NCBI RefSeq assembly: GCF_900182585.1
Contig: NZ_FXTM01000015.1
Span: 1-47,972, forward strand
Direction: 5' to 3'
Length of the DNA: 47,972 nt
DNA from: Balnearium lithotrophicum
GTDB taxonomy: Bacteria > Aquificota > Aquificia > Desulfurobacteriales > Desulfurobacteriaceae
Every line of letters begins with the position of its first letter. The stretch's first letter is position 1. This document shows, piece after piece, positions 1 through 47,972 of this stretch. The notes under the pieces were generated by a model. It was not told the DNA's origin, made no database searches, and was given only the letters and a program-made list of their open reading frames with translations. Position numbers and translations under genes: made by a program.

Positions 1-123
1 GACAACGTAACGTTTGAGGTGGAGTTACTGAAGCCGGTAGCCATTGAGGAAGGATTGAGGTTTGCGATAAGGGAAGGTGGAAGAACTGTTGGTGCCGGTG
101 TCGTTACGGAAATTCTTGATTAA
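1..123 (+). CDS. tuf: Elongation factor Tu, C-terminal 40 residues (partial)
   Basis: The window opens inside this reading frame. The 40 visible codons end in [17 protein letters not shown], the highly conserved last strand of EF-Tu domain III, followed by TAA. EF-Tu delivers aminoacyl-tRNA to the ribosome in the cytoplasm. It lies 17 bases before rpsJ, the common fus-tuf-S10 order, so it is probably co-transcribed with the ribosomal genes. The 5' part, including the GTPase domain, lies outside the window. Confidence 0.95.
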
Positions 124-140
124 GGTAGAGAGGGGTAGTT

Positions 141-452
141 ATGGCTCAGGACCGTATTAGGATAAAACTTACAGCTTATGACCACAGGCTTTTGGATAGG
201 TCAGTTCAGGAGATTATTGATACTGTAAAGAGGACTGGCGCTATAGTGGCCGGTCCCATACCTCTTCCAACAAAGCGTTCCTGGTGGAGTGTTATAAGGT
301 CTCCCCACAAGTACAAGTACTCACAGGAGCAGTTTGAGATAAGGAAGCACAAAAGACTTTTGGATATTAAGAATCCTAAACCTCAAACCGTGGAAGCTTT
401 AATGGACCTGAAGCTTCCCGCCGGTGTTGATGTAGAGATTAAGCTTGACTGA
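141..452 (+). CDS. rpsJ: 30S ribosomal protein S10
   Basis: This 103-residue protein has the normal S10 length. It opens [17 protein letters not shown] and carries the GPIPLPTKR loop, both characteristic of S10/NusE. S10 sits in the 30S head and also serves as NusE in antitermination complexes. The start is ATG behind GAGAGGGG. It is the first ribosomal gene of the S10 cluster, 14 bases before rplC. Confidence 0.97.
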
Positions 453-466
453 TAAGAGGTGATGAG

Positions 467-1090
467 ATGAAAGGCATATTGGGAAGAAAAGTCGGAATGA
501 CTCAAATCTTTACAGAGGATGGAAGGGCAGTTGCAGTTACTGTTATAGAGGCAGGTCCTTGTACTGTAGTTCAAAAGAGAACACCTGAAAGGGACGGATA
601 CTCTGCCCTTCAACTTGGATTTATTGAAAGGAACAAAAGTGAGTCTAAGTTCCCTAAGCCACTCTTAGGCCACTTCAAAAAGGCTGGAATTAAGCCTACA
701 AAGTGGCTAAAGGAAGTAAAGTTTGACAATGTAGATGAATACGCTGTAGGCGACAAAATAACTGTTGAGATTTTTAAACCGGGTGAAAAGGTTGACATCA
801 CTGGAAAATCCAAGGGAAGGGGATTTGCAGGTTACCACAAACGCCACGGTTTTGGTGGCGGTAGGAGGTCCCACGGTTCTGACTTCCACGAGGGACCTGG
901 TTCAATTGGTGCTTGTGCAACACCAGGTAGGGTTCACAAGGGTAAGAGAATGGCAGGTCACTACGGTAATGAAACAGTTACAGTTAGAAACCTTGAAATT
1001 ATCGATGTAATTCCTGAGAAGAACTTACTCCTTGTTAAAGGAGCTGTTCCAGGACATAAAGGTGGACTTGTAATAGTCAAAGGAAAGTAA
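467..1090 (+). CDS. rplC: 50S ribosomal protein L3
   Basis: This 207-residue protein starts [15 protein letters not shown] and contains the long conserved loop [18 protein letters not shown]-like segment near residues 114-135, which reaches the peptidyl-transferase centre. L3 is an early-assembly 23S rRNA binder. Length is typical of the family (about 205-210). It stands in the usual position between rpsJ and rplD, with GAGGTGATGAG giving a strong ribosome binding site. Confidence 0.97.
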
Positions 1091-1100
1091 GGGGTGAGAA

Positions 1101-1727
1101 ATGGAAATTAAGGTTGTAAACCCTCAAAATCAGGAAGTTGGCGTAGTTGAGATAAAGGAAGAGATAGCTAAAGCACCTATAAAGAAACATGCAGTTTGGG
1201 AAACCGTTAAGTGGCAGTTAGCAAAGAGGAGACGCGGAACCCACTCCACAAAGACCCGTGGGGAAGTTAGAGGCGGAGGAAAGAAACCTTGGCCTCAGAA
1301 GCACACAGGTAGAGCCCGTCAGGGTTCTATCAGAGCTCCCCAATGGGTAGGTGGTGGAGTTGTCCACGGACCAAAGCCAAGGGATTACTCCTACAGTTTA
1401 CCTAAAAAGGTTAGAAAGGTAGCTCTAAGAAGCGTTATTTCAGGAAGAATCCAGGAAGGAAACTTCTTAGTTGTTGAGGACTTCTCCTTTGAAGCTCCTA
1501 AGACGAAGAAAGCCATTGAGTTTTTAAAGAACTTGGGACTGGAGAACAAAAAAGTTCTCCTCGTAGTTCCTTCTGAGCTTGATGAGAACACTTATCTCTC
1601 TTTCAGGAATCTACCAAACGTCAAAGTTCTTCCAATCGAAGGACTCAACGTTTACGACGTTCTCTGCTACGATAAGTGTGTTTTCTTTAAGTCAACTTTA
1701 CCTAAGTTAGAGGAGAGGCTGTCATGA
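1101..1727 (+). CDS. rplD: 50S ribosomal protein L4
   Basis: This 208-residue protein carries the L4/L1e loop RGTHSTKTRGEVRGGGKKPW and KHTGRARQGSIRAPQWVGGG (residues about 45-85), the extension that lines the exit tunnel. L4 binds 23S rRNA and in some bacteria represses its own operon; no leader for this is visible because the operon start is outside the window. Its end overlaps the rplW start by 4 bases (ATGA), implying translational coupling. Confidence 0.97.
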   Translation: MEIKVVNPQNQEVGVVEIKEEIAKAPIKKHAVWETVKWQLAKRRRGTHSTKTRGEVRGGGKKPWPQKHTGRARQGSIRAPQWVGGGVVHGPKPRDYSYSLPKKVRKVALRSVISGRIQEGNFLVVEDFSFEAPKTKKAIEFLKNLGLENKKVLLVVPSELDENTYLSFRNLPNVKVLPIEGLNVYDVLCYDKCVFFKSTLPKLEERLS

Positions 1728-2047
1728 GAACTCCCTATGATATAATCCTGCGCCCGATTGTTACTGAAAAGAGCGTTAGGCTTGCTAATATGGAGGTTAA
1801 GAGCTCCAAAACTAAGGAGCCAAAGAAAATCTCCAAGATAACCTTTGAAGTGGCAATGGATGCAACAAAACCGGAAATTAAAGAAGCGGTTGAAAGAATA
1901 TTTGATGTTAAAGTTGAAAAGGTCAACACGATGATTGTTAAGGGCAAGAGGAAGGGAATCAGGTTCTTCCGTGGTAAGAAGAAGGACTGGAAAAAGGCAA
2001 TAGTCACCCTGAAGCCTGGGTACGAAATTGACCTTGAGAAACTCTAA
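1724..2047 (+). CDS. rplW: 50S ribosomal protein L23
   Basis: This 107-residue protein has the L23 signatures RPIVTEKSVRLA near the N-terminus and KRKGIRFFRGKKKDWKKAIV near the C-terminus. L23 sits at the tunnel exit and docks trigger factor and SRP. It is slightly longer than the usual 95-100 residues because of a lysine-rich insert at about residues 25-38, a region that varies in the family. The start overlaps the rplD stop. Confidence 0.96.
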   Translation: MRTPYDIILRPIVTEKSVRLANMEVKSSKTKEPKKISKITFEVAMDATKPEIKEAVERIFDVKVEKVNTMIVKGKRKGIRFFRGKKKDWKKAIVTLKPGYEIDLEKL

Positions 2048-2062
2048 GTGAGGAGTTAGGAA

Positions 2063-2890
2063 ATGGGAATTAAGAGGTTTAAGCCATACACGCCTTCAAG
2101 GCGCTTTATGACAGTATCGGACTTTTCCGAAATTACAAAGACGGAACCTGAAAAGTCCCTTACAGTTGGTTTTGTAAGGGGAACGGGAAGGAACAACCAA
2201 GGAAGGATTACCTGCCGCCACAAAGGTGGTGGACATAAGCGCCGTTATAGAATCATAGATTTCAGACGTAATAAGATTGGAGTTCCTGCAAGGGTTGCTG
2301 CAATAGAGTACGACCCAAACAGGTCTGCAAGAATCGCACTCTTAGTCTATGCAGACGGAGAGAAAAGGTACATCCTCTGGCCTGAAGGATTAAAGGTTGG
2401 CGATACTGTCGTTGCAGGTCCAGATGCAGAAATTAAAGTTGGGAATGCCCTTCCTTTAAGAAACATTCCCGTAGGTACAATAGTTCACAATGTTGAGCTT
2501 AAACCCGGAAAGGGCGGACAGCTTGCAAGGGCAGCAGGCTCCTTTGCTCAAATTATGGGTAAAGTTGGAGACTACGCCCAGTTGAGACTTCCATCTGGGG
2601 AGCTCCGCCTTGTCCACCTTGACTGTATGGCAACCGTTGGTCAGGTAGGAAACTTGGACCATGAGAACATCGTCTTAGGTAAGGCTGGACGTTCGAGGTG
2701 GTTGGGAATAAGACCTACCGTTCGCGGTACTGCAATGAACCCGGTTGACCACCCCCACGGTGGTGGTGAGGGTAGAACCTTTGGTAAACACCCTGTTACT
2801 CCTTGGGGACAACCGACAAAGGGATACAAAACGAGAAGAGCTAAAAAGTACTCTGACAAGTTTATTATTAAGCGCCGTAATCAGAAGTAG
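2063..2890 (+). CDS. rplB: 50S ribosomal protein L2
   Basis: This 275-residue protein matches L2 along its whole length, including [20 protein letters not shown] and the C-terminal [17 protein letters not shown], which holds the conserved histidine near the peptidyl-transferase centre. L2 is needed for subunit association and catalysis. Length equals the family norm (273-277). It is preceded by GTGAGGAGTTAGG and followed after 9 bases by rpsS. Confidence 0.98.
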
Positions 2891-2899
2891 GAGGTCTAA

Positions 2900-3178
2900 A
2901 TGGGACGTTCACTAAAGAAAGGGCCCTACGTTAACCCTAAAATACTTAAAAAGGTTCGTAAGATGAACGAAACCGGAGAGAAGAAGGTTATCAAGGTTTG
3001 GGATAGGGCCTGCACGATAGTTCCTGAATTCATAGGTCACACATTTGCCGTATACAACGGACAAAAGTTCATTCCCGTCTACGTTACCGAACAAATGGTT
3101 GGTCACAGATTGGGAGAGTTTTCCCTGACCAGGACATTCCGTGGACACGCCGGTCAAAAAGTAGCTAAGAAGAAGTAA
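2900..3178 (+). CDS. rpsS: 30S ribosomal protein S19
   Basis: This 92-residue protein begins [16 protein letters not shown] and contains [22 protein letters not shown] and [12 protein letters not shown], all diagnostic of S19. It lies in the 30S head with S13 near the decoding-site tRNAs. Length is standard. The SD AGGAGGT lies just before the ATG. Confidence 0.97.
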
Positions 3179-3191
3179 GGAGAGGTAGAAA

Positions 3192-3590
3192 ATGGCTGTT
3201 GAGCAGAGGGAATACTACAAGGAAGGTGAAAGGGGATTTGCCACCCCTGAAGAGGCAAGGGCTATCTGGAGAAGGGCGAGAATGTCCGCTTCAAAGGTTA
3301 GGTTGGTAGTTGACCTAATCAGGGGTAAGCACGTAGAACAGGCCCTTGCTATTCTCCAGAACACTCCCAAAAAAGCTGCCCGCATGGTTGAAAAGGTCTT
3401 AAAGAGTGCAATTGCAAATGCTGAACAGAAAGGTCTTGACCCTGAGGAGCTCATTGTCAAGAGGGCTTACGTCGATGAAGGCCCTACAATGAAAAGGGTT
3501 AGACCAAGGGCTATGGGAAGGGCTAACATCAGACGCAGGAGAACCTGCCACATTACTGTTGTGGTAGGGAAACCTGAGGCTAAAAAGTAA
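3192..3590 (+). CDS. rplV: 50S ribosomal protein L22
   Basis: This 132-residue protein has the L22 core [21 protein letters not shown], the tunnel-loop residues around [20 protein letters not shown], and the terminal HITVVV strand. L22 lines the nascent-peptide tunnel. It is about 20 residues longer than the usual 110, through an N-terminal charged extension (residues 1-24). The SD (GGAGAGG) sits directly before this ATG, so the extension looks real. Confidence 0.96.
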
Positions 3591-3604
3591 TTTGGAGGTA
3601 AACC

Positions 3605-4303
3605 TTGGGACAGAAAGTTCATCCAGTAGGATTTAGACTTGGAATAACAAAGGATTGGGAGTCAAAGTGGGTTGCTAAGGAGAGAAAAAAGTTTGTTGAA
3701 TCTCTCCATGAGGACTTGAAAATCAGGGAACTCATCAAGAAAAAGTACTATCACGCTGGGATTGCAAGAATTGATATTGAGAGAACCTTAGACAAGATAA
3801 ACATTAGAATTTGGGCAGCCCGTCCAGGACTTCTCATTGCAAGGAAGGGGGCTGAGGTTAAAGCTCTTCGAAAGTTTCTCGAGGATTTAACGGGAAAGAG
3901 CATCCACATAAACATTGAAGAGGTTAAGTATCCCCAACTTAATGCTCAATTAGTTGCAGAGAACGTAGCTTCCCAGCTAGAGCGCCGTGTGGCGTTCAGG
4001 CGTGCCATGAAGAGGGTAATTGCCGATGCAATGAAGGCAGGAGCAAAGGGAATTAAGGTTCAGTGTGCAGGAAGGTTAGGTGGTGCCGACATGGCAAGAA
4101 AAGAGTGGTACCGTGAGGGAAGGGTACCGTTGCAGACTATTCGTGCAGACATAGATTATGGAACTGCTGTTGCCAAGACAAAGTACGGTGTTATTGGTGT
4201 AAAGGTTTGGATTTACAAGGGAGATGTTTACAAGAGTGAGACTGAAGAACTTCTCAAGAAAATCGAGAAAGAAGTAAAACAAGAGATGGCGAGAGGTGAG
4301 TAA
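3605..4303 (+). CDS. rpsC: 30S ribosomal protein S3
   Basis: This 232-residue protein starts [21 protein letters not shown] and includes a KH domain ([13 protein letters not shown], residues about 74-86). The C-terminal S3 domain has [22 protein letters not shown]3 helps form the mRNA entry channel. The start codon is TTG, supported by TTTGGAGGTAAACC upstream and because the conserved GQKVHP must follow immediately. Confidence 0.96.
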
Positions 4304-4305
4304 CC

Positions 4306-4734
4306 ATGTTAATGCCAAAGAGAACCAAGTATAGAAAGCAACAGAGAGGAAGATTAAAGGGTAAATCTTACAGGGCTAATACGTTGGCCTTTGGGGATTA
4401 CGGTATTCAAGCCCTTGAACCCCATTACGTTACAACGAACCAGATTGAAGCTGCAAGGGTTGCTATGACCCGTACGATGAAAAGGGGCGGTAAGGTCTGG
4501 ATTCGAATATTCCCAGACAAGCCTTACACTAAAAAGCCCCTTGAAACCCGTATGGGTAAGGGTAAGGGTAACGTAGAAACCTGGGTCGCAAAGGTTCTTC
4601 CTGGAAGAATCATGTTTGAAATTGCAGGTGTTTCAGAAGACGTTGCAATGGAAGCTCTTAGACTTGCAATTCACAAGCTTCCAATGAAGTGTAGAATCGT
4701 TAAACGTGAAGAAACTCCAGCTGGTGAGGAGTAA
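4306..4734 (+). CDS. rplP: 50S ribosomal protein L16
   Basis: This L16 of 140-142 residues carries [14 protein letters not shown] at the N-terminus, [20 protein letters not shown] and [10 protein letters not shown]16 organises the A-site tRNA region of the 50S. Two in-frame ATGs (4306 and 4312) are possible. The second gives the canonical MPKR start and lies at a normal distance from the GAGAGGTGAG ribosome binding site, so 4312 may be the true start. Confidence 0.96.
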
Positions 4735-4737
4735 AGG

Positions 4738-4938
4738 ATGAAAAAGTACACAGAGGAACTTAGACAGAAGTCAAGCGAGGAGCTCCTCAAATTGGTCAAG
4801 GAGCTCAAGGAAAAGCTCTTAAAGTTAAGGTTCAAGAATGCTTTCGGCCAGCTTGAGAACCCTATGGAAATTAGGAATACGAGGCGCAAAATTGCCCGCA
4901 TTCTTACAATCCTAAGAGAGCGCGGTGTTAAGGCATAA
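4738..4938 (+). CDS. rpmC: 50S ribosomal protein L29
   Basis: This 66-residue protein is a two-helix hairpin of the L29 type: [21 protein letters not shown], then the conserved [19 protein letters not shown]. It lies next to L23 at the tunnel exit. It starts 3 bases after the rplP stop. Its stop TAA overlaps an ATG in the next gene's frame (TAATG), but the downstream start is probably 12 bases further on. Confidence 0.95.
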
Positions 4939-4949
4939 TGGAGGAGAGA

Positions 4950-5243
4950 ATGGCAGAAAGGGTTAACAGGAGAAAGGTAAGGGTTGGCGTTGTTGTTAGC
5001 GACAAGATGGATAAAACTGTTGTTGTTCGCGTAACAAGGGAGTTCCGCCATCCCGTTTATGGTAAAAGGGTTAAGCTTTCCAAAAAGTACATGGCCCACG
5101 ATGAGAACAACGAGTGTCAGGTTGGAGATGTTGTAAGAATAATGGAAACAAGGCCACTTTCCCGCCACAAGAGGTGGAGAGTGGTTGAGATTATTGAAAA
5201 GGCTAAAAAGTTAGGTGAAACTGTTGAGAGTGCAGAGGAGTAA
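4950..5243 (+). CDS. rpsQ: 30S ribosomal protein S17
   Basis: This OB-fold protein has the S17 signatures [18 protein letters not shown] and [20 protein letters not shown] place the start at ATG 4950 ([10 protein letters not shown]; 97 residues) and not at the overlapping ATG 4938. The four codons between them spell a strong SD, GGAGGAGA, 3-5 bases before 4950. A C-terminal tail (about 15 residues, [18 protein letters not shown]) extends the usual 80-85-residue protein. Confidence 0.95.
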
Positions 5244-5267
5244 ATCCTTGAATGAAGGGGTGGAACA

Positions 5268-5636
5268 ATGATTCAGGTTCAAACTTACTTAAACGTTGCT
5301 GATAACACTGGAGCAAAGAGAGTCCAGTGCATAAGGGTTTTAGGTGGTTCAAACAGAAAGTATGCCTCCCTGGGGGACCAAATAGTTGTTACTGTAAAGG
5401 ACGCTGCTCCTAACGCAACAGCCAAAAAAGGGGAAGTTTACAGGGCTGTTGTTGTTAGGACTAAGAAGGAAGTAAGACGTCCCGACGGGACCTACATAAA
5501 GTTTGACGATAATGCTGTTGTCCTGCTCAACAAGCAGGGTGAACCCTTAGGAACCCGTATTTTAGGGCCTGTTGCCCGTGAAGCAAGGCAAAAGGGCTTC
5601 ACAAAGGTCACAACTCTGGCTCCTGAAGTTATTTAG
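5268..5636 (+). CDS. rplN: 50S ribosomal protein L14
   Basis: This 122-residue protein is colinear with L14: [19 protein letters not shown] at the start, then [19 protein letters not shown] and [12 protein letters not shown]14 forms an intersubunit bridge and is contacted by the silencing factor RsfS. Length is exactly that of the family. It follows rpsQ after 24 bases with GAAGGGGTGG upstream. Confidence 0.97.
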
Positions 5637-5648
5637 AGGAGGAATCTA

Positions 5649-6002
5649 ATGGCTAAGAAGAAGTTTAAGATAAAGGCCGGCGATAAGGTTGTTGTCATAG
5701 CCGGTAAGGACAAGGGAAAAGTAGGAAAAGTTTTAAAAGTCCTTCCTGAAGAGGAAAGGGTAATAGTTGAGGGTGTCAGGATTGTTAAAAAACACCTTCG
5801 ACCAAGTCAAAAGAACCCTGAGGGCGGAATTATAGAGAAGGAAGCTCCTATCCATATAAGTAACGTAATGTTGGTTGACCCTAAAACGAACAAGCCTACA
5901 AGGGTCGGTATAAAGTTTGTTGACGGTAAAAAGGTTCGCTATGCTAAGCGTTCCGGTGAAGTAATTGACGAAATTAGCAAACCACAAAGGGCGGGTCGGT
6001 AA
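5649..6002 (+). CDS. rplX: 50S ribosomal protein L24
   Basis: This 117-residue protein has a KOW motif ([20 protein letters not shown], residues about 9-28) and the L24 signature RIVKKHLRP...[18 protein letters not shown]24 is one of the two proteins that nucleate 50S assembly. It is preceded by AGAGGAGG. The C-terminal 15 residues ([13 protein letters not shown]) extend beyond the E. coli protein. Confidence 0.96.
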
Positions 6003-6022
6003 TCCGCTTGTAAGGAGGAGTT

Positions 6023-6580
6023 ATGGCAGAAGAGAAGTACGTTCCAAGGCTCAGGAAAAAGTACCAGGAAGAGGTTGTTCCATCCCTTATGAAAAAGTTT
6101 GGTTACAAGAACGTTATGGAAGTTCCAAGAATTGAAAAGATAGTTGTCAACATGGGTGTTGGAGAGGCTGTTCAGAACATAAAGGAGCTTGAAAATGCAA
6201 TGAATGACCTTGCCCTTATAACAGGGCAGAAGCCTTCCGTTAGGAGGGCAAAGAGGTCTGAGGCTGGATTCAAGCTCCGAAAGGGAATGCCCATCGGTGC
6301 TAAGGTAACCTTGAGGCGCGACAGGATGTGGGACTTCCTTGACAGGCTCATTTCAATGGCGCTTCCAAGGGTCAGGGACTTTAAGGGACTCTCTCCAAAG
6401 TCCTTTGACGGTAGAGGAAACTACAACTTTGGACTTGAGGAGCAGACAGTTTTCCCTGAAATTGACTACGATAAGGTTGACAAAATCAGGGGAATGAACA
6501 TCACTATTGTTACTACAGCTGAAACCGATGAGGAAGCGAGAGCTCTCCTTGAAGCTCTTGGATTTCCATTCAGGAAGTAA
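6023..6580 (+). CDS. rplE: 50S ribosomal protein L5
   Basis: This 185-residue protein has the L5 features [57 protein letters not shown] and [21 protein letters not shown]5 binds 5S rRNA with L18 and contacts P-site tRNA. Length is typical. It has AAGGAGGAG before the ATG and is followed by rpsN, the standard spc order. Confidence 0.97.
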
Positions 6581-6595
6581 TTTTAGGAGGAACTG

Positions 6596-6781
6596 ATGGC
6601 AAGAAAGGCTTTAATCGTTAAAGCTCAAAGGGAACCTAAGTACAAGGTTAGAAAGTACAACAGGTGTCCCATATGTGGACGTCCAAGGGGATTTATAAGA
6701 CAGTTTGGAATGTGCAGACTCTGCTTTAGAACACTTGCCCTTCAGGGTAAAATCCCTGGAGTTAGAAAGGCAAGCTGGTAA
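6596..6781 (+). CDS. rpsN: 30S ribosomal protein S14, zinc-binding type
   Basis: This 61-residue protein is the short, zinc-containing S14 form. Two cysteine pairs, [11 protein letters not shown] and GMCRLCFR, sit 12 residues apart (CxxC-x12-CxxC), and the C-terminus is the family's [11 protein letters not shown]. The zinc-free paralogue is about 100 residues, so zinc dependence can be read from the sequence. S14 is a late-assembling 30S head protein. Confidence 0.97.
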
Positions 6782-6806
6782 AAACTCATAGAGGGGTAGA
6801 AGAGCC

Positions 6807-7229
6807 ATGATGATGGATACAGTTGCAGATTTCCTATCAAGGATAAGGAACGCTAACCTTGTTTACCACGAAACCGTTGATGCTCCTTATTCAAAGGTTA
6901 ACGAGGCAATAGCTAAAATCCTGAAGGAAGAGGGATTTATAAAGGACTATGAAATTGTTGAGGAACCCTTTAAAAGGGCAAAGAATCCCGAAAACAAGAA
7001 GAGGATAATTAGAATCCACATGAAGTACGGTCCTAACAAGGAGAGGGTTATAAACGAGATAAAAAGGGTTTCTAAGCCCGGTAGGAGAATCTACGTAGGA
7101 AAGGACGAGATTCCTCTTGTAAAAGCTGGTCTTGGAGTTGTTATTCTCTCTACAAACAAGGGAATCATCCCTGGATACAAGGCAAGAAAAGAGGGTGTAG
7201 GCGGAGAAGTTCTCTGCTACGTATGGTAA
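6807..7229 (+). CDS. rpsH: 30S ribosomal protein S8
   Basis: This protein of about 138-140 residues begins [16 protein letters not shown] and ends with the S8 signature [14 protein letters not shown]-like [19 protein letters not shown] and [10 protein letters not shown]8 is a primary 16S binder and the known translational repressor of spc operons in other bacteria. Three consecutive ATGs (6807, 6810, 6813) follow GAGGGG, so the exact start is uncertain by one or two codons. Length is about 8 residues above E. coli S8. Confidence 0.96.
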
Positions 7230-7251
7230 AACCAAGATAAGGAGTGGAAAG

Positions 7252-7794
7252 ATGTCAAGGGTAGGAAGGCTTCCCGTTGAAATACCTCAGGGTGTTACAG
7301 TTGAGGTAAAGCCAGGAAATCACGTAGTTGTTAAAGGACCAAAGGGGCAGTTGGAGTTCACATTTAACCCAAAATTGACCATTAAGGTTGAGGATAACAA
7401 GGTAATAGTTGAGAGACCTAACGATGAAAAACAGATGAGGGCTCTCCATGGGACTACAAGGGCTCTCATTAACAACATGGTAATCGGGGTCTCAAAGGGA
7501 TTCGAAAAAGTCCTCGAGGTAAAAGGTCTTGGATACAGGGCTTTTGTTAAGGGAGATACCCTTGAGCTCCACCTTGGATTCTCCCATCCCGTTCTCTACA
7601 AGATTCCGGAGGGAATTCAGATAGAGGTAGACAGGGACAACAACATTTACGTTCGTGGAATTGACAAGCAGAAGGTTGGACAGGTAGCTGCTGAGATTCG
7701 CTCCTTCAGACCACCAGAGCCCTACAAGGGTAAGGGTATTAGGTACAGAGGAGAAAAAATTATTCTCAAAGCTGGAAAATCTGCTAAGAAGTAA
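7252..7794 (+). CDS. rplF: 50S ribosomal protein L6
   Basis: This 180-residue protein is made of two L6 repeats. Signatures are SRVGRLPVEIPQGVTVEV at the start, LHGTTRALINNMVIGVSKGF, and the C-terminal RPPEPYKGKGIRYRGE, the sarcin-ricin-loop contact region. Length is typical. It is preceded by AAGGAGTGG and stands between rpsH and rplR as in other spc operons. Confidence 0.97.
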   Translation: MSRVGRLPVEIPQGVTVEVKPGNHVVVKGPKGQLEFTFNPKLTIKVEDNKVIVERPNDEKQMRALHGTTRALINNMVIGVSKGFEKVLEVKGLGYRAFVKGDTLELHLGFSHPVLYKIPEGIQIEVDRDNNIYVRGIDKQKVGQVAAEIRSFRPPEPYKGKGIRYRGEKIILKAGKSAKK

Positions 7795-7812
7795 CCTTAA
7801 AGGGGTGAGAAA

Positions 7813-8178
7813 ATGGCAAAGCTTACAAGGAGAGAGAGAATTCGCAAGAAACACCTTAGGGTCAGGAAGAAGGTTTTTGGAACATCTGAAAGGCCAAGGC
7901 TTTCTGTCTATAAAAGCCTTAAGCACATATACGCTCAGATTATTGATGATACAAAAGGAGTTACTCTCGTTTCAGCTTCAACTTTGGATAAAGAGTTGAG
8001 GGACAAGCTCGCTGAGCTTACAAAGACAGAAGAGGCAAGGGAAGTTGGAAGACTTATAGCCAAGAGAGCCCTTGAAAAGGGTATTAAAAAGGTTGTTTTT
8101 GACCGTGGTGGATTTATCTACCACGGAAGAATCAAAGCTCTTGCCGAGGGAGCAAGAGAAGGTGGACTTGAATTTTAG
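7813..8178 (+). CDS. rplR: 50S ribosomal protein L18
   Basis: This 121-residue protein has the L18 signatures [39 protein letters not shown] and the C-terminal [25 protein letters not shown]18 brings 5S rRNA to the 50S together with L5. Length is standard (about 117-122). A second frame open across this region has no L18-like features and is ignored. Confidence 0.97.
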
Positions 8179-8189
8179 GGAGGTAGTTG

Positions 8190-8747
8190 ATGGCTAAAAG
8201 GGTAAGACCAGACGGACTTGAGCTGAAGGAGAGACTTGTACACATAAATAGAAACGCTAAAGTTGTCACAGGTGGAAGAAAGTTTAGCTTTACAGCCTTT
8301 GTCGTAGTAGGTGATGGAAAGGGCGTTGTAGGATTTGGAAGGGGTAAGGCTGCCGAGGTTCCAGATGCAATAAGGAAGGCAGTTGAGGACGCAAAGAAAA
8401 ACCTTATAAAGATTCCTGTGGTTGATGGAACTATTCCATTTGAGGTTCAGGCAAAGTTTGGAGGTTCAAAGGTCATAATGAGACCGGCTGCTCCTGGTAC
8501 AGGAGTTATCGCTTCAGCTCCTGTTCGTGCAGTTCTTGAATCTGCAGGAGTTACAGACGTTCTTACAAAGGTTATCGGTTCTACAAACCCCCACACAGTT
8601 GTAAGGGCTGTTATGAAGGGACTCGAGCAGCTGAAAACTCCAGAGGAGTTCTCCAAACTCCGTGGAATTCCCGTCGAGGAACTCAGAAGGCGCTGGAAGC
8701 TTCCAGGTAGGAAAATAACAAAGGAAGGTGAGGTTATCAGGAGGTAG
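8190..8747 (+). CDS. rpsE: 30S ribosomal protein S5
   Basis: S5 contains the double-stranded-RNA-binding-like domain [21 protein letters not shown] with [18 protein letters not shown], and the C-terminal domain with [16 protein letters not shown] and [11 protein letters not shown]. It takes part in decoding accuracy. I choose ATG 8190 (185 residues). A TTG one codon earlier is in frame but is poorly spaced from GGAGGT. Confidence 0.97.
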
Positions 8748-8749
8748 TA

Positions 8750-8935
8750 ATGGCAAAAGTTAAGATAACTCTCTTAAGAGGCCTTGCTGGAAAGAGCGAG
8801 AGAAAGAAGAGAACACTCGCAGCTCTTGGACTCCACAAGAGGGGCGCTACAACTGTTAAGGAGCTAAATCCAGCAATTGAAGGAATGATTGAAAAGGTTA
8901 AAGAACTTGTAAAAGTCGAACCTGTGGAGGAGTAA
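8750..8935 (+). CDS. rpmD: 50S ribosomal protein L30
   Basis: This 61-residue protein matches the short bacterial L30: [20 protein letters not shown] and [16 protein letters not shown], followed by a helix ending [17 protein letters not shown]. It starts 2 bases after the rpsE stop, with the SD (CAGGAGG) inside the rpsE 3' end, and ends 1 base before rplO. Confidence 0.95.
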
Positions 8936-8936
8936 G

Positions 8937-9395
8937 ATGGAACTTAAGTTAAATAACTTAAAACCCAATCCTGGAGCAGTAAGGGAGAAGAAGCGTTTAG
9001 GTAGAGGTCACGGTTCTGGACACGGTAAAACGTCCGGAAGGGGACAGAAGGGACAAACAGCCCGTTCTGGATGGAAGGGAGGAACAAGGCCAGGATTTGA
9101 AGGTGGACAGACTCCCCTCTACATGAGGTTCCCAAAGAGGGGATTCTCAAATGCTCCATTTAAGAAGGAGTACGCTGTTATTAACGTTGGAGACTTAAAC
9201 GAGGCCTTTGAAGAGGGAACGGAGATTACTCCGGAGCTCCTCAGAGAAACTGGGCTGGTCAAGAAAAAACTTCCCGTTAAGATTTTAGGTGACGGTGAAG
9301 TTACAAAGAAATTCAAGATTAAGGCCCACAAGTTCTCTGCCTCAGCAAAGGAGAAGATTGAGGCAGCTGGAGGTTCTTGGGAGGAGATAGAGTAA
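8937..9395 (+). CDS. rplO: 50S ribosomal protein L15
   Basis: This 152-residue protein shows the glycine-rich L15 N-terminus ([46 protein letters not shown]) and the C-terminal fold ending [19 protein letters not shown]15 is a late-assembly protein that threads through 23S rRNA. Length is typical. It is immediately upstream of secY, the universal order in spc operons. Confidence 0.97.
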
Positions 9396-9405
9396 GGAGT
9401 TTTAA

Positions 9406-10740
9406 ATGAACCTATCAAAGATAGTCGGAAACGTAACAGAAGTTCCAGAGCTTAGGAAGAGGTTTCTCTTTACGTTAGCCATCCTGGCCGTTTACCGGCT
9501 GGGGGCTCATATTCCTGTTCCCGGGATAAACGTAAGTGCTCTAATAGAGTTCTTCCAGAGGGCTCAGGGAACGGTATTTGGAATGATGGACGTCTTTTCT
9601 GGTGGAGCCCTCAGAAAGCTTACAGTCTTTGCCTTAGGTGTAATGCCCTACATCAGCTCTGCAATAATAATGCAGCTCTTAACCGTTGCAATTCCATCGA
9701 TTGAAAAGCTTGCAAAGGAAGAGGGTGAATACGGAAGGAAAAAGATAAGCCAGTACACAAGATACGGAGCCGTTCTTCTTGCATTCATTCAGGCCTTAGG
9801 AATATCGATAGGTCTGCAGAGCTTAACAAGCCCATCTGGCGTTCCTGTCGTTCCAAATCCCGGTTTAACGTTCATGTTCGTTACAGTTACGACCCTTACT
9901 GCAGGTTCAACCTTTTTAATGTGGCTGGGAGAAAAGATTACAGAGAGGGGAATAGGTAACGGAATATCCCTTCTAATTTTTGCAGGTATCGTTTCAAGAA
10001 TTCCAAACGCAGTCATTACAACTGTAACAATGCTCAAAAACGGTGATATGTCTCTCTTTAAGGTCATCGGCGTTGTTGTAATAATTGTTGGAATGATTGC
10101 TGCAATCGTTTACATTCAGGAGGCAGAGAGGAGAGTTCCCCTTCAGTACGCAAGGAGAACCGTCGGAAGGCAGGCCACAGGAAAGTACACAAGCTACCTT
10201 CCTGTAAAGCTGAACCCGTCTGGGGTTATGCCTATTATCTTTGCTGCTTCCGTTTTAATGTTCCCTGCCACAGTTGTTAAGTTTATCCACCACCCTATAG
10301 CTCAGGCAATCTACGATGCCCTTCAGCCGGGCAGTACTCTGTACATGGTGGTTTATGGAGCTCTCATCTTCTTCTTTACATACTTCTACACTGCGATAAT
10401 ATTCAACCCCGAGGAGATAGCTGAGAACCTCAACAAGGCAGGTGGATTTATTCCCGGCATCAGAGCAGGTTCTGACACTGCAAAGTACCTTGACAGAATT
10501 GTTTCAAGGTTAACGTTTGCGGGAGCAGTATTTTTAACCTTAGTTGCAGTTATTCCACTCATCATTACCCAGAATATGCACCTTCCATTCTACTTCGGTG
10601 GAACGGCCATTCTAATTGTTGTCGGTGTTGCATTAGATACCTTGAGGAGAATGGAGGCATTTGCCCTCACTCTCTCCTATGAAAACTTTTTCAGCAGGAG
10701 ACGCAGGAAATTCCGCCTTGAGGCTGGAGGTACAAAATGA
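9406..10740 (+). CDS. secY: Protein translocase subunit SecY
   Basis: This 444-residue inner-membrane protein has about ten predicted membrane segments and is the channel of the Sec translocon. Signatures include [13 protein letters not shown] in the first segment, the plug region [20 protein letters not shown], and the cytoplasmic loop [10 protein letters not shown] with [10 protein letters not shown] after it. [11 protein letters not shown] forms part of the SecA/ribosome-contact loop. Length fits the family (about 430-445). Its TGA overlaps the adk ATG (ATGA). Confidence 0.97.
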
Positions 10741-11300
10741 TTAGACTTGTCTTCTTAGGACCTCCTGGAGCAGGTAAGGGAACACAGGCTCAAAGAATTG
10801 CCCAAGAATACGGTATTCCTCACATATCGACTGGGGATATTCTAAGGAATGCCGTCAAGGAAGGAACAGAACTCGGAAAGCTTGCAAAATCATACATGGA
10901 TAAGGGAGAGCTTGTTCCCGATGAAGTTATTATCGGAATAATTAGAGAGAGACTGTCACAGCCCGATGTGAAAGAGAAAGGTTTCATCCTTGATGGTTTC
11001 CCAAGGACTCTTCCTCAGGCAGAAGCCCTTGATGAACTTCTAAAGGAACTATCAATGCCCCTTGACAGAGTCGTCTACTTAAACGTTGATGACGAAGAAA
11101 TCGTTAAAAGGCTACTGGCAAGGGGAAGGGCTGACGACACTGAAGAGGTTATAAGAAACAGACTGAAAGTTTACAGAGAACAGACTGCTCCCTTGATTGA
11201 CTACTACAGCGAAAAGTGCATTTTAGTTGAAATCTACGGTGTAGGTGATATAGGCGAGATAACGGGAAAAATTAAAGAATCTGTTGGATTGGAAGGATAG
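10737..11300 (+). CDS. adk: Adenylate kinase, short LID form
   Basis: This enzyme interconverts ATP plus AMP with two ADP. The P-loop [12 protein letters not shown] lies at residues 8-19, the AMP site at HISTGDILR (about 31-39), and [16 protein letters not shown] at about 80-95. [18 protein letters not shown] corresponds to a short LID with no zinc cysteines. At 187 residues it is the compact form; long-LID enzymes have about 215. It overlaps secY by 4 bases, so translational coupling is likely. Confidence 0.96.
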
Positions 11301-11303
11301 AAG

Positions 11304-12074
11304 TTGAGAAGGACAAAACACGGAATAATCCTTAAAACACCTGATGAGATAGCTAAATTAAGGAAGGCTGCTGCAACGACTATGGAGATTCTCCTTAAGG
11401 TTGCAGAACAGGTTGCTCCCGGCATCTCTGCCCTTGAGATAGATAAAATGGCAAGGAGCTTCTGTAAGGATTACGGAGTTAAGCCGGCATTTTTGGGTTA
11501 CGGTGGATTTCCGGGAGCAATCTGCGTTTCTGTAAACGAGGAGGTTGTCCACGGCCTTCCCACAAAGGACAAGGTCTTCAAGGAAGGGGATATCGTTTCC
11601 CTGGACTTTGGAGCCATTGTTGACGGCTGGATAGGGGATGTTGCAGTTACAGTTCCCGTCGGGAAGGTTTCACCGGAAGCTCAAAGGTTAATAGATGTAA
11701 CGAGAGAATCCCTGTACAGGGGAATTGAGGCTGCAAAGGTTGGAGGAAAACTCATAGATATCTCAAGGGCTATCCAAAAGTACGTAGAGTCCCACGGCTT
11801 CAATGTAACCAGGGGATATGCAGGTCACGGTATAGGCCGCTCCCTCCACGAGGAACCTCAGATAACAAACTACGTTTACAAGGGATATCCCAACATAACT
11901 TTAGAGCCCGGAATGACATTTGCAGTTGAGCCAATGGTTAACCAGGGAACGGGTCAGGTAAAGGTTAAAAGGGATAGATGGACAGTAGTTACAAAGGATG
12001 GTAAACTTTCGGCTCACTTCGAGCACGATATTGCCCTTACAGAAGAGGGGACTATAATTATGTCCGCAATTTAA
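11304..12074 (+). CDS. map: Methionine aminopeptidase, type I
   Basis: This 256-residue enzyme removes the initiator methionine. The metal ligands appear in order: VSLDFGAIVDGWIGDVAVT (two Asp), GYAGHGIGRSLHEEP (His), FAVEPMV (Glu) and HFEHDIALTEEG (Glu). There is no N-terminal zinc-finger extension, so it is type Ia. The start is TTG at 11304, three bases after the adk stop, with GGAAGGA upstream. Confidence 0.96.
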   Translation: MRRTKHGIILKTPDEIAKLRKAAATTMEILLKVAEQVAPGISALEIDKMARSFCKDYGVKPAFLGYGGFPGAICVSVNEEVVHGLPTKDKVFKEGDIVSLDFGAIVDGWIGDVAVTVPVGKVSPEAQRLIDVTRESLYRGIEAAKVGGKLIDISRAIQKYVESHGFNVTRGYAGHGIGRSLHEEPQITNYVYKGYPNITLEPGMTFAVEPMVNQGTGQVKVKRDRWTVVTKDGKLSAHFEHDIALTEEGTIIMSAI

Positions 12075-12100
12075 GTTGTTAATGAATTTAAGGAGAAGTA

Positions 12101-12319
12101 ATGGCTAAAGAGAAGGGAATTCAGGTGGAAGGGAAAGTCATAGAGGCTCTTCCAAATGCTTACTTTAAGGTGGAGTTGGAAAATGGGCATCAGGTTCTTG
12201 CCCATGCATCGGGAAAGATGAGGGTGCACTTCATAAGAATTCTGCCAGGCGACCGTGTGGTCGTTGAGCTTTCCCCTTACGATTTAACAAGGGGGAGAAT
12301 TATCTACAGAAAAGGATAA
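12101..12319 (+). CDS. infA: Translation initiation factor IF-1
   Basis: This 72-residue single OB-fold (S1-like) protein has the IF-1 signatures [40 protein letters not shown] and [13 protein letters not shown]. It blocks the 30S A site during initiation. Length is exactly the family norm. AAGGAGAAG precedes the ATG, and it sits between map and rpmJ as in many bacteria. Confidence 0.97.
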
Positions 12320-12373
12320 CCGTCCCTTTAATACCGCGGCTGAGGCACGAAAAACTTTGGGAGAGGTTTTAGG

Positions 12374-12490
12374 ATGAAGGTAAGACCGTCTGTAAAGAAA
12401 ATCTGCCCTAAGTGCAAGATTATTAAGAGAAAGGGCGTAGTAAGGGTCATCTGTGAAAACCCAAAACACAAACAGAGACAAGGTAAGTAA
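12374..12490 (+). CDS. rpmJ: 50S ribosomal protein L36, zinc-binding
   Basis: A 38-codon reading frame starts [15 protein letters not shown] and ends KHKQRQGK. Metal ligands are C11, C14, C27 and H32 (CxxC-x12-C-x4-H), the zinc-bearing L36 pattern. The ATG follows GGGAGAGGTTTTAGG. It lies between infA and rpsM, the standard place. It is short enough to be missed by length-filtered gene finding. Confidence 0.96.
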
Positions 12491-12501
12491 GGAGGAATGC
12501 T

Positions 12502-12882
12502 GTGGCAAGGATAGCTGGAGTTGACATTCCAGACAACAAAAAGGTTCCGTATTCTCTTGCCTACATATACGGAATAGGCATTAAGAGCGGTTTCAAGATT
12601 TGTGAAAAGGCTGGGGTTGACCCTGAAAAGAGGGTTAAGGACTTAACTGAGGAAGAGATTGCAAAAATCAGAAAAATCATCGAGAACGAGTACAAGGTTG
12701 AGGGTGACCTGAGAAAAGAGATAGCAATGAACATCAAGCGTCTCATGGAAATTGGCTGTTACAGGGGTATTCGCCACAGACTCGGTCTTCCTGTCCGTGG
12801 TCAGAGAACGAGGACAAATGCAAGAACCCGTAAGGGACCAAGAAAGACTGTTGCTGGTAAGAAGAAGGCACCTAAGAAGTAA
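12502..12882 (+). CDS. rpsM: 30S ribosomal protein S13
   Basis: This 126-residue protein begins [20 protein letters not shown] and carries the S13 helix-two-turn-helix region and the terminal [20 protein letters not shown]13 sits in the 30S head and contacts P-site tRNA. The start is GTG at 12502, chosen because the conserved ARIAGVD follows directly and AAGGAGGAATGCT lies upstream. Length is typical. Confidence 0.97.
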
Positions 12883-12898
12883 TTGAAGGAGGTAATTG

Positions 12899-13291
12899 AT
12901 GGCAAGGCCTAAGAGAGGCTCTAAGAAAAAGCAGAAAAGGACTGTTGGTTTTGCTATAGCCCACATTCAAACAAGTTTTAACAATACAATAATCACTTTC
13001 ACAGATAAGGAGGGAAATACCCTCTGCTGGGAAAGTGGTGGAACTGTTGGATTCAAGGGAACGAGGAAGAGCACTCCTTACGCAGCCCAGCTTGCTGCAA
13101 CAAAGGCTGCAGAAAGGGCTATGAAGGAGTTTGGTGTTAAGGACGTTGAGATAAGAATCAAGGGAAACGGTGGAGGAAGGGAAACTGCAATTAAAGCAAT
13201 TGCAGCTGCCGGATTGAACGTTAAGGTTATCAGGGATGTTACCCCCATTCCACACGATGGATGTAGACCACCTAAGAGAAGAAGGGTTTAA
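12899..13291 (+). CDS. rpsK: 30S ribosomal protein S11
   Basis: This 130-residue protein contains [37 protein letters not shown] and the C-terminal [19 protein letters not shown], all S11 hallmarks. It lines the 30S platform next to the mRNA exit. I start at ATG 12899, six bases after AAGGAGGT; a TTG codon just upstream (12896) is less likely. rpsD follows after 12 bases. Confidence 0.97.
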
Positions 13292-13303
13292 CGGAGGTAG
13301 TAG

Positions 13304-13930
13304 ATGGGAAGATATACAGGACCAAAGTGGCGTATTGCGAGGCGTCTTGGTGTTAACATATACGTTGGAGAGGAAAAATCACAAAAAGGAAAGTCTGTTC
13401 TTGACAGGAGACCGTACCCTCCAGGACAGCACGGCCGCTCCCGTAGGAAGATTTCCTACTACGGTCGCCAGCTTATGGAGAAACAGAAGGTTAAGTACTA
13501 CTACGGCATAAGGGAAGGTCAGTTTAGGCGTTTCTACGAAATGGCTGAACGTATGAGGGGACAGACAGGTGAGAACCTCCTCAAGCTTCTTGAAAGCAGG
13601 CTTGACAACGTTGTTTATAGGTTGGGATTTGGTAAATCCCATAGACATGCGAGACAGTTAGTTGTTCATGGACACATTCTTGTAAATGGCCAGAAGGTGG
13701 ATAGGCCTTCTTACCTTGTAAAGCCTGGAGACGTTATTGAAGTGAAAGAGAAGAGCAGGGATATTCCCCAAATTAAGGAGGGAATTGAACTTGCTCAGAG
13801 AAGGGGAATTCCTTCCTGGCTTGAGCTCGATGCGGAAAACTTCAAGGGAATTGTTAAGTCTGAGCCTACACGTGAGGAAGTAGAGATTCCAGTTGAGGAA
13901 CACCTAATTGTTGAGCTCTACTCTAAGTAA
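13304..13930 (+). CDS. rpsD: 30S ribosomal protein S4
   Basis: This 208-residue primary 16S rRNA binder opens [15 protein letters not shown] and has [19 protein letters not shown]. The S4 RNA-binding domain is [15 protein letters not shown] with [18 protein letters not shown] (residues about 98-135). The N-terminal region lacks the cysteines of zinc-binding S4, so this is the zinc-free form, in contrast to S14 and L36 here. Length is standard. Confidence 0.97.
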
Positions 13931-13957
13931 TAGCTAACGCTTAATGCGGAGGAAAGA

Positions 13958-14908
13958 ATGGTCGAATTTATCACTCCCGATAAGTTTAAGTGGGAGGAAC
14001 ATACAGATACTTATGGTCGCTTTGTCGTTGAGCCCCTTGAGAAAGGATACGGTATTACTGTAGGAAATGCCCTGAGGAGAGTCCTCCTTTCCTCAATAGA
14101 GGGAGCTGCTCCTACTGCCGTAAAGTTTGAAGGGGTATACCACGAGTTTACAACTATACCCGGTGTTGTAGAGGACGTTACAGATATTGTTTTAAACATA
14201 AAAAAGTTGAGGTTTGTTCTCCACGGAGAAGGTCCAATCTTCATAGAGCTCCGCAAAAAGGGACCTGGAAAGGTATACGCAAAGGACTTTGAAATTCCCT
14301 CTCAGTTAGAACTCCTCACTCCCGACCAGGAAATAGCAACGCTCGACAATGAAAATGCCGAAATAGAGATTCATCTAAGGATAGACAAAGGGAAGGGATT
14401 TATCCTCTCAGAGGAGATTCAGGAAATTTTTGAAATCTCAACTTTAGGTTGGATTCCTTTAGATGCAGACTTTTCCCCGATAAAGAAGGTAACCTACAAG
14501 GTTGAGGACACAAGGGTAGGAAGGAGAACCGACTACAACAAGCTAACTTTTGAAATCTGGACGGACGGAAGCATATCTCCAAAAGATGCTCTTGTGAGAG
14601 CTTCAAACATACTCATTGACCACTTCTCCTTAGTTAGAGACAAGCTTGTTGAAGCTATCTTCGCAACGGAAAGAGTGGAGGAGAAGGAATCAGAATCTGC
14701 AGAAATTCTCAATCAAACCTTAGAGGAAGCCGGACTTTCAGGTAGAGCTCTTAAAATTCTTCAGGAAAACGGAATTGAAACGGTTGCAGACCTTGTCAAA
14801 CTAACAAAGAAAGAGCTTTCTTCAATCAAAGGCCTTGGTAAGAAGTCACTATCAGATATTGAGAAGTTTCTCTCTTCTCTTGGACTTGAGCTTGGAGGTA
14901 AGGAGTAA
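13958..14908 (+). CDS. rpoA: RNA polymerase subunit alpha
   Basis: This 316-residue protein has two domains. The N-terminal assembly domain includes GNALRRVLLSSIEGAAPTAV and VEDTRVGRRTDYNKLTFEIW, where the dimer and beta/beta' contacts lie. A charged linker (about residues 235-250) leads to a C-terminal domain (about 250-312), GLSGRALKILQENGIETVADL with IKGLGKKSLSDIE, that binds UP elements and activators. Length is near normal (310-330). Its TAA overlaps the rplQ ATG. Confidence 0.97.
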   Translation: MVEFITPDKFKWEEHTDTYGRFVVEPLEKGYGITVGNALRRVLLSSIEGAAPTAVKFEGVYHEFTTIPGVVEDVTDIVLNIKKLRFVLHGEGPIFIELRKKGPGKVYAKDFEIPSQLELLTPDQEIATLDNENAEIEIHLRIDKGKGFILSEEIQEIFEISTLGWIPLDADFSPIKKVTYKVEDTRVGRRTDYNKLTFEIWTDGSISPKDALVRASNILIDHFSLVRDKLVEAIFATERVEEKESESAEILNQTLEEAGLSGRALKILQENGIETVADLVKLTKKELSSIKGLGKKSLSDIEKFLSSLGLELGGKE

Positions 14909-15282
14909 TGAGGCATAGAGTAAAGAAAAAGAAGTTAGGAAGGCCAACGGAACACAGGCTTTTAATGCTTAGAAATTTGGTTACAGACCTTATGGAGCAC
15001 GGAAAAGTTGTAACAACAGTTGCAAGGGCGAAGGAGCTCCGTAGATTGGCCGATAAGGTCATAACAAAGGGAAAACAGGAAGATAAAGTTAAGGCAATCA
15101 GAGAAGTTTTGAGAATCGTTACTAAAAAAGAGGTTGCCTATAAGGTAGTTAATGAAATAGCTCCAAAATATAAGGATAGAAACGGTGGTTACACAAGACT
15201 TCTCCACTACGACTTCAGAAAGGGAGATGCAGCTCCCACAGCAATAGTTATGTTGGTTGAAGGAAAGGAAACAGAGGAGTAA
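14908..15282 (+). CDS. rplQ: 50S ribosomal protein L17
   Basis: This 124-residue protein begins MRHRVKKKKLGRPTEHRLLM and has LVTDLMEHGKVVTTVARAKE, RRLADKVITKG and NGGYTRLLHYDFRKGDAAPTA. This is the complete L17 pattern. L17 lies near the tunnel exit. It overlaps rpoA by one base (TAATG) and closes the ribosomal superoperon. A hairpin follows 5 bases after its stop. Confidence 0.97.
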   Translation: MRHRVKKKKLGRPTEHRLLMLRNLVTDLMEHGKVVTTVARAKELRRLADKVITKGKQEDKVKAIREVLRIVTKKEVAYKVVNEIAPKYKDRNGGYTRLLHYDFRKGDAAPTAIVMLVEGKETEE

Positions 15283-15287
15283 TATCT

Positions 15288-15303
15288 GCCCCCTTTTGGG
15301 GGC
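15288..15303 (+). terminator. Hairpin ending the ribosomal superoperon
   Basis: A perfect 6-bp stem (GCCCCC / GGGGGC) with a TTTT loop begins 5 bases after the rplQ stop and ends 3 bases before the minE stop on the other strand. The bases after it are TTATCACTTG, so the usual U-tract is weak. It may act with Rho or mainly as a 3' stabiliser shared by the two converging operons. Confidence 0.6.
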
Positions 15304-15306
15304 TTA

Positions 15307-15564
15307 TCACTTGCTTTTAACAGGAACTTCTATCTCTATTTTCCCAGATTCAGCATCAGGGTCCGGAATGTGTATGTTTACCCCTTCTATATCTATGAAA
15401 GGAAATTCACGTAGAGAGTTTAGTATGGCCTCTTTAACTGCCTCAATAGCGTTTGGAGGAAGTCCAGCCCTATCGTACTTCAAAATTAACTGAAGCCTCT
15501 TCTTGGCAACCTCTTTCGCAGGTTCCCTTCCAAAAACTATCCTAACTCTATCCATAAACCCCAT
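15307..15564 (-). CDS. minE: Cell division topological specificity factor MinE
   Basis: This 85-residue protein has an N-terminal part (MGFMDRVRIVFGREPAKEVA) with the amphipathic membrane-targeting and MinD-binding region RLQLILKYDRAGLPP. A C-terminal dimerisation part follows (FPFIDIEGVNIHI). MinE drives MinD off the membrane and restricts MinC to the poles. Its start overlaps the minD stop by one base. Length is typical. Confidence 0.94.
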   Translation of the reverse strand: MGFMDRVRIVFGREPAKEVAKKRLQLILKYDRAGLPPNAIEAVKEAILNSLREFPFIDIEGVNIHIPDPDAESGKIEIEVPVKSK

Positions 15565-16361
15565 TATTTACTCCCAAAAAGTTTCTTCAATTTTTCGAAA
15601 AATCCCTCAGAAACTTTGAGTTCCATAAATGGAACATCCTTTCCCAAAATCCTATCAGCAACGTTTCTTAAAGCTTTTCCTGCTATGGATTCCGGAAATA
15701 GGACTGCCGGTTCCCCCCTGTTTATGTAGGAAACCATATTTTTGTCCTCTGGAACAACCCCCAACAAATCTAAACTCAAAACCTGAAGGACATCCTCAAC
15801 GTCCAACATATCCCCCCTGGCAACTTTTTTAGGGTCAATCCTGTTGATTATTAACTTTGGTTCCTCCTTCTGCATTGCTTCACATAGGCCAACAACTCTA
15901 TCGGCATCTCTTATTGATGCCATCTCAGGATTTGCTACAACAATTACCATATCTGCAGGAGTTACTGCAGTCTTGAATCCTTCCTCTATTCCTGCAGGTG
16001 AGTCTATAAATATGAAGTCGTAATTCTTTCTAAGCTCTTCGACAATTCCTACCAAGTCCTCAGGTTTTACTGCACTCTTGTCCTTTGTTTGGGCTGCAGG
16101 TAACAGGTAGAGATTTTTGGTCCTCTTATCCTTTACAAGGGCTTTCTCTGGAGGTACAACCCCTTCAATTACGTGAACGATATCGTAGACAATCCTATTT
16201 TCCAATCCTAAAACCAAGTCTAAATTCCTGAGACCGATGTCTGCATCAATTGCAACAACTTTATACCCTTTCATTGCAAGAGCGGTAGAGATATTTGCCG
16301 TTACAGTGCTCTTTCCAACTCCTCCTTTTCCGGAAGTAATACAGATTACTTTTTCTGCCAT
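15564..16361 (-). CDS. minD: Septum site-determining ATPase MinD
   Basis: This 265-residue deviant-Walker ATPase has the P-loop GKGGVGKSTVTANIS (residues 10-24, with the signature lysine K11), DADIGLRNLDLVLG, and FIFIDSPAGIEEGF. The C-terminal amphipathic membrane-targeting helix is EGFFEKLKKLFGSK. MinD recruits MinC to the membrane. It lies one base after minC and overlaps minE, so minCDE form one translationally coupled operon. Confidence 0.97.
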   Translation of the reverse strand: MAEKVICITSGKGGVGKSTVTANISTALAMKGYKVVAIDADIGLRNLDLVLGLENRIVYDIVHVIEGVVPPEKALVKDKRTKNLYLLPAAQTKDKSAVKPEDLVGIVEELRKNYDFIFIDSPAGIEEGFKTAVTPADMVIVVANPEMASIRDADRVVGLCEAMQKEEPKLIINRIDPKKVARGDMLDVEDVLQVLSLDLLGVVPEDKNMVSYINRGEPAVLFPESIAGKALRNVADRILGKDVPFMELKVSEGFFEKLKKLFGSK

Positions 16362-17012
16362 CTATTTCCCCTTGGATTTGTGTTCTATTTTAACCTTTCC
16401 ATTTTTTACTCTAACCCTAAAGTTGAGGTACTCCTCGTTCCTCTCGAACGAAACCGTTCTTCCACATATTTCAAGAACCGGAGCTTTAAAGAATATAGCC
16501 CTTACTTCAGCCTCGCTCTTCCCTATACCTGCCCTAACAAATCCCATCAAATTTCCCATTACGTAGACATTTCCACCGGCTTCAACCTCTGAACCGGGAT
16601 TTACATCCCCCATTATGATTAGGTCTCCACTCGAGGTTAACTTATCACCAGACCTCAGTGTCTTACCGTAAAATTTAATCTCCTCGCTCTCAGACCTTTC
16701 TTTCTCCTTTTCAATTTCAAGTGTTGATATGTCACAGGGGATACCCAACTTTATGCAGAGCTCTCTGTTCTCCTTTAAGTTCGTTTTCAATCCGCAAAAG
16801 ATAAATTCGTTTACATTTTTCAGAAATTCCACCAAATCCCTTAGTTCCTCTTCCGATAGAACTCTATTCTCAACGGAGAGTATAAACCTCGTTCCTCTGA
16901 GAAGCTGTTTCTTCTCAAGAATAAATTTTTTGATATCCTCTATATCAAAATTTTCCTCATCAGCAATAAGCTCTATGGCTATTACGTTTGTTCCTCTTAG
17001 TTTGTAGTTCAT
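16362..17012 (-). CDS. minC: Septum site-determining protein MinC
   Basis: This 216-residue FtsZ-assembly inhibitor has a variable N-terminal domain (1-105). The C-terminal MinC beta-helix (about 115-205) shows LRSGDKLTSSGDLIIMGDVN, GSEVEAGGNVYVMGNLMGFV and RAGIGKSEAEVRA. The C-terminal domain binds MinD. Length is near the family norm (220-230). It is first in the minCDE operon, 50 bases from and divergent to the speB-like gene, so the two promoters must be closely packed. Confidence 0.94.
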   Translation of the reverse strand: MNYKLRGTNVIAIELIADEENFDIEDIKKFILEKKQLLRGTRFILSVENRVLSEEELRDLVEFLKNVNEFIFCGLKTNLKENRELCIKLGIPCDISTLEIEKEKERSESEEIKFYGKTLRSGDKLTSSGDLIIMGDVNPGSEVEAGGNVYVMGNLMGFVRAGIGKSEAEVRAIFFKAPVLEICGRTVSFERNEEYLNFRVRVKNGKVKIEHKSKGK

Positions 17013-17062
17013 AATAACACCCCATTTCTATAGAGAAATTTTATCAATAATAGGAGGAAAAG

Positions 17063-17866
17063 GTGAGATTTATCGGCGCAAAGGAGAAGGGAAAAGTTCA
17101 AATTTTGGGAATTCCCTACGACTCAACAACCTGCTTCAGACCCGGTACAAGATTTGCTCCCGACGGCATTCGGTTTTTCTCGGATAACTTGGAGGAGTAC
17201 AGCCTTCCTCTTGGAAAATCCCTTGAAGAGGTCGAATTTTGTGATTTAGGAAACCTCTATCCTTCCACTGCCCCTGAAAAAATGGTGGATGAGGTATATG
17301 AAGCTGTCAGGAAGATGGAAATTCCTGTAATTTTAGGTGGAGAACATTCCATAACCTTTCCCGTTTTAAGAGCTCTCTCTGAAAGATATGAGAATTTAAC
17401 CGTTGTTCACTTTGATGCCCATGCAGATTTAAGGGATGATTACTCTGGAACAAAATACTCCCACGCCTGTGTAATGAGGAGAGTTTTGGAGTTGGGGGTC
17501 CAGATAGTTCAGTTGGGAGTAAGGAGTGCCACAAGGGAGGAGGCAGAGCTCCGAATGGAAAATACAAACATTAAGGTTGTTGAAACCTTTGAGGAGCTCA
17601 AATCTTTAGTTTCAAAAATCGAAATGCCCGTTTACTTTTCAATTGATATAGACTTCTTTGACCCTGCATTTGCACCTGGAACGGGAACCCCTGAACCCCC
17701 TGGTTTTTCACCGGTTGAATTCTTTAACTTTATCTATAAATTACCAGACGTCAACGTCGTTGGGTTTGACGTTGTTGAAGTTTCTCCCCCCTACGACCCA
17801 AGTGGTACAACACAGATGTTGGCTGCAAAAATAGTAAGGGAGTTAATCCTTAAATTCTGGGGGTAA
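17063..17866 (+). CDS. speB: Agmatinase / N1-aminopropylagmatine ureohydrolase (SpeB-like)
   Basis: This 267-residue ureohydrolase carries the dimanganese ligands GGEHSITFPV (His), HFDAHADLRD (Asp, His, Asp) and SIDIDFFDPAFAPGTGTPEP (two Asp), plus a substrate loop GFDVVEVSPPYD. The start is GTG at 17063 behind TAGGAGGAAAAG. It sits directly upstream of speE and bpsA. In Thermus-type thermophiles the homologue cuts urea from aminopropylagmatine and not from agmatine. The sequence alone does not say which substrate is used here. Confidence 0.92.
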   Translation: MRFIGAKEKGKVQILGIPYDSTTCFRPGTRFAPDGIRFFSDNLEEYSLPLGKSLEEVEFCDLGNLYPSTAPEKMVDEVYEAVRKMEIPVILGGEHSITFPVLRALSERYENLTVVHFDAHADLRDDYSGTKYSHACVMRRVLELGVQIVQLGVRSATREEAELRMENTNIKVVETFEELKSLVSKIEMPVYFSIDIDFFDPAFAPGTGTPEPPGFSPVEFFNFIYKLPDVNVVGFDVVEVSPPYDPSGTTQMLAAKIVRELILKFWG

Positions 17867-17867
17867 G

Positions 17868-18734
17868 ATGGGGCTTTGGTTTACTGAAAAGTACGAAGGT
17901 GAGGGGATGGAGCTCCAAGCAACCGGACTCACCTTTAAAGTTAAGAGTGCCGTAAAAAAGGAGACCCCATACCAGGAACTTCTTCTTTTAGAGACCGAGG
18001 ATTGGGGAAAGATGTTGGTCCTCGATGGAGCAGTTCAGACCACAGAAAGGGACGAATTCATTTACCACGAAATGATTGTCCACCCTGCAGGGTTCACATT
18101 TACAAGGGAAATTGAAAGAGTTTTAGTAGTAGGTGGAGGAGATGGAGGAACTGTAAGGGAAGTTTTAAAGCACAACCCAAAAGTGGTTGATTTGGTTGAA
18201 ATAGACAGGGACGTCGTTGAATTTTCAAAGAGGGAGCTCCCCTCAATTTCATCAGGACTTTCAGACGAAAGGGTAAATCTGATATTTGGAGATGGAAGGG
18301 AGTTTGTCAAGGACAAAGACAGTCTCTACGACCTCATAATCGTTGACTGTTCTGACCCAATCGGTCCCTCAAAGGTTCTGTACGAGGAGGAATTTTACAG
18401 GGACGTGCTAAAAGCCTTAAAACCTGACGGAATCTTTGTAACCCAGTCTGAGTCCCCCTTTGCCCAAAGAAACGTTCACATAAAGGTAGTAAAGGAACTC
18501 TCTAAAGTATTTAAAATCATTAGACCCTACCTTGCATTCATTCCAACGTATCCTTCTGGTATGTGGAGCTTCACAATGGCCTCAAACAAGCTTGACCCAT
18601 TGGGAGTTCCTCCATCATCCTTAGGAAAGCTCTACAGGGAGTTTGTTGAGAAAAATGGAGAATTGAAGTACTACAATCCCGAAATTCACTACGGAGCTTT
18701 TGCAATACCAAACTTTGTATATAGGGAGGAGTAG
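17868..18734 (+). CDS. speE: Polyamine aminopropyltransferase (spermidine synthase family)
   Basis: This 288-residue Rossmann-fold enzyme transfers the aminopropyl group of decarboxylated S-adenosylmethionine. Motifs are LVLDGAVQTTERDEFIYHEM, VVGGGDGGTVREVLKH (nucleotide site, residues 87-102), VEIDRDVVEFSK, and IIVDCSDPIGPSKVLY containing the catalytic/gate Asp. It starts one base after the speB-like stop. The acceptor could be putrescine or, given the thermophile context, agmatine or a longer triamine. A speD was not found in the window. Confidence 0.93.
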   Translation: MGLWFTEKYEGEGMELQATGLTFKVKSAVKKETPYQELLLLETEDWGKMLVLDGAVQTTERDEFIYHEMIVHPAGFTFTREIERVLVVGGGDGGTVREVLKHNPKVVDLVEIDRDVVEFSKRELPSISSGLSDERVNLIFGDGREFVKDKDSLYDLIIVDCSDPIGPSKVLYEEEFYRDVLKALKPDGIFVTQSESPFAQRNVHIKVVKELSKVFKIIRPYLAFIPTYPSGMWSFTMASNKLDPLGVPPSSLGKLYREFVEKNGELKYYNPEIHYGAFAIPNFVYREE

Positions 18735-18736
18735 AA

Positions 18737-19792
18737 ATGGAAATATTGGAGCAGATAGCCTCTGAAGCTGAAAAGAGGACGCAGGTTCCTGCTTATCCGA
18801 GGAGTGTCGAAAAGGTTATCTCTGCCATCATGACATCGAACAACTTCTGGAAAATCGTTGACCTATCGGATGAGCCCCTTCCTTTGGTTGCAGAAATCCT
18901 GAAACTTTTAAAGGAGCACGACCTTGTTATTTTTGAGGGGAATCAGATTCTACTGACCGAGGCAGGTGCAGAGCTTGCAAGGAGACTGGGAATTGAACCC
19001 TTTGTCTCCCACAAATGTCCAACCTGTAAGGGAAGGGGAGTAATCATCGATGATTCATTAAGGGAAGCCTACGAAAAGTTTTTAAAAATTCAGGAAAACA
19101 GGCCTCCCGCCATTCACCAGTTTGACCAGGGATACGTTACTCCTGAAAACACCTTTGCAAGAGTTGCCCTTGCAGACGATAGAGGGGATTTAAGGGGAAA
19201 GAAGGTTGTTGTTCTCGGTGACGATGACCTTATGAGCATTGCTTTAGCACTGTCTGGGCTCCCAAAGAAGGTTACAATCCTTGAAATTGATGAAAGGCTT
19301 GTGAACTTTATAAAAGAGGTTTCTGACAAGTATAACCTCAATATAGATGCAAGGGTTCATGACCTTCGCCAGCCACTTCCAGAGGACGTCTTAGGCGCTT
19401 ACGACACCTTCTTTACAGACCCTCCTGAGACAGTTGAAGCCATTAAAGCCTTTGTTGGAAGGGGAGTTGCAACCCTTAAAGGGCCAAGGTGCGCCGGATA
19501 CTTTGGGGTGACCCGTAGAGAATCCTCAGCAGACAAGTGGAGAAGGATTCAGAGAGTTCTTATAGATATGGGACTCGTTATAACAGACCTCATTCACAAC
19601 TTCAACGAGTACGTCAACTGGGACTACTACGAGGAGATGAGAGGATGGCAGTTAACTCCCGTTAAGGAGCCTCCTAAGGATATCTGGTACAGGTCTACAC
19701 AGTTCAGAGTTGAGACAGTTAGAGGATTCGAAGGATTCAACGAGCCTATAGTTGGTGACATATACAACGATGCAGAAAGCTCAACTACTTAA
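18737..19792 (+). CDS. bpsA: Branched-chain polyamine synthase BpsA (N4-bis(aminopropyl)spermidine synthase)
   Basis: This 351-residue protein resembles BpsA of Thermococcus and Thermus. It has an N-terminal winged-helix-like region (1-90), a CPTC pair (C94/C97), the Rossmann motif VVVLGDDDLMSIALALSG with the acidic GDDD (161-164), and FFTDPPETVEA (DPPET, 228-232). This family adds aminopropyl groups to the secondary amine of spermidine, making quaternary branched polyamines tied to growth at high temperature. Together with the two preceding genes it forms a complete polyamine operon. Its stop codon TAA overlaps the stop of the opposing transporter. Confidence 0.92.
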   Translation: MEILEQIASEAEKRTQVPAYPRSVEKVISAIMTSNNFWKIVDLSDEPLPLVAEILKLLKEHDLVIFEGNQILLTEAGAELARRLGIEPFVSHKCPTCKGRGVIIDDSLREAYEKFLKIQENRPPAIHQFDQGYVTPENTFARVALADDRGDLRGKKVVVLGDDDLMSIALALSGLPKKVTILEIDERLVNFIKEVSDKYNLNIDARVHDLRQPLPEDVLGAYDTFFTDPPETVEAIKAFVGRGVATLKGPRCAGYFGVTRRESSADKWRRIQRVLIDMGLVITDLIHNFNEYVNWDYYEEMRGWQLTPVKEPPKDIWYRSTQFRVETVRGFEGFNEPIVGDIYNDAESSTT

Positions 19793-20742
19793 TCTTTTGG
19801 CGGGTCTTCCCGCCTTTCCCTTTCAATCATCCAGTTAAAGAGCTTCACAACAAAGGGACCAATTAGGTTCTGGACTACACTGTAGAAAACAGCAGGAAGG
19901 GCCGATAGAGCTCCCCAGTGTGAAACGGCTAAAACTGCTGCAAGTCCCGAGTTTTGCATTGCAGTTTCTATGGAAATAGTTATCCTCTCAACCTTAGGAA
20001 CTCCCAAAAGCCTTGGAATTACATATCCCAACCAAAAACCAAAGAGAAGATGGAACAGAGAGGCTAAAAATAGGAGCTCAAACGATTTCAGAGGAAGTGA
20101 AAGGATTCTTCCGTATCCCGCAGATACAACGTAACCAACTATGAGAACGACAACAATTGTTGAGTAAGCAGGTAAAAATTCCTTTATTTTTTCAACTTCA
20201 CTTTCAAATTTTGAATTTATTAAAATTCCCAAAAGAACGGGAAGAAGGGTTATCTGAACCATATCAAAGAAGAGTTTAACTGCATCAACATTAACGGCCT
20301 TACCCACTAAAAATTTTGTCAGAAGTGGTGTTAAAACTGGAGAAACTATCGTGTTTACACCTGAAAGTGAGAGAGAAAGAGCAAGGTTTGAGCCTGCAAG
20401 GAAGTTGTAGACGTTAGATACAACTCCTGTAGGACAGGAGCCTGTCAAAACCTGGCCTGCCAAAAAGAGATTTGAGAGCTCCTTAAATAGAATTAAACCA
20501 ATGATAAAGCCCAAAAACGGCATTACAGAGTACTGAGTTAGTATTCCTATTAAGACAATCTTTGGCCTTTTGAAAACTTCTTTAAAATCACTTGGTTTTA
20601 AAGTTAATCCCATTGATAGAATAACTGAACCTAAAAGGGGCTTTATAACCGACTTTAGAGGGTGAAACAGAAATGGAAACGTTAAGGCTATTGGAACAAT
20701 TATTAAAACCCAGAGCCAAAGGAAATTAGAAATTGTTCCCAT
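19789..20742 (-). CDS. BASS-family (bile acid:sodium symporter-like) transporter
   Basis: This 317-residue membrane protein has about nine or ten hydrophobic segments. BASS-type conserved stretches are SMGLTLKPSDF, LTGSCPTGVVSNVYNFLAGS followed by NLALSLSLSGVNT, and the crossover segment ETAMQNSGLAAVLA. Family members move bile acids, pyruvate, pantoate or other organic anions with sodium. The substrate here cannot be told. The gene stands alone between bpsA (converging, 4-base overlap) and the tmRNA gene on the same strand. Confidence 0.85.
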   Translation of the reverse strand: MGTISNFLWLWVLIIVPIALTFPFLFHPLKSVIKPLLGSVILSMGLTLKPSDFKEVFKRPKIVLIGILTQYSVMPFLGFIIGLILFKELSNLFLAGQVLTGSCPTGVVSNVYNFLAGSNLALSLSLSGVNTIVSPVLTPLLTKFLVGKAVNVDAVKLFFDMVQITLLPVLLGILINSKFESEVEKIKEFLPAYSTIVVVLIVGYVVSAGYGRILSLPLKSFELLFLASLFHLLFGFWLGYVIPRLLGVPKVERITISIETAMQNSGLAAVLAVSHWGALSALPAVFYSVVQNLIGPFVVKLFNWMIERERREDPPKD

Positions 20743-20793
20743 TTTTAGCCACCTGAGATTTTATGGAGGAATTTTAGCAGGTAGGATTTTTTT

Positions 20794-21146
20794 TGGTGGA
20801 GGTGGCGGGATTCGAACCCGCGTCCGGAGATGCGGCTCAGGTAGCTTCTACAGGCTTAGCCCGTGCTTTAATTTCTCGCTTCAGGGTTAGCCCACGGGCA
20901 GGCGCCCTGAAGCCAGCCCTCTTACATCTCGGCAACCTTCCCGAGGGCGGGGAAGGTCACCCAGCCCGTCTCTCTGTCGCCCTACCCGGAGCCGACGGGC
21001 GGAGCTCCGGAGGACGTCGCTGCGTTAATTAGGCAGCGAGAGCAAGTTCTTCGTTGGCAACTATCTTGGGTGCCTTTTTTACGAGGTTGGCTCCTCGGCC
21101 TGCCACTACCTGAACCTCTGCATCCCCGTCGAAACCGGTCACCCCC
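20794..21146 (-). ncRNA. ssrA: Transfer-messenger RNA (tmRNA)
   Basis: Read on the minus strand the gene begins GGGGGTGACCGGTTTCGACG and ends with the T-arm GGGTTCGAATCCC and acceptor CACCTCC-A-CCA. The first seven bases pair with the last acceptor strand with one G-U. CCA is encoded. The resume codon is GCA (21071-21073) and the tag is APKIVANEELALAA followed by TAA at 21029-21031. The ALAA end is the usual ClpXP/AAA+ degron. GC-rich pseudoknot segments occupy 20840-21015. Its partner smpB is at 46907-47368. About 353 nt is a normal length. Confidence 0.97.
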
Positions 21147-21167
21147 GTATTCTTCTGTCTGTTCATA

Positions 21168-21195
21168 AATATAGACACGCACAAAAATTGTGCAA
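21168..21195 (-). promoter_or_regulatory. Probable sigma-70-type promoter of ssrA with an inverted repeat
   Basis: On the minus strand TTGCAC (21195-21190) and TATATT (21173-21168) are separated by 16 bases. Transcription would start around 21160, leaving a leader of about 14 bases for RNase P to remove. The -35 overlaps a perfect inverted repeat, GCACAA-N3-TTGTGC (21179-21193). No expression data support this; it is inferred from sequence. Confidence 0.5.
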
Positions 21196-21229
21196 CTTTG
21201 GAAAAATATTTATCTACAAGATTTATCCT

Positions 21230-21437
21230 GTCGGAATCCCTTCCACTTTTCAGGACATTTGTATGTGAGAGGGATGAAAATCCCCCTCAGACTCCCCCTG
21301 ACAAAAGATTTCCTTCAATCCCACAAATTTTATCCCTTCCATTTCTAAGGGCATTTCAACAGACAAAAACTACAAGAAACAAGGCATCCACGTCCATTGG
21401 GGGTCGCAATCCCTTCCACTTTTTAGGGCATTTCAAC
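21230..21437. CRISPR. Decayed CRISPR-like repeat array
   Basis: Three related units of about 35 bp occur: 21230-21264 (diverged after about 31 bp), 21326-21360 and 21403-21437. The best-preserved is the third. The second matches it at about 26 of the last 29 positions, and the first at about 28 of the first 31. The shared core is AATCCCTTCCA-(C/T)TTT, then AGGGCATTTCAAC, with a short CCCT(T)/(A)AGGG stem. The spacer between copies two and three is 42 bp. The interval between copies one and two is 61 bp of unlike sequence. No cas gene is nearby. A weaker fourth trace may lie at 21455-21478. Confidence 0.55.
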
Positions 21438-21648
21438 AGTTCAAAAATTGAGCCATTGACTTCCAAGGGCTTCAAAACATAAGATTTTATACGAAATTCT
21501 AATAAACCTTGAAAAACAACAACCTCAGCTGTACAGTTTTTCCTTCCCTATATTTCTTTTTCAAAGAACAAATTTATTTTAACATAAAGTTGCTATTAGT
21601 TTTTAAAAGCCTTACTTATTAGAGTGAAAAAATCTTCTGGGGAATCAA
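21438..21648. other. AT-rich gene-free stretch before ricT
   Basis: No credible reading frame or RNA is seen here. The last 60 bases hold a possible promoter (listed separately) and a weak GGGG ribosome binding site for ricT. The rest is AT-rich with no clear repeat beyond the doubtful fourth CRISPR trace near its left edge. Confidence 0.5.
21590..21618 (+). promoter_or_regulatory. Possible promoter of the ricT-holB operon
   Basis: TTGCTA (21590-21595) and TACTTA (21613-21618) are 17 bases apart, 31 bases ahead of the ricT ATG. The -10 is a poor match to TATAAT. The position, in AT-rich DNA before a long co-directional gene string, is what recommends it. Confidence 0.3.
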
Positions 21649-22551
21649 ATGGTGGTTTTAAAGTTTAAATATCCAGATACTGAAAAGGTAGGCCTTGCAA
21701 AGTCTGACGAGAAGTTTGACTACGGAACGGACGTTGTTGTTAAAACTGACAGAGGGGAGGAATTAGTCAAAGTTTTAAGGAGCTACAAAGTTGACGAAAG
21801 CACTCTCTCCAAGTTCAACTTGAGCGAGAAGGAGCTCTACTCCTTCCTAAGACTGCCAACTGAGGAGGACAGGAACAGGTTTGTTGAAAATCTCTTCTTT
21901 TCAAAGGAAGCCCTCGATGTTTGTAGGGAAAAGGTTGAAAAACACGGTTTAAATATGAAGTTGGTAAAGGCATACTCAACATTAAATAGGGAGAGAATTG
22001 TCTTCTACTTCACGGCTGAAAGCAGGGTTGATTTCAGACAGCTTGTCAGGGATTTGGCCTCTCACTTTAAGACGAGGATAGAGCTCCGCCAGATTGGTGT
22101 AAGGGACGAAGTAAAAATGGTAGGCGGACTCGGAATGTGTGGAAGAATCTGCTGCTGCAAGGAGTTCTTAGACTGTTTTCACTCAATATCACTGAACATG
22201 GCAAAGCTTCAGGGTTTACCTCCAAACCCTGCAAAGCTGTCTGGAACGTGTGGAAGGTTAATGTGCTGTTTAAAGTACGAGGAGGCCAACTACTATATAC
22301 GCCAGTTCCTACCTGAGGTTGGAAGTGAGATTACAACTCCCGATGGGAACAGGGGAAGGGTTGTTGATGTAAACATTGTCCTTGAGACTGTAACTGTTGA
22401 GGTTGGGGAGAGGGGAAAAATTAACTACCCTATGAGGGCCTTTGTTTCAAAGGAGCAGTGGAACAGTTACATTGAAATGTTAAAGGTTAAAGAGGATGAT
22501 AGATTTAAATGTTTTACAAAAGCAGGAGTAATCGGTGATGAGAGTAATTAA
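21649..22551 (+). CDS. ricT: PSP1-domain protein RicT (YaaT-like)
   Basis: This 300-residue protein has the PSP1 C-terminal domain. Its cysteine cluster is GMCGRICCCKEFLDCF at about residues 163-178 and GTCGRLMCCLKYEE at about 200-213. In Bacillus, RicT with RicA/RicF holds iron-sulfur clusters and modulates RNA processing by RNase Y. The protein's role outside Firmicutes is less clear. Upstream sequence is the CRISPR remnant and a possible promoter. It overlaps the next gene by about 14 bases and begins a run of seven closely spaced genes, including tmk and holB, which neighbour ricT in many genomes. Confidence 0.88.
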   Translation: MVVLKFKYPDTEKVGLAKSDEKFDYGTDVVVKTDRGEELVKVLRSYKVDESTLSKFNLSEKELYSFLRLPTEEDRNRFVENLFFSKEALDVCREKVEKHGLNMKLVKAYSTLNRERIVFYFTAESRVDFRQLVRDLASHFKTRIELRQIGVRDEVKMVGGLGMCGRICCCKEFLDCFHSISLNMAKLQGLPPNPAKLSGTCGRLMCCLKYEEANYYIRQFLPEVGSEITTPDGNRGRVVDVNIVLETVTVEVGERGKINYPMRAFVSKEQWNSYIEMLKVKEDDRFKCFTKAGVIGDESN

Positions 22552-23344
22552 GGAGCTGAAAAGTCCATTGAACAGGCTTTTCATATTTGAAACTGATGAC
22601 GGATTCAAGGTTGAATCTGTCTTTTACAAGGGAGATAGGCTCTGTGTCTCCTCACAGGTCGGATGTCCGGTAAGGTGCCTATTCTGTGCATCGGGAAAGA
22701 AGGGACTAAAGAGGAATCTAACTGCCGATGAAATTTACTCTCAGTACAGTCTTTTGAAAGAGGAGTTCCCTATAAAGGGAATAGCAATTGCCGGAATAGG
22801 GGAACCCTCCGCAAACGCCGATGAAGTCTTAAAGGTCATTGAGCTCTTTAAAGGAGAAGGGTTAAAAGTTACTGTTAGTACTACGGGATATCCACTTTCT
22901 GGATTTAAAAAGCTCATCAGAGCTCCCCACGATGGCCTTACAGTCTCTGTCCACGCCGTTGATGGTGAAAAGAGGAAAAGAATATTTGGCATCTCTGAAA
23001 GTCTCGATGGGATTTTCGGAGCTCTTGAGGAGTACTGGGAAGAGGCATCATCATCAAGGAGAAAGAAGTTTCAGATAGGGTATCTTCTCTTAAAGGGAGT
23101 TAATGATTCGGAAGAAGACCTGAGAAGGTTAGGAGAACTTGCAAAAAGGTACAGGATGACCATCATGCTTATGGCCTACAATCCGGTAGAGGGTGTCGGA
23201 ATTGAACCCTTAACGGAAGAGGAGTACGAGAAAGCCTTCCTTGCACTCAGGAGAATGGGAGTACGGGTAACGCTGAGCAATAGGTTCAGGAGAGACCCTT
23301 TAGGTGGATGTGGAACACTCACCATATCGAGGGAGGTAAGATGA
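22538..23344 (+). CDS. Short RlmN/Cfr-like radical SAM methyltransferase
   Basis: This 268-residue protein matches RlmN only from the radical SAM core onward. It has CPVRCLFC (C43, C47, C50), the preceding RLCVSSQVG with C36 at the position of the catalytic cysteine C118 of E. coli RlmN, AGIGEPSAN, and GGCGTL with C258 at the position of C355. RlmN makes 2-methyladenosine in 23S rRNA A2503 and some tRNAs. The usual N-terminal domain of about 90 residues is absent. ATG 22538 is preferred; GTG 22535 is possible. It may be a paralogue with a different RNA target. Confidence 0.78.
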   Translation: MRVIKELKSPLNRLFIFETDDGFKVESVFYKGDRLCVSSQVGCPVRCLFCASGKKGLKRNLTADEIYSQYSLLKEEFPIKGIAIAGIGEPSANADEVLKVIELFKGEGLKVTVSTTGYPLSGFKKLIRAPHDGLTVSVHAVDGEKRKRIFGISESLDGIFGALEEYWEEASSSRRKKFQIGYLLLKGVNDSEEDLRRLGELAKRYRMTIMLMAYNPVEGVGIEPLTEEEYEKAFLALRRMGVRVTLSNRFRRDPLGGCGTLTISREVR

Positions 23345-23937
23345 AGAGATTGGTACTCTTTCTCTCTTTTTCACTTCTATTCTCGTGTGCCTCAACTACC
23401 ACCCTTACAAAGGAGGAAAAGGAAAGGGCAGTAGATATTGGGAACAGAGCCGTGTCTAAGCTGATGGGGGAGCTGAAGAAAAACTTAGGCTTGGCTTTAA
23501 AGGAAGGGGGATTTCCAAAGGCCATCGAGTTCTGTGCAGGTAAGGCTCAGAAACTAACCGAAAAGGTGAACGAGGAGTTAGTTCTTGTAAGGGTAAAGAG
23601 GATTTCCGATAAGTACAGAAATCCGAAGGATAAACCAGATAGGACAGACCTTTCTGTAATAAACTACTTTAAGAAAAGGTTAAAGGAAGGAAAACTTCCT
23701 CCCTATTACATTAAAACGGTAGAGAGGAATGGTAAGACTTACGTAATCTACTACAAACCTATTAGGGTTGCTCCTTTCTGTCTCAACTGCCACGGTGACC
23801 CAGAAAGTATGTCTCCTGAAGTTTTGAAAATCTTAAGGGAAAAGTATCCTGAGGATAGAGCTCTCGGATACAGGGTAGGAGACCTTAGGGGCGTTTTTAA
23901 GGTTGTTATTCCGGCTGAAGAGTTGAAGGGGGATTAA
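23341..23937 (+). CDS. Haem-binding (DUF3365/Tll0287-like) lipoprotein
   Basis: Starting at ATG 23341 (198 residues), the protein has a lipoprotein signal MKRLVLFLSFSLLFSC with the lipobox cysteine at residue 16. Later it has a single c-type haem motif CLNCH (C147, C150, H151) within PIRVAPFCLNCHGDPE. This arrangement fits the DUF3365 haem-sensor domain, which occurs in periplasmic and sensor proteins. It is probably anchored in the outer or inner membrane facing the periplasm. An upstream in-frame start (23308) would spoil the signal peptide. The ATG overlaps the previous stop by 4 bases. Confidence 0.8.
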   Translation: MKRLVLFLSFSLLFSCASTTTLTKEEKERAVDIGNRAVSKLMGELKKNLGLALKEGGFPKAIEFCAGKAQKLTEKVNEELVLVRVKRISDKYRNPKDKPDRTDLSVINYFKKRLKEGKLPPYYIKTVERNGKTYVIYYKPIRVAPFCLNCHGDPESMSPEVLKILREKYPEDRALGYRVGDLRGVFKVVIPAEELKGD

Positions 23938-24426
23938 ATGTTTGTAAAGGAAGGAGAGCTCCCTGGAGTTGGAAAGAAGTACTCTATGAAAACGAGCAAC
24001 GGAGACACGATAGTTGTAGTAATTCACTACTCCGGGAAGAGGGAAGTTTACTACTTTGAGGATGATAGTGAAGAACCAACGGCCGTTATTGAGCTTACAG
24101 ACGAAGAGGCAAGAACGTTGGGAACCATTCTGGTTGGAGCTCTGTTCCAGCCAACCTCAGACGAGGAGAAAATTGGTTTTCTCATGAAGCACCTGGCATT
24201 TGAGTGGATAAAAGTTCCTGAAAACTCGTTTTTAGCAAACAGAACGATAAAGGAGCTCGATATAAGAAAGAACTACGGCGTGATTGTTGTTGCAGTTGTA
24301 AGGGATGAGAACGTTGTTGTCTCTCCATCTCCTCTCTTTAAAATAGAACCCGGTGATACTTTGGTCGTTGTTGGAAATATTGAGAACATAAAGAAGTTTT
24401 CAAAACTTGTAGAGAGAAAGGGATAG
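23938..24426 (+). CDS. KhtT-like regulatory subunit with TrkA-C domain
   Basis: This 162-residue soluble protein has an N-terminal half with beta-strands (KYSMKTSNGDTIVVVIHYSG). The C-terminal RCK_C/TrkA-C domain (about 88-160) is WIKVPENSFLANRTIKELDI, NYGVIVVAVVRDENVV and IEPGDTLVVVGNIENIKKF. In Bacillus, KhtT gates the K+/H+ antiporter KhtU. Here the antiporter gene begins immediately after its stop (one base), which supports the same pairing. Confidence 0.85.
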   Translation: MFVKEGELPGVGKKYSMKTSNGDTIVVVIHYSGKREVYYFEDDSEEPTAVIELTDEEARTLGTILVGALFQPTSDEEKIGFLMKHLAFEWIKVPENSFLANRTIKELDIRKNYGVIVVAVVRDENVVVSPSPLFKIEPGDTLVVVGNIENIKKFSKLVERKG

Positions 24427-25599
24427 ATGGAGAGTCAGATTTCTTCCCTCTCTATCTTTTTTTTACTTCTTCTGATTTCTTACTTAATAGCCAACAGGTT
24501 AAATTTTCCTGTAATTCCAGTATACATAGTTTCGGGCGTTTTAACGTCAGTTTTCTTTCACAGCCAAGACGTACACATATTTGAGTTTTTAGGTGTGGTC
24601 TTTCTCCTCTTCTTCATAGGTCTTGAGTTCTCCCTTGCTGAACTTGAGAGAAACTACAAGAGTATTATTTCTGTTGGTTTAATTGATTTTGTCCTTAATT
24701 TCTTTCCGGCCTTCTTCGTCTCAAAGTTTTTGGGCTTTGACAGTTTAACCTCTCTTCTAATTGCCACCGTTGTCTATCCGAGTTCCTCGGCAATTGTTTC
24801 GAAGCTTTTGATTGACCTTAAGAAGCTTGCAAACCCTGAAGTTGAACCTGTCCTTTCCATTTTGGTCTTTGAGGACTTAGCAGCGGCAACTCTTTTGGCC
24901 GTTCTGTTCAACCTAAGGTCGGGAAACCTCGAACCCTCAGGAATTTTAAGCGTTCTACTCAAGATTTCCCTCTTTATTCTACTGTCCCTTTTCATCATTA
25001 AACTGCTGAGGAAAGTTGTTGACCTGTCGGTTGACTACGTAGGGGGAGCCAAGGAGTTTTTGTCCATCTTAGTAGGAACGCTTCTCTTCGGATTTATCGA
25101 GTTTTCCCTTGGATTTGGTCTCTCTGAGGCAATAGGAGCATTTGTTGCCGGAACCCTGTTTGGAGAAACCTCTCACAAGGAAAGTATTGAATCCTTAGTT
25201 GTTCCTTTTAGGGACGTTTTTGGAGCTCTCTTCTTCCTCTCCTTCGGCCTCTCGATTGACCTGACAAAGATAACGTCCTCCGTCTTTTTCCCCTTTTTAG
25301 TAATTCTCACAATTTCCCTTCTAACGAAGCTCCTTACGGGAATTTTCTCTGTAAAACTCTACGGCCTTTCGTTAAAGAGGGGATTATCCGCAGGTTTGAT
25401 GCTCCTTCCGAGGGGAGAGTTTTCTATCCTCGTTGCCGCAACTAAGGAGTCAATTATTCCCCTATCTGCCCTTTACGTTTTGACAACCTCACTTTTAGGC
25501 TCTTTTGCCGTCAAGGAATCCTCAAGGATTCTAAAATTTCTCTTCAAGGAGAAGAGGAGGAAGAGCAGGCTTACAAAATCGCAGCTTTTGGGGGACTAA
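24427..25599 (+). CDS. CPA2-family cation/proton antiporter (KhtU-like)
   Basis: This 390-residue integral membrane protein has about twelve hydrophobic segments. Family-typical features include VFLLFFIGLEFSLAELE, a VYPSSSAIVSKLL segment, FEDLAAATLLAVL, EAIGAFVAGTLFGETSH and a LMLLPRGEFSILVA segment near the end. CPA2 transporters exchange K+ or Na+ for protons. Adjacent KhtT-like protein suggests K+/H+ exchange, but ion specificity is inference. The RCK domain that many relatives carry at the C-terminus is instead the separate upstream gene. Confidence 0.87.
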   Translation: MESQISSLSIFFLLLLISYLIANRLNFPVIPVYIVSGVLTSVFFHSQDVHIFEFLGVVFLLFFIGLEFSLAELERNYKSIISVGLIDFVLNFFPAFFVSKFLGFDSLTSLLIATVVYPSSSAIVSKLLIDLKKLANPEVEPVLSILVFEDLAAATLLAVLFNLRSGNLEPSGILSVLLKISLFILLSLFIIKLLRKVVDLSVDYVGGAKEFLSILVGTLLFGFIEFSLGFGLSEAIGAFVAGTLFGETSHKESIESLVVPFRDVFGALFFLSFGLSIDLTKITSSVFFPFLVILTISLLTKLLTGIFSVKLYGLSLKRGLSAGLMLLPRGEFSILVAATKESIIPLSALYVLTTSLLGSFAVKESSRILKFLFKEKRRKSRLTKSQLLGD

Positions 25600-26214
25600 G
25601 TGTTTATCACTTTTGAGGGAATAGAGGGTTGTGGAAAGAGTACTCAGTCGAAGCTTTTGTTTGAGGAGCTGATAGACAGGGGATTTTCCGTTGTTCTGAC
25701 GAGGGAGCCCGGTGGAACAGAGGCCTCTGAGGAGATAAGGAGAATTATCTTAAAGAAGTGGGAGGAGAGGTTTACGCCCTTTGCGGAGCTCTCTCTCTAC
25801 GAAGCGGCAAGGTCCCTCCACGTTGAAAATTTGATAAGGCCCTCCTTAAATGAGGGGGCAGTTGTTATCTGCGACAGGTTTACAGACTCAACTGTTGCCT
25901 ATCAGGGTTACGGGAGGGGATTATCCTTGGAGCTAATAGAGAGGTTAAACCTTGAGGCAACTGGAGGTTTAAGACCGGATTTAACCTTTCTGTTAGACCT
26001 TCCCGTTGAGGCTGCTTTTAAGAGGTTGGAGAGGAAGAGCCTTGATAGGATGGAATCTGAGGAGCGCTCTTTCCACGAAAGGGTGAGAGAGGGATTTTTA
26101 GAGATAGCAGAGAGGGAGAAGGAAAGGGTTGTTGTTCTTGACGGAACTCAGGATGTAGAGGAAATATTTAATCACGTTCTGAGAATAGTTTTAGAGAGGT
26201 TAAATGCTCTTTAA
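25600..26214 (+). CDS. tmk: Thymidylate kinase
   Basis: This 204-residue kinase phosphorylates dTMP for dTTP synthesis. It has the P-loop FEGIEGCGKSTQSK (residues 4-17), the substrate motif TREPGGTEASEEIR, CDRFTDSTVAYQGYGRG, and RKSLDRMESEERSFHERVR near the LID. The GTG start is immediately after the antiporter's TAA. It overlaps holB by 11 bases, and tmk-holB pairing is common in bacteria. Confidence 0.95.
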   Translation: MFITFEGIEGCGKSTQSKLLFEELIDRGFSVVLTREPGGTEASEEIRRIILKKWEERFTPFAELSLYEAARSLHVENLIRPSLNEGAVVICDRFTDSTVAYQGYGRGLSLELIERLNLEATGGLRPDLTFLLDLPVEAAFKRLERKSLDRMESEERSFHERVREGFLEIAEREKERVVVLDGTQDVEEIFNHVLRIVLERLNAL

Positions 26215-27016
26215 CGAGATTGTAGGACACTCAAAGCAGTTAAGAATAATCAGAAAACTTGCTGAGCAGGGCAGATTCCCTCAGAGCTCCCTCTTTGTCG
26301 GTCCTGAAGGCGTTGGAAAGAGAACTGTTGCAGAGGAGCTCTTTTCCTATTTAACTAAAAACAAGTTAAACGTTAGGACATACGGAGTTGAATCCCCTCT
26401 AACAATAAAGGAGGTTAGGGAAATTTCGGAATGGCTCTTTACAAAGCCGGGAAAGGATGAGATGAAGGCCGTAATAATCGATAGGGCTGATGAAATGAGG
26501 GGAGAGGCGGCAAATGCCCTCCTCAAAACGTTGGAGGAACCTCCAGGCTACGCATTTTTATGTCTGATAGGAAAGAACGAGGAGGCAGTAATTCCTACAA
26601 TAAGGTCAAGGTGTAGAATCTTTAGGTTTGGACCCCTTTCAGAGAGCAACGTCATCTATATTTTGGAGAGAAAGGGAATAAAGCCAAACGAAAAGGCCGT
26701 TAGGGTTTCAAGGGGGAGCGTTGGAACTGCCATAGAAATTTTGGAGTCTCCCGTTGTGGAGCGCCTTGAGGAGTTTTTTAAACTGTTAAAAAGTCCAAAC
26801 AAGTTGAAATTGGTTACTTCATACTCTGAAAAGTTTTCAAAACTTTCAAGAGAGGAGGCTTTACTGTTTCTGAACTCCCTTGAAGTTCTTGTATTCGAAA
26901 AATCGGGAAATCCCAAGTGGGAAGAGGCAATAAACAGAGCAAGGAACTTTCTGAAATTTTACGGGAAACCTCAATCAGTAATTGAGTGGCTGATTTTAGA
27001 AATTTTAAGTATTTAA
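26204..27016 (+). CDS. holB: DNA polymerase III subunit delta'-like AAA+ protein
   Basis: This 270-residue clamp-loader ATPase-family protein has NEIVGHSKQL, a Walker A-like FVGPEGVGKRTVAEEL, the sensor/Walker B region AVIIDRADEMRGEAANALLK with TLEEPPGYAFL, and the SRC motif TIRSRCRIFRF. It is shorter than E. coli delta' (334) and lacks the CxxC zinc-binding insert that usually follows the Walker A helix. It lies behind tmk and 4 bases from the converging purA end. Confidence 0.85.
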   Translation: MLFNEIVGHSKQLRIIRKLAEQGRFPQSSLFVGPEGVGKRTVAEELFSYLTKNKLNVRTYGVESPLTIKEVREISEWLFTKPGKDEMKAVIIDRADEMRGEAANALLKTLEEPPGYAFLCLIGKNEEAVIPTIRSRCRIFRFGPLSESNVIYILERKGIKPNEKAVRVSRGSVGTAIEILESPVVERLEEFFKLLKSPNKLKLVTSYSEKFSKLSREEALLFLNSLEVLVFEKSGNPKWEEAINRARNFLKFYGKPQSVIEWLILEILSI

Positions 27017-27020
27017 TCTG

Positions 27021-28310
27021 TTACCATATCTCCTCTCTTACAATTGTTTCATCTCTCTGTGGACCTGTTGATACAATTGGAACAGGGACATCCAAGTAAT
27101 CCTCTATAAATTTGATAAAGCTCTTAGCCTCCTCTGGAAGGTCTTCCCACTTCCTTACATGGGTAGTTTCCCTCTTCCATCCTGGCAGTGTTTCGTAAAT
27201 GGGTTTTGCCTGGGAGAGCTCCTTTGCAGTCGATGGAAATCTGTCAATGACTTCTCCGTTTAACTCGTAGCCTACGCAGACCTTTATCTCGTCAAAGGCA
27301 TCCAAAACATCAAGTTTCGTGATGATTAAACCATCGAGGCTGTTTACTTCCTTTGAGAACTTAACAGCAAATAGGTCCAACCAACCACACCTTCTCGGCC
27401 TTCCCGTTGTTGAACCGTACTCATGTCCGCGGGCTCTAAGGAGCTCCCCTGTGTTGTCCTTAAGTTCAGTCGGGAAGGGGCCTCCTCCAACCCTTGTCGT
27501 GTAAGCTTTTGCAATTCCGAAAATTTTTTCTACCTTTTTAGGACTTATCCCTGCTCCTGCTGAGATTCCAAGTGCCGATGAGTTTGACGATGTTACAAAG
27601 GGATACGTTCCGACATCTATATCAAGCAGTGTTGCCTGAGCTCCCTCGAAGAGAACCCTCTCTCCAGAATCAATTGCTCTATTTAGAAGTGACACCGTAT
27701 CACAGACGAACTGAGAGATTTTTTCGTAGATTCTCATTGTATGAGAGAAAATTTCATCAAAGTTGAAGCTTACAGGATAGTTGTAAACGTACTTAAGTGT
27801 TAATTCCTTTTCCCTCAGATTCCAGCGAAGTTTTTCTTTAAAACTAACCTCATCCTTAAGGTCTGCTATTCTTATTCCTACCCTTCCTGCCTTATCCCTG
27901 TAGGCAGGTCCTATTCCCTTAAGAGTCGTTCCTATTGAGCCGTTCCCTTTCAGCTTTTCTGAAGCTGCATCCAACTCTTTGTGGTAAGGAAATATAACGT
28001 GAGCCCTCTCACTTACGAATAGCCTTCCTTCAGGATTCTTTCCGACCCTCTTTATGAACTCTGTTTCGTTCCAGAGGGACTCAAGGTCAATGACCATTCC
28101 GTTTCCTAAAACGCATCTCTTATCGTCGTGGAGGATTCCAGATGGTAGAAGGTGGAGAATGTACTTCGTTCCATTTATAACAACTGTATGTCCTGCGTTG
28201 TTTCCTCCCTGATACCTTACGATGTAGTCGGCCCTTTCAGATAGTATGTCAACAATTTTTCCCTTTCCCTCATCGCCCCACTGTGTTCCAACGATTGCCA
28301 GAGTGGACAT
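27021..28310 (-). CDS. purA: Adenylosuccinate synthetase
   Basis: This 429-residue enzyme forms adenylosuccinate from IMP, aspartate and GTP. It begins MSTLAIVGTQWGDEGKGK (GTP P-loop/active-site Asp) and has RYQGGNNAGHTVV, GIGPAYRDKAGRVGIRI, LFEGAQATLLDIDVGTYPFV, GVAKAY-like GIAKAYTTRVGGGPFPTE and GRPRRCGWLDL. I start at ATG 28310, seven bases after GGAGGAAG; an earlier in-frame codon at 28340 adds ten non-conserved residues. It follows hisZ and thrC on the same strand. Confidence 0.96.
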   Translation of the reverse strand: MSTLAIVGTQWGDEGKGKIVDILSERADYIVRYQGGNNAGHTVVINGTKYILHLLPSGILHDDKRCVLGNGMVIDLESLWNETEFIKRVGKNPEGRLFVSERAHVIFPYHKELDAASEKLKGNGSIGTTLKGIGPAYRDKAGRVGIRIADLKDEVSFKEKLRWNLREKELTLKYVYNYPVSFNFDEIFSHTMRIYEKISQFVCDTVSLLNRAIDSGERVLFEGAQATLLDIDVGTYPFVTSSNSSALGISAGAGISPKKVEKIFGIAKAYTTRVGGGPFPTELKDNTGELLRARGHEYGSTTGRPRRCGWLDLFAVKFSKEVNSLDGLIITKLDVLDAFDEIKVCVGYELNGEVIDRFPSTAKELSQAKPIYETLPGWKRETTHVRKWEDLPEEAKSFIKFIEDYLDVPVPIVSTGPQRDETIVREEIW

Positions 28311-28346
28311 TAAGCTTCCTCCAGAAAAAATTCCCGCCAAATGATA

Positions 28347-29618
28347 CTACATATTTTCAACCATTATTAGCTTTTCTATAGAGTCCAGTATTTCTTCGGT
28401 TGATTCTGGAAGAGGAACAAACTTTTCTTCCGACAGGAACAGGAGATTCTTTGGTTCTTTTTCCTTATTTAAAACAATTACGTATTTAAATCCCTTTTTA
28501 AAGGCTACTTTAACGGAAGTTTCGTAGTTCCTTTTGACAATGTCCCTTGAAACTGAGTATCCTCGATTCCTTAACTCTGAGGCAATTCTGTAGGCAGTTT
28601 GGAGTTCCTTCCTTAGGTCCACTATGTAAAAGTCCTTTTTTTTCTTAACGTTAAGTGAGTTTTTCCTCTCCAAGAGCTCCTGAAGGGCATCAACGTTAAC
28701 GGCAATTCCGGTAGCCGGAAGTTTCCTACCAAACTTCTCTATGAGGGTGTTGTACCTTCCTCCACCTCCAAGTGAAAAGCCGTGGAGCGGATGGAACACT
28801 TCAAATGTAATTCCCGTGTGGTATTCCATTCCCCTTCTTTCTGAGAGGTCGAAAATAACATTTTTCTCAAATCCATAACTTTTAAGAATTCCATAAACTT
28901 CCTTTAGCTCATTGATGGTTCTCTTTACCCTCTCACTTTTAAAGAGCTCCTCCGCTCTCTCAAAAACCTCCTCTTTTCCGTAGAGCTCCAACAAACTCCT
29001 CAGCTTTTCCCTTCTTTCACCTTCGATTCCATTCTGGTCGCAGAAGATTTCAAGTCCCGAAAAGTCCTTGTGGCTCAAAATTTCAACTACTTCTTTTCTG
29101 TTCTCTATTGAGAGCTCCCCAACGGCACTGTTTAAAAATTCCGTGTGGCCTATATCTATCTGGAACGATTTGAGTCCCAATTCTCTTAAAACGTTTACAA
29201 CAACAGCTACAACCTCAGCATCGGCCTCCCTTTCATCTACGCCTATAAGCTCAAAGCCAAACTGAAAGATCTCCCTGTCCTCATCCGAGTCCCTGAATAC
29301 CTTTCCAGAGTAGTAGAACCTAAAGGGAGGTTCGTCATCTTTAAAGGAGGATGCAACGATTCTTGCTATCTGAGGAGTAAAGTCGGGTCTTACTGCAAGT
29401 AATCTCCCTGTAAATCTGTCTACCAACTTGAAGGAAACGTCTTCAAGTTTCTCATCAACCAATTTAAAGGTATCCAAAAACTCAATTGTCGGCGGAACTA
29501 CCGGCTCGTACCCCCAGAGCTCCACAATTTCCTTTATTCTATTTATCAAATACTCCCTTTTTTTCGCCTTTTCAGGTAGTAGCGTCTTAAATCCCTTTGG
29601 AATCTCCGATAGCTTCAT
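28347..29618 (-). CDS. hisZ: ATP phosphoribosyltransferase regulatory subunit HisZ
   Basis: This 423-residue class II HisRS-like protein has KGFKTLLPEKAKKREYL at the N-terminus, LLAVRPDFTPQIARIVA (motif 2 region), RFYYSGKVFRDSDEDREIFQ and GFSLGGGGRYNTLIEKFGR. The final motif 3 segment is weakened and reads ATGIAVNVDALQELL, not the catalytic histidyl-tRNA synthetase form. HisZ works with short-form HisG in histidine synthesis. hisZ-purA adjacency is seen in other bacteria. A true hisS should exist elsewhere in the genome. Confidence 0.88.
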   Translation of the reverse strand: MKLSEIPKGFKTLLPEKAKKREYLINRIKEIVELWGYEPVVPPTIEFLDTFKLVDEKLEDVSFKLVDRFTGRLLAVRPDFTPQIARIVASSFKDDEPPFRFYYSGKVFRDSDEDREIFQFGFELIGVDEREADAEVVAVVVNVLRELGLKSFQIDIGHTEFLNSAVGELSIENRKEVVEILSHKDFSGLEIFCDQNGIEGERREKLRSLLELYGKEEVFERAEELFKSERVKRTINELKEVYGILKSYGFEKNVIFDLSERRGMEYHTGITFEVFHPLHGFSLGGGGRYNTLIEKFGRKLPATGIAVNVDALQELLERKNSLNVKKKKDFYIVDLRKELQTAYRIASELRNRGYSVSRDIVKRNYETSVKVAFKKGFKYVIVLNKEKEPKNLLFLSEEKFVPLPESTEEILDSIEKLIMVENM

Positions 29619-29619
29619 C

Positions 29620-30681
29620 TTAAAATCCCAGATATTTAATTATTTCTTCTCTGTCTGCCGGAAGTGTTACCGGCTGAACTCCCATTGAAATCGCAGTATC
29701 TGGGTCCTTTAAACCGTGACCTGTTAGGGTGCAGACTATCACATCTCCCTTTTCAAACATTCCTTTTTCCTTTGCGCTCTTTATTACTCCGGCAATTGAT
29801 GCTGCAGATGCAGGTTCACAGAAAATCCCTTCCGTTCTTGCAACCAACTTGTAAGCTTCAAGTATCTCCTCATCCGTAACCATGTCTATAAAACCACCTG
29901 ACTCTTCTGCTGCGTTTACGGCTCCCTTCCAGCTTGCAGGATTTCCAATCCTTATTGCTGTAGCTATTGTCTCGGGGTTTTTAACGGGATGTCCTAAAAC
30001 TATTGGAGCAGCTCCCGCTGCCTGCCAACCACACATTTTAGGTTTTGAATCAACTTTACCTGCCTCGTAGTACTCCTTGTATCCCATCCAGTAGGCCGTT
30101 ATGTTTCCGGCATTTCCAACGGGGATGAAGTGGTAGTCGGGAGCCCTCTTAAGCTGCTCACATATCTCAAATGCAGCAGTTTTCTGTCCCTGAAGCCGGT
30201 ACGGGTTTATCGAGTTAACAATTGTTATAGGGTAACTACTTCCAATCTCCCTGACAATTTCAAGTGCATCATCAAAGTTTCCCTTTATCTGTATAACCTC
30301 AGCTCCGTACATCACTGCCTGTGAAAGCTTACCAAGGGCAATTTTCCCTTCAGGAATTAGAACAACTGCCTTCAGTCCCGCCTTTGCTGCGTATGCTGCA
30401 GCCGAAGCCGAGGTGTTTCCAGTTGACGCACATATAACGGCCCTTGCTCCCTCCTCAACGGCCTTTGAAACGGCCATTGTCATTCCCCTGTCCTTGAATG
30501 AACCTGTCGGATTGAGTCCTTCAAACTTGAGGTAGAGCTCTATCCCAGGTTTAATCTCCTTTGCCAAATTATCTGCCTTTATAAGGGGGGTATTTCCCTC
30601 AAGGAGCGTTATTACAGGAGTTTTATCTGAAACTGGAAGGAAATCCCTAAACTCCTCAATTACACCTTTCCACCTTTCCAT
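29620..30681 (-). CDS. thrC: Threonine synthase
   Basis: This 353-residue PLP fold-type II enzyme converts O-phosphohomoserine to threonine. It has [12 protein letters not shown], the PLP lysine in [48 protein letters not shown] and [13 protein letters not shown] begin at ATG 30681, seven bases after GGAGGTAAA; a TTG 15 bases upstream lies within the SD itself. Its partner thrB is at 37604-38497. This is the first gene of the thrC-hisZ-purA string. Confidence 0.95.
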
Positions 30682-30722
30682 TAAATTTACCTCCAAAAAA
30701 CAGTTAAAATACAGGGTTAGAA

Positions 30723-30728
30723 ATTATA
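30723..30728 (-). promoter_or_regulatory. Probable -10 element for thrC-hisZ-purA
   Basis: A perfect TATAAT on the minus strand lies 41 bases ahead of the thrC start, in the 75-base gap divergent from dapA. The matching -35 at 17-base spacing (TCCAAA) is poor. The only evidence is the hexamer and its place. Confidence 0.4.
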
Positions 30729-30756
30729 GCCTCTCTACTCAAATTTTGGAGGAGAC

Positions 30757-31632
30757 ATGTTCGAGGGAATCTACGTTGCCATTCCTACTCCCTTTAAAAA
30801 CGGCTCTGTTGACAGGGGAGCTCTGAAGGAACACATCGAGTTTCTCATTGAAAACGGAGTTGACGGAATCGTTCCCTGTGGAACTACCGGTGAGAGTGCA
30901 ACTTTATCCTACGAGGAGCACGAGGAAGTAATTGCGCTGACAATAGAACAGTCAAGGGGAAGGGTAAAGGTAATTGCCGGAACCGGTTCAAATTCAACGC
31001 GTGAGGCCATAAGGCTTACAAAGTTTGCGGAGGAGGTTAAGGCTGACGGAGCTCTCCTTATAACTCCCTACTACAACAAACCGAACCAGGAAGGTTTATA
31101 CCTTCACTTTAAAACCGTTGCAGAGGCCGTTTCCATTCCGATTGTTCTTTACAACGTTCCGGGAAGAACGGGAGTAAATATGTTTCCGGAGACAGTTGCG
31201 AGACTCTCAGAAATAGACAACATTGTTGCCATAAAGGAGGCAACCGGAAGTACAAACGTTGCAACTGAAATAATTAACCTGTGTGGAGATAAAATCTCGG
31301 TTCTTTCCGGCGACGACCAGACATTCTTTCCACTACTTTCTGTAGGAGCAAAGGGGGTTATATCTGTAACTGCAAACGTTGTTCCTGAACGGGTCGTTGA
31401 GATGTACTTCTCCTTTAAAAATGGAAACTGGGAGAAGGCTTCGGAGATTCACAGAGAAATCTATCCTCTTTCAAAGGTCTTGTTCATTGATACAAATCCT
31501 ATTCCTGTTAAAACGGCTCTTTGGATGATGGGAAGGATGGAGAAGGAGTTTAGACTTCCACTCTGTCCTACAACTCCTGAAAAGGAGGAGAAAATCAGAA
31601 AAGTTCTTAAGGAGTATGGAATCATAAGTTGA
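30757..31632 (+). CDS. dapA: 4-hydroxy-tetrahydrodipicolinate synthase
   Basis: This 291-residue (beta/alpha)8 aldolase condenses pyruvate and aspartate semialdehyde in lysine/diaminopimelate synthesis. It has IPCGTTGES-like VPCGTTGESATLSYEEH, PYYNKPNQEGLYLHF, the Tyr in VLYNVPGRTGVNM and the Schiff-base Lys in VAIKEATGSTN. The ATG follows TTGGAGGAGAC. dapB, the next enzyme of the pathway, lies 3 kb downstream, beyond the restriction-modification genes. Confidence 0.96.
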   Translation: MFEGIYVAIPTPFKNGSVDRGALKEHIEFLIENGVDGIVPCGTTGESATLSYEEHEEVIALTIEQSRGRVKVIAGTGSNSTREAIRLTKFAEEVKADGALLITPYYNKPNQEGLYLHFKTVAEAVSIPIVLYNVPGRTGVNMFPETVARLSEIDNIVAIKEATGSTNVATEIINLCGDKISVLSGDDQTFFPLLSVGAKGVISVTANVVPERVVEMYFSFKNGNWEKASEIHREIYPLSKVLFIDTNPIPVKTALWMMGRMEKEFRLPLCPTTPEKEEKIRKVLKEYGIIS

Positions 31633-31657
31633 GTTTAACTTAGTCTGGAGATTTACT

Positions 31658-32926
31658 ATGGAAAACTGGGCGAAAATAGTAATAGGTGATAGTCGGAAAA
31701 TGTTAGAAGTGGAAGATGACTCTGTTCAATTAGTTGTTACTTCTCCACCATACTGGTCTATTAAAAATTATGGTACGGAAAACCAAATTGGTTATGGTCA
31801 AACTCTTCATGAATATTTAAAGGATTTATACAGGGTTTGGAAGGAATCTTATAGGGTGCTAGAACCGGGTCGAAGGTTGGTTATTAACATAGGTGACCAG
31901 TTTGCAAGGTCTATCATTTATGGGAGGTACAAAATTATCCCTCTCCATGCAGAAATAATTGCGCAGTGTGAGGAAATTGGGTTTGATTATATGGGTTCCA
32001 TAATCTGGCAGAAAAAAACCACAATGAATACAACCGGCGGAGCAAATGTGATGGGTTCTTATCCCTACCCGCCGAATGGAATGGTTGAGATTGATTATGA
32101 ATATATTTTGATTTTTAAAAAACCGGGAAAAAGTAGGAAAGTTCCCAAGGAAATTAAAGAAAAATCCAAGTTAACAAAAGAGGAGTGGAAGGAGTTTTTT
32201 TCAGGACACTGGTACTTTGGTGGAGTTAGACAGATAGAACATCAGGCAATGTTTCCCGAAGAGCTTCCTAATAGAGTGATAAGGATGTTTTCCTTTGTAG
32301 GTGAGACGGTTTTAGACCCTTTTTTAGGAAGCGGAACTACGGCGAAAGTAGCTTTAGAACTGAATAGAAATGTAATTGGCTACGAGATAAATGAGGACTT
32401 TTTGCAGGTTATAAGAAAAAAATTGGGAATGGATAACTTGGATTTATTCAGTAGGAGGATTGAAGTAATTAAAAGGAAGAGTCAGATAGTTCCAGAAATT
32501 GTGGATTATGTTCCCAGAATACAGGATGCAAAGCCCCTTATTGAGCCTGATAAATTAAGGTTCAATAAAAATAATTTGTATAGAGTGGTTGATATTTTGG
32601 AGGATGGAAAATTAAAATTGGATTCGGGGCTTACTGTTAAGTTGCGGGGTATTGTTATAACGGATTTAAAAAGAGCTATTAAGTATTTGAAAGAATATGT
32701 TTTAAAGAAGAAAGTTTATTTGAAATTTGATAAAAATTATGTGGCTAATGAGGATTTTTTAGAAGCTTACGTATACTTAAAAAACAGAATTTTTATCAAT
32801 GCTCAATTAATTAAGCTTGGAACTGCAACAACAGAAAGGCATATCAATTTTGACTTTAAAACTAAATTTCTAAAGTTAGAGAAAGAGAATCTAAAGTTGT
32901 GTAGTGAGGATTTAGGTGGAATTTAA
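31658..32926 (+). CDS. Type II DNA methyltransferase (N4-cytosine or N6-adenine) with C-terminal SNase-like domain
   Basis: This 422-residue protein has the catalytic motif TSPPYW (residues 28-33) before the SAM-site motif DPFLGSGTTAKVALEL (220-235), the order of beta-class amino-methyltransferases; an adjoining MjaI-like endonuclease suggests CTAG. Residues 306-412 resemble a staphylococcal-nuclease fold: GLTVKLRGI, KKVYLKFD, EAYVYLKN and FINAQLIKLGTA follow the SNase strand and helix pattern. The catalytic Arg/Asp/Glu (SNase R35, D40, E43, R87) are not evident, so this domain may bind DNA without cutting it. It overlaps the endonuclease by 11 bases and is more AT-rich than its neighbours. 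Confidence 0.88.
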   Translation: MENWAKIVIGDSRKMLEVEDDSVQLVVTSPPYWSIKNYGTENQIGYGQTLHEYLKDLYRVWKESYRVLEPGRRLVINIGDQFARSIIYGRYKIIPLHAEIIAQCEEIGFDYMGSIIWQKKTTMNTTGGANVMGSYPYPPNGMVEIDYEYILIFKKPGKSRKVPKEIKEKSKLTKEEWKEFFSGHWYFGGVRQIEHQAMFPEELPNRVIRMFSFVGETVLDPFLGSGTTAKVALELNRNVIGYEINEDFLQVIRKKLGMDNLDLFSRRIEVIKRKSQIVPEIVDYVPRIQDAKPLIEPDKLRFNKNNLYRVVDILEDGKLKLDSGLTVKLRGIVITDLKRAIKYLKEYVLKKKVYLKFDKNYVANEDFLEAYVYLKNRIFINAQLIKLGTATTERHINFDFKTKFLKLEKENLKLCSEDLGGI

Positions 32927-33536
32927 AATAAAAACAGAGGAAATAAGAAAGTTAATGGAAATTGATGCTCCTGAGTTCCCAAAATATGCAACTCAAATAC
33001 TTAACTTGGCCAATCAAAATGCTCAAGCAACCAGACCTAAGGTTGTAGGGCAGATGAGTGAACTCATAAAGGAATTTTCAGGTAAAACTTTAGAGGAATG
33101 GGAAGAGTGGTATTTAGAACATTATCCTGATGCGATAGAGAAGGCTACTAAAAAAGTTTTGGAGATGGTTGATAATTTTAGGAAAGTTATAAACCAAATT
33201 GATGAATCAATGGTTAGAAAGTGGATTAGAGACTTAGTAATTGTAAAAACTTTCGTTGGCTTAAGGTTCCAGGAAGCAATATTGAGGAAAGTTGCTGATA
33301 AGTTCAGCTTAGATTATAGACTTTCAACGCCTGAGGAGGAAAGTAAAGGTATTGATGGTTATATTGGAAGTGTTCCTGTAAGTTTGAAACCTAAAAGTTA
33401 TCAAGCTAAAGAAATGTTACCTGAAGAAATAAAAATAGACATCATTTACTATGAAAAGCAAAAGGATGGATTAAAGATTACAATTCCTCCTGCTTTAGAG
33501 AAAAAACTCAAAATTCAAAGGAATAATGAGGCTTAG
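32916..33536 (+). CDS. MjaI-type type II restriction endonuclease
   Basis: This 206-residue protein resembles the MjaI restriction enzyme family, whose founding member recognises CTAG. Shared-looking stretches are KLMEIDAPEFPKYATQILNL, ARANQNAQ-like LANQNAQATRPKVVGQMSEL and GKTLEEWEEWY. A likely PD-(D/E)xK-type centre is GIDGYIGSVPVSLKPKS (D147, S156-L157-K158). It starts at GTG 32916 inside the methyltransferase's end, so cognate methylation would be translated first. Recognition of the family is from memory of sequence features; specificity is inferred. Confidence 0.82.
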   Translation: MEFKIKTEEIRKLMEIDAPEFPKYATQILNLANQNAQATRPKVVGQMSELIKEFSGKTLEEWEEWYLEHYPDAIEKATKKVLEMVDNFRKVINQIDESMVRKWIRDLVIVKTFVGLRFQEAILRKVADKFSLDYRLSTPEEESKGIDGYIGSVPVSLKPKSYQAKEMLPEEIKIDIIYYEKQKDGLKITIPPALEKKLKIQRNNEA

Positions 33537-33565
33537 AATTTTCTAACCAAATTTGGAGTTATAAA

Positions 33566-34600
33566 GTGAGTTTAGCTGCTGGAGTTGACTATAGGGATTT
33601 AGAGAGACTCTTTGACTACTTTGAGATAAGGGATAAGGATGTTAAGAATCTAAGGTTTTTGGGAAATATCCTCCTTCCCTACAAGGAGGAGTTTGCAGAT
33701 GCCTTTTATGACAATTTAATGAAGTTTGAAGATATAAAGGAATACATTCCTGAAGCCAAACTTCAGAGGTTAAAGAGAACAATAAAGATTTGGTATGAAA
33801 GGCTCTTTTCCGGAAGGTACGACTCTGAGTATCTTCTGTATCTCTTGAGAATTGCGAAGGTTCATGTTGAGGAAGGTATTCCTCCTCACTACATAATCGT
33901 TGCAATGAACTTCGTTAGTCGTTTCTGTAGCCGCCGCATAGCAAACTTTTTCTCCGAAAAGGCAAAGGTCTTCTTTGAGGACTACAGGAGAGAGCAGGAG
34001 AAGGTCTGTGACCCTTCAAAGGCTGAGATTGTAGAGGGATTTATTCTTGAGGAAGTCTTTGAGAGGATGGAGGACCTAAACAGGTCCTTGAGGAAGATTC
34101 TTGCCTTAAACGAGGACGTTTTAGTCTCCTACTACGTTGATGCAGAGCTCCGAACCTTCTTTGAGGCCGGAAAAGTAGAGAGGGCTGCAATTAAGTTCAG
34201 CAAGAAGTTTGCAGTTTTTATGGATATAGCAATTCTTATAGGTTTAATGTTCCTTGCAGTTTTCGTTATCGCGCTCTTTGGAATGGATATCTACCACTTC
34301 TTCCACGGAGACCTTGCTCACAGCTTAATTGCTGCAATGGGCGACCTCCTTATCCTCTGGACCGTTTTGGAGCTCCTCAACAGCGAGATAAAGTTCATGT
34401 TGGGTGGGGAACTTGCCGTTTCTGCATTTGTCAGCGTTGCACTGGCGGCAACAATAAGGGAAGCCCTTGTTGTTTCGTTGGAGCACGGTAAACCTATAGA
34501 GTTCAAACTGGGAATTGGAGCCTTAATTCTCATCTTGGGTATTGTTTACGGGATAGTTAAGTGGTTTGAAATAAAGAGAAAAAAGAAGTTGGGAGAGTAG
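33566..34600 (+). CDS. Globin-domain (globin-coupled-sensor type) protein fused to a PsiE-like membrane domain
   Basis: This 344-residue protein begins with a sensor-globin/protoglobin domain (1-185). It has LPYKEEFADAFYDNLM, YERLFSGRYDSEYLLYLLRI and AKVHVEEGIPPHYIIVAM, where H100 is the likely haem-proximal histidine. Four predicted membrane segments follow at about 215-238, 253-272, 283-306 and 315-333. The segment DLLILWTVLELLNSEIKFML with a REAL-VVSLEH tail resembles the PsiE family. It would be a membrane-anchored oxygen/NO/CO sensor with unknown output. The start is GTG 33566 behind TTGGAG. It lies between the R-M pair and dapB (3 bases). Confidence 0.78.
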   Translation: MSLAAGVDYRDLERLFDYFEIRDKDVKNLRFLGNILLPYKEEFADAFYDNLMKFEDIKEYIPEAKLQRLKRTIKIWYERLFSGRYDSEYLLYLLRIAKVHVEEGIPPHYIIVAMNFVSRFCSRRIANFFSEKAKVFFEDYRREQEKVCDPSKAEIVEGFILEEVFERMEDLNRSLRKILALNEDVLVSYYVDAELRTFFEAGKVERAAIKFSKKFAVFMDIAILIGLMFLAVFVIALFGMDIYHFFHGDLAHSLIAAMGDLLILWTVLELLNSEIKFMLGGELAVSAFVSVALAATIREALVVSLEHGKPIEFKLGIGALILILGIVYGIVKWFEIKRKKKLGE

Positions 34601-34603
34601 GAA

Positions 34604-35386
34604 ATGGTAAAGCTTGCCGTTGCAGGTGCTAAGGGTAGGATGGGTTCATTAATAGCAAATTTAGCCCTTCAGGAGAGTGATTTTAAGCTTGTAGGGGTTA
34701 CGGAAAAACCCGACTCTGAGTTCATAGGGAGCGAATTTTCAAGAGGGGTTAAATTCTACAGTTCTTTAAGGGAGTTTGAGGAAAGGCCGGATGTTCTCAT
34801 TGACTTTACTACTCCTAATGCGACCTTAAAAAACATTGAAGATGCAAAAACTTTGGGGGTTTCCCTTGTAATAGGAACTACGGGATTTTCTGAAGAGGAA
34901 AAAAGGATAATAGAGGAAGCCTCCAAGGTTATTCCGATAGTTTTCTCTCCCAACATGAGTTTAGGGGTAAACATTTTATTTAAGATAGTTGGAGAAGTTA
35001 CAAGAGCTTTAAAGGATAAGGGTTACGACGTAGAGATTTTTGAAATTCACCACAGGTTCAAAAAGGATGCCCCTTCTGGAACTGCAGTGAGGCTGGCAGA
35101 GATAGTTGCAGAAAATTTAGGTAAAAATTTGGAGGATGTAGCCGTTTATGGAAGGAAAGGACTCGTAGGGGAGAGAAAGCCCGATGAGATTGGAATTCTC
35201 TCCTCAAGAATGGGGGACGTTGTGGGAGACCATACAGTATTCTTTGGAACGTTGGGAGAGAGATTAGAGCTCACCCACAGGGCAACGAGCAGGGAGACCT
35301 TTGCTAGGGGAGCTCTAATTGCCGCTAAGTGGGTCTTTGATAAGAAACCCGGACTCTACACAATGTTTGACGTTTTGGAGATTTGA
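34604..35386 (+). CDS. dapB: 4-hydroxy-tetrahydrodipicolinate reductase
   Basis: This 260-residue enzyme has the NAD(P)-binding VAGAKGRMGSLIANLA, VLIDFTTPNATLKN, IGTTGFSEEE, SPNMSLGVNIL and the catalytic region EIHHRFKKDAPSGTAVRLAE with the two His and Lys. It reduces the DapA product in lysine and diaminopimelate synthesis. It starts 3 bases after the globin/PsiE gene and overlaps a small membrane ORF by one base (TGATG). Confidence 0.96.
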   Translation: MVKLAVAGAKGRMGSLIANLALQESDFKLVGVTEKPDSEFIGSEFSRGVKFYSSLREFEERPDVLIDFTTPNATLKNIEDAKTLGVSLVIGTTGFSEEEKRIIEEASKVIPIVFSPNMSLGVNILFKIVGEVTRALKDKGYDVEIFEIHHRFKKDAPSGTAVRLAEIVAENLGKNLEDVAVYGRKGLVGERKPDEIGILSSRMGDVVGDHTVFFGTLGERLELTHRATSRETFARGALIAAKWVFDKKPGLYTMFDVLEI

Positions 35387-35646
35387 TGAAAGAAGCCTTA
35401 AAAGAAGAGATTGGAGTTTGTAAGGAAAATTTAAAAGCTGTTATCTATTTATTTGTTCTTGATTTAACGGCAACAGTTACAAGGGCTGTAAAAGTTGACG
35501 TTTTTGATGTTTGGGTTCTCGGAGGAATATTAGGTCTTTTAGCAATCTCACTCGTTTATATTCTTAATCTGGAGAAAGATTTTAAGATTATTAAAGCTAT
35601 TGAAAGAGGCAGAAAATGGTTGAAATTCTTTTTGTTTTATTCTTAA
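35386..35646 (+). CDS. Small membrane protein, unknown function
   Basis: An 86-residue frame starting at ATG 35386 (dapB stop overlap TGATG) has two hydrophobic stretches: VIYLFVLDLTATVTRAVKV (about 18-36) and VWVLGGILGLLAISLVYIL (about 42-60). A basic C-terminal segment follows. I recognise no family. Coupled translation with dapB supports expression. Confidence 0.5.
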   Translation: MKEALKEEIGVCKENLKAVIYLFVLDLTATVTRAVKVDVFDVWVLGGILGLLAISLVYILNLEKDFKIIKAIERGRKWLKFFLFYS

Positions 35647-35702
35647 TGTCGATAGTTCTTGGGCTGTTTCTCTATATGCTTAAAACAAGTCCTACTAAAT
35701 GA
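35616..35702 (+). CDS. Very small single-membrane-segment peptide (tentative)
   Basis: A 28-codon frame, MVEILFVLFLMSIVLGLFLY then MLKTSPTK, overlaps the previous ORF in another frame. A GAGG ribosome binding site lies about 8 bases upstream. The sequence is almost a pure membrane helix with a basic end. It could be a real microprotein or chance; its overlap and length do not allow more. Confidence 0.3.
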   Translation: MVEILFVLFLMSIVLGLFLYMLKTSPTK

Positions 35703-35728
35703 CAAAAATTTTTTTGAGGAGAAAATGT

Positions 35729-36454
35729 ATGTTTGAGGTAATTCCTGCAGTTGATATAAAAGGTGGAAAGTGTGTGAGGCTCTATCAGGGAAGGGCAGAT
35801 AGGGAGAAGGTCTACTTTGAAAACCCCGTTGAGGTTGCAAAAAGGTGGGAAAATTTAGGAGCTCGTAGAGTCCACGTAGTTGACCTCGACGGTGCATTTG
35901 AGGGCATTCCTAAGAACCTGCCAATAGTTAGAGAAATAGTAGAGGAGCTCTCCATTCCCGTTCAGTTTGGAGGAGGGGTAAGGACTTTAAAAGCCCTTGA
36001 GGAGCTGTTTAAAGCCGGAGTTGACAGAGTGGTTGTTGGAACGGTTGCCGTTGAAAATCCAGAGCTCTTTAAAGAAATGGTTAAAGAGTTCCCAAACAAA
36101 GTTGTTGTTGGGATAGATGCAAAGAACGGTATTGCAACGACAAAGGGCTGGGTAGAGCTTTCCGGAATTCCTGCAGTTGAACTTGCAAAAAGGGTTGATG
36201 ATGAAAACATTTGGGGATTTGTGTATACCGACATATCAAGGGACGGAACTCTAACGAGTCCAAACTTTGAGGAAGTAGAGAAGTTTGCATCGTCGGTTAC
36301 TCACCCAGTTATAGCATCGGGCGGAGTTTCAAAATTAGAGGATTTAGTTAAACTTTCCAAAATTAAAAATGTTTTTGGTGCAATTGTTGGAAGGGCTCTC
36401 TACGAGGGAACTGTTGACCTAAAGGAAGCCCTTGAGGTTTTAAGTGGAGCTTAA
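35729..36454 (+). CDS. hisA: ProFAR isomerase HisA
   Basis: This 241-residue (beta/alpha)8 barrel catalyses the fourth step of histidine synthesis. It has VIPAVDIKGGKCVRLYQG with the first catalytic Asp, VVDLDGAFEG, QFGGGVRT, the second Asp in YTDISRDGTLTSPN, and VIASGGVSKLEDL. I start at ATG 35729, whose GAGGAGAAAATGT spacing fits; an in-frame ATG 30 bases upstream would add a non-conserved tail. It overlaps the RNA ligase by 11 bases. Confidence 0.95.
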   Translation: MFEVIPAVDIKGGKCVRLYQGRADREKVYFENPVEVAKRWENLGARRVHVVDLDGAFEGIPKNLPIVREIVEELSIPVQFGGGVRTLKALEELFKAGVDRVVVGTVAVENPELFKEMVKEFPNKVVVGIDAKNGIATTKGWVELSGIPAVELAKRVDDENIWGFVYTDISRDGTLTSPNFEEVEKFASSVTHPVIASGGVSKLEDLVKLSKIKNVFGAIVGRALYEGTVDLKEALEVLSGA

Positions 36455-37574
36455 CCTCGATAGAGCTCTAAAGGAGATAGAAAACAACAAGTACTTTAAA
36501 GTATTAGAAAGGGAAAACTTAACGAAGGTATCCTATAGGTACAATGCCCCTTTTGTCTTTGATTCTCCTTTAAAGAGAGAACTGAGGGGAATTACTTTTG
36601 ATAGGAAAACGGGAAGTGTAGTTTCCCGTCCTTTCCATAAATTTTTCAATTTAAACGAGGTTGAAGAGACAAAGGAAGAGAGATTAAGGGGAGAGTATAT
36701 TTTTAGAGAAAAACTTGATGGAACGATGCTCCATCCTGTTTTAATAAACAACAAAGTAAAGCTTTTAACCCAAAAGGGTTTCTCCAATCCTTACACCGAA
36801 AAGGGAGAGGAACTTTTAAAAAAGAACGATAACTTACTGAACTTTACTAAGGAGCTACTAAACAAAGGATTTACTCCGATTTTTGAGCTTATCTCTCCCG
36901 AGTTTCAACTTGTAATTCCGTACGATAAGGATGAGCTTTTCCTAACAGAAATTAGAGAAAACAAATCAGGTAGATACTATCTCGAAGAGTGGGAAAATGA
37001 AATTAAAGAGAGAGGAATAAAGATTCCTCGTAAATTTTACGGGAGACTTAAGGATTTACTTAAGCTAATTGAGAATAGAGAAAGTATAGAGGGATTTGTT
37101 TTAAAGGATTTCTCTAAGAAAGAGCCTTTTCCCCTTTTTGTTAAGGTCAAATCTCCTTGGTACGTAGAGCATCACTACGCTTTTACGTACCTTAATAACA
37201 TTCCAGACCATAAATTTTTTAACATATTCCTTCAGGGAAGAGTTGACGACATTTTCTCAAGAGTAACTAATGAAAATTTAGTAAGAGAAAAGGAAGAAAG
37301 GTTAAAAAAACTAACAAACCTTTACACTGATTTACTGAGTTTGGTAGAAAAATTATCTGAGGTTTATGGTTCTTCTAAATTTGACGAGGTATTTGAAAGA
37401 GAAGTTAAGAAGCTGAGGAAAAAATATGGAAGGGATTTTAGTAAGTTAAAAATTCAAGAAAATTATCTAAAGGAAGCTGTCAGAATAGCAAAGACCGGCG
37501 GGAAGTACGAGTCCTATTTAGGAACGAAGTTCTACACAATGTTGAAAACAAAAGAAATAGAATTGTTAAAATAG
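36444..37574 (+). CDS. T4 Rnl1-like RNA ligase
   Basis: This 376-residue nucleotidyltransferase has the motif I lysine in REKLDGTM (K90). Before it is the Rnl1-like approach GITFDRKTGSVVSRPFHKFF; after it come motif III FELISPEF (147-154), motif IV EGFVLK (216-221) and motif V VKVKSPWYVEHH (233-244). The region after motif V (about 250-376) is charged and helical. Such ligases seal 5'-phosphate/3'-OH RNA ends after nuclease damage. No kinase/phosphatase partner is adjacent. The GTG start lies inside the end of hisA. Confidence 0.82.
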   Translation: MELNLDRALKEIENNKYFKVLERENLTKVSYRYNAPFVFDSPLKRELRGITFDRKTGSVVSRPFHKFFNLNEVEETKEERLRGEYIFREKLDGTMLHPVLINNKVKLLTQKGFSNPYTEKGEELLKKNDNLLNFTKELLNKGFTPIFELISPEFQLVIPYDKDELFLTEIRENKSGRYYLEEWENEIKERGIKIPRKFYGRLKDLLKLIENRESIEGFVLKDFSKKEPFPLFVKVKSPWYVEHHYAFTYLNNIPDHKFFNIFLQGRVDDIFSRVTNENLVREKEERLKKLTNLYTDLLSLVEKLSEVYGSSKFDEVFEREVKKLRKKYGRDFSKLKIQENYLKEAVRIAKTGGKYESYLGTKFYTMLKTKEIELLK

Positions 37575-37603
37575 TTTGGTATAAAAATAGAAAGAGGTTA
37601 ACT

Positions 37604-38497
37604 ATGAGGTTTAAAGTTTCCGTTCCAGCCTCCACAAGTAACTTAGGACCTGGGTTTGATGCATTAGGACTTGCCTTGAGCCTTTACAATGAATTTCTGT
37701 TTGAGCCGTCAGACTTTTACTCTGTAGAGATTGAGGGAGAGGGAAAGGAGGAGCTCCCCAAGGATGAAAGCAACCTCTTCTTAAAAACTTACAGAAGTAC
37801 AATGGAGTACTTAGGTCTAAACCAACCCATAAAGGTTAAACTTATAAACAGAATTCCCTTAGGAAGAGGACTTGGAAGTTCTGCAACGGCAATTGTAGGG
37901 GGAATACTTGCCGCTGAGAGAATTTCCGGAAAGAAACTCTCCCTTCCAGAGGTCATTGATATTGCCTTTAAGTTTGAACCACACCCTGACAACGTTCTAC
38001 CTGCATACACCGGTGGATTTGTTGTAGCCGCAACGAACGGAGACCTCCACTACATAAAACTTGACTGGCCTGACGATTTGAAGGTTGTAATTGTTGTTCC
38101 TGAACTCTTCCTCTCCACAGAGGATTCCCGCTCTGTTCTTCCAGAGAGCTATCCTAAGAAGGACGTTATTTTTAACATCCAAAGGGTTGCTCTACTTTTA
38201 GGAGCCCTCCAAAAGAGGGACTACGGGCTTTTAAAGGAGGCAGTTAAGGATAGAATCCACCAACCTTACAGGTGTGACCTCATTCCTTCCTTCTGGGAGG
38301 TTGTTTCAGAAGGGTACAAAGCCGGAGCTTATGCAGTTTACCTGTCCGGCGCCGGAAGCTGTATTGGAGCTCTCGCAGACGGTAACTTTGACGAGATAGG
38401 AAGGGCGATGTGTAACGTTTTTGACGCTCTCGGAATAGAATCGAGGTACCTCGTTTTAGATGTTGACAGAGACGGGGCAAAGATAGAGGAGCTCTAA
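37604..38497 (+). CDS. thrB: Homoserine kinase
   Basis: This 297-residue GHMP kinase phosphorylates homoserine in threonine synthesis. It starts KVSVPASTSNLGPGFDALGL, has the ATP loop PLGRGLGSSATAIVGG (about 86-101), FEPHPDNVLPAYTGGFVVA, and the C-terminal GAYAVYLSGAGSCIGALADG. AAGAGGTTAACT lies before the ATG. Its stop codon overlaps the stop of rsmH on the opposite strand. Confidence 0.95.
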   Translation: MRFKVSVPASTSNLGPGFDALGLALSLYNEFLFEPSDFYSVEIEGEGKEELPKDESNLFLKTYRSTMEYLGLNQPIKVKLINRIPLGRGLGSSATAIVGGILAAERISGKKLSLPEVIDIAFKFEPHPDNVLPAYTGGFVVAATNGDLHYIKLDWPDDLKVVIVVPELFLSTEDSRSVLPESYPKKDVIFNIQRVALLLGALQKRDYGLLKEAVKDRIHQPYRCDLIPSFWEVVSEGYKAGAYAVYLSGAGSCIGALADGNFDEIGRAMCNVFDALGIESRYLVLDVDRDGAKIEEL

Positions 38498-39381
38498 CCT
38501 ATTCTTTCAACTGCCCTTAGTTTTGCACTCCTTGAGGCCGGATTTTCCCTTACCTCCTCCTCCGTTGGCTGGACCGGCTTCTTCGTAACTACCTTAAAGT
38601 TCTCCAAGTTCTTCAGTATATTTTTAACGAGCCTGTCCTCCAAGGAGTGAAACGTGATTACAACTATTCTCCCACCAGTTTTTACAAACTCTGCTGCCTC
38701 AGGAATTCCCCTCTCAATTTCCTCAAACTCCCTGTTTACGTAAATCCTTATTGCCTGAAAAGTCTTTACTGCAGGGTGCTTTTTCCTTCCTGCCCAGAGC
38801 TTTTTAGGAATAACAGATTCAACAATCTCTGCAAGCTCCTTTGTTGTTTCTATCTCCTTCTTCTTTCTCCTCCTCACAATCTCCCTTGCAATCTTCCTTG
38901 CAAACCTCTCCTCTCCGTACTTGAAAATTATCTCTGAGAGTTCCCTCTCTGAAAGCTTATTCACAACGTCCTTTGCCGTTAGCTTCTGTCTTCTGTCCAT
39001 CCTCATATCCAAGGGCTGTTCCTTCCAAACTGTAAATCCCCTCTCTCCCCTTAGGTGAAAGTGTGAAACTCCCAGGTCGAAGAGAATGCCATCAACTCTA
39101 TCTATTCCCTCCTCTTCTAACACCTTTCCAATTTGAGAAAAGTTTGCATGGTATATTGAAACTCTATCTCCAAACGATTCCAACCTCTTTAGAGCTCTCT
39201 CAATTGCCTCCTCATCCCTGTCAATTCCAATAACCCTGTTTTTAGGATTTGCCCTTAAAATTGCCTCTGTATGCCCTCCTCCTCCCAACGTGGCATCAAC
39301 AAAAATTCCTCCTTTATCGGCCTTTAGGTAACCTAAGGACTCTTTCAGCAAAACTGGTGGATGGTAAATCTCTCCCTTCAT
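38494..39381 (-). CDS. rsmH: 16S rRNA (cytosine-1402-N4) methyltransferase RsmH
   Basis: This 295-residue SAM-dependent enzyme methylates C1402 in the 30S decoding centre. It has YHPPVLLKESLGYL, the SAM site FVDATLGGGGHTEAIL, the GIDRDEEAIERA motif, DGILFDLGVSHFHLRGERGF, TFQAIRIYVNREFEEIE and VITFHSLEDRLVKN. The C-terminal NPASRSAKLRAVERIG is also conserved. It often heads the dcw cluster, but here it stands alone. Confidence 0.96.
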   Translation of the reverse strand: MKGEIYHPPVLLKESLGYLKADKGGIFVDATLGGGGHTEAILRANPKNRVIGIDRDEEAIERALKRLESFGDRVSIYHANFSQIGKVLEEEGIDRVDGILFDLGVSHFHLRGERGFTVWKEQPLDMRMDRRQKLTAKDVVNKLSERELSEIIFKYGEERFARKIAREIVRRRKKKEIETTKELAEIVESVIPKKLWAGRKKHPAVKTFQAIRIYVNREFEEIERGIPEAAEFVKTGGRIVVITFHSLEDRLVKNILKNLENFKVVTKKPVQPTEEEVRENPASRSAKLRAVERIG

Positions 39382-39448
39382 TTTATCCTCTAAGTATGGT
39401 TAATTGATAAAATTAAATTTATTAATAAACTTATAGTAGGAGCTAATT

Positions 39449-39943
39449 ATGAATAGAAGAGATATTTTAAAACTCCTTTTTGGTTCACTATTTTCATTCG
39501 TCGTTCCTGTTTATTCGGAAGCAGAAATAGTTAAAGAGGATAAGTTTGTTACGTTCTGCAACCTTGCCATATCCCACGAATACGGAGCTATTTGTCAGTA
39601 TATAAACCACAGTGGCATAATTCAAGATAAAAGTGTGAAAAAAATTCTTGAGATGAATATGATGGATGAGATTCTACACGCAAGAAGTTTAACTGAAATA
39701 CTCGTTAAAGAGGGAGCTACTCCAACTGTAGCAATTTGGCCCCCACAGACGGGACTTCAATTTGAAAAATTGATAGAGGAAGACATTAATGGAGAAAATC
39801 AGGCCATAAAGCTTTATTCAACGATTTTAGATTTAAAGGAGTCCTCAAAGTGGAGGGATTCCATTTACTCGTTTTTAAAGAGAGAAGAGCTCCACCGTTC
39901 TCGCCTCGTGGGGATTTTGAATGCTAAAAAGACTAATAAGTAG
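39449..39943 (+). CDS. Exported ferritin-like (diiron) protein
   Basis: This 164-residue protein has an N-terminal signal-like stretch MNRRDILKLLFGSLFSFVVP (its RR suggests Tat export). It then has a four-helix ferritin-like pattern: SHEYGAI (E44), DEILHA (E74, H77), NGENQAI (E116) and REELHRS (E146/E147, H149). These two ExxH motifs and paired helices are the diiron-binding arrangement. It would act in the periplasm, perhaps in iron or peroxide handling. It overlaps the HD-GYP gene by 23 bases. Confidence 0.7.
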   Translation: MNRRDILKLLFGSLFSFVVPVYSEAEIVKEDKFVTFCNLAISHEYGAICQYINHSGIIQDKSVKKILEMNMMDEILHARSLTEILVKEGATPTVAIWPPQTGLQFEKLIEEDINGENQAIKLYSTILDLKESSKWRDSIYSFLKREELHRSRLVGILNAKKTNK

Positions 39944-41465
39944 TACTTATGGAAAATTGCTCATCACATCTGCTTTCCTATTTCTTGGTGCACTAATTCT
40001 TGTCTATTTTGGTATAAAAAACTACTTAAGTGAGGGGTTAGAAAAGAAGTTTAAAGAGAGATGTCAACTTGAAACGAAGCTTCTTGCTTCTTATTCATGG
40101 GAATTGATAAAAAACTATGAATATACTCAACTCTATAAAGTTTTAGAGGATACTGTTAGACAGGATAGAAATTTATCCTGTTTAGGAATTTATGAGTACG
40201 GATTTCCTTTAGTTTCAGTTGGAAACTGCAAGAATAAAGAGATTTGTAAAAATTCCCTTTTGAATGAGCCATGTTACTATAAGGTTACCTATGAATTTAA
40301 CACAACTCCCGTTCTGGAGTTTTCAGCTTACTTTAGCACCCAAGAGATTATAAATTTAATTGCAGAAATAAGAAAGTTTGTGATTGTTCTCTTTTTAGCT
40401 GTATTTTCATCAATGTTATCAATATTGTTTTACGTTTACTTCAAAATAAACAAAAGAGTATCAGAAATCGTTACTGCGATTAAAGGATGGAATGAAGGAA
40501 AACTTAAAACTTTAAAGCAAAAAAGTTGGCTTGAATCAGGTAATGAATTTGCTGATATTATCAAGTCCGTTCTTGAAATGTATAGTAACTTGGAAAAAGG
40601 AAGGGAGATAGATAATAAGCTTCTCCTATTTTCTAAAGAACTTTTAAACTCCATTGTAGATTCGGATAATCTGGATGAATTCTTAGGTAGAACTTATGCC
40701 ACGCTAAAAAAGTTCTTTAATATAGATGCTGTCTTAGAATATTTATCCGAAGAAAGAAAAGTTAAAATCGAAATAAGAGATTCTGCAGATGTTCCAGAAA
40801 ATATTCTAAAAACCATTTTAAACATGGTTCATCAAGGAATTTCTGTATTAGAAAAGAAGAAGGAACTTGAAGACCTTCTGATGGGGGCAGTTAGAGCTCT
40901 TGCCAATGCAGTTGATGCAATGTCTCCGTGGACGAGAGGACACAGTGAAAGGGTTGCGGAAATTTCAGTTATTTTAGGAAGAAAACTGGGACTTGATAAA
41001 AAGGATTTGAGATTGTTGGAGATTGGAGCTCTACTCCACGACATTGGAAAGTTAGGAGTTCCTCAAAGCATAATAGATAAGCCAGGAAAGTTGACAGAGG
41101 AGGAATTTGAAATAGTAAAGAAACATCCTGAAATAGGATATAAAATACTTGAACCTATACAAGAGCTCTCAGATGTCTTACCAATTGTTCTCTATCACCA
41201 TGAAAGGTGCAACGGCTCCGGATATCCTAAAGGATTAAAGTGTAATGAAATCCCCCTTTTAGCAAAGATTGTTGCAGTTGCCGATGTTGTTGAAGCAATG
41301 ACTGCTGAAAGACCTTACAAAAAATCCCATTCTCTCGACTATGTGATAAACTACATTTTGGAAAACTCAGGTGAGGATAAACTGTTCGATGAAAGGGTTG
41401 TTAGAGCTCTCTGCGAGTCGAAAGAAGAGATAAGAAAAATACTAAGTGAACCTACTGAACAATAA
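39921..41465 (+). CDS. Membrane HD-GYP domain protein (probable cyclic-di-GMP phosphodiesterase)
   Basis: This 514-residue protein has TM helix 1 at 12-31, a periplasmic sensor segment (32-150) with several cysteines, TM helix 2 at 152-174, a HAMP-like linker, a divergent middle segment (230-310) and a C-terminal HD-GYP domain. In the last, GHSERVAEIS (H341), LLHDIGKLGVP (H373-D374), LYHHERCNGSGYPKGL (HH 426-427, GYP 434-436) and IVAVADVVEAMTAERPYK hold the metal ligands. It should degrade c-di-GMP in response to an extracytoplasmic signal. No GGDEF gene is nearby. Confidence 0.88.
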   Translation: MLKRLISSTYGKLLITSAFLFLGALILVYFGIKNYLSEGLEKKFKERCQLETKLLASYSWELIKNYEYTQLYKVLEDTVRQDRNLSCLGIYEYGFPLVSVGNCKNKEICKNSLLNEPCYYKVTYEFNTTPVLEFSAYFSTQEIINLIAEIRKFVIVLFLAVFSSMLSILFYVYFKINKRVSEIVTAIKGWNEGKLKTLKQKSWLESGNEFADIIKSVLEMYSNLEKGREIDNKLLLFSKELLNSIVDSDNLDEFLGRTYATLKKFFNIDAVLEYLSEERKVKIEIRDSADVPENILKTILNMVHQGISVLEKKKELEDLLMGAVRALANAVDAMSPWTRGHSERVAEISVILGRKLGLDKKDLRLLEIGALLHDIGKLGVPQSIIDKPGKLTEEEFEIVKKHPEIGYKILEPIQELSDVLPIVLYHHERCNGSGYPKGLKCNEIPLLAKIVAVADVVEAMTAERPYKKSHSLDYVINYILENSGEDKLFDERVVRALCESKEEIRKILSEPTEQ

Positions 41466-41510
41466 TGGTGCAGTTTTAAATCCCTACTGTTCAACTCCAG
41501 CTATTTCTAA

Positions 41511-41538
41511 GAAACTTTTCTTTAAGTTTCCCTTTTTG
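41511..41538 (+). terminator. Possible terminator after the HD-GYP gene
   Basis: GAAACTT and AAGTTTC (41511-41517 and 41524-41530) form a 7-bp stem with a 6-base loop. A short T-rich tail CCCTTTTTG follows. It lies 45 bases after the HD-GYP stop and ahead of the sigma-54 promoter for glnB. The stem is AT-rich, so it is of moderate strength; it could instead be an operator. Confidence 0.4.
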
Positions 41539-41583
41539 TTTTAAATCCTTTGTTTTAAGACCTCTATTTAAAACCCCACTTTT

Positions 41584-41600
41584 TGGCACGTTCTTTGCTA
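41584..41600 (+). promoter_or_regulatory. Sigma-54 promoter of glnB-amtB-porin
   Basis: TGGCACG (41584-41590), TTCT, and TTGCTA (41595-41600) match the -24/-12 consensus TGGCACR-N4-TTGCW closely. The GG and GC dinucleotides are separated by exactly 10 bases. Transcription would start near 41609-41610, about 26 bases ahead of the glnB ATG. This type of promoter needs an enhancer-binding activator, most likely an NtrC-like protein. None is in the window. Confidence 0.85.
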
Positions 41601-41605
41601 AATAA

Positions 41606-41974
<369 letters not shown>

Positions 41975-41996
41975 AAATACTTTCAGGGAGGTTTTG

Positions 41997-43280
41997 ATGA
42001 GAAAGTTACTGGGAGCTCTGCCGTTAGCCCTAATGCCAGCAGCAGCGTTTGCAGGTAAAGCTCCAAAGCTGGACAGTGGAGATACTGCTTGGATGCTGGT
42101 TTCAACAGCCCTTGTAATGCTAATGACACCGGCAGGTCTTGCACTCTTTTACGGAGGAATGTCGAGGAGCAAGAACATACTAAACACCATAGGAATGAGT
42201 TTTCTTGCCTACTGTGTAGCAACTGTCGTTTGGGTTCTCTGGGGATACACGTTGGCCTTTGGACCAGACGTTGGAGGATTCATAGGAGGATTACAGAAAA
42301 TATTCATGCACGGCATAGGAACAGACACTCTAAGCGGAAAGATTCCGGAGTTTGTCTTTGCAGCATTTCAGGGAACGTTCGCAGCAATAACTGTTGCCCT
42401 TGCAAGTGGTGCTGTAATTGAGAGAATGAAGTTTTCAACCTGGTTAATCTTTTCACTCATTTGGGTTACGGTGGTTTACGCTCCAATAGCCCACTGGGTT
42501 TGGGGTGGTGGATTCTTAGGAAATGATGGAGCCCTAGACTTTGCCGGTGGAACTGTTGTTCACATAAATGCAGGTATTGCAGGATTGGTTCTTGCTTTAC
42601 TTCTTGGAAAGAGGAAAGGCTACGGGAAAACGGCATTTTTTCCATCTTCTGTCGTTCTGACCGTTTTAGGCGCAGCGCTACTTTGGTTCGGATGGTTCGG
42701 ATTTAATGCAGGTTCCGAGCTTGCTGCAGACGGGGTTGCCGGTTCTGCATTCTTAGTAACAAACGTTGCCGCATCAATGGCAGCAATTTCGTGGATGGTT
42801 ACAGAGTGGATTTTTGCAAGGAAACCCACCCTACTTGGTGCTGCATCCGGTGCAGTTGCAGGATTAGTTGCAATTACTCCTGCCGCAGGTTTTGTTGATG
42901 TCTTTGGAGCACTCGTAATAGGACTCGTTGCAGGAATTTTGGGATGGTTCGGAGTTTTTGTTTTAAAGAAGAAGTTGGGATACGACGACTCTCTTGATGC
43001 CTTTGGAGTTCACGGTTTAAACGGAATATGGGGAGCTATTGCAACTGGAATCTTTGCAGTTAAGGCTATAGGTGGAACTCCCGGTGTCCTCGAAGGGAAT
43101 CTTCCTCAGCTCTGGATTCAGCTAAAAGCAGTTATCGTAACAATAGTCTACTCCAGTGTAATGACTGTAGTTGTCTACTTTGTTTCATCAATCCTTACAG
43201 GTGGTGCAAGAGTTCCTGAAGAATACGAAGTTGAAGGGCTTGACTCTGCAATCCACGGAGAAAAGGGCTTTAAGCTGTAA
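41997..43280 (+). CDS. amtB: Ammonium transporter
   Basis: This 427-residue membrane protein has an N-terminal signal-like segment (RKLLGALPLALMPAAAFAG) and then the Amt core. Features include TPAGLALFYGGMSRSKN, GGTVVHINAGIAGLVLALLL, and DAFGVHGLNGIWGAIATGIF, with the conserved histidines of the pore. I start at ATG 41997 behind GGGAGGTTTTG; the earlier in-frame start at 41961 lies inside glnB. The PII partner directly upstream is expected to gate it. Confidence 0.95.
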   Translation: MRKLLGALPLALMPAAAFAGKAPKLDSGDTAWMLVSTALVMLMTPAGLALFYGGMSRSKNILNTIGMSFLAYCVATVVWVLWGYTLAFGPDVGGFIGGLQKIFMHGIGTDTLSGKIPEFVFAAFQGTFAAITVALASGAVIERMKFSTWLIFSLIWVTVVYAPIAHWVWGGGFLGNDGALDFAGGTVVHINAGIAGLVLALLLGKRKGYGKTAFFPSSVVLTVLGAALLWFGWFGFNAGSELAADGVAGSAFLVTNVAASMAAISWMVTEWIFARKPTLLGAASGAVAGLVAITPAAGFVDVFGALVIGLVAGILGWFGVFVLKKKLGYDDSLDAFGVHGLNGIWGAIATGIFAVKAIGGTPGVLEGNLPQLWIQLKAVIVTIVYSSVMTVVVYFVSSILTGGARVPEEYEVEGLDSAIHGEKGFKL

Positions 43281-43286
43281 AAATTG

Positions 43287-43303
43287 GGAGGGGGAGACCC
43301 TCC
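43287..43303 (+). terminator. Weak hairpin between amtB and the porin gene
   Basis: GGAGGG-GGAGA-CCCTCC gives a 6-bp stem with a 5-base loop, followed by TATTTAA. It lies 6 bases after the amtB stop and 35 bases before the porin ATG. It is more likely a partial terminator or mRNA stabiliser than a full stop, since there is no obvious promoter for the porin. Confidence 0.45.
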
Positions 43304-43338
43304 TATTTAAAAACAGAAGAGGAAAAGGAGAAAAAACG

Positions 43339-44343
43339 ATGAAGCGCGCACTTATAATTCTAACATTAGTACTTTCTACGGTACCGGCAGTTTCAAAGGC
43401 AGGAGAGATTAAGGTAAACCTGCCAGAAGTAAAGTTGAGCGGTGGAATTTCTACAACAGGCTTCAACGAGTCAAGGGCAGAGAGTTATGGGAGCTCCACA
43501 AACAACATAAAGTTGACAGATGCTGTTTTAGAGCTCTCAGGAGGAGATAAGTTTGGAGGTTTTGACATTGCCTTAGGTTCAATTTTAGAACCTACAGTTT
43601 TAGGCAGTGTAAACAACGACAACGTTGCCATTGTAGGAGACCACTATGGAATTCTATGGGGATACGTCTCTGCCCTACCCTTAAAGGGACTTGAGATTGA
43701 TGCCGGTGTTTTAACGACAAACGTAGGTTACGAGCTTGCTGCAACCTATCTAAATCCAAACATTACGTACGGTTTAGTGTGGAACTCCCAGCCCTTTATC
43801 TACAAAGGTGCAAGAGCTACATACAATCTCACAGACAACATTCAGGTATACGCCGAGTACGATAGGGGAGACGAGTTAAACGGAAATAGTAAGGACCATG
43901 CCTTTGCAGTGGGAAGTATTGGAACGGTTAAGGATGTTAGCTATAAGTTAACCTATTTCGACTATGAAAACTATAAAAACCTCATAGACTTCACTTTAGG
44001 CTATAAGATTAAGAACGTTCAACTTGCACTAAATGGAGACTACCAGTGGCTTGACGAGGACAGTAGTAAGAAAGGTTATGGAGTTGTGCTCTATATTATT
44101 CCCGAATTCAGAAAAATCTCTATTCCCTTAAGAGCCGAGTATGTAAAGGACAAGGACAATTCGGGAATCTACGGGTTTAACAACAAAGGAACCTATTCCC
44201 TTACAATTACTCCAACCTACAAACTCTCCGACGACACAACGGTTAGAGCTGAATACTCCTACGTTAAGAGTAATGACGATAATGCCTTTAACGGCTCAGA
44301 CCACAAAGGTATAGCTTCTGTTCAACTCTCTTTCACCTTTTAG
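43339..44343 (+). CDS. Outer-membrane beta-barrel porin-like protein
   Basis: This 334-residue protein starts MKRALIILTLVLSTVPAVSK with a cleavable signal peptide (likely ending SKAGE). It then shows alternating amphipathic strands rich in Tyr, Asp and Gly, such as NITYGLVWNSQPF, YAEYDRGDEL and RAEYVKDKD. It ends SVQLSFTF, the terminal aromatic that barrel proteins need for BAM insertion. It follows amtB in the sigma-54 operon, so it may admit ammonium or another nitrogen compound; this is inference. ATG 43339 has AAAAGGAG upstream. Confidence 0.8.
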   Translation: MKRALIILTLVLSTVPAVSKAGEIKVNLPEVKLSGGISTTGFNESRAESYGSSTNNIKLTDAVLELSGGDKFGGFDIALGSILEPTVLGSVNNDNVAIVGDHYGILWGYVSALPLKGLEIDAGVLTTNVGYELAATYLNPNITYGLVWNSQPFIYKGARATYNLTDNIQVYAEYDRGDELNGNSKDHAFAVGSIGTVKDVSYKLTYFDYENYKNLIDFTLGYKIKNVQLALNGDYQWLDEDSSKKGYGVVLYIIPEFRKISIPLRAEYVKDKDNSGIYGFNNKGTYSLTITPTYKLSDDTTVRAEYSYVKSNDDNAFNGSDHKGIASVQLSFTF

Positions 44344-44363
44344 GACACCTCCCTCTTCTTCTC

Positions 44364-44388
44364 TCCCCCCTTTCTTAGGAAGGGGGGA
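44364..44388 (+). terminator. Strong hairpin after the porin gene
   Basis: TCCCCCCTT and AAGGGGGGA (44364-44372 and 44380-44388) pair perfectly over 9 bp with a 7-base loop, 20 bases after the porin stop. A short ACACATTT follows, with no long T-run. It likely ends the glnB-amtB-porin operon. Confidence 0.65.
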
Positions 44389-44411
44389 CACATTTAAAGA
44401 ATAAGGGGTTT

Positions 44412-44420
44412 TGCTAAAAT
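44412..44420 (+). promoter_or_regulatory. Extended -10 promoter of plsC, predicted leaderless
   Basis: TGCTAAAAT (44412-44420) fits the extended -10 pattern TGnTATAAT except for one base. Only 7 bases separate it from the plsC ATG at 44428. Transcription would therefore begin at or next to the start codon, and no ribosome binding site is visible. Confidence 0.45.
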
Positions 44421-44427
44421 CTCACTT

Positions 44428-45084
44428 ATGGAACAGTTAACAAAAAAATATCCTTGGGTAAAAAGAAAAAAGGCCTACTGGGTCTGGCTTCATACTGTTG
44501 CTCGTCTTTTAGGTTTTTTATGCAGACTAAGAGTTATCGGTAGGGAGAACATTCCGGACAGAGGACCAGTTCTTCTAATGGCAAACCACAGAAGCTACCT
44601 TGACCCACCACTTGTTGCGTATGCAGTGATGAAGAGACCTGTTTTCTTTATGGCAAAATCGGAACTCTTTGAAATGCCTGTTCTCTCAACGTTGATAAAA
44701 CACTGGGGAAATGCATTCCCCGTAAAGAGGGGAAGGGCAGATTTAACAGCCCTTAAAACAGCCTTAGAGGTTTTAGGAAAAGGGGAATTGGTTTGTATTT
44801 TTCCGGAAGGACAGAGAGCTCCAGCCGGCAGGTTTGTTAGACCAAAGTGGGGAGCAGGAATGGTTGCTTTAAAGTCGGGAGTTCCAGTTGTTCCATGTTT
44901 AATAGAGGGAAGTGAGGCTCTGATAGGTAAGGAAAAACTCATAGGAGGAGTACCGAGAGTTACTATTGCATTTGGTAAGCCCTTTCAATTAGATTTAGAG
45001 GATAGAAAGGACAATTATCAAAAGGCTGCCGATTTTATAATGGAGAAAATAAAGGAGCTAAAGGGTGAAGATAAAAGTAGCTAA
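44428..45084 (+). CDS. plsC: 1-acyl-sn-glycerol-3-phosphate acyltransferase
   Basis: This 218-residue membrane-associated acyltransferase makes phosphatidic acid. It has the catalytic NHRSYLDPP (HxxxxD), GNAFPVKRGRADL, FPEGQRAPAG (motif III) and VPVVPCLIEGSEAL (motif IV). The N-terminal region IRx-like CRLRVIGRENIP is typical. It lacks a clear SD. It overlaps ispH by 20 bases and begins the plsC-ispH-S1-smpB series. Confidence 0.9.
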   Translation: MEQLTKKYPWVKRKKAYWVWLHTVARLLGFLCRLRVIGRENIPDRGPVLLMANHRSYLDPPLVAYAVMKRPVFFMAKSELFEMPVLSTLIKHWGNAFPVKRGRADLTALKTALEVLGKGELVCIFPEGQRAPAGRFVRPKWGAGMVALKSGVPVVPCLIEGSEALIGKEKLIGGVPRVTIAFGKPFQLDLEDRKDNYQKAADFIMEKIKELKGEDKSS

Positions 45085-45943
45085 GAGTGCAGGTTTCTGC
45101 TGGGGAGTTAAGAGAGCCGTAAATATGGCAGTTGACTCTGTCAAAAAGGCAGGAGGAAGAGCTCTCTGCTTAGGGGAACTCATTCACAACAAAAGGGAGA
45201 TAGAGAGGTTAAAAAATTTGGGAATGGTCTTTATTGAGGATATGAACGATTTGAGAAAAGGGGACACAGTTGTAATCAGGTCTCACGGTGTTTCTCCAAA
45301 AGTTCTTGAGTTTCTAAAAAGAAAGGGAGTTGAAATCGTAGATGCAACCTGTCCCTTTGTTAAGGACGTTCACGAAAAGGCAATAAAGTTGGAAGAGGAG
45401 GGATATCCCGTTCTAATCTTGGGTAATGCCCGCCACCCTGAGGTTATAGGAATTGCTGGACATGTAAAGAATCCAATGATAATTGGTAGTTTAGAGGAGA
45501 TAAAAAAACTTCCTCTTATGAAAAAGTTGGGTGTTGTATGCCAGACAACCTTAAATCTCTCCTTTTTTAAGGAGGCAGTTTCTATTCTGTCTTTAAAGGT
45601 GAAAGATTTGAAAGTTTACAATACAATCTGCAGTGCAACTTCCGTAAGACAGAAGGAAACGTTAAAGCTTGCTAAAGAAGTTGATGTTATGTTTGTTATC
45701 GGTGGGAAGAATAGTTCGAATACAACAAAACTCTACCAGATAGCGAAGGAGGTTAATCCAAGAACTTACCACATAGAATCTAAAGATGAAATTGAGCCCG
45801 ATTGGCTTGAAAACTCTGAAACAGTTGGAATAACTGCAGGAGCCTCTACTCCGCAGTGGGTAATCGAGGAGGTAGTCAACCATCTTCTTCATCTTAAAAA
45901 AGGGGGAGTTTTAAGTGGAAGGGGAGTTTGCCAAACTACTTGA
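45065..45943 (+). CDS. ispH: 4-hydroxy-3-methylbut-2-enyl diphosphate reductase
   Basis: This 292-residue iron-sulfur enzyme makes isopentenyl and dimethylallyl diphosphate in the last step of the MEP pathway. The three cluster cysteines are C12 (AGFCWGVKRA), C96 (DATCPFVKDVH) and C189 (NTICSATSVRQ). Substrate histidines are in LGELIHNK, RSHGV and NARHPEV. GTG 45065 lies inside the plsC end. Its stop overlaps the S1-domain gene by 29 bases. In some bacteria the two are fused. Confidence 0.95.
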   Translation: MKIKVAKSAGFCWGVKRAVNMAVDSVKKAGGRALCLGELIHNKREIERLKNLGMVFIEDMNDLRKGDTVVIRSHGVSPKVLEFLKRKGVEIVDATCPFVKDVHEKAIKLEEEGYPVLILGNARHPEVIGIAGHVKNPMIIGSLEEIKKLPLMKKLGVVCQTTLNLSFFKEAVSILSLKVKDLKVYNTICSATSVRQKETLKLAKEVDVMFVIGGKNSSNTTKLYQIAKEVNPRTYHIESKDEIEPDWLENSETVGITAGASTPQWVIEEVVNHLLHLKKGGVLSGRGVCQTT

Positions 45944-46934
45944 AGAGAGTTTTAAAAAGCTAAAGCAAGAAGTAATTACCGGAACCGTTGTTAAAGTAAC
46001 GGATAGGGAGGCGTTTATTGATTTTGGTTGGAAATCGGAAGGTGTTGTTCCTTTGAAAGAATTAGGTTATAGACCCAAAATTGGCGAGAAAATTGATGTC
46101 TGTATTGTTGAACCTGAAACGGAAAATGGTTATGCCCTCCTGTCCGTTAACTGTGCAAGGTCAATTAAGGAGTGGGAAAGGCTTGCAGACGAAATTGAGA
46201 AAAAGGGATTTGTTAGGGGGATAATAAAGCAAAAAGTGAGAGGGGGATACAAGGTTAAACTCGATAACGGTTTGACCGTTTTTCTCCCCATGTCTCAGGT
46301 TGACATAATGCCAGTTACAAGGCCGGATGATTGGCTTGACAGGGAGATAGAGGCAAAGGTTCTATCGATTGATAGAAAGAGAAGGAGCATCGTTATATCA
46401 AGGAGGAAACTTCTTGAGGAAAGAAGAGCCGAAAAGAGAAAGGAAACGTTAAAGAGATTAAAAGAGGGAGACGTTGTAGAGGGAGTTGTTAAAAATATTG
46501 TGGACTTTGGAATTTTTGTAGATGTTGATGGTGTTGATGGTTTGGTTCACAAGAGTGATATTTCCTGGTCCGGTTTAAAAACACCCTTTGATGTAGCCAA
46601 GATAGGGGACAGAATAAAGGTAAAAATCAAGAAGATAGAGAGGGACAAGGAAAGACTCGTTCTATCGCTAAAGGATGTAAAACCTGACCCCTGGGAAAGG
46701 ATTGATGAGATTTATGCTCCTGGAATGAAAGTTGAGGGTGAGGTTGTAAAGGAGGAAAAGAGAGGTTTCTGGGTCTACCTCCCTCAGGATGTTGCAGGAT
46801 TTATTCCAAGCGAAAACGTTCCTAAAGGAGTAAAACTTAAGTATAAACATAAGTATAAATTTGTAGTTGACAGAATAGACAAAGAGAACAGGAGAGTTAT
46901 TCTAAAATGGCCGGAGGAAGAACACCAGAGATAA
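45915..46934 (+). CDS. rpsA: S1-domain RNA-binding protein (ribosomal protein S1-like)
   Basis: This 339-residue protein has four S1 repeats. They open with [61 protein letters not shown] and [20 protein letters not shown]. It is shorter than the six-domain E. coli S1 and may play the same part in mRNA binding. GTG 45915 lies within the ispH reading frame. An ispH-S1 fusion or pairing is a recurring arrangement. The gene symbol assumes it is the genome's S1. Confidence 0.86.
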
Positions 46935-47368
46935 AAAACAAAAAGGCTTTCTTTGACTATGAGATTCTCGAAAAGTACGAAGCAGGTATTGAGCTAAAGG
47001 GAACAGAGGTTAAATCCATAAGGGAGGGAAAAGTTAATTTAAGGGATTCCTTTGTCCGCATAGAGAATGGGGAAGCCTACCTTTTTAACGCTTATATAGC
47101 TCCATATACACATGGAAATCTCTTCAATCACGAACCTACGAGAAGGAGAAAGCTACTTCTACACAAGAGAGAGATAAAAAGGCTCTTGGGAAAAGTTCAA
47201 GAAAAGGGATTAACAATAGTTCCTCTTAGAATGTACTTCAATAAACGGGGAAAGGTAAAGGTAGAGATAGCTTTGGTTAGGGGTAAGAAGAAGTACGATA
47301 AGAGAGAGGCTATCAAGAGAAGAGAACTTGAGAGAGAGGCTCAAAAGGCTATGAAGTACTATAAGTAG
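46907..47368 (+). CDS. smpB: SsrA-binding protein
   Basis: This 153-residue oligonucleotide-binding protein escorts tmRNA to stalled ribosomes. It has [21 protein letters not shown]-like start, [60 protein letters not shown] and the basic C-terminal tail [19 protein letters not shown]. The ATG overlaps the S1-domain gene by 28 bases. Its RNA partner ssrA is at 20794-21146. Confidence 0.97.
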
Positions 47369-47602
47369 GAGGGTGGATTTACAATTTTAAAGTTTTTCTG
47401 ATTTTTGCTAATGTACCTGATTAATTTGTTTTGTTATTTTATTCTCCTTTTCAAGGGGAACTTTCTCTCTTTTTTATCTAAATCTAAAAATCAATGTTAC
47501 TACCTGAAACTGATTGAAAAATCCTAACTAACAGAACTACAGAGAGATGTCTCTTATTTCAACTATTCTCCTTTTAAAACTGTTGTTGAAGTTCAGAAAG
47601 AA
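47369..47602. other. AT-rich gap between smpB and the insertion sequence
   Basis: About 230 bases with no credible reading frame. AGAGA-TG-TCTCT near 47541-47553 is a short inverted repeat that could form part of a terminator for the smpB operon but has only a weak T-rich tail. Otherwise I see nothing supported. Confidence 0.5.
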
Positions 47603-47653
47603 GGTGGACACCCTAAAATAAGATTTGAACTCCAACAAAAGGAGGTGTCCACC
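47603..47653. repeat. Inverted repeat at the left end of the insertion sequence
   Basis: GGTGGACACC (47603-47612) and GGTGTCCACC (47644-47653) are exact inverted complements separated by 31 bases. The inner arm ends one base before the transposase ATG and contains part of its AGGAGG ribosome binding site. The outer copy may include the terminal repeat of the element; the right end is outside the window. Confidence 0.7.
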
Positions 47654-47654
47654 A

Positions 47655-47972
47655 ATGAAACAATTAAAGAAATTCAAAGGAACATCCCTGCACATATCAA
47701 ATACACCCTTCAAAAAAACAATCAAAAGAGGAACAAAAATAAAAACCAAACTCGACCTAACAAAAGACCCAAACGTGAGAAAAAGACTTAAATGGATTCA
47801 ACACTACGAAAAACACCAAAATGCAAGACTAACCTGCAGATACTTCGGAATAAGTCCAACCACCTTCTACAAGTGGAAAAATAGATACAAAAAGTACGGT
47901 TTAGAAGGCCTCAAAGACAGAAACAAAAGACCCCACAGAGTAAGACAACCTCAGATAGAACCAGAACTTGAA
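47655..47972 (+). CDS. Transposase, N-terminal 106 residues (partial)
   Basis: The frame starts MKQLKKFKGTSLHISNTPF and runs open to the end of the window. A helix-turn-helix is seen at about residues 57-85 (ARLTCRYFGISPTTFYKWKN), followed by RYKKYGLEGLKDRNKRPHR, the linker common in IS481/IS3-type transposases before the DDE integrase core. The catalytic core lies beyond the window. The codon use is very A-rich, unlike the flanking genes, as expected of a mobile element. Confidence 0.8.
   Translation, partial: MKQLKKFKGTSLHISNTPFKKTIKRGTKIKTKLDLTKDPNVRKRLKWIQHYEKHQNARLTCRYFGISPTTFYKWKNRYKKYGLEGLKDRNKRPHRVRQPQIEPELE

Follow-up and report, generated by a model that had tools for sequence, protein, structure and literature searches.

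A predicted Rnl1-family RNA ligase gene directly behind hisA in Balnearium lithotrophicum and other Desulfurobacteriaceae

Introduction

To our knowledge, the physiological roles of bacterial 5′-3′ RNA ligases are poorly known, and what is known about these enzymes comes mostly from those of phages. Rnl1 enzymes require 5′-phosphate and 3′-hydroxyl ends (PMC11494293; PMC7824862). In T4, the ligatable ends are made by Pnkp after cleavage by PrrC (PMC3400036). In the archaeon Thermococcus, an ATP-dependent Rnl converts C/D box sRNAs into circles (PMC9014305), and the enzyme of the Thermus phage phiLo (AYJ73970) has been characterised as a strong ssDNA ligase (PMC11780859). Among the papers listed by our open-access literature search, none linked an RNA ligase with Desulfurobacterium or Thermovibrio, and none on HD-Pnk was found.

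The present analysis concerns a stretch of 47,972 nucleotides from Balnearium lithotrophicum (contig NZ_FXTM01000015.1), a thermophilic bacterium of vents; the stretch is called the window below. A preliminary description of this DNA had placed an Rnl1-type ligase gene, here named rnl, between hisA and thrB.

Results

Identification of the rnl gene

The gene under study is as follows.

36444..37574, forward strand: rnl, predicted ATP-dependent RNA ligase of the Rnl1 family, 376 aa, GTG start, identified by profile and fold matches

Its reading frame is intact, with 0 internal stops. Upon profile search, the protein passed the family test of Pfam PF09511 (RNA_lig_T4_1) with E=5.6e-27 and 95.5 bits (cut-off 28.3), and it matched PHROG 562 with E=1.6e-49. 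T4 Rnl1 (2c5u) was its sole convincing PDB relative by sequence (E=1.3e-18). The AlphaFold model of the protein had a pLDDT of 94.7, and its three top PDB fold matches were all T4 Rnl1 (E 3.4e-19 to 5.6e-18); the full-length fold alignment spans most of the protein, but with an rmsd of 14 Å. The two profile families and T4 Rnl1, by sequence as well as by fold, all agree with the Rnl1-type ligase proposed in the preliminary description. No DNA-ligase or capping-enzyme family, a match to which had been named there as counter-evidence, was found among the profile matches listed for the protein. Against TIGR02308, the NCBIfam equivalog of T4 RnlA, it scored 72.2 bits, which is below the cut-off of 242.25. 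This indicates a member of the Rnl1 family and not an equivalent of RnlA.

The gene is present once per genome, and a profile search of all ORFs of at least 60 aa found no second Rnl1-family ORF in the window. A Pfam TRF (telomere factor) match on the C-terminus (E=1.1e-4) was below the cut-off, fell on a charged helical stretch and was set aside as chance. Judging from sequence, rnl very likely encodes a cellular member of the Rnl1 RNA ligase family.

Active site and C-terminal domain

The catalytic part of the protein has the following features.

36444..37163, forward strand: nucleotidyltransferase domain, residues 1-240, with every catalytic motif (from model and homology)
36711..36713, forward strand: K90, predicted AMP-accepting lysine, motif I EKxDG (E-K-L-D-G), aligned with T4 Lys99
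36885..36887, forward strand: E148, motif III FE, aligned with T4 Glu159
37089..37094, forward strand: E216-G217, motif IV EG, aligned with T4 Glu227-Gly228
37143..37151, forward strand: K234 and K236, motif V KxK, aligned with T4 Lys240 and Lys242

The motif set reported earlier, namely K90, FELI (147-150), EGFVLK (216-221) and VKVKSPWY (233-240), was recovered in full. We then have ten residues of T4 Rnl1 which we take to be those that matter: R54, K75, F77, K99, D101, G102, E159, E227, K240 and K242. All ten checked positions (10/10) are the same in rnl, where they are, in the same order, R48, K66, F68, K90, D92, G93, E148, E216, K234 and K236. These ten residues showed no variation across 10 orthologues.

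From what is known of the family, K90 would take AMP from ATP, the AMP would then be passed to the 5′-phosphate of an RNA end, and attack by the 3′-hydroxyl would seal the strand. With this chemistry, rnl would act on breaks having 5′-phosphate and 3′-hydroxyl ends.

The remainder of the protein forms a second domain.

37164..37571, forward strand: C-terminal, mostly helical domain, residues 241-376, predicted to bind RNA, order-specific

Homology to T4-like and Thermus-phage ligases extends over residues 5-285, and no sequence match to either was detected beyond residue ~285. Modelled alone, the C-terminal domain had a pLDDT of 93; it is helical and similar in size to that of T4 Rnl1. Upon search of the isolated domain against the PDB, no match fell below E=0.89 and T4 Rnl1 was not among the 50 matches listed, although Foldseek may miss small helical domains. 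Because the domain has no recognisable kinship to that of T4 Rnl1, the tRNA preference of the T4 enzyme should not be carried over to rnl by analogy. The C-terminal part is also less conserved, with a mean majority share of 0.52 for residues 286-376 versus 0.70-0.75 for residues 1-285. The domain has invariant motifs, HY..YL.NIP.HK.F close to its start and G.K.Y...K close to its end. The targets of the enzyme would lie in single-stranded or loop RNA and may be selected by this domain of its own.

The locus and its conservation

Around rnl, the following features were identified.

34604..35386, forward strand: dapB, in the conserved order dapA-(protoglobin/PsiE)-dapB-hisA-rnl
35699..36454, forward strand: hisA, upstream neighbour, 11-nt overlap with rnl (likely true start 35726, by comparison with relatives)
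36434..36437, forward strand: GAGG, 6 nt ahead of the GTG start and within the 3′ end of hisA, candidate ribosome-binding site of rnl
37604..38497, forward strand: thrB, downstream neighbour of rnl in its own genome only

The overlap with hisA and the GAGG ahead of the start codon bear out the translational coupling to hisA that had been suggested. In 12 Desulfurobacteriaceae (Aquificota) genomes, rnl lies directly behind hisA, with an overlap of 1-11 nt. The gene order dapA, protoglobin-PsiE, dapB, hisA, rnl is widely retained in this family, and in one genome (G006) hisA-rnl alone remains of it. Conservation of the neighbourhood had been proposed as a check, and its outcome favours a settled cellular gene. 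The placement between hisA and thrB is true of the B. lithotrophicum genome, but the hisA side alone is conserved, while in relatives thrB is on other contigs or far from rnl. As the preliminary description had also stated, the genes nearest rnl hold no phage gene cluster.

In a genome of genus g3 (G007), rsmH is directly behind hisA; in the window, rsmH comes after thrB. This junction makes a loss of rnl at exactly that site plausible, not proven. In the second family of the order, two small genes putatively encode DNA-binding proteins and one of them overlaps rnl; the flanks of rnl are genes that we take, by reading their sequences, to be rpe-like and pyrD-like. A frame of 2910 aa around rnl in G013 was an artefact of masked N.

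Two other features of the region were observed. A type II restriction-modification pair (31658-33536) lies 3 kb upstream of rnl, between dapA and the protoglobin gene. Its endonuclease is of the MjaI type (PF09568, 1.1e-72), its DNA methylase has a tail weakly resembling staphylococcal nuclease, and the pair is missing at the equivalent spot in the relatives compared. The gene at 33566-34600 encodes a protoglobin fused to a PsiE-like membrane domain, and is kept between dapA and dapB family-wide, amid amino-acid synthesis genes.

Distribution, selection and origin

In a search of 101 genomes, rnl was present in five of the seven Desulfurobacteriaceae genera (g1, g2, g4, g5 and g6) and in the order's only other family (g8); distant copies were found in two further families. 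It was absent from genera g3 and g7, including a one-contig g3 genome. It follows that the lineage can do without the gene. The backbone of the species tree built for gain versus loss in g3 and g7 came out without resolution. Across Aquificota, the Pfam Rnl1 family was matched in 18 of 136 genomes. Relatives in the named collection, with 63-64% identity, were labelled Thermovibrio sp. or Desulfurobacteriaceae.

In four genomes of the genus, dN/dS was 0.08-0.15 for rnl and 0.01-0.03 for hisA. These values indicate that rnl is under purifying selection and functional, and that it is evolving faster than hisA. The rnl sequences of the order formed one clade (support 100/100). In the tree of 72 rows this clade joined phiLo and Lalka8, both Thermus phages, together with a single MAG labelled Neisseriaceae (95/87); in the tree of 37 rows the Thermus-phage grouping had a support of 41/65, and long branches were involved. 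Trees joining the clade to one or the other of the remaining Aquificota copies were not rejected (AU p 0.18 and 0.42). The phylogeny thus indicates that rnl is old within the order, its deep source differing between trees.

The grouping with phiLo and Lalka8 in the larger tree would fit an enzyme that joins ends of ssDNA, as the phiLo enzyme does, or of mixed nucleic acids. We regard this as very unlikely for rnl, as the smaller tree does not support the grouping, and ssDNA joining by Rnl1 enzymes is an in-vitro property that is not known as a physiological role.

Phage genes make up many of the family members in the databases searched, as would suit a phage gene captured recently and having no cellular role. 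Such a capture is scarcely credible here, given orthologues at one locus in five genera, purifying selection and an invariant active site, together with the lack of phage neighbours and of any phage relative above about 36% identity. A prophage origin was rejected on the neighbours, the synteny and the absence of a close phage relative. Gene trees and synteny taken together indicate that rnl is a chromosomal, vertically inherited gene of the order holding Desulfurobacteriaceae, and not a recent phage arrival.

That Rnl1-type ligases are best known from phages, as stated in the preliminary description, is right and incomplete: chromosomal Rnl1 was also found in numerous Alphaproteobacteria and in a small number of other lineages. 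A cellular Rnl1 is thus not peculiar to this order. In three Desulfurococcales/Thermoproteota MAGs (L185, L186 and L187), we also observed Rnl1-like proteins that form a tight clade on a very long branch, and an undecaprenyl-diphosphate-synthase-like gene adjoins the Rnl1-like gene there. In L039 and L040, a phage Rnl1 is in two separate ORFs ~0.75 kb apart, which may mark an insertion.

Possible partners and other RNA ligases

T4 Rnl1 belongs to the same family, and its role has been described (PMC3400036; PMC11494293): with T4 Pnkp it acts against PrrC damage. By analogy, rnl could reseal tRNAs that toxins or phage-triggered nucleases have cleaved. Polynucleotide kinase genes often adjoin the phage relatives of rnl, and an HD + P-loop kinase adjoins Rnl1 in one genome (G085). 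The B. lithotrophicum genome encodes one VapC-sized PIN protein. VapC toxins leave 5′-phosphate and 3′-hydroxyl ends, and such ends need no healing. However, no PrrC/RloC-type nuclease matched over the PF13166 (AAA_13) cut-off in this genome, and no HD-Pnk homologue was found in it or elsewhere in Desulfurobacteriaceae. Its P-loop kinase matches were weak and partly assigned, the best being the adenylate kinase inside the window. The end-healing search in this genome covered HD-Pnk and P-loop kinases. PIN proteins do not follow the presence of rnl, the C-terminal domain does not match that of T4 Rnl1, and the operon partner of rnl is hisA and not a toxin. We consider tRNA repair against anticodon nucleases a real but tentative possibility.

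PIN toxins, AAA_13 nucleases and Cas10 were all rejected as phyletic partners, since none of them correlated with the presence of rnl. Matches to Cas10 in the B. lithotrophicum genome were weak, with no strong one among them.

RtcB was found in 16 of 16 Desulfurobacteriaceae (f1) genomes searched, both with and without Rnl1, and was not found in f2. This indicates that there is no trade-off inside Desulfurobacteriaceae, and RtcB was ruled out as an alternative ligase accounting for the presence or absence of rnl. Among 26 genomes searched, Rnl3 (TIGR01209) was restricted to the related lineage f4, which is without Rnl1, and no genome had both; neither the B. lithotrophicum genome (G000) nor the other 15 f1 genomes gave a TIGR01209 match. 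The exclusion of Rnl1 and Rnl3 tracks lineage lines and may be a coincidence.

Because the archaeal Rnl circularises C/D box sRNAs, a role in RNA processing is conceivable also for rnl, which would then join or circularise the ends of particular cellular RNAs. The housekeeping, co-translated location retained across genera and the presence of Rnl3 in f4, where Rnl1 is missing, are in keeping with this. The faster evolution of rnl relative to hisA and the two genera without it speak against it, and we rate this role as rather unlikely.

Two arrangements of distant Rnl1 genes were observed elsewhere in Aquificota. In G085 (Hydrogenothermaceae; L060:5354-7730), the start of Rnl1 is no more than 2 nt from the end of a gene whose protein combines an HD domain at its N-terminus with a P-loop kinase at its C-terminus, that is, an HD-Pnk-like end-healing enzyme. 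Homologues of this protein are also encoded in G059 and, as a split version, in G066, both without an Rnl1 match. With an end-healing partner beside it, the G085 gene ties a cellular Rnl1 to the repair of RNA breaks. In G080, of another Aquificota family (L059:4124-11437), Rnl1 is directly upstream of a Cmr-like (type III-B CRISPR) cluster on the same strand; the cluster was identified by a RAMP match, and this arrangement was seen in one genome only.

Discussion

It is probable that rnl is a vertically kept, chromosomal, ATP-dependent ligase of the Rnl1 family that would seal 5′-phosphate/3′-hydroxyl breaks in cellular RNA, its activity, substrate ends and role all being predicted. Our confidence in this explanation is lowered because searches of the genome itself identified neither a healing enzyme nor a nuclease to match the ligase. 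Such a ligase may serve in maintenance, by repair or processing of cellular RNA with tRNA as the leading candidate, and its role may be comparable to that of Rnl3 in lineage f4. A bolder proposal, which we think unlikely, is that Rnl1 has become, in this order, an enzyme dedicated to processing or circularising RNA, with an RNA-recognition domain of its own, replacing the Rnl3 of the related lineage and acting on defined RNA targets during growth near 70-75 °C.

The gene adds one case to an already known family, as cellular Rnl1 has already been seen in Alphaproteobacteria. Its fixed address and purifying selection in five genera of a family with cultured members (Thermovibrio, Desulfurobacterium) make the purpose of a cellular Rnl1 testable. 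The group may also be a source of thermostable RNA ligases, perhaps ssDNA ligases, from bacteria instead of phages. Two leads towards cellular RNA-repair modules are the HD-Pnk-like/Rnl1 pair of Hydrogenothermaceae and, in another Aquificota family, the Rnl1-Cmr neighbourhood.

Comparison with known systems

T4 RNA ligase 1 (Rnl1, RnlA; PDB 2c5u, 5tt6, 9do4) has its active-site residues, nucleotidyltransferase domain and overall layout in common with rnl. The two differ in that identity over the fold alignment is 21-22%, rnl is below the TIGR02308 cut-off and its C-terminal domain is not recognisably related. Moreover, rnl is cellular and has no adjacent Pnkp.

The phiLo ligase (Tph ssDNA ligase) and TS2126-type enzymes represent a thermophilic Rnl1 branch, which is weakly favoured as the sister of the rnl clade. 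Ligases of the phiLo type gave a profile match to rnl with E=8.7e-27 over residues 5-279. However, they are phage genes with 29% identity to rnl, most of the C-terminal domain cannot be aligned, and the sister link is not firm.

Rnl3-type enzymes (TIGR01209; Aquifex 3qwu, Thermococcus/Palaeococcus) are likewise ATP-dependent RNA ligases of thermophiles and structural neighbours of rnl. They are a separate family, absent from every Desulfurobacteriaceae genome searched.

The chromosomal Rnl1 of Alphaproteobacteria (for example Mesorhizobium, Methylobacterium, Ruegeria) resembles rnl in being a bacterial chromosomal gene, and some of the copies also have a recurring address. In L162, L165 and L167 (Jiella, Aurantimonas and Mesorhizobium), the gene lies directly behind what we take, again by reading the sequences, to be a ruvA-like gene, apparently within the ruvCAB region. 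These proteins have about 26-36% identity to rnl and form a clearly distinct lineage in the tree.
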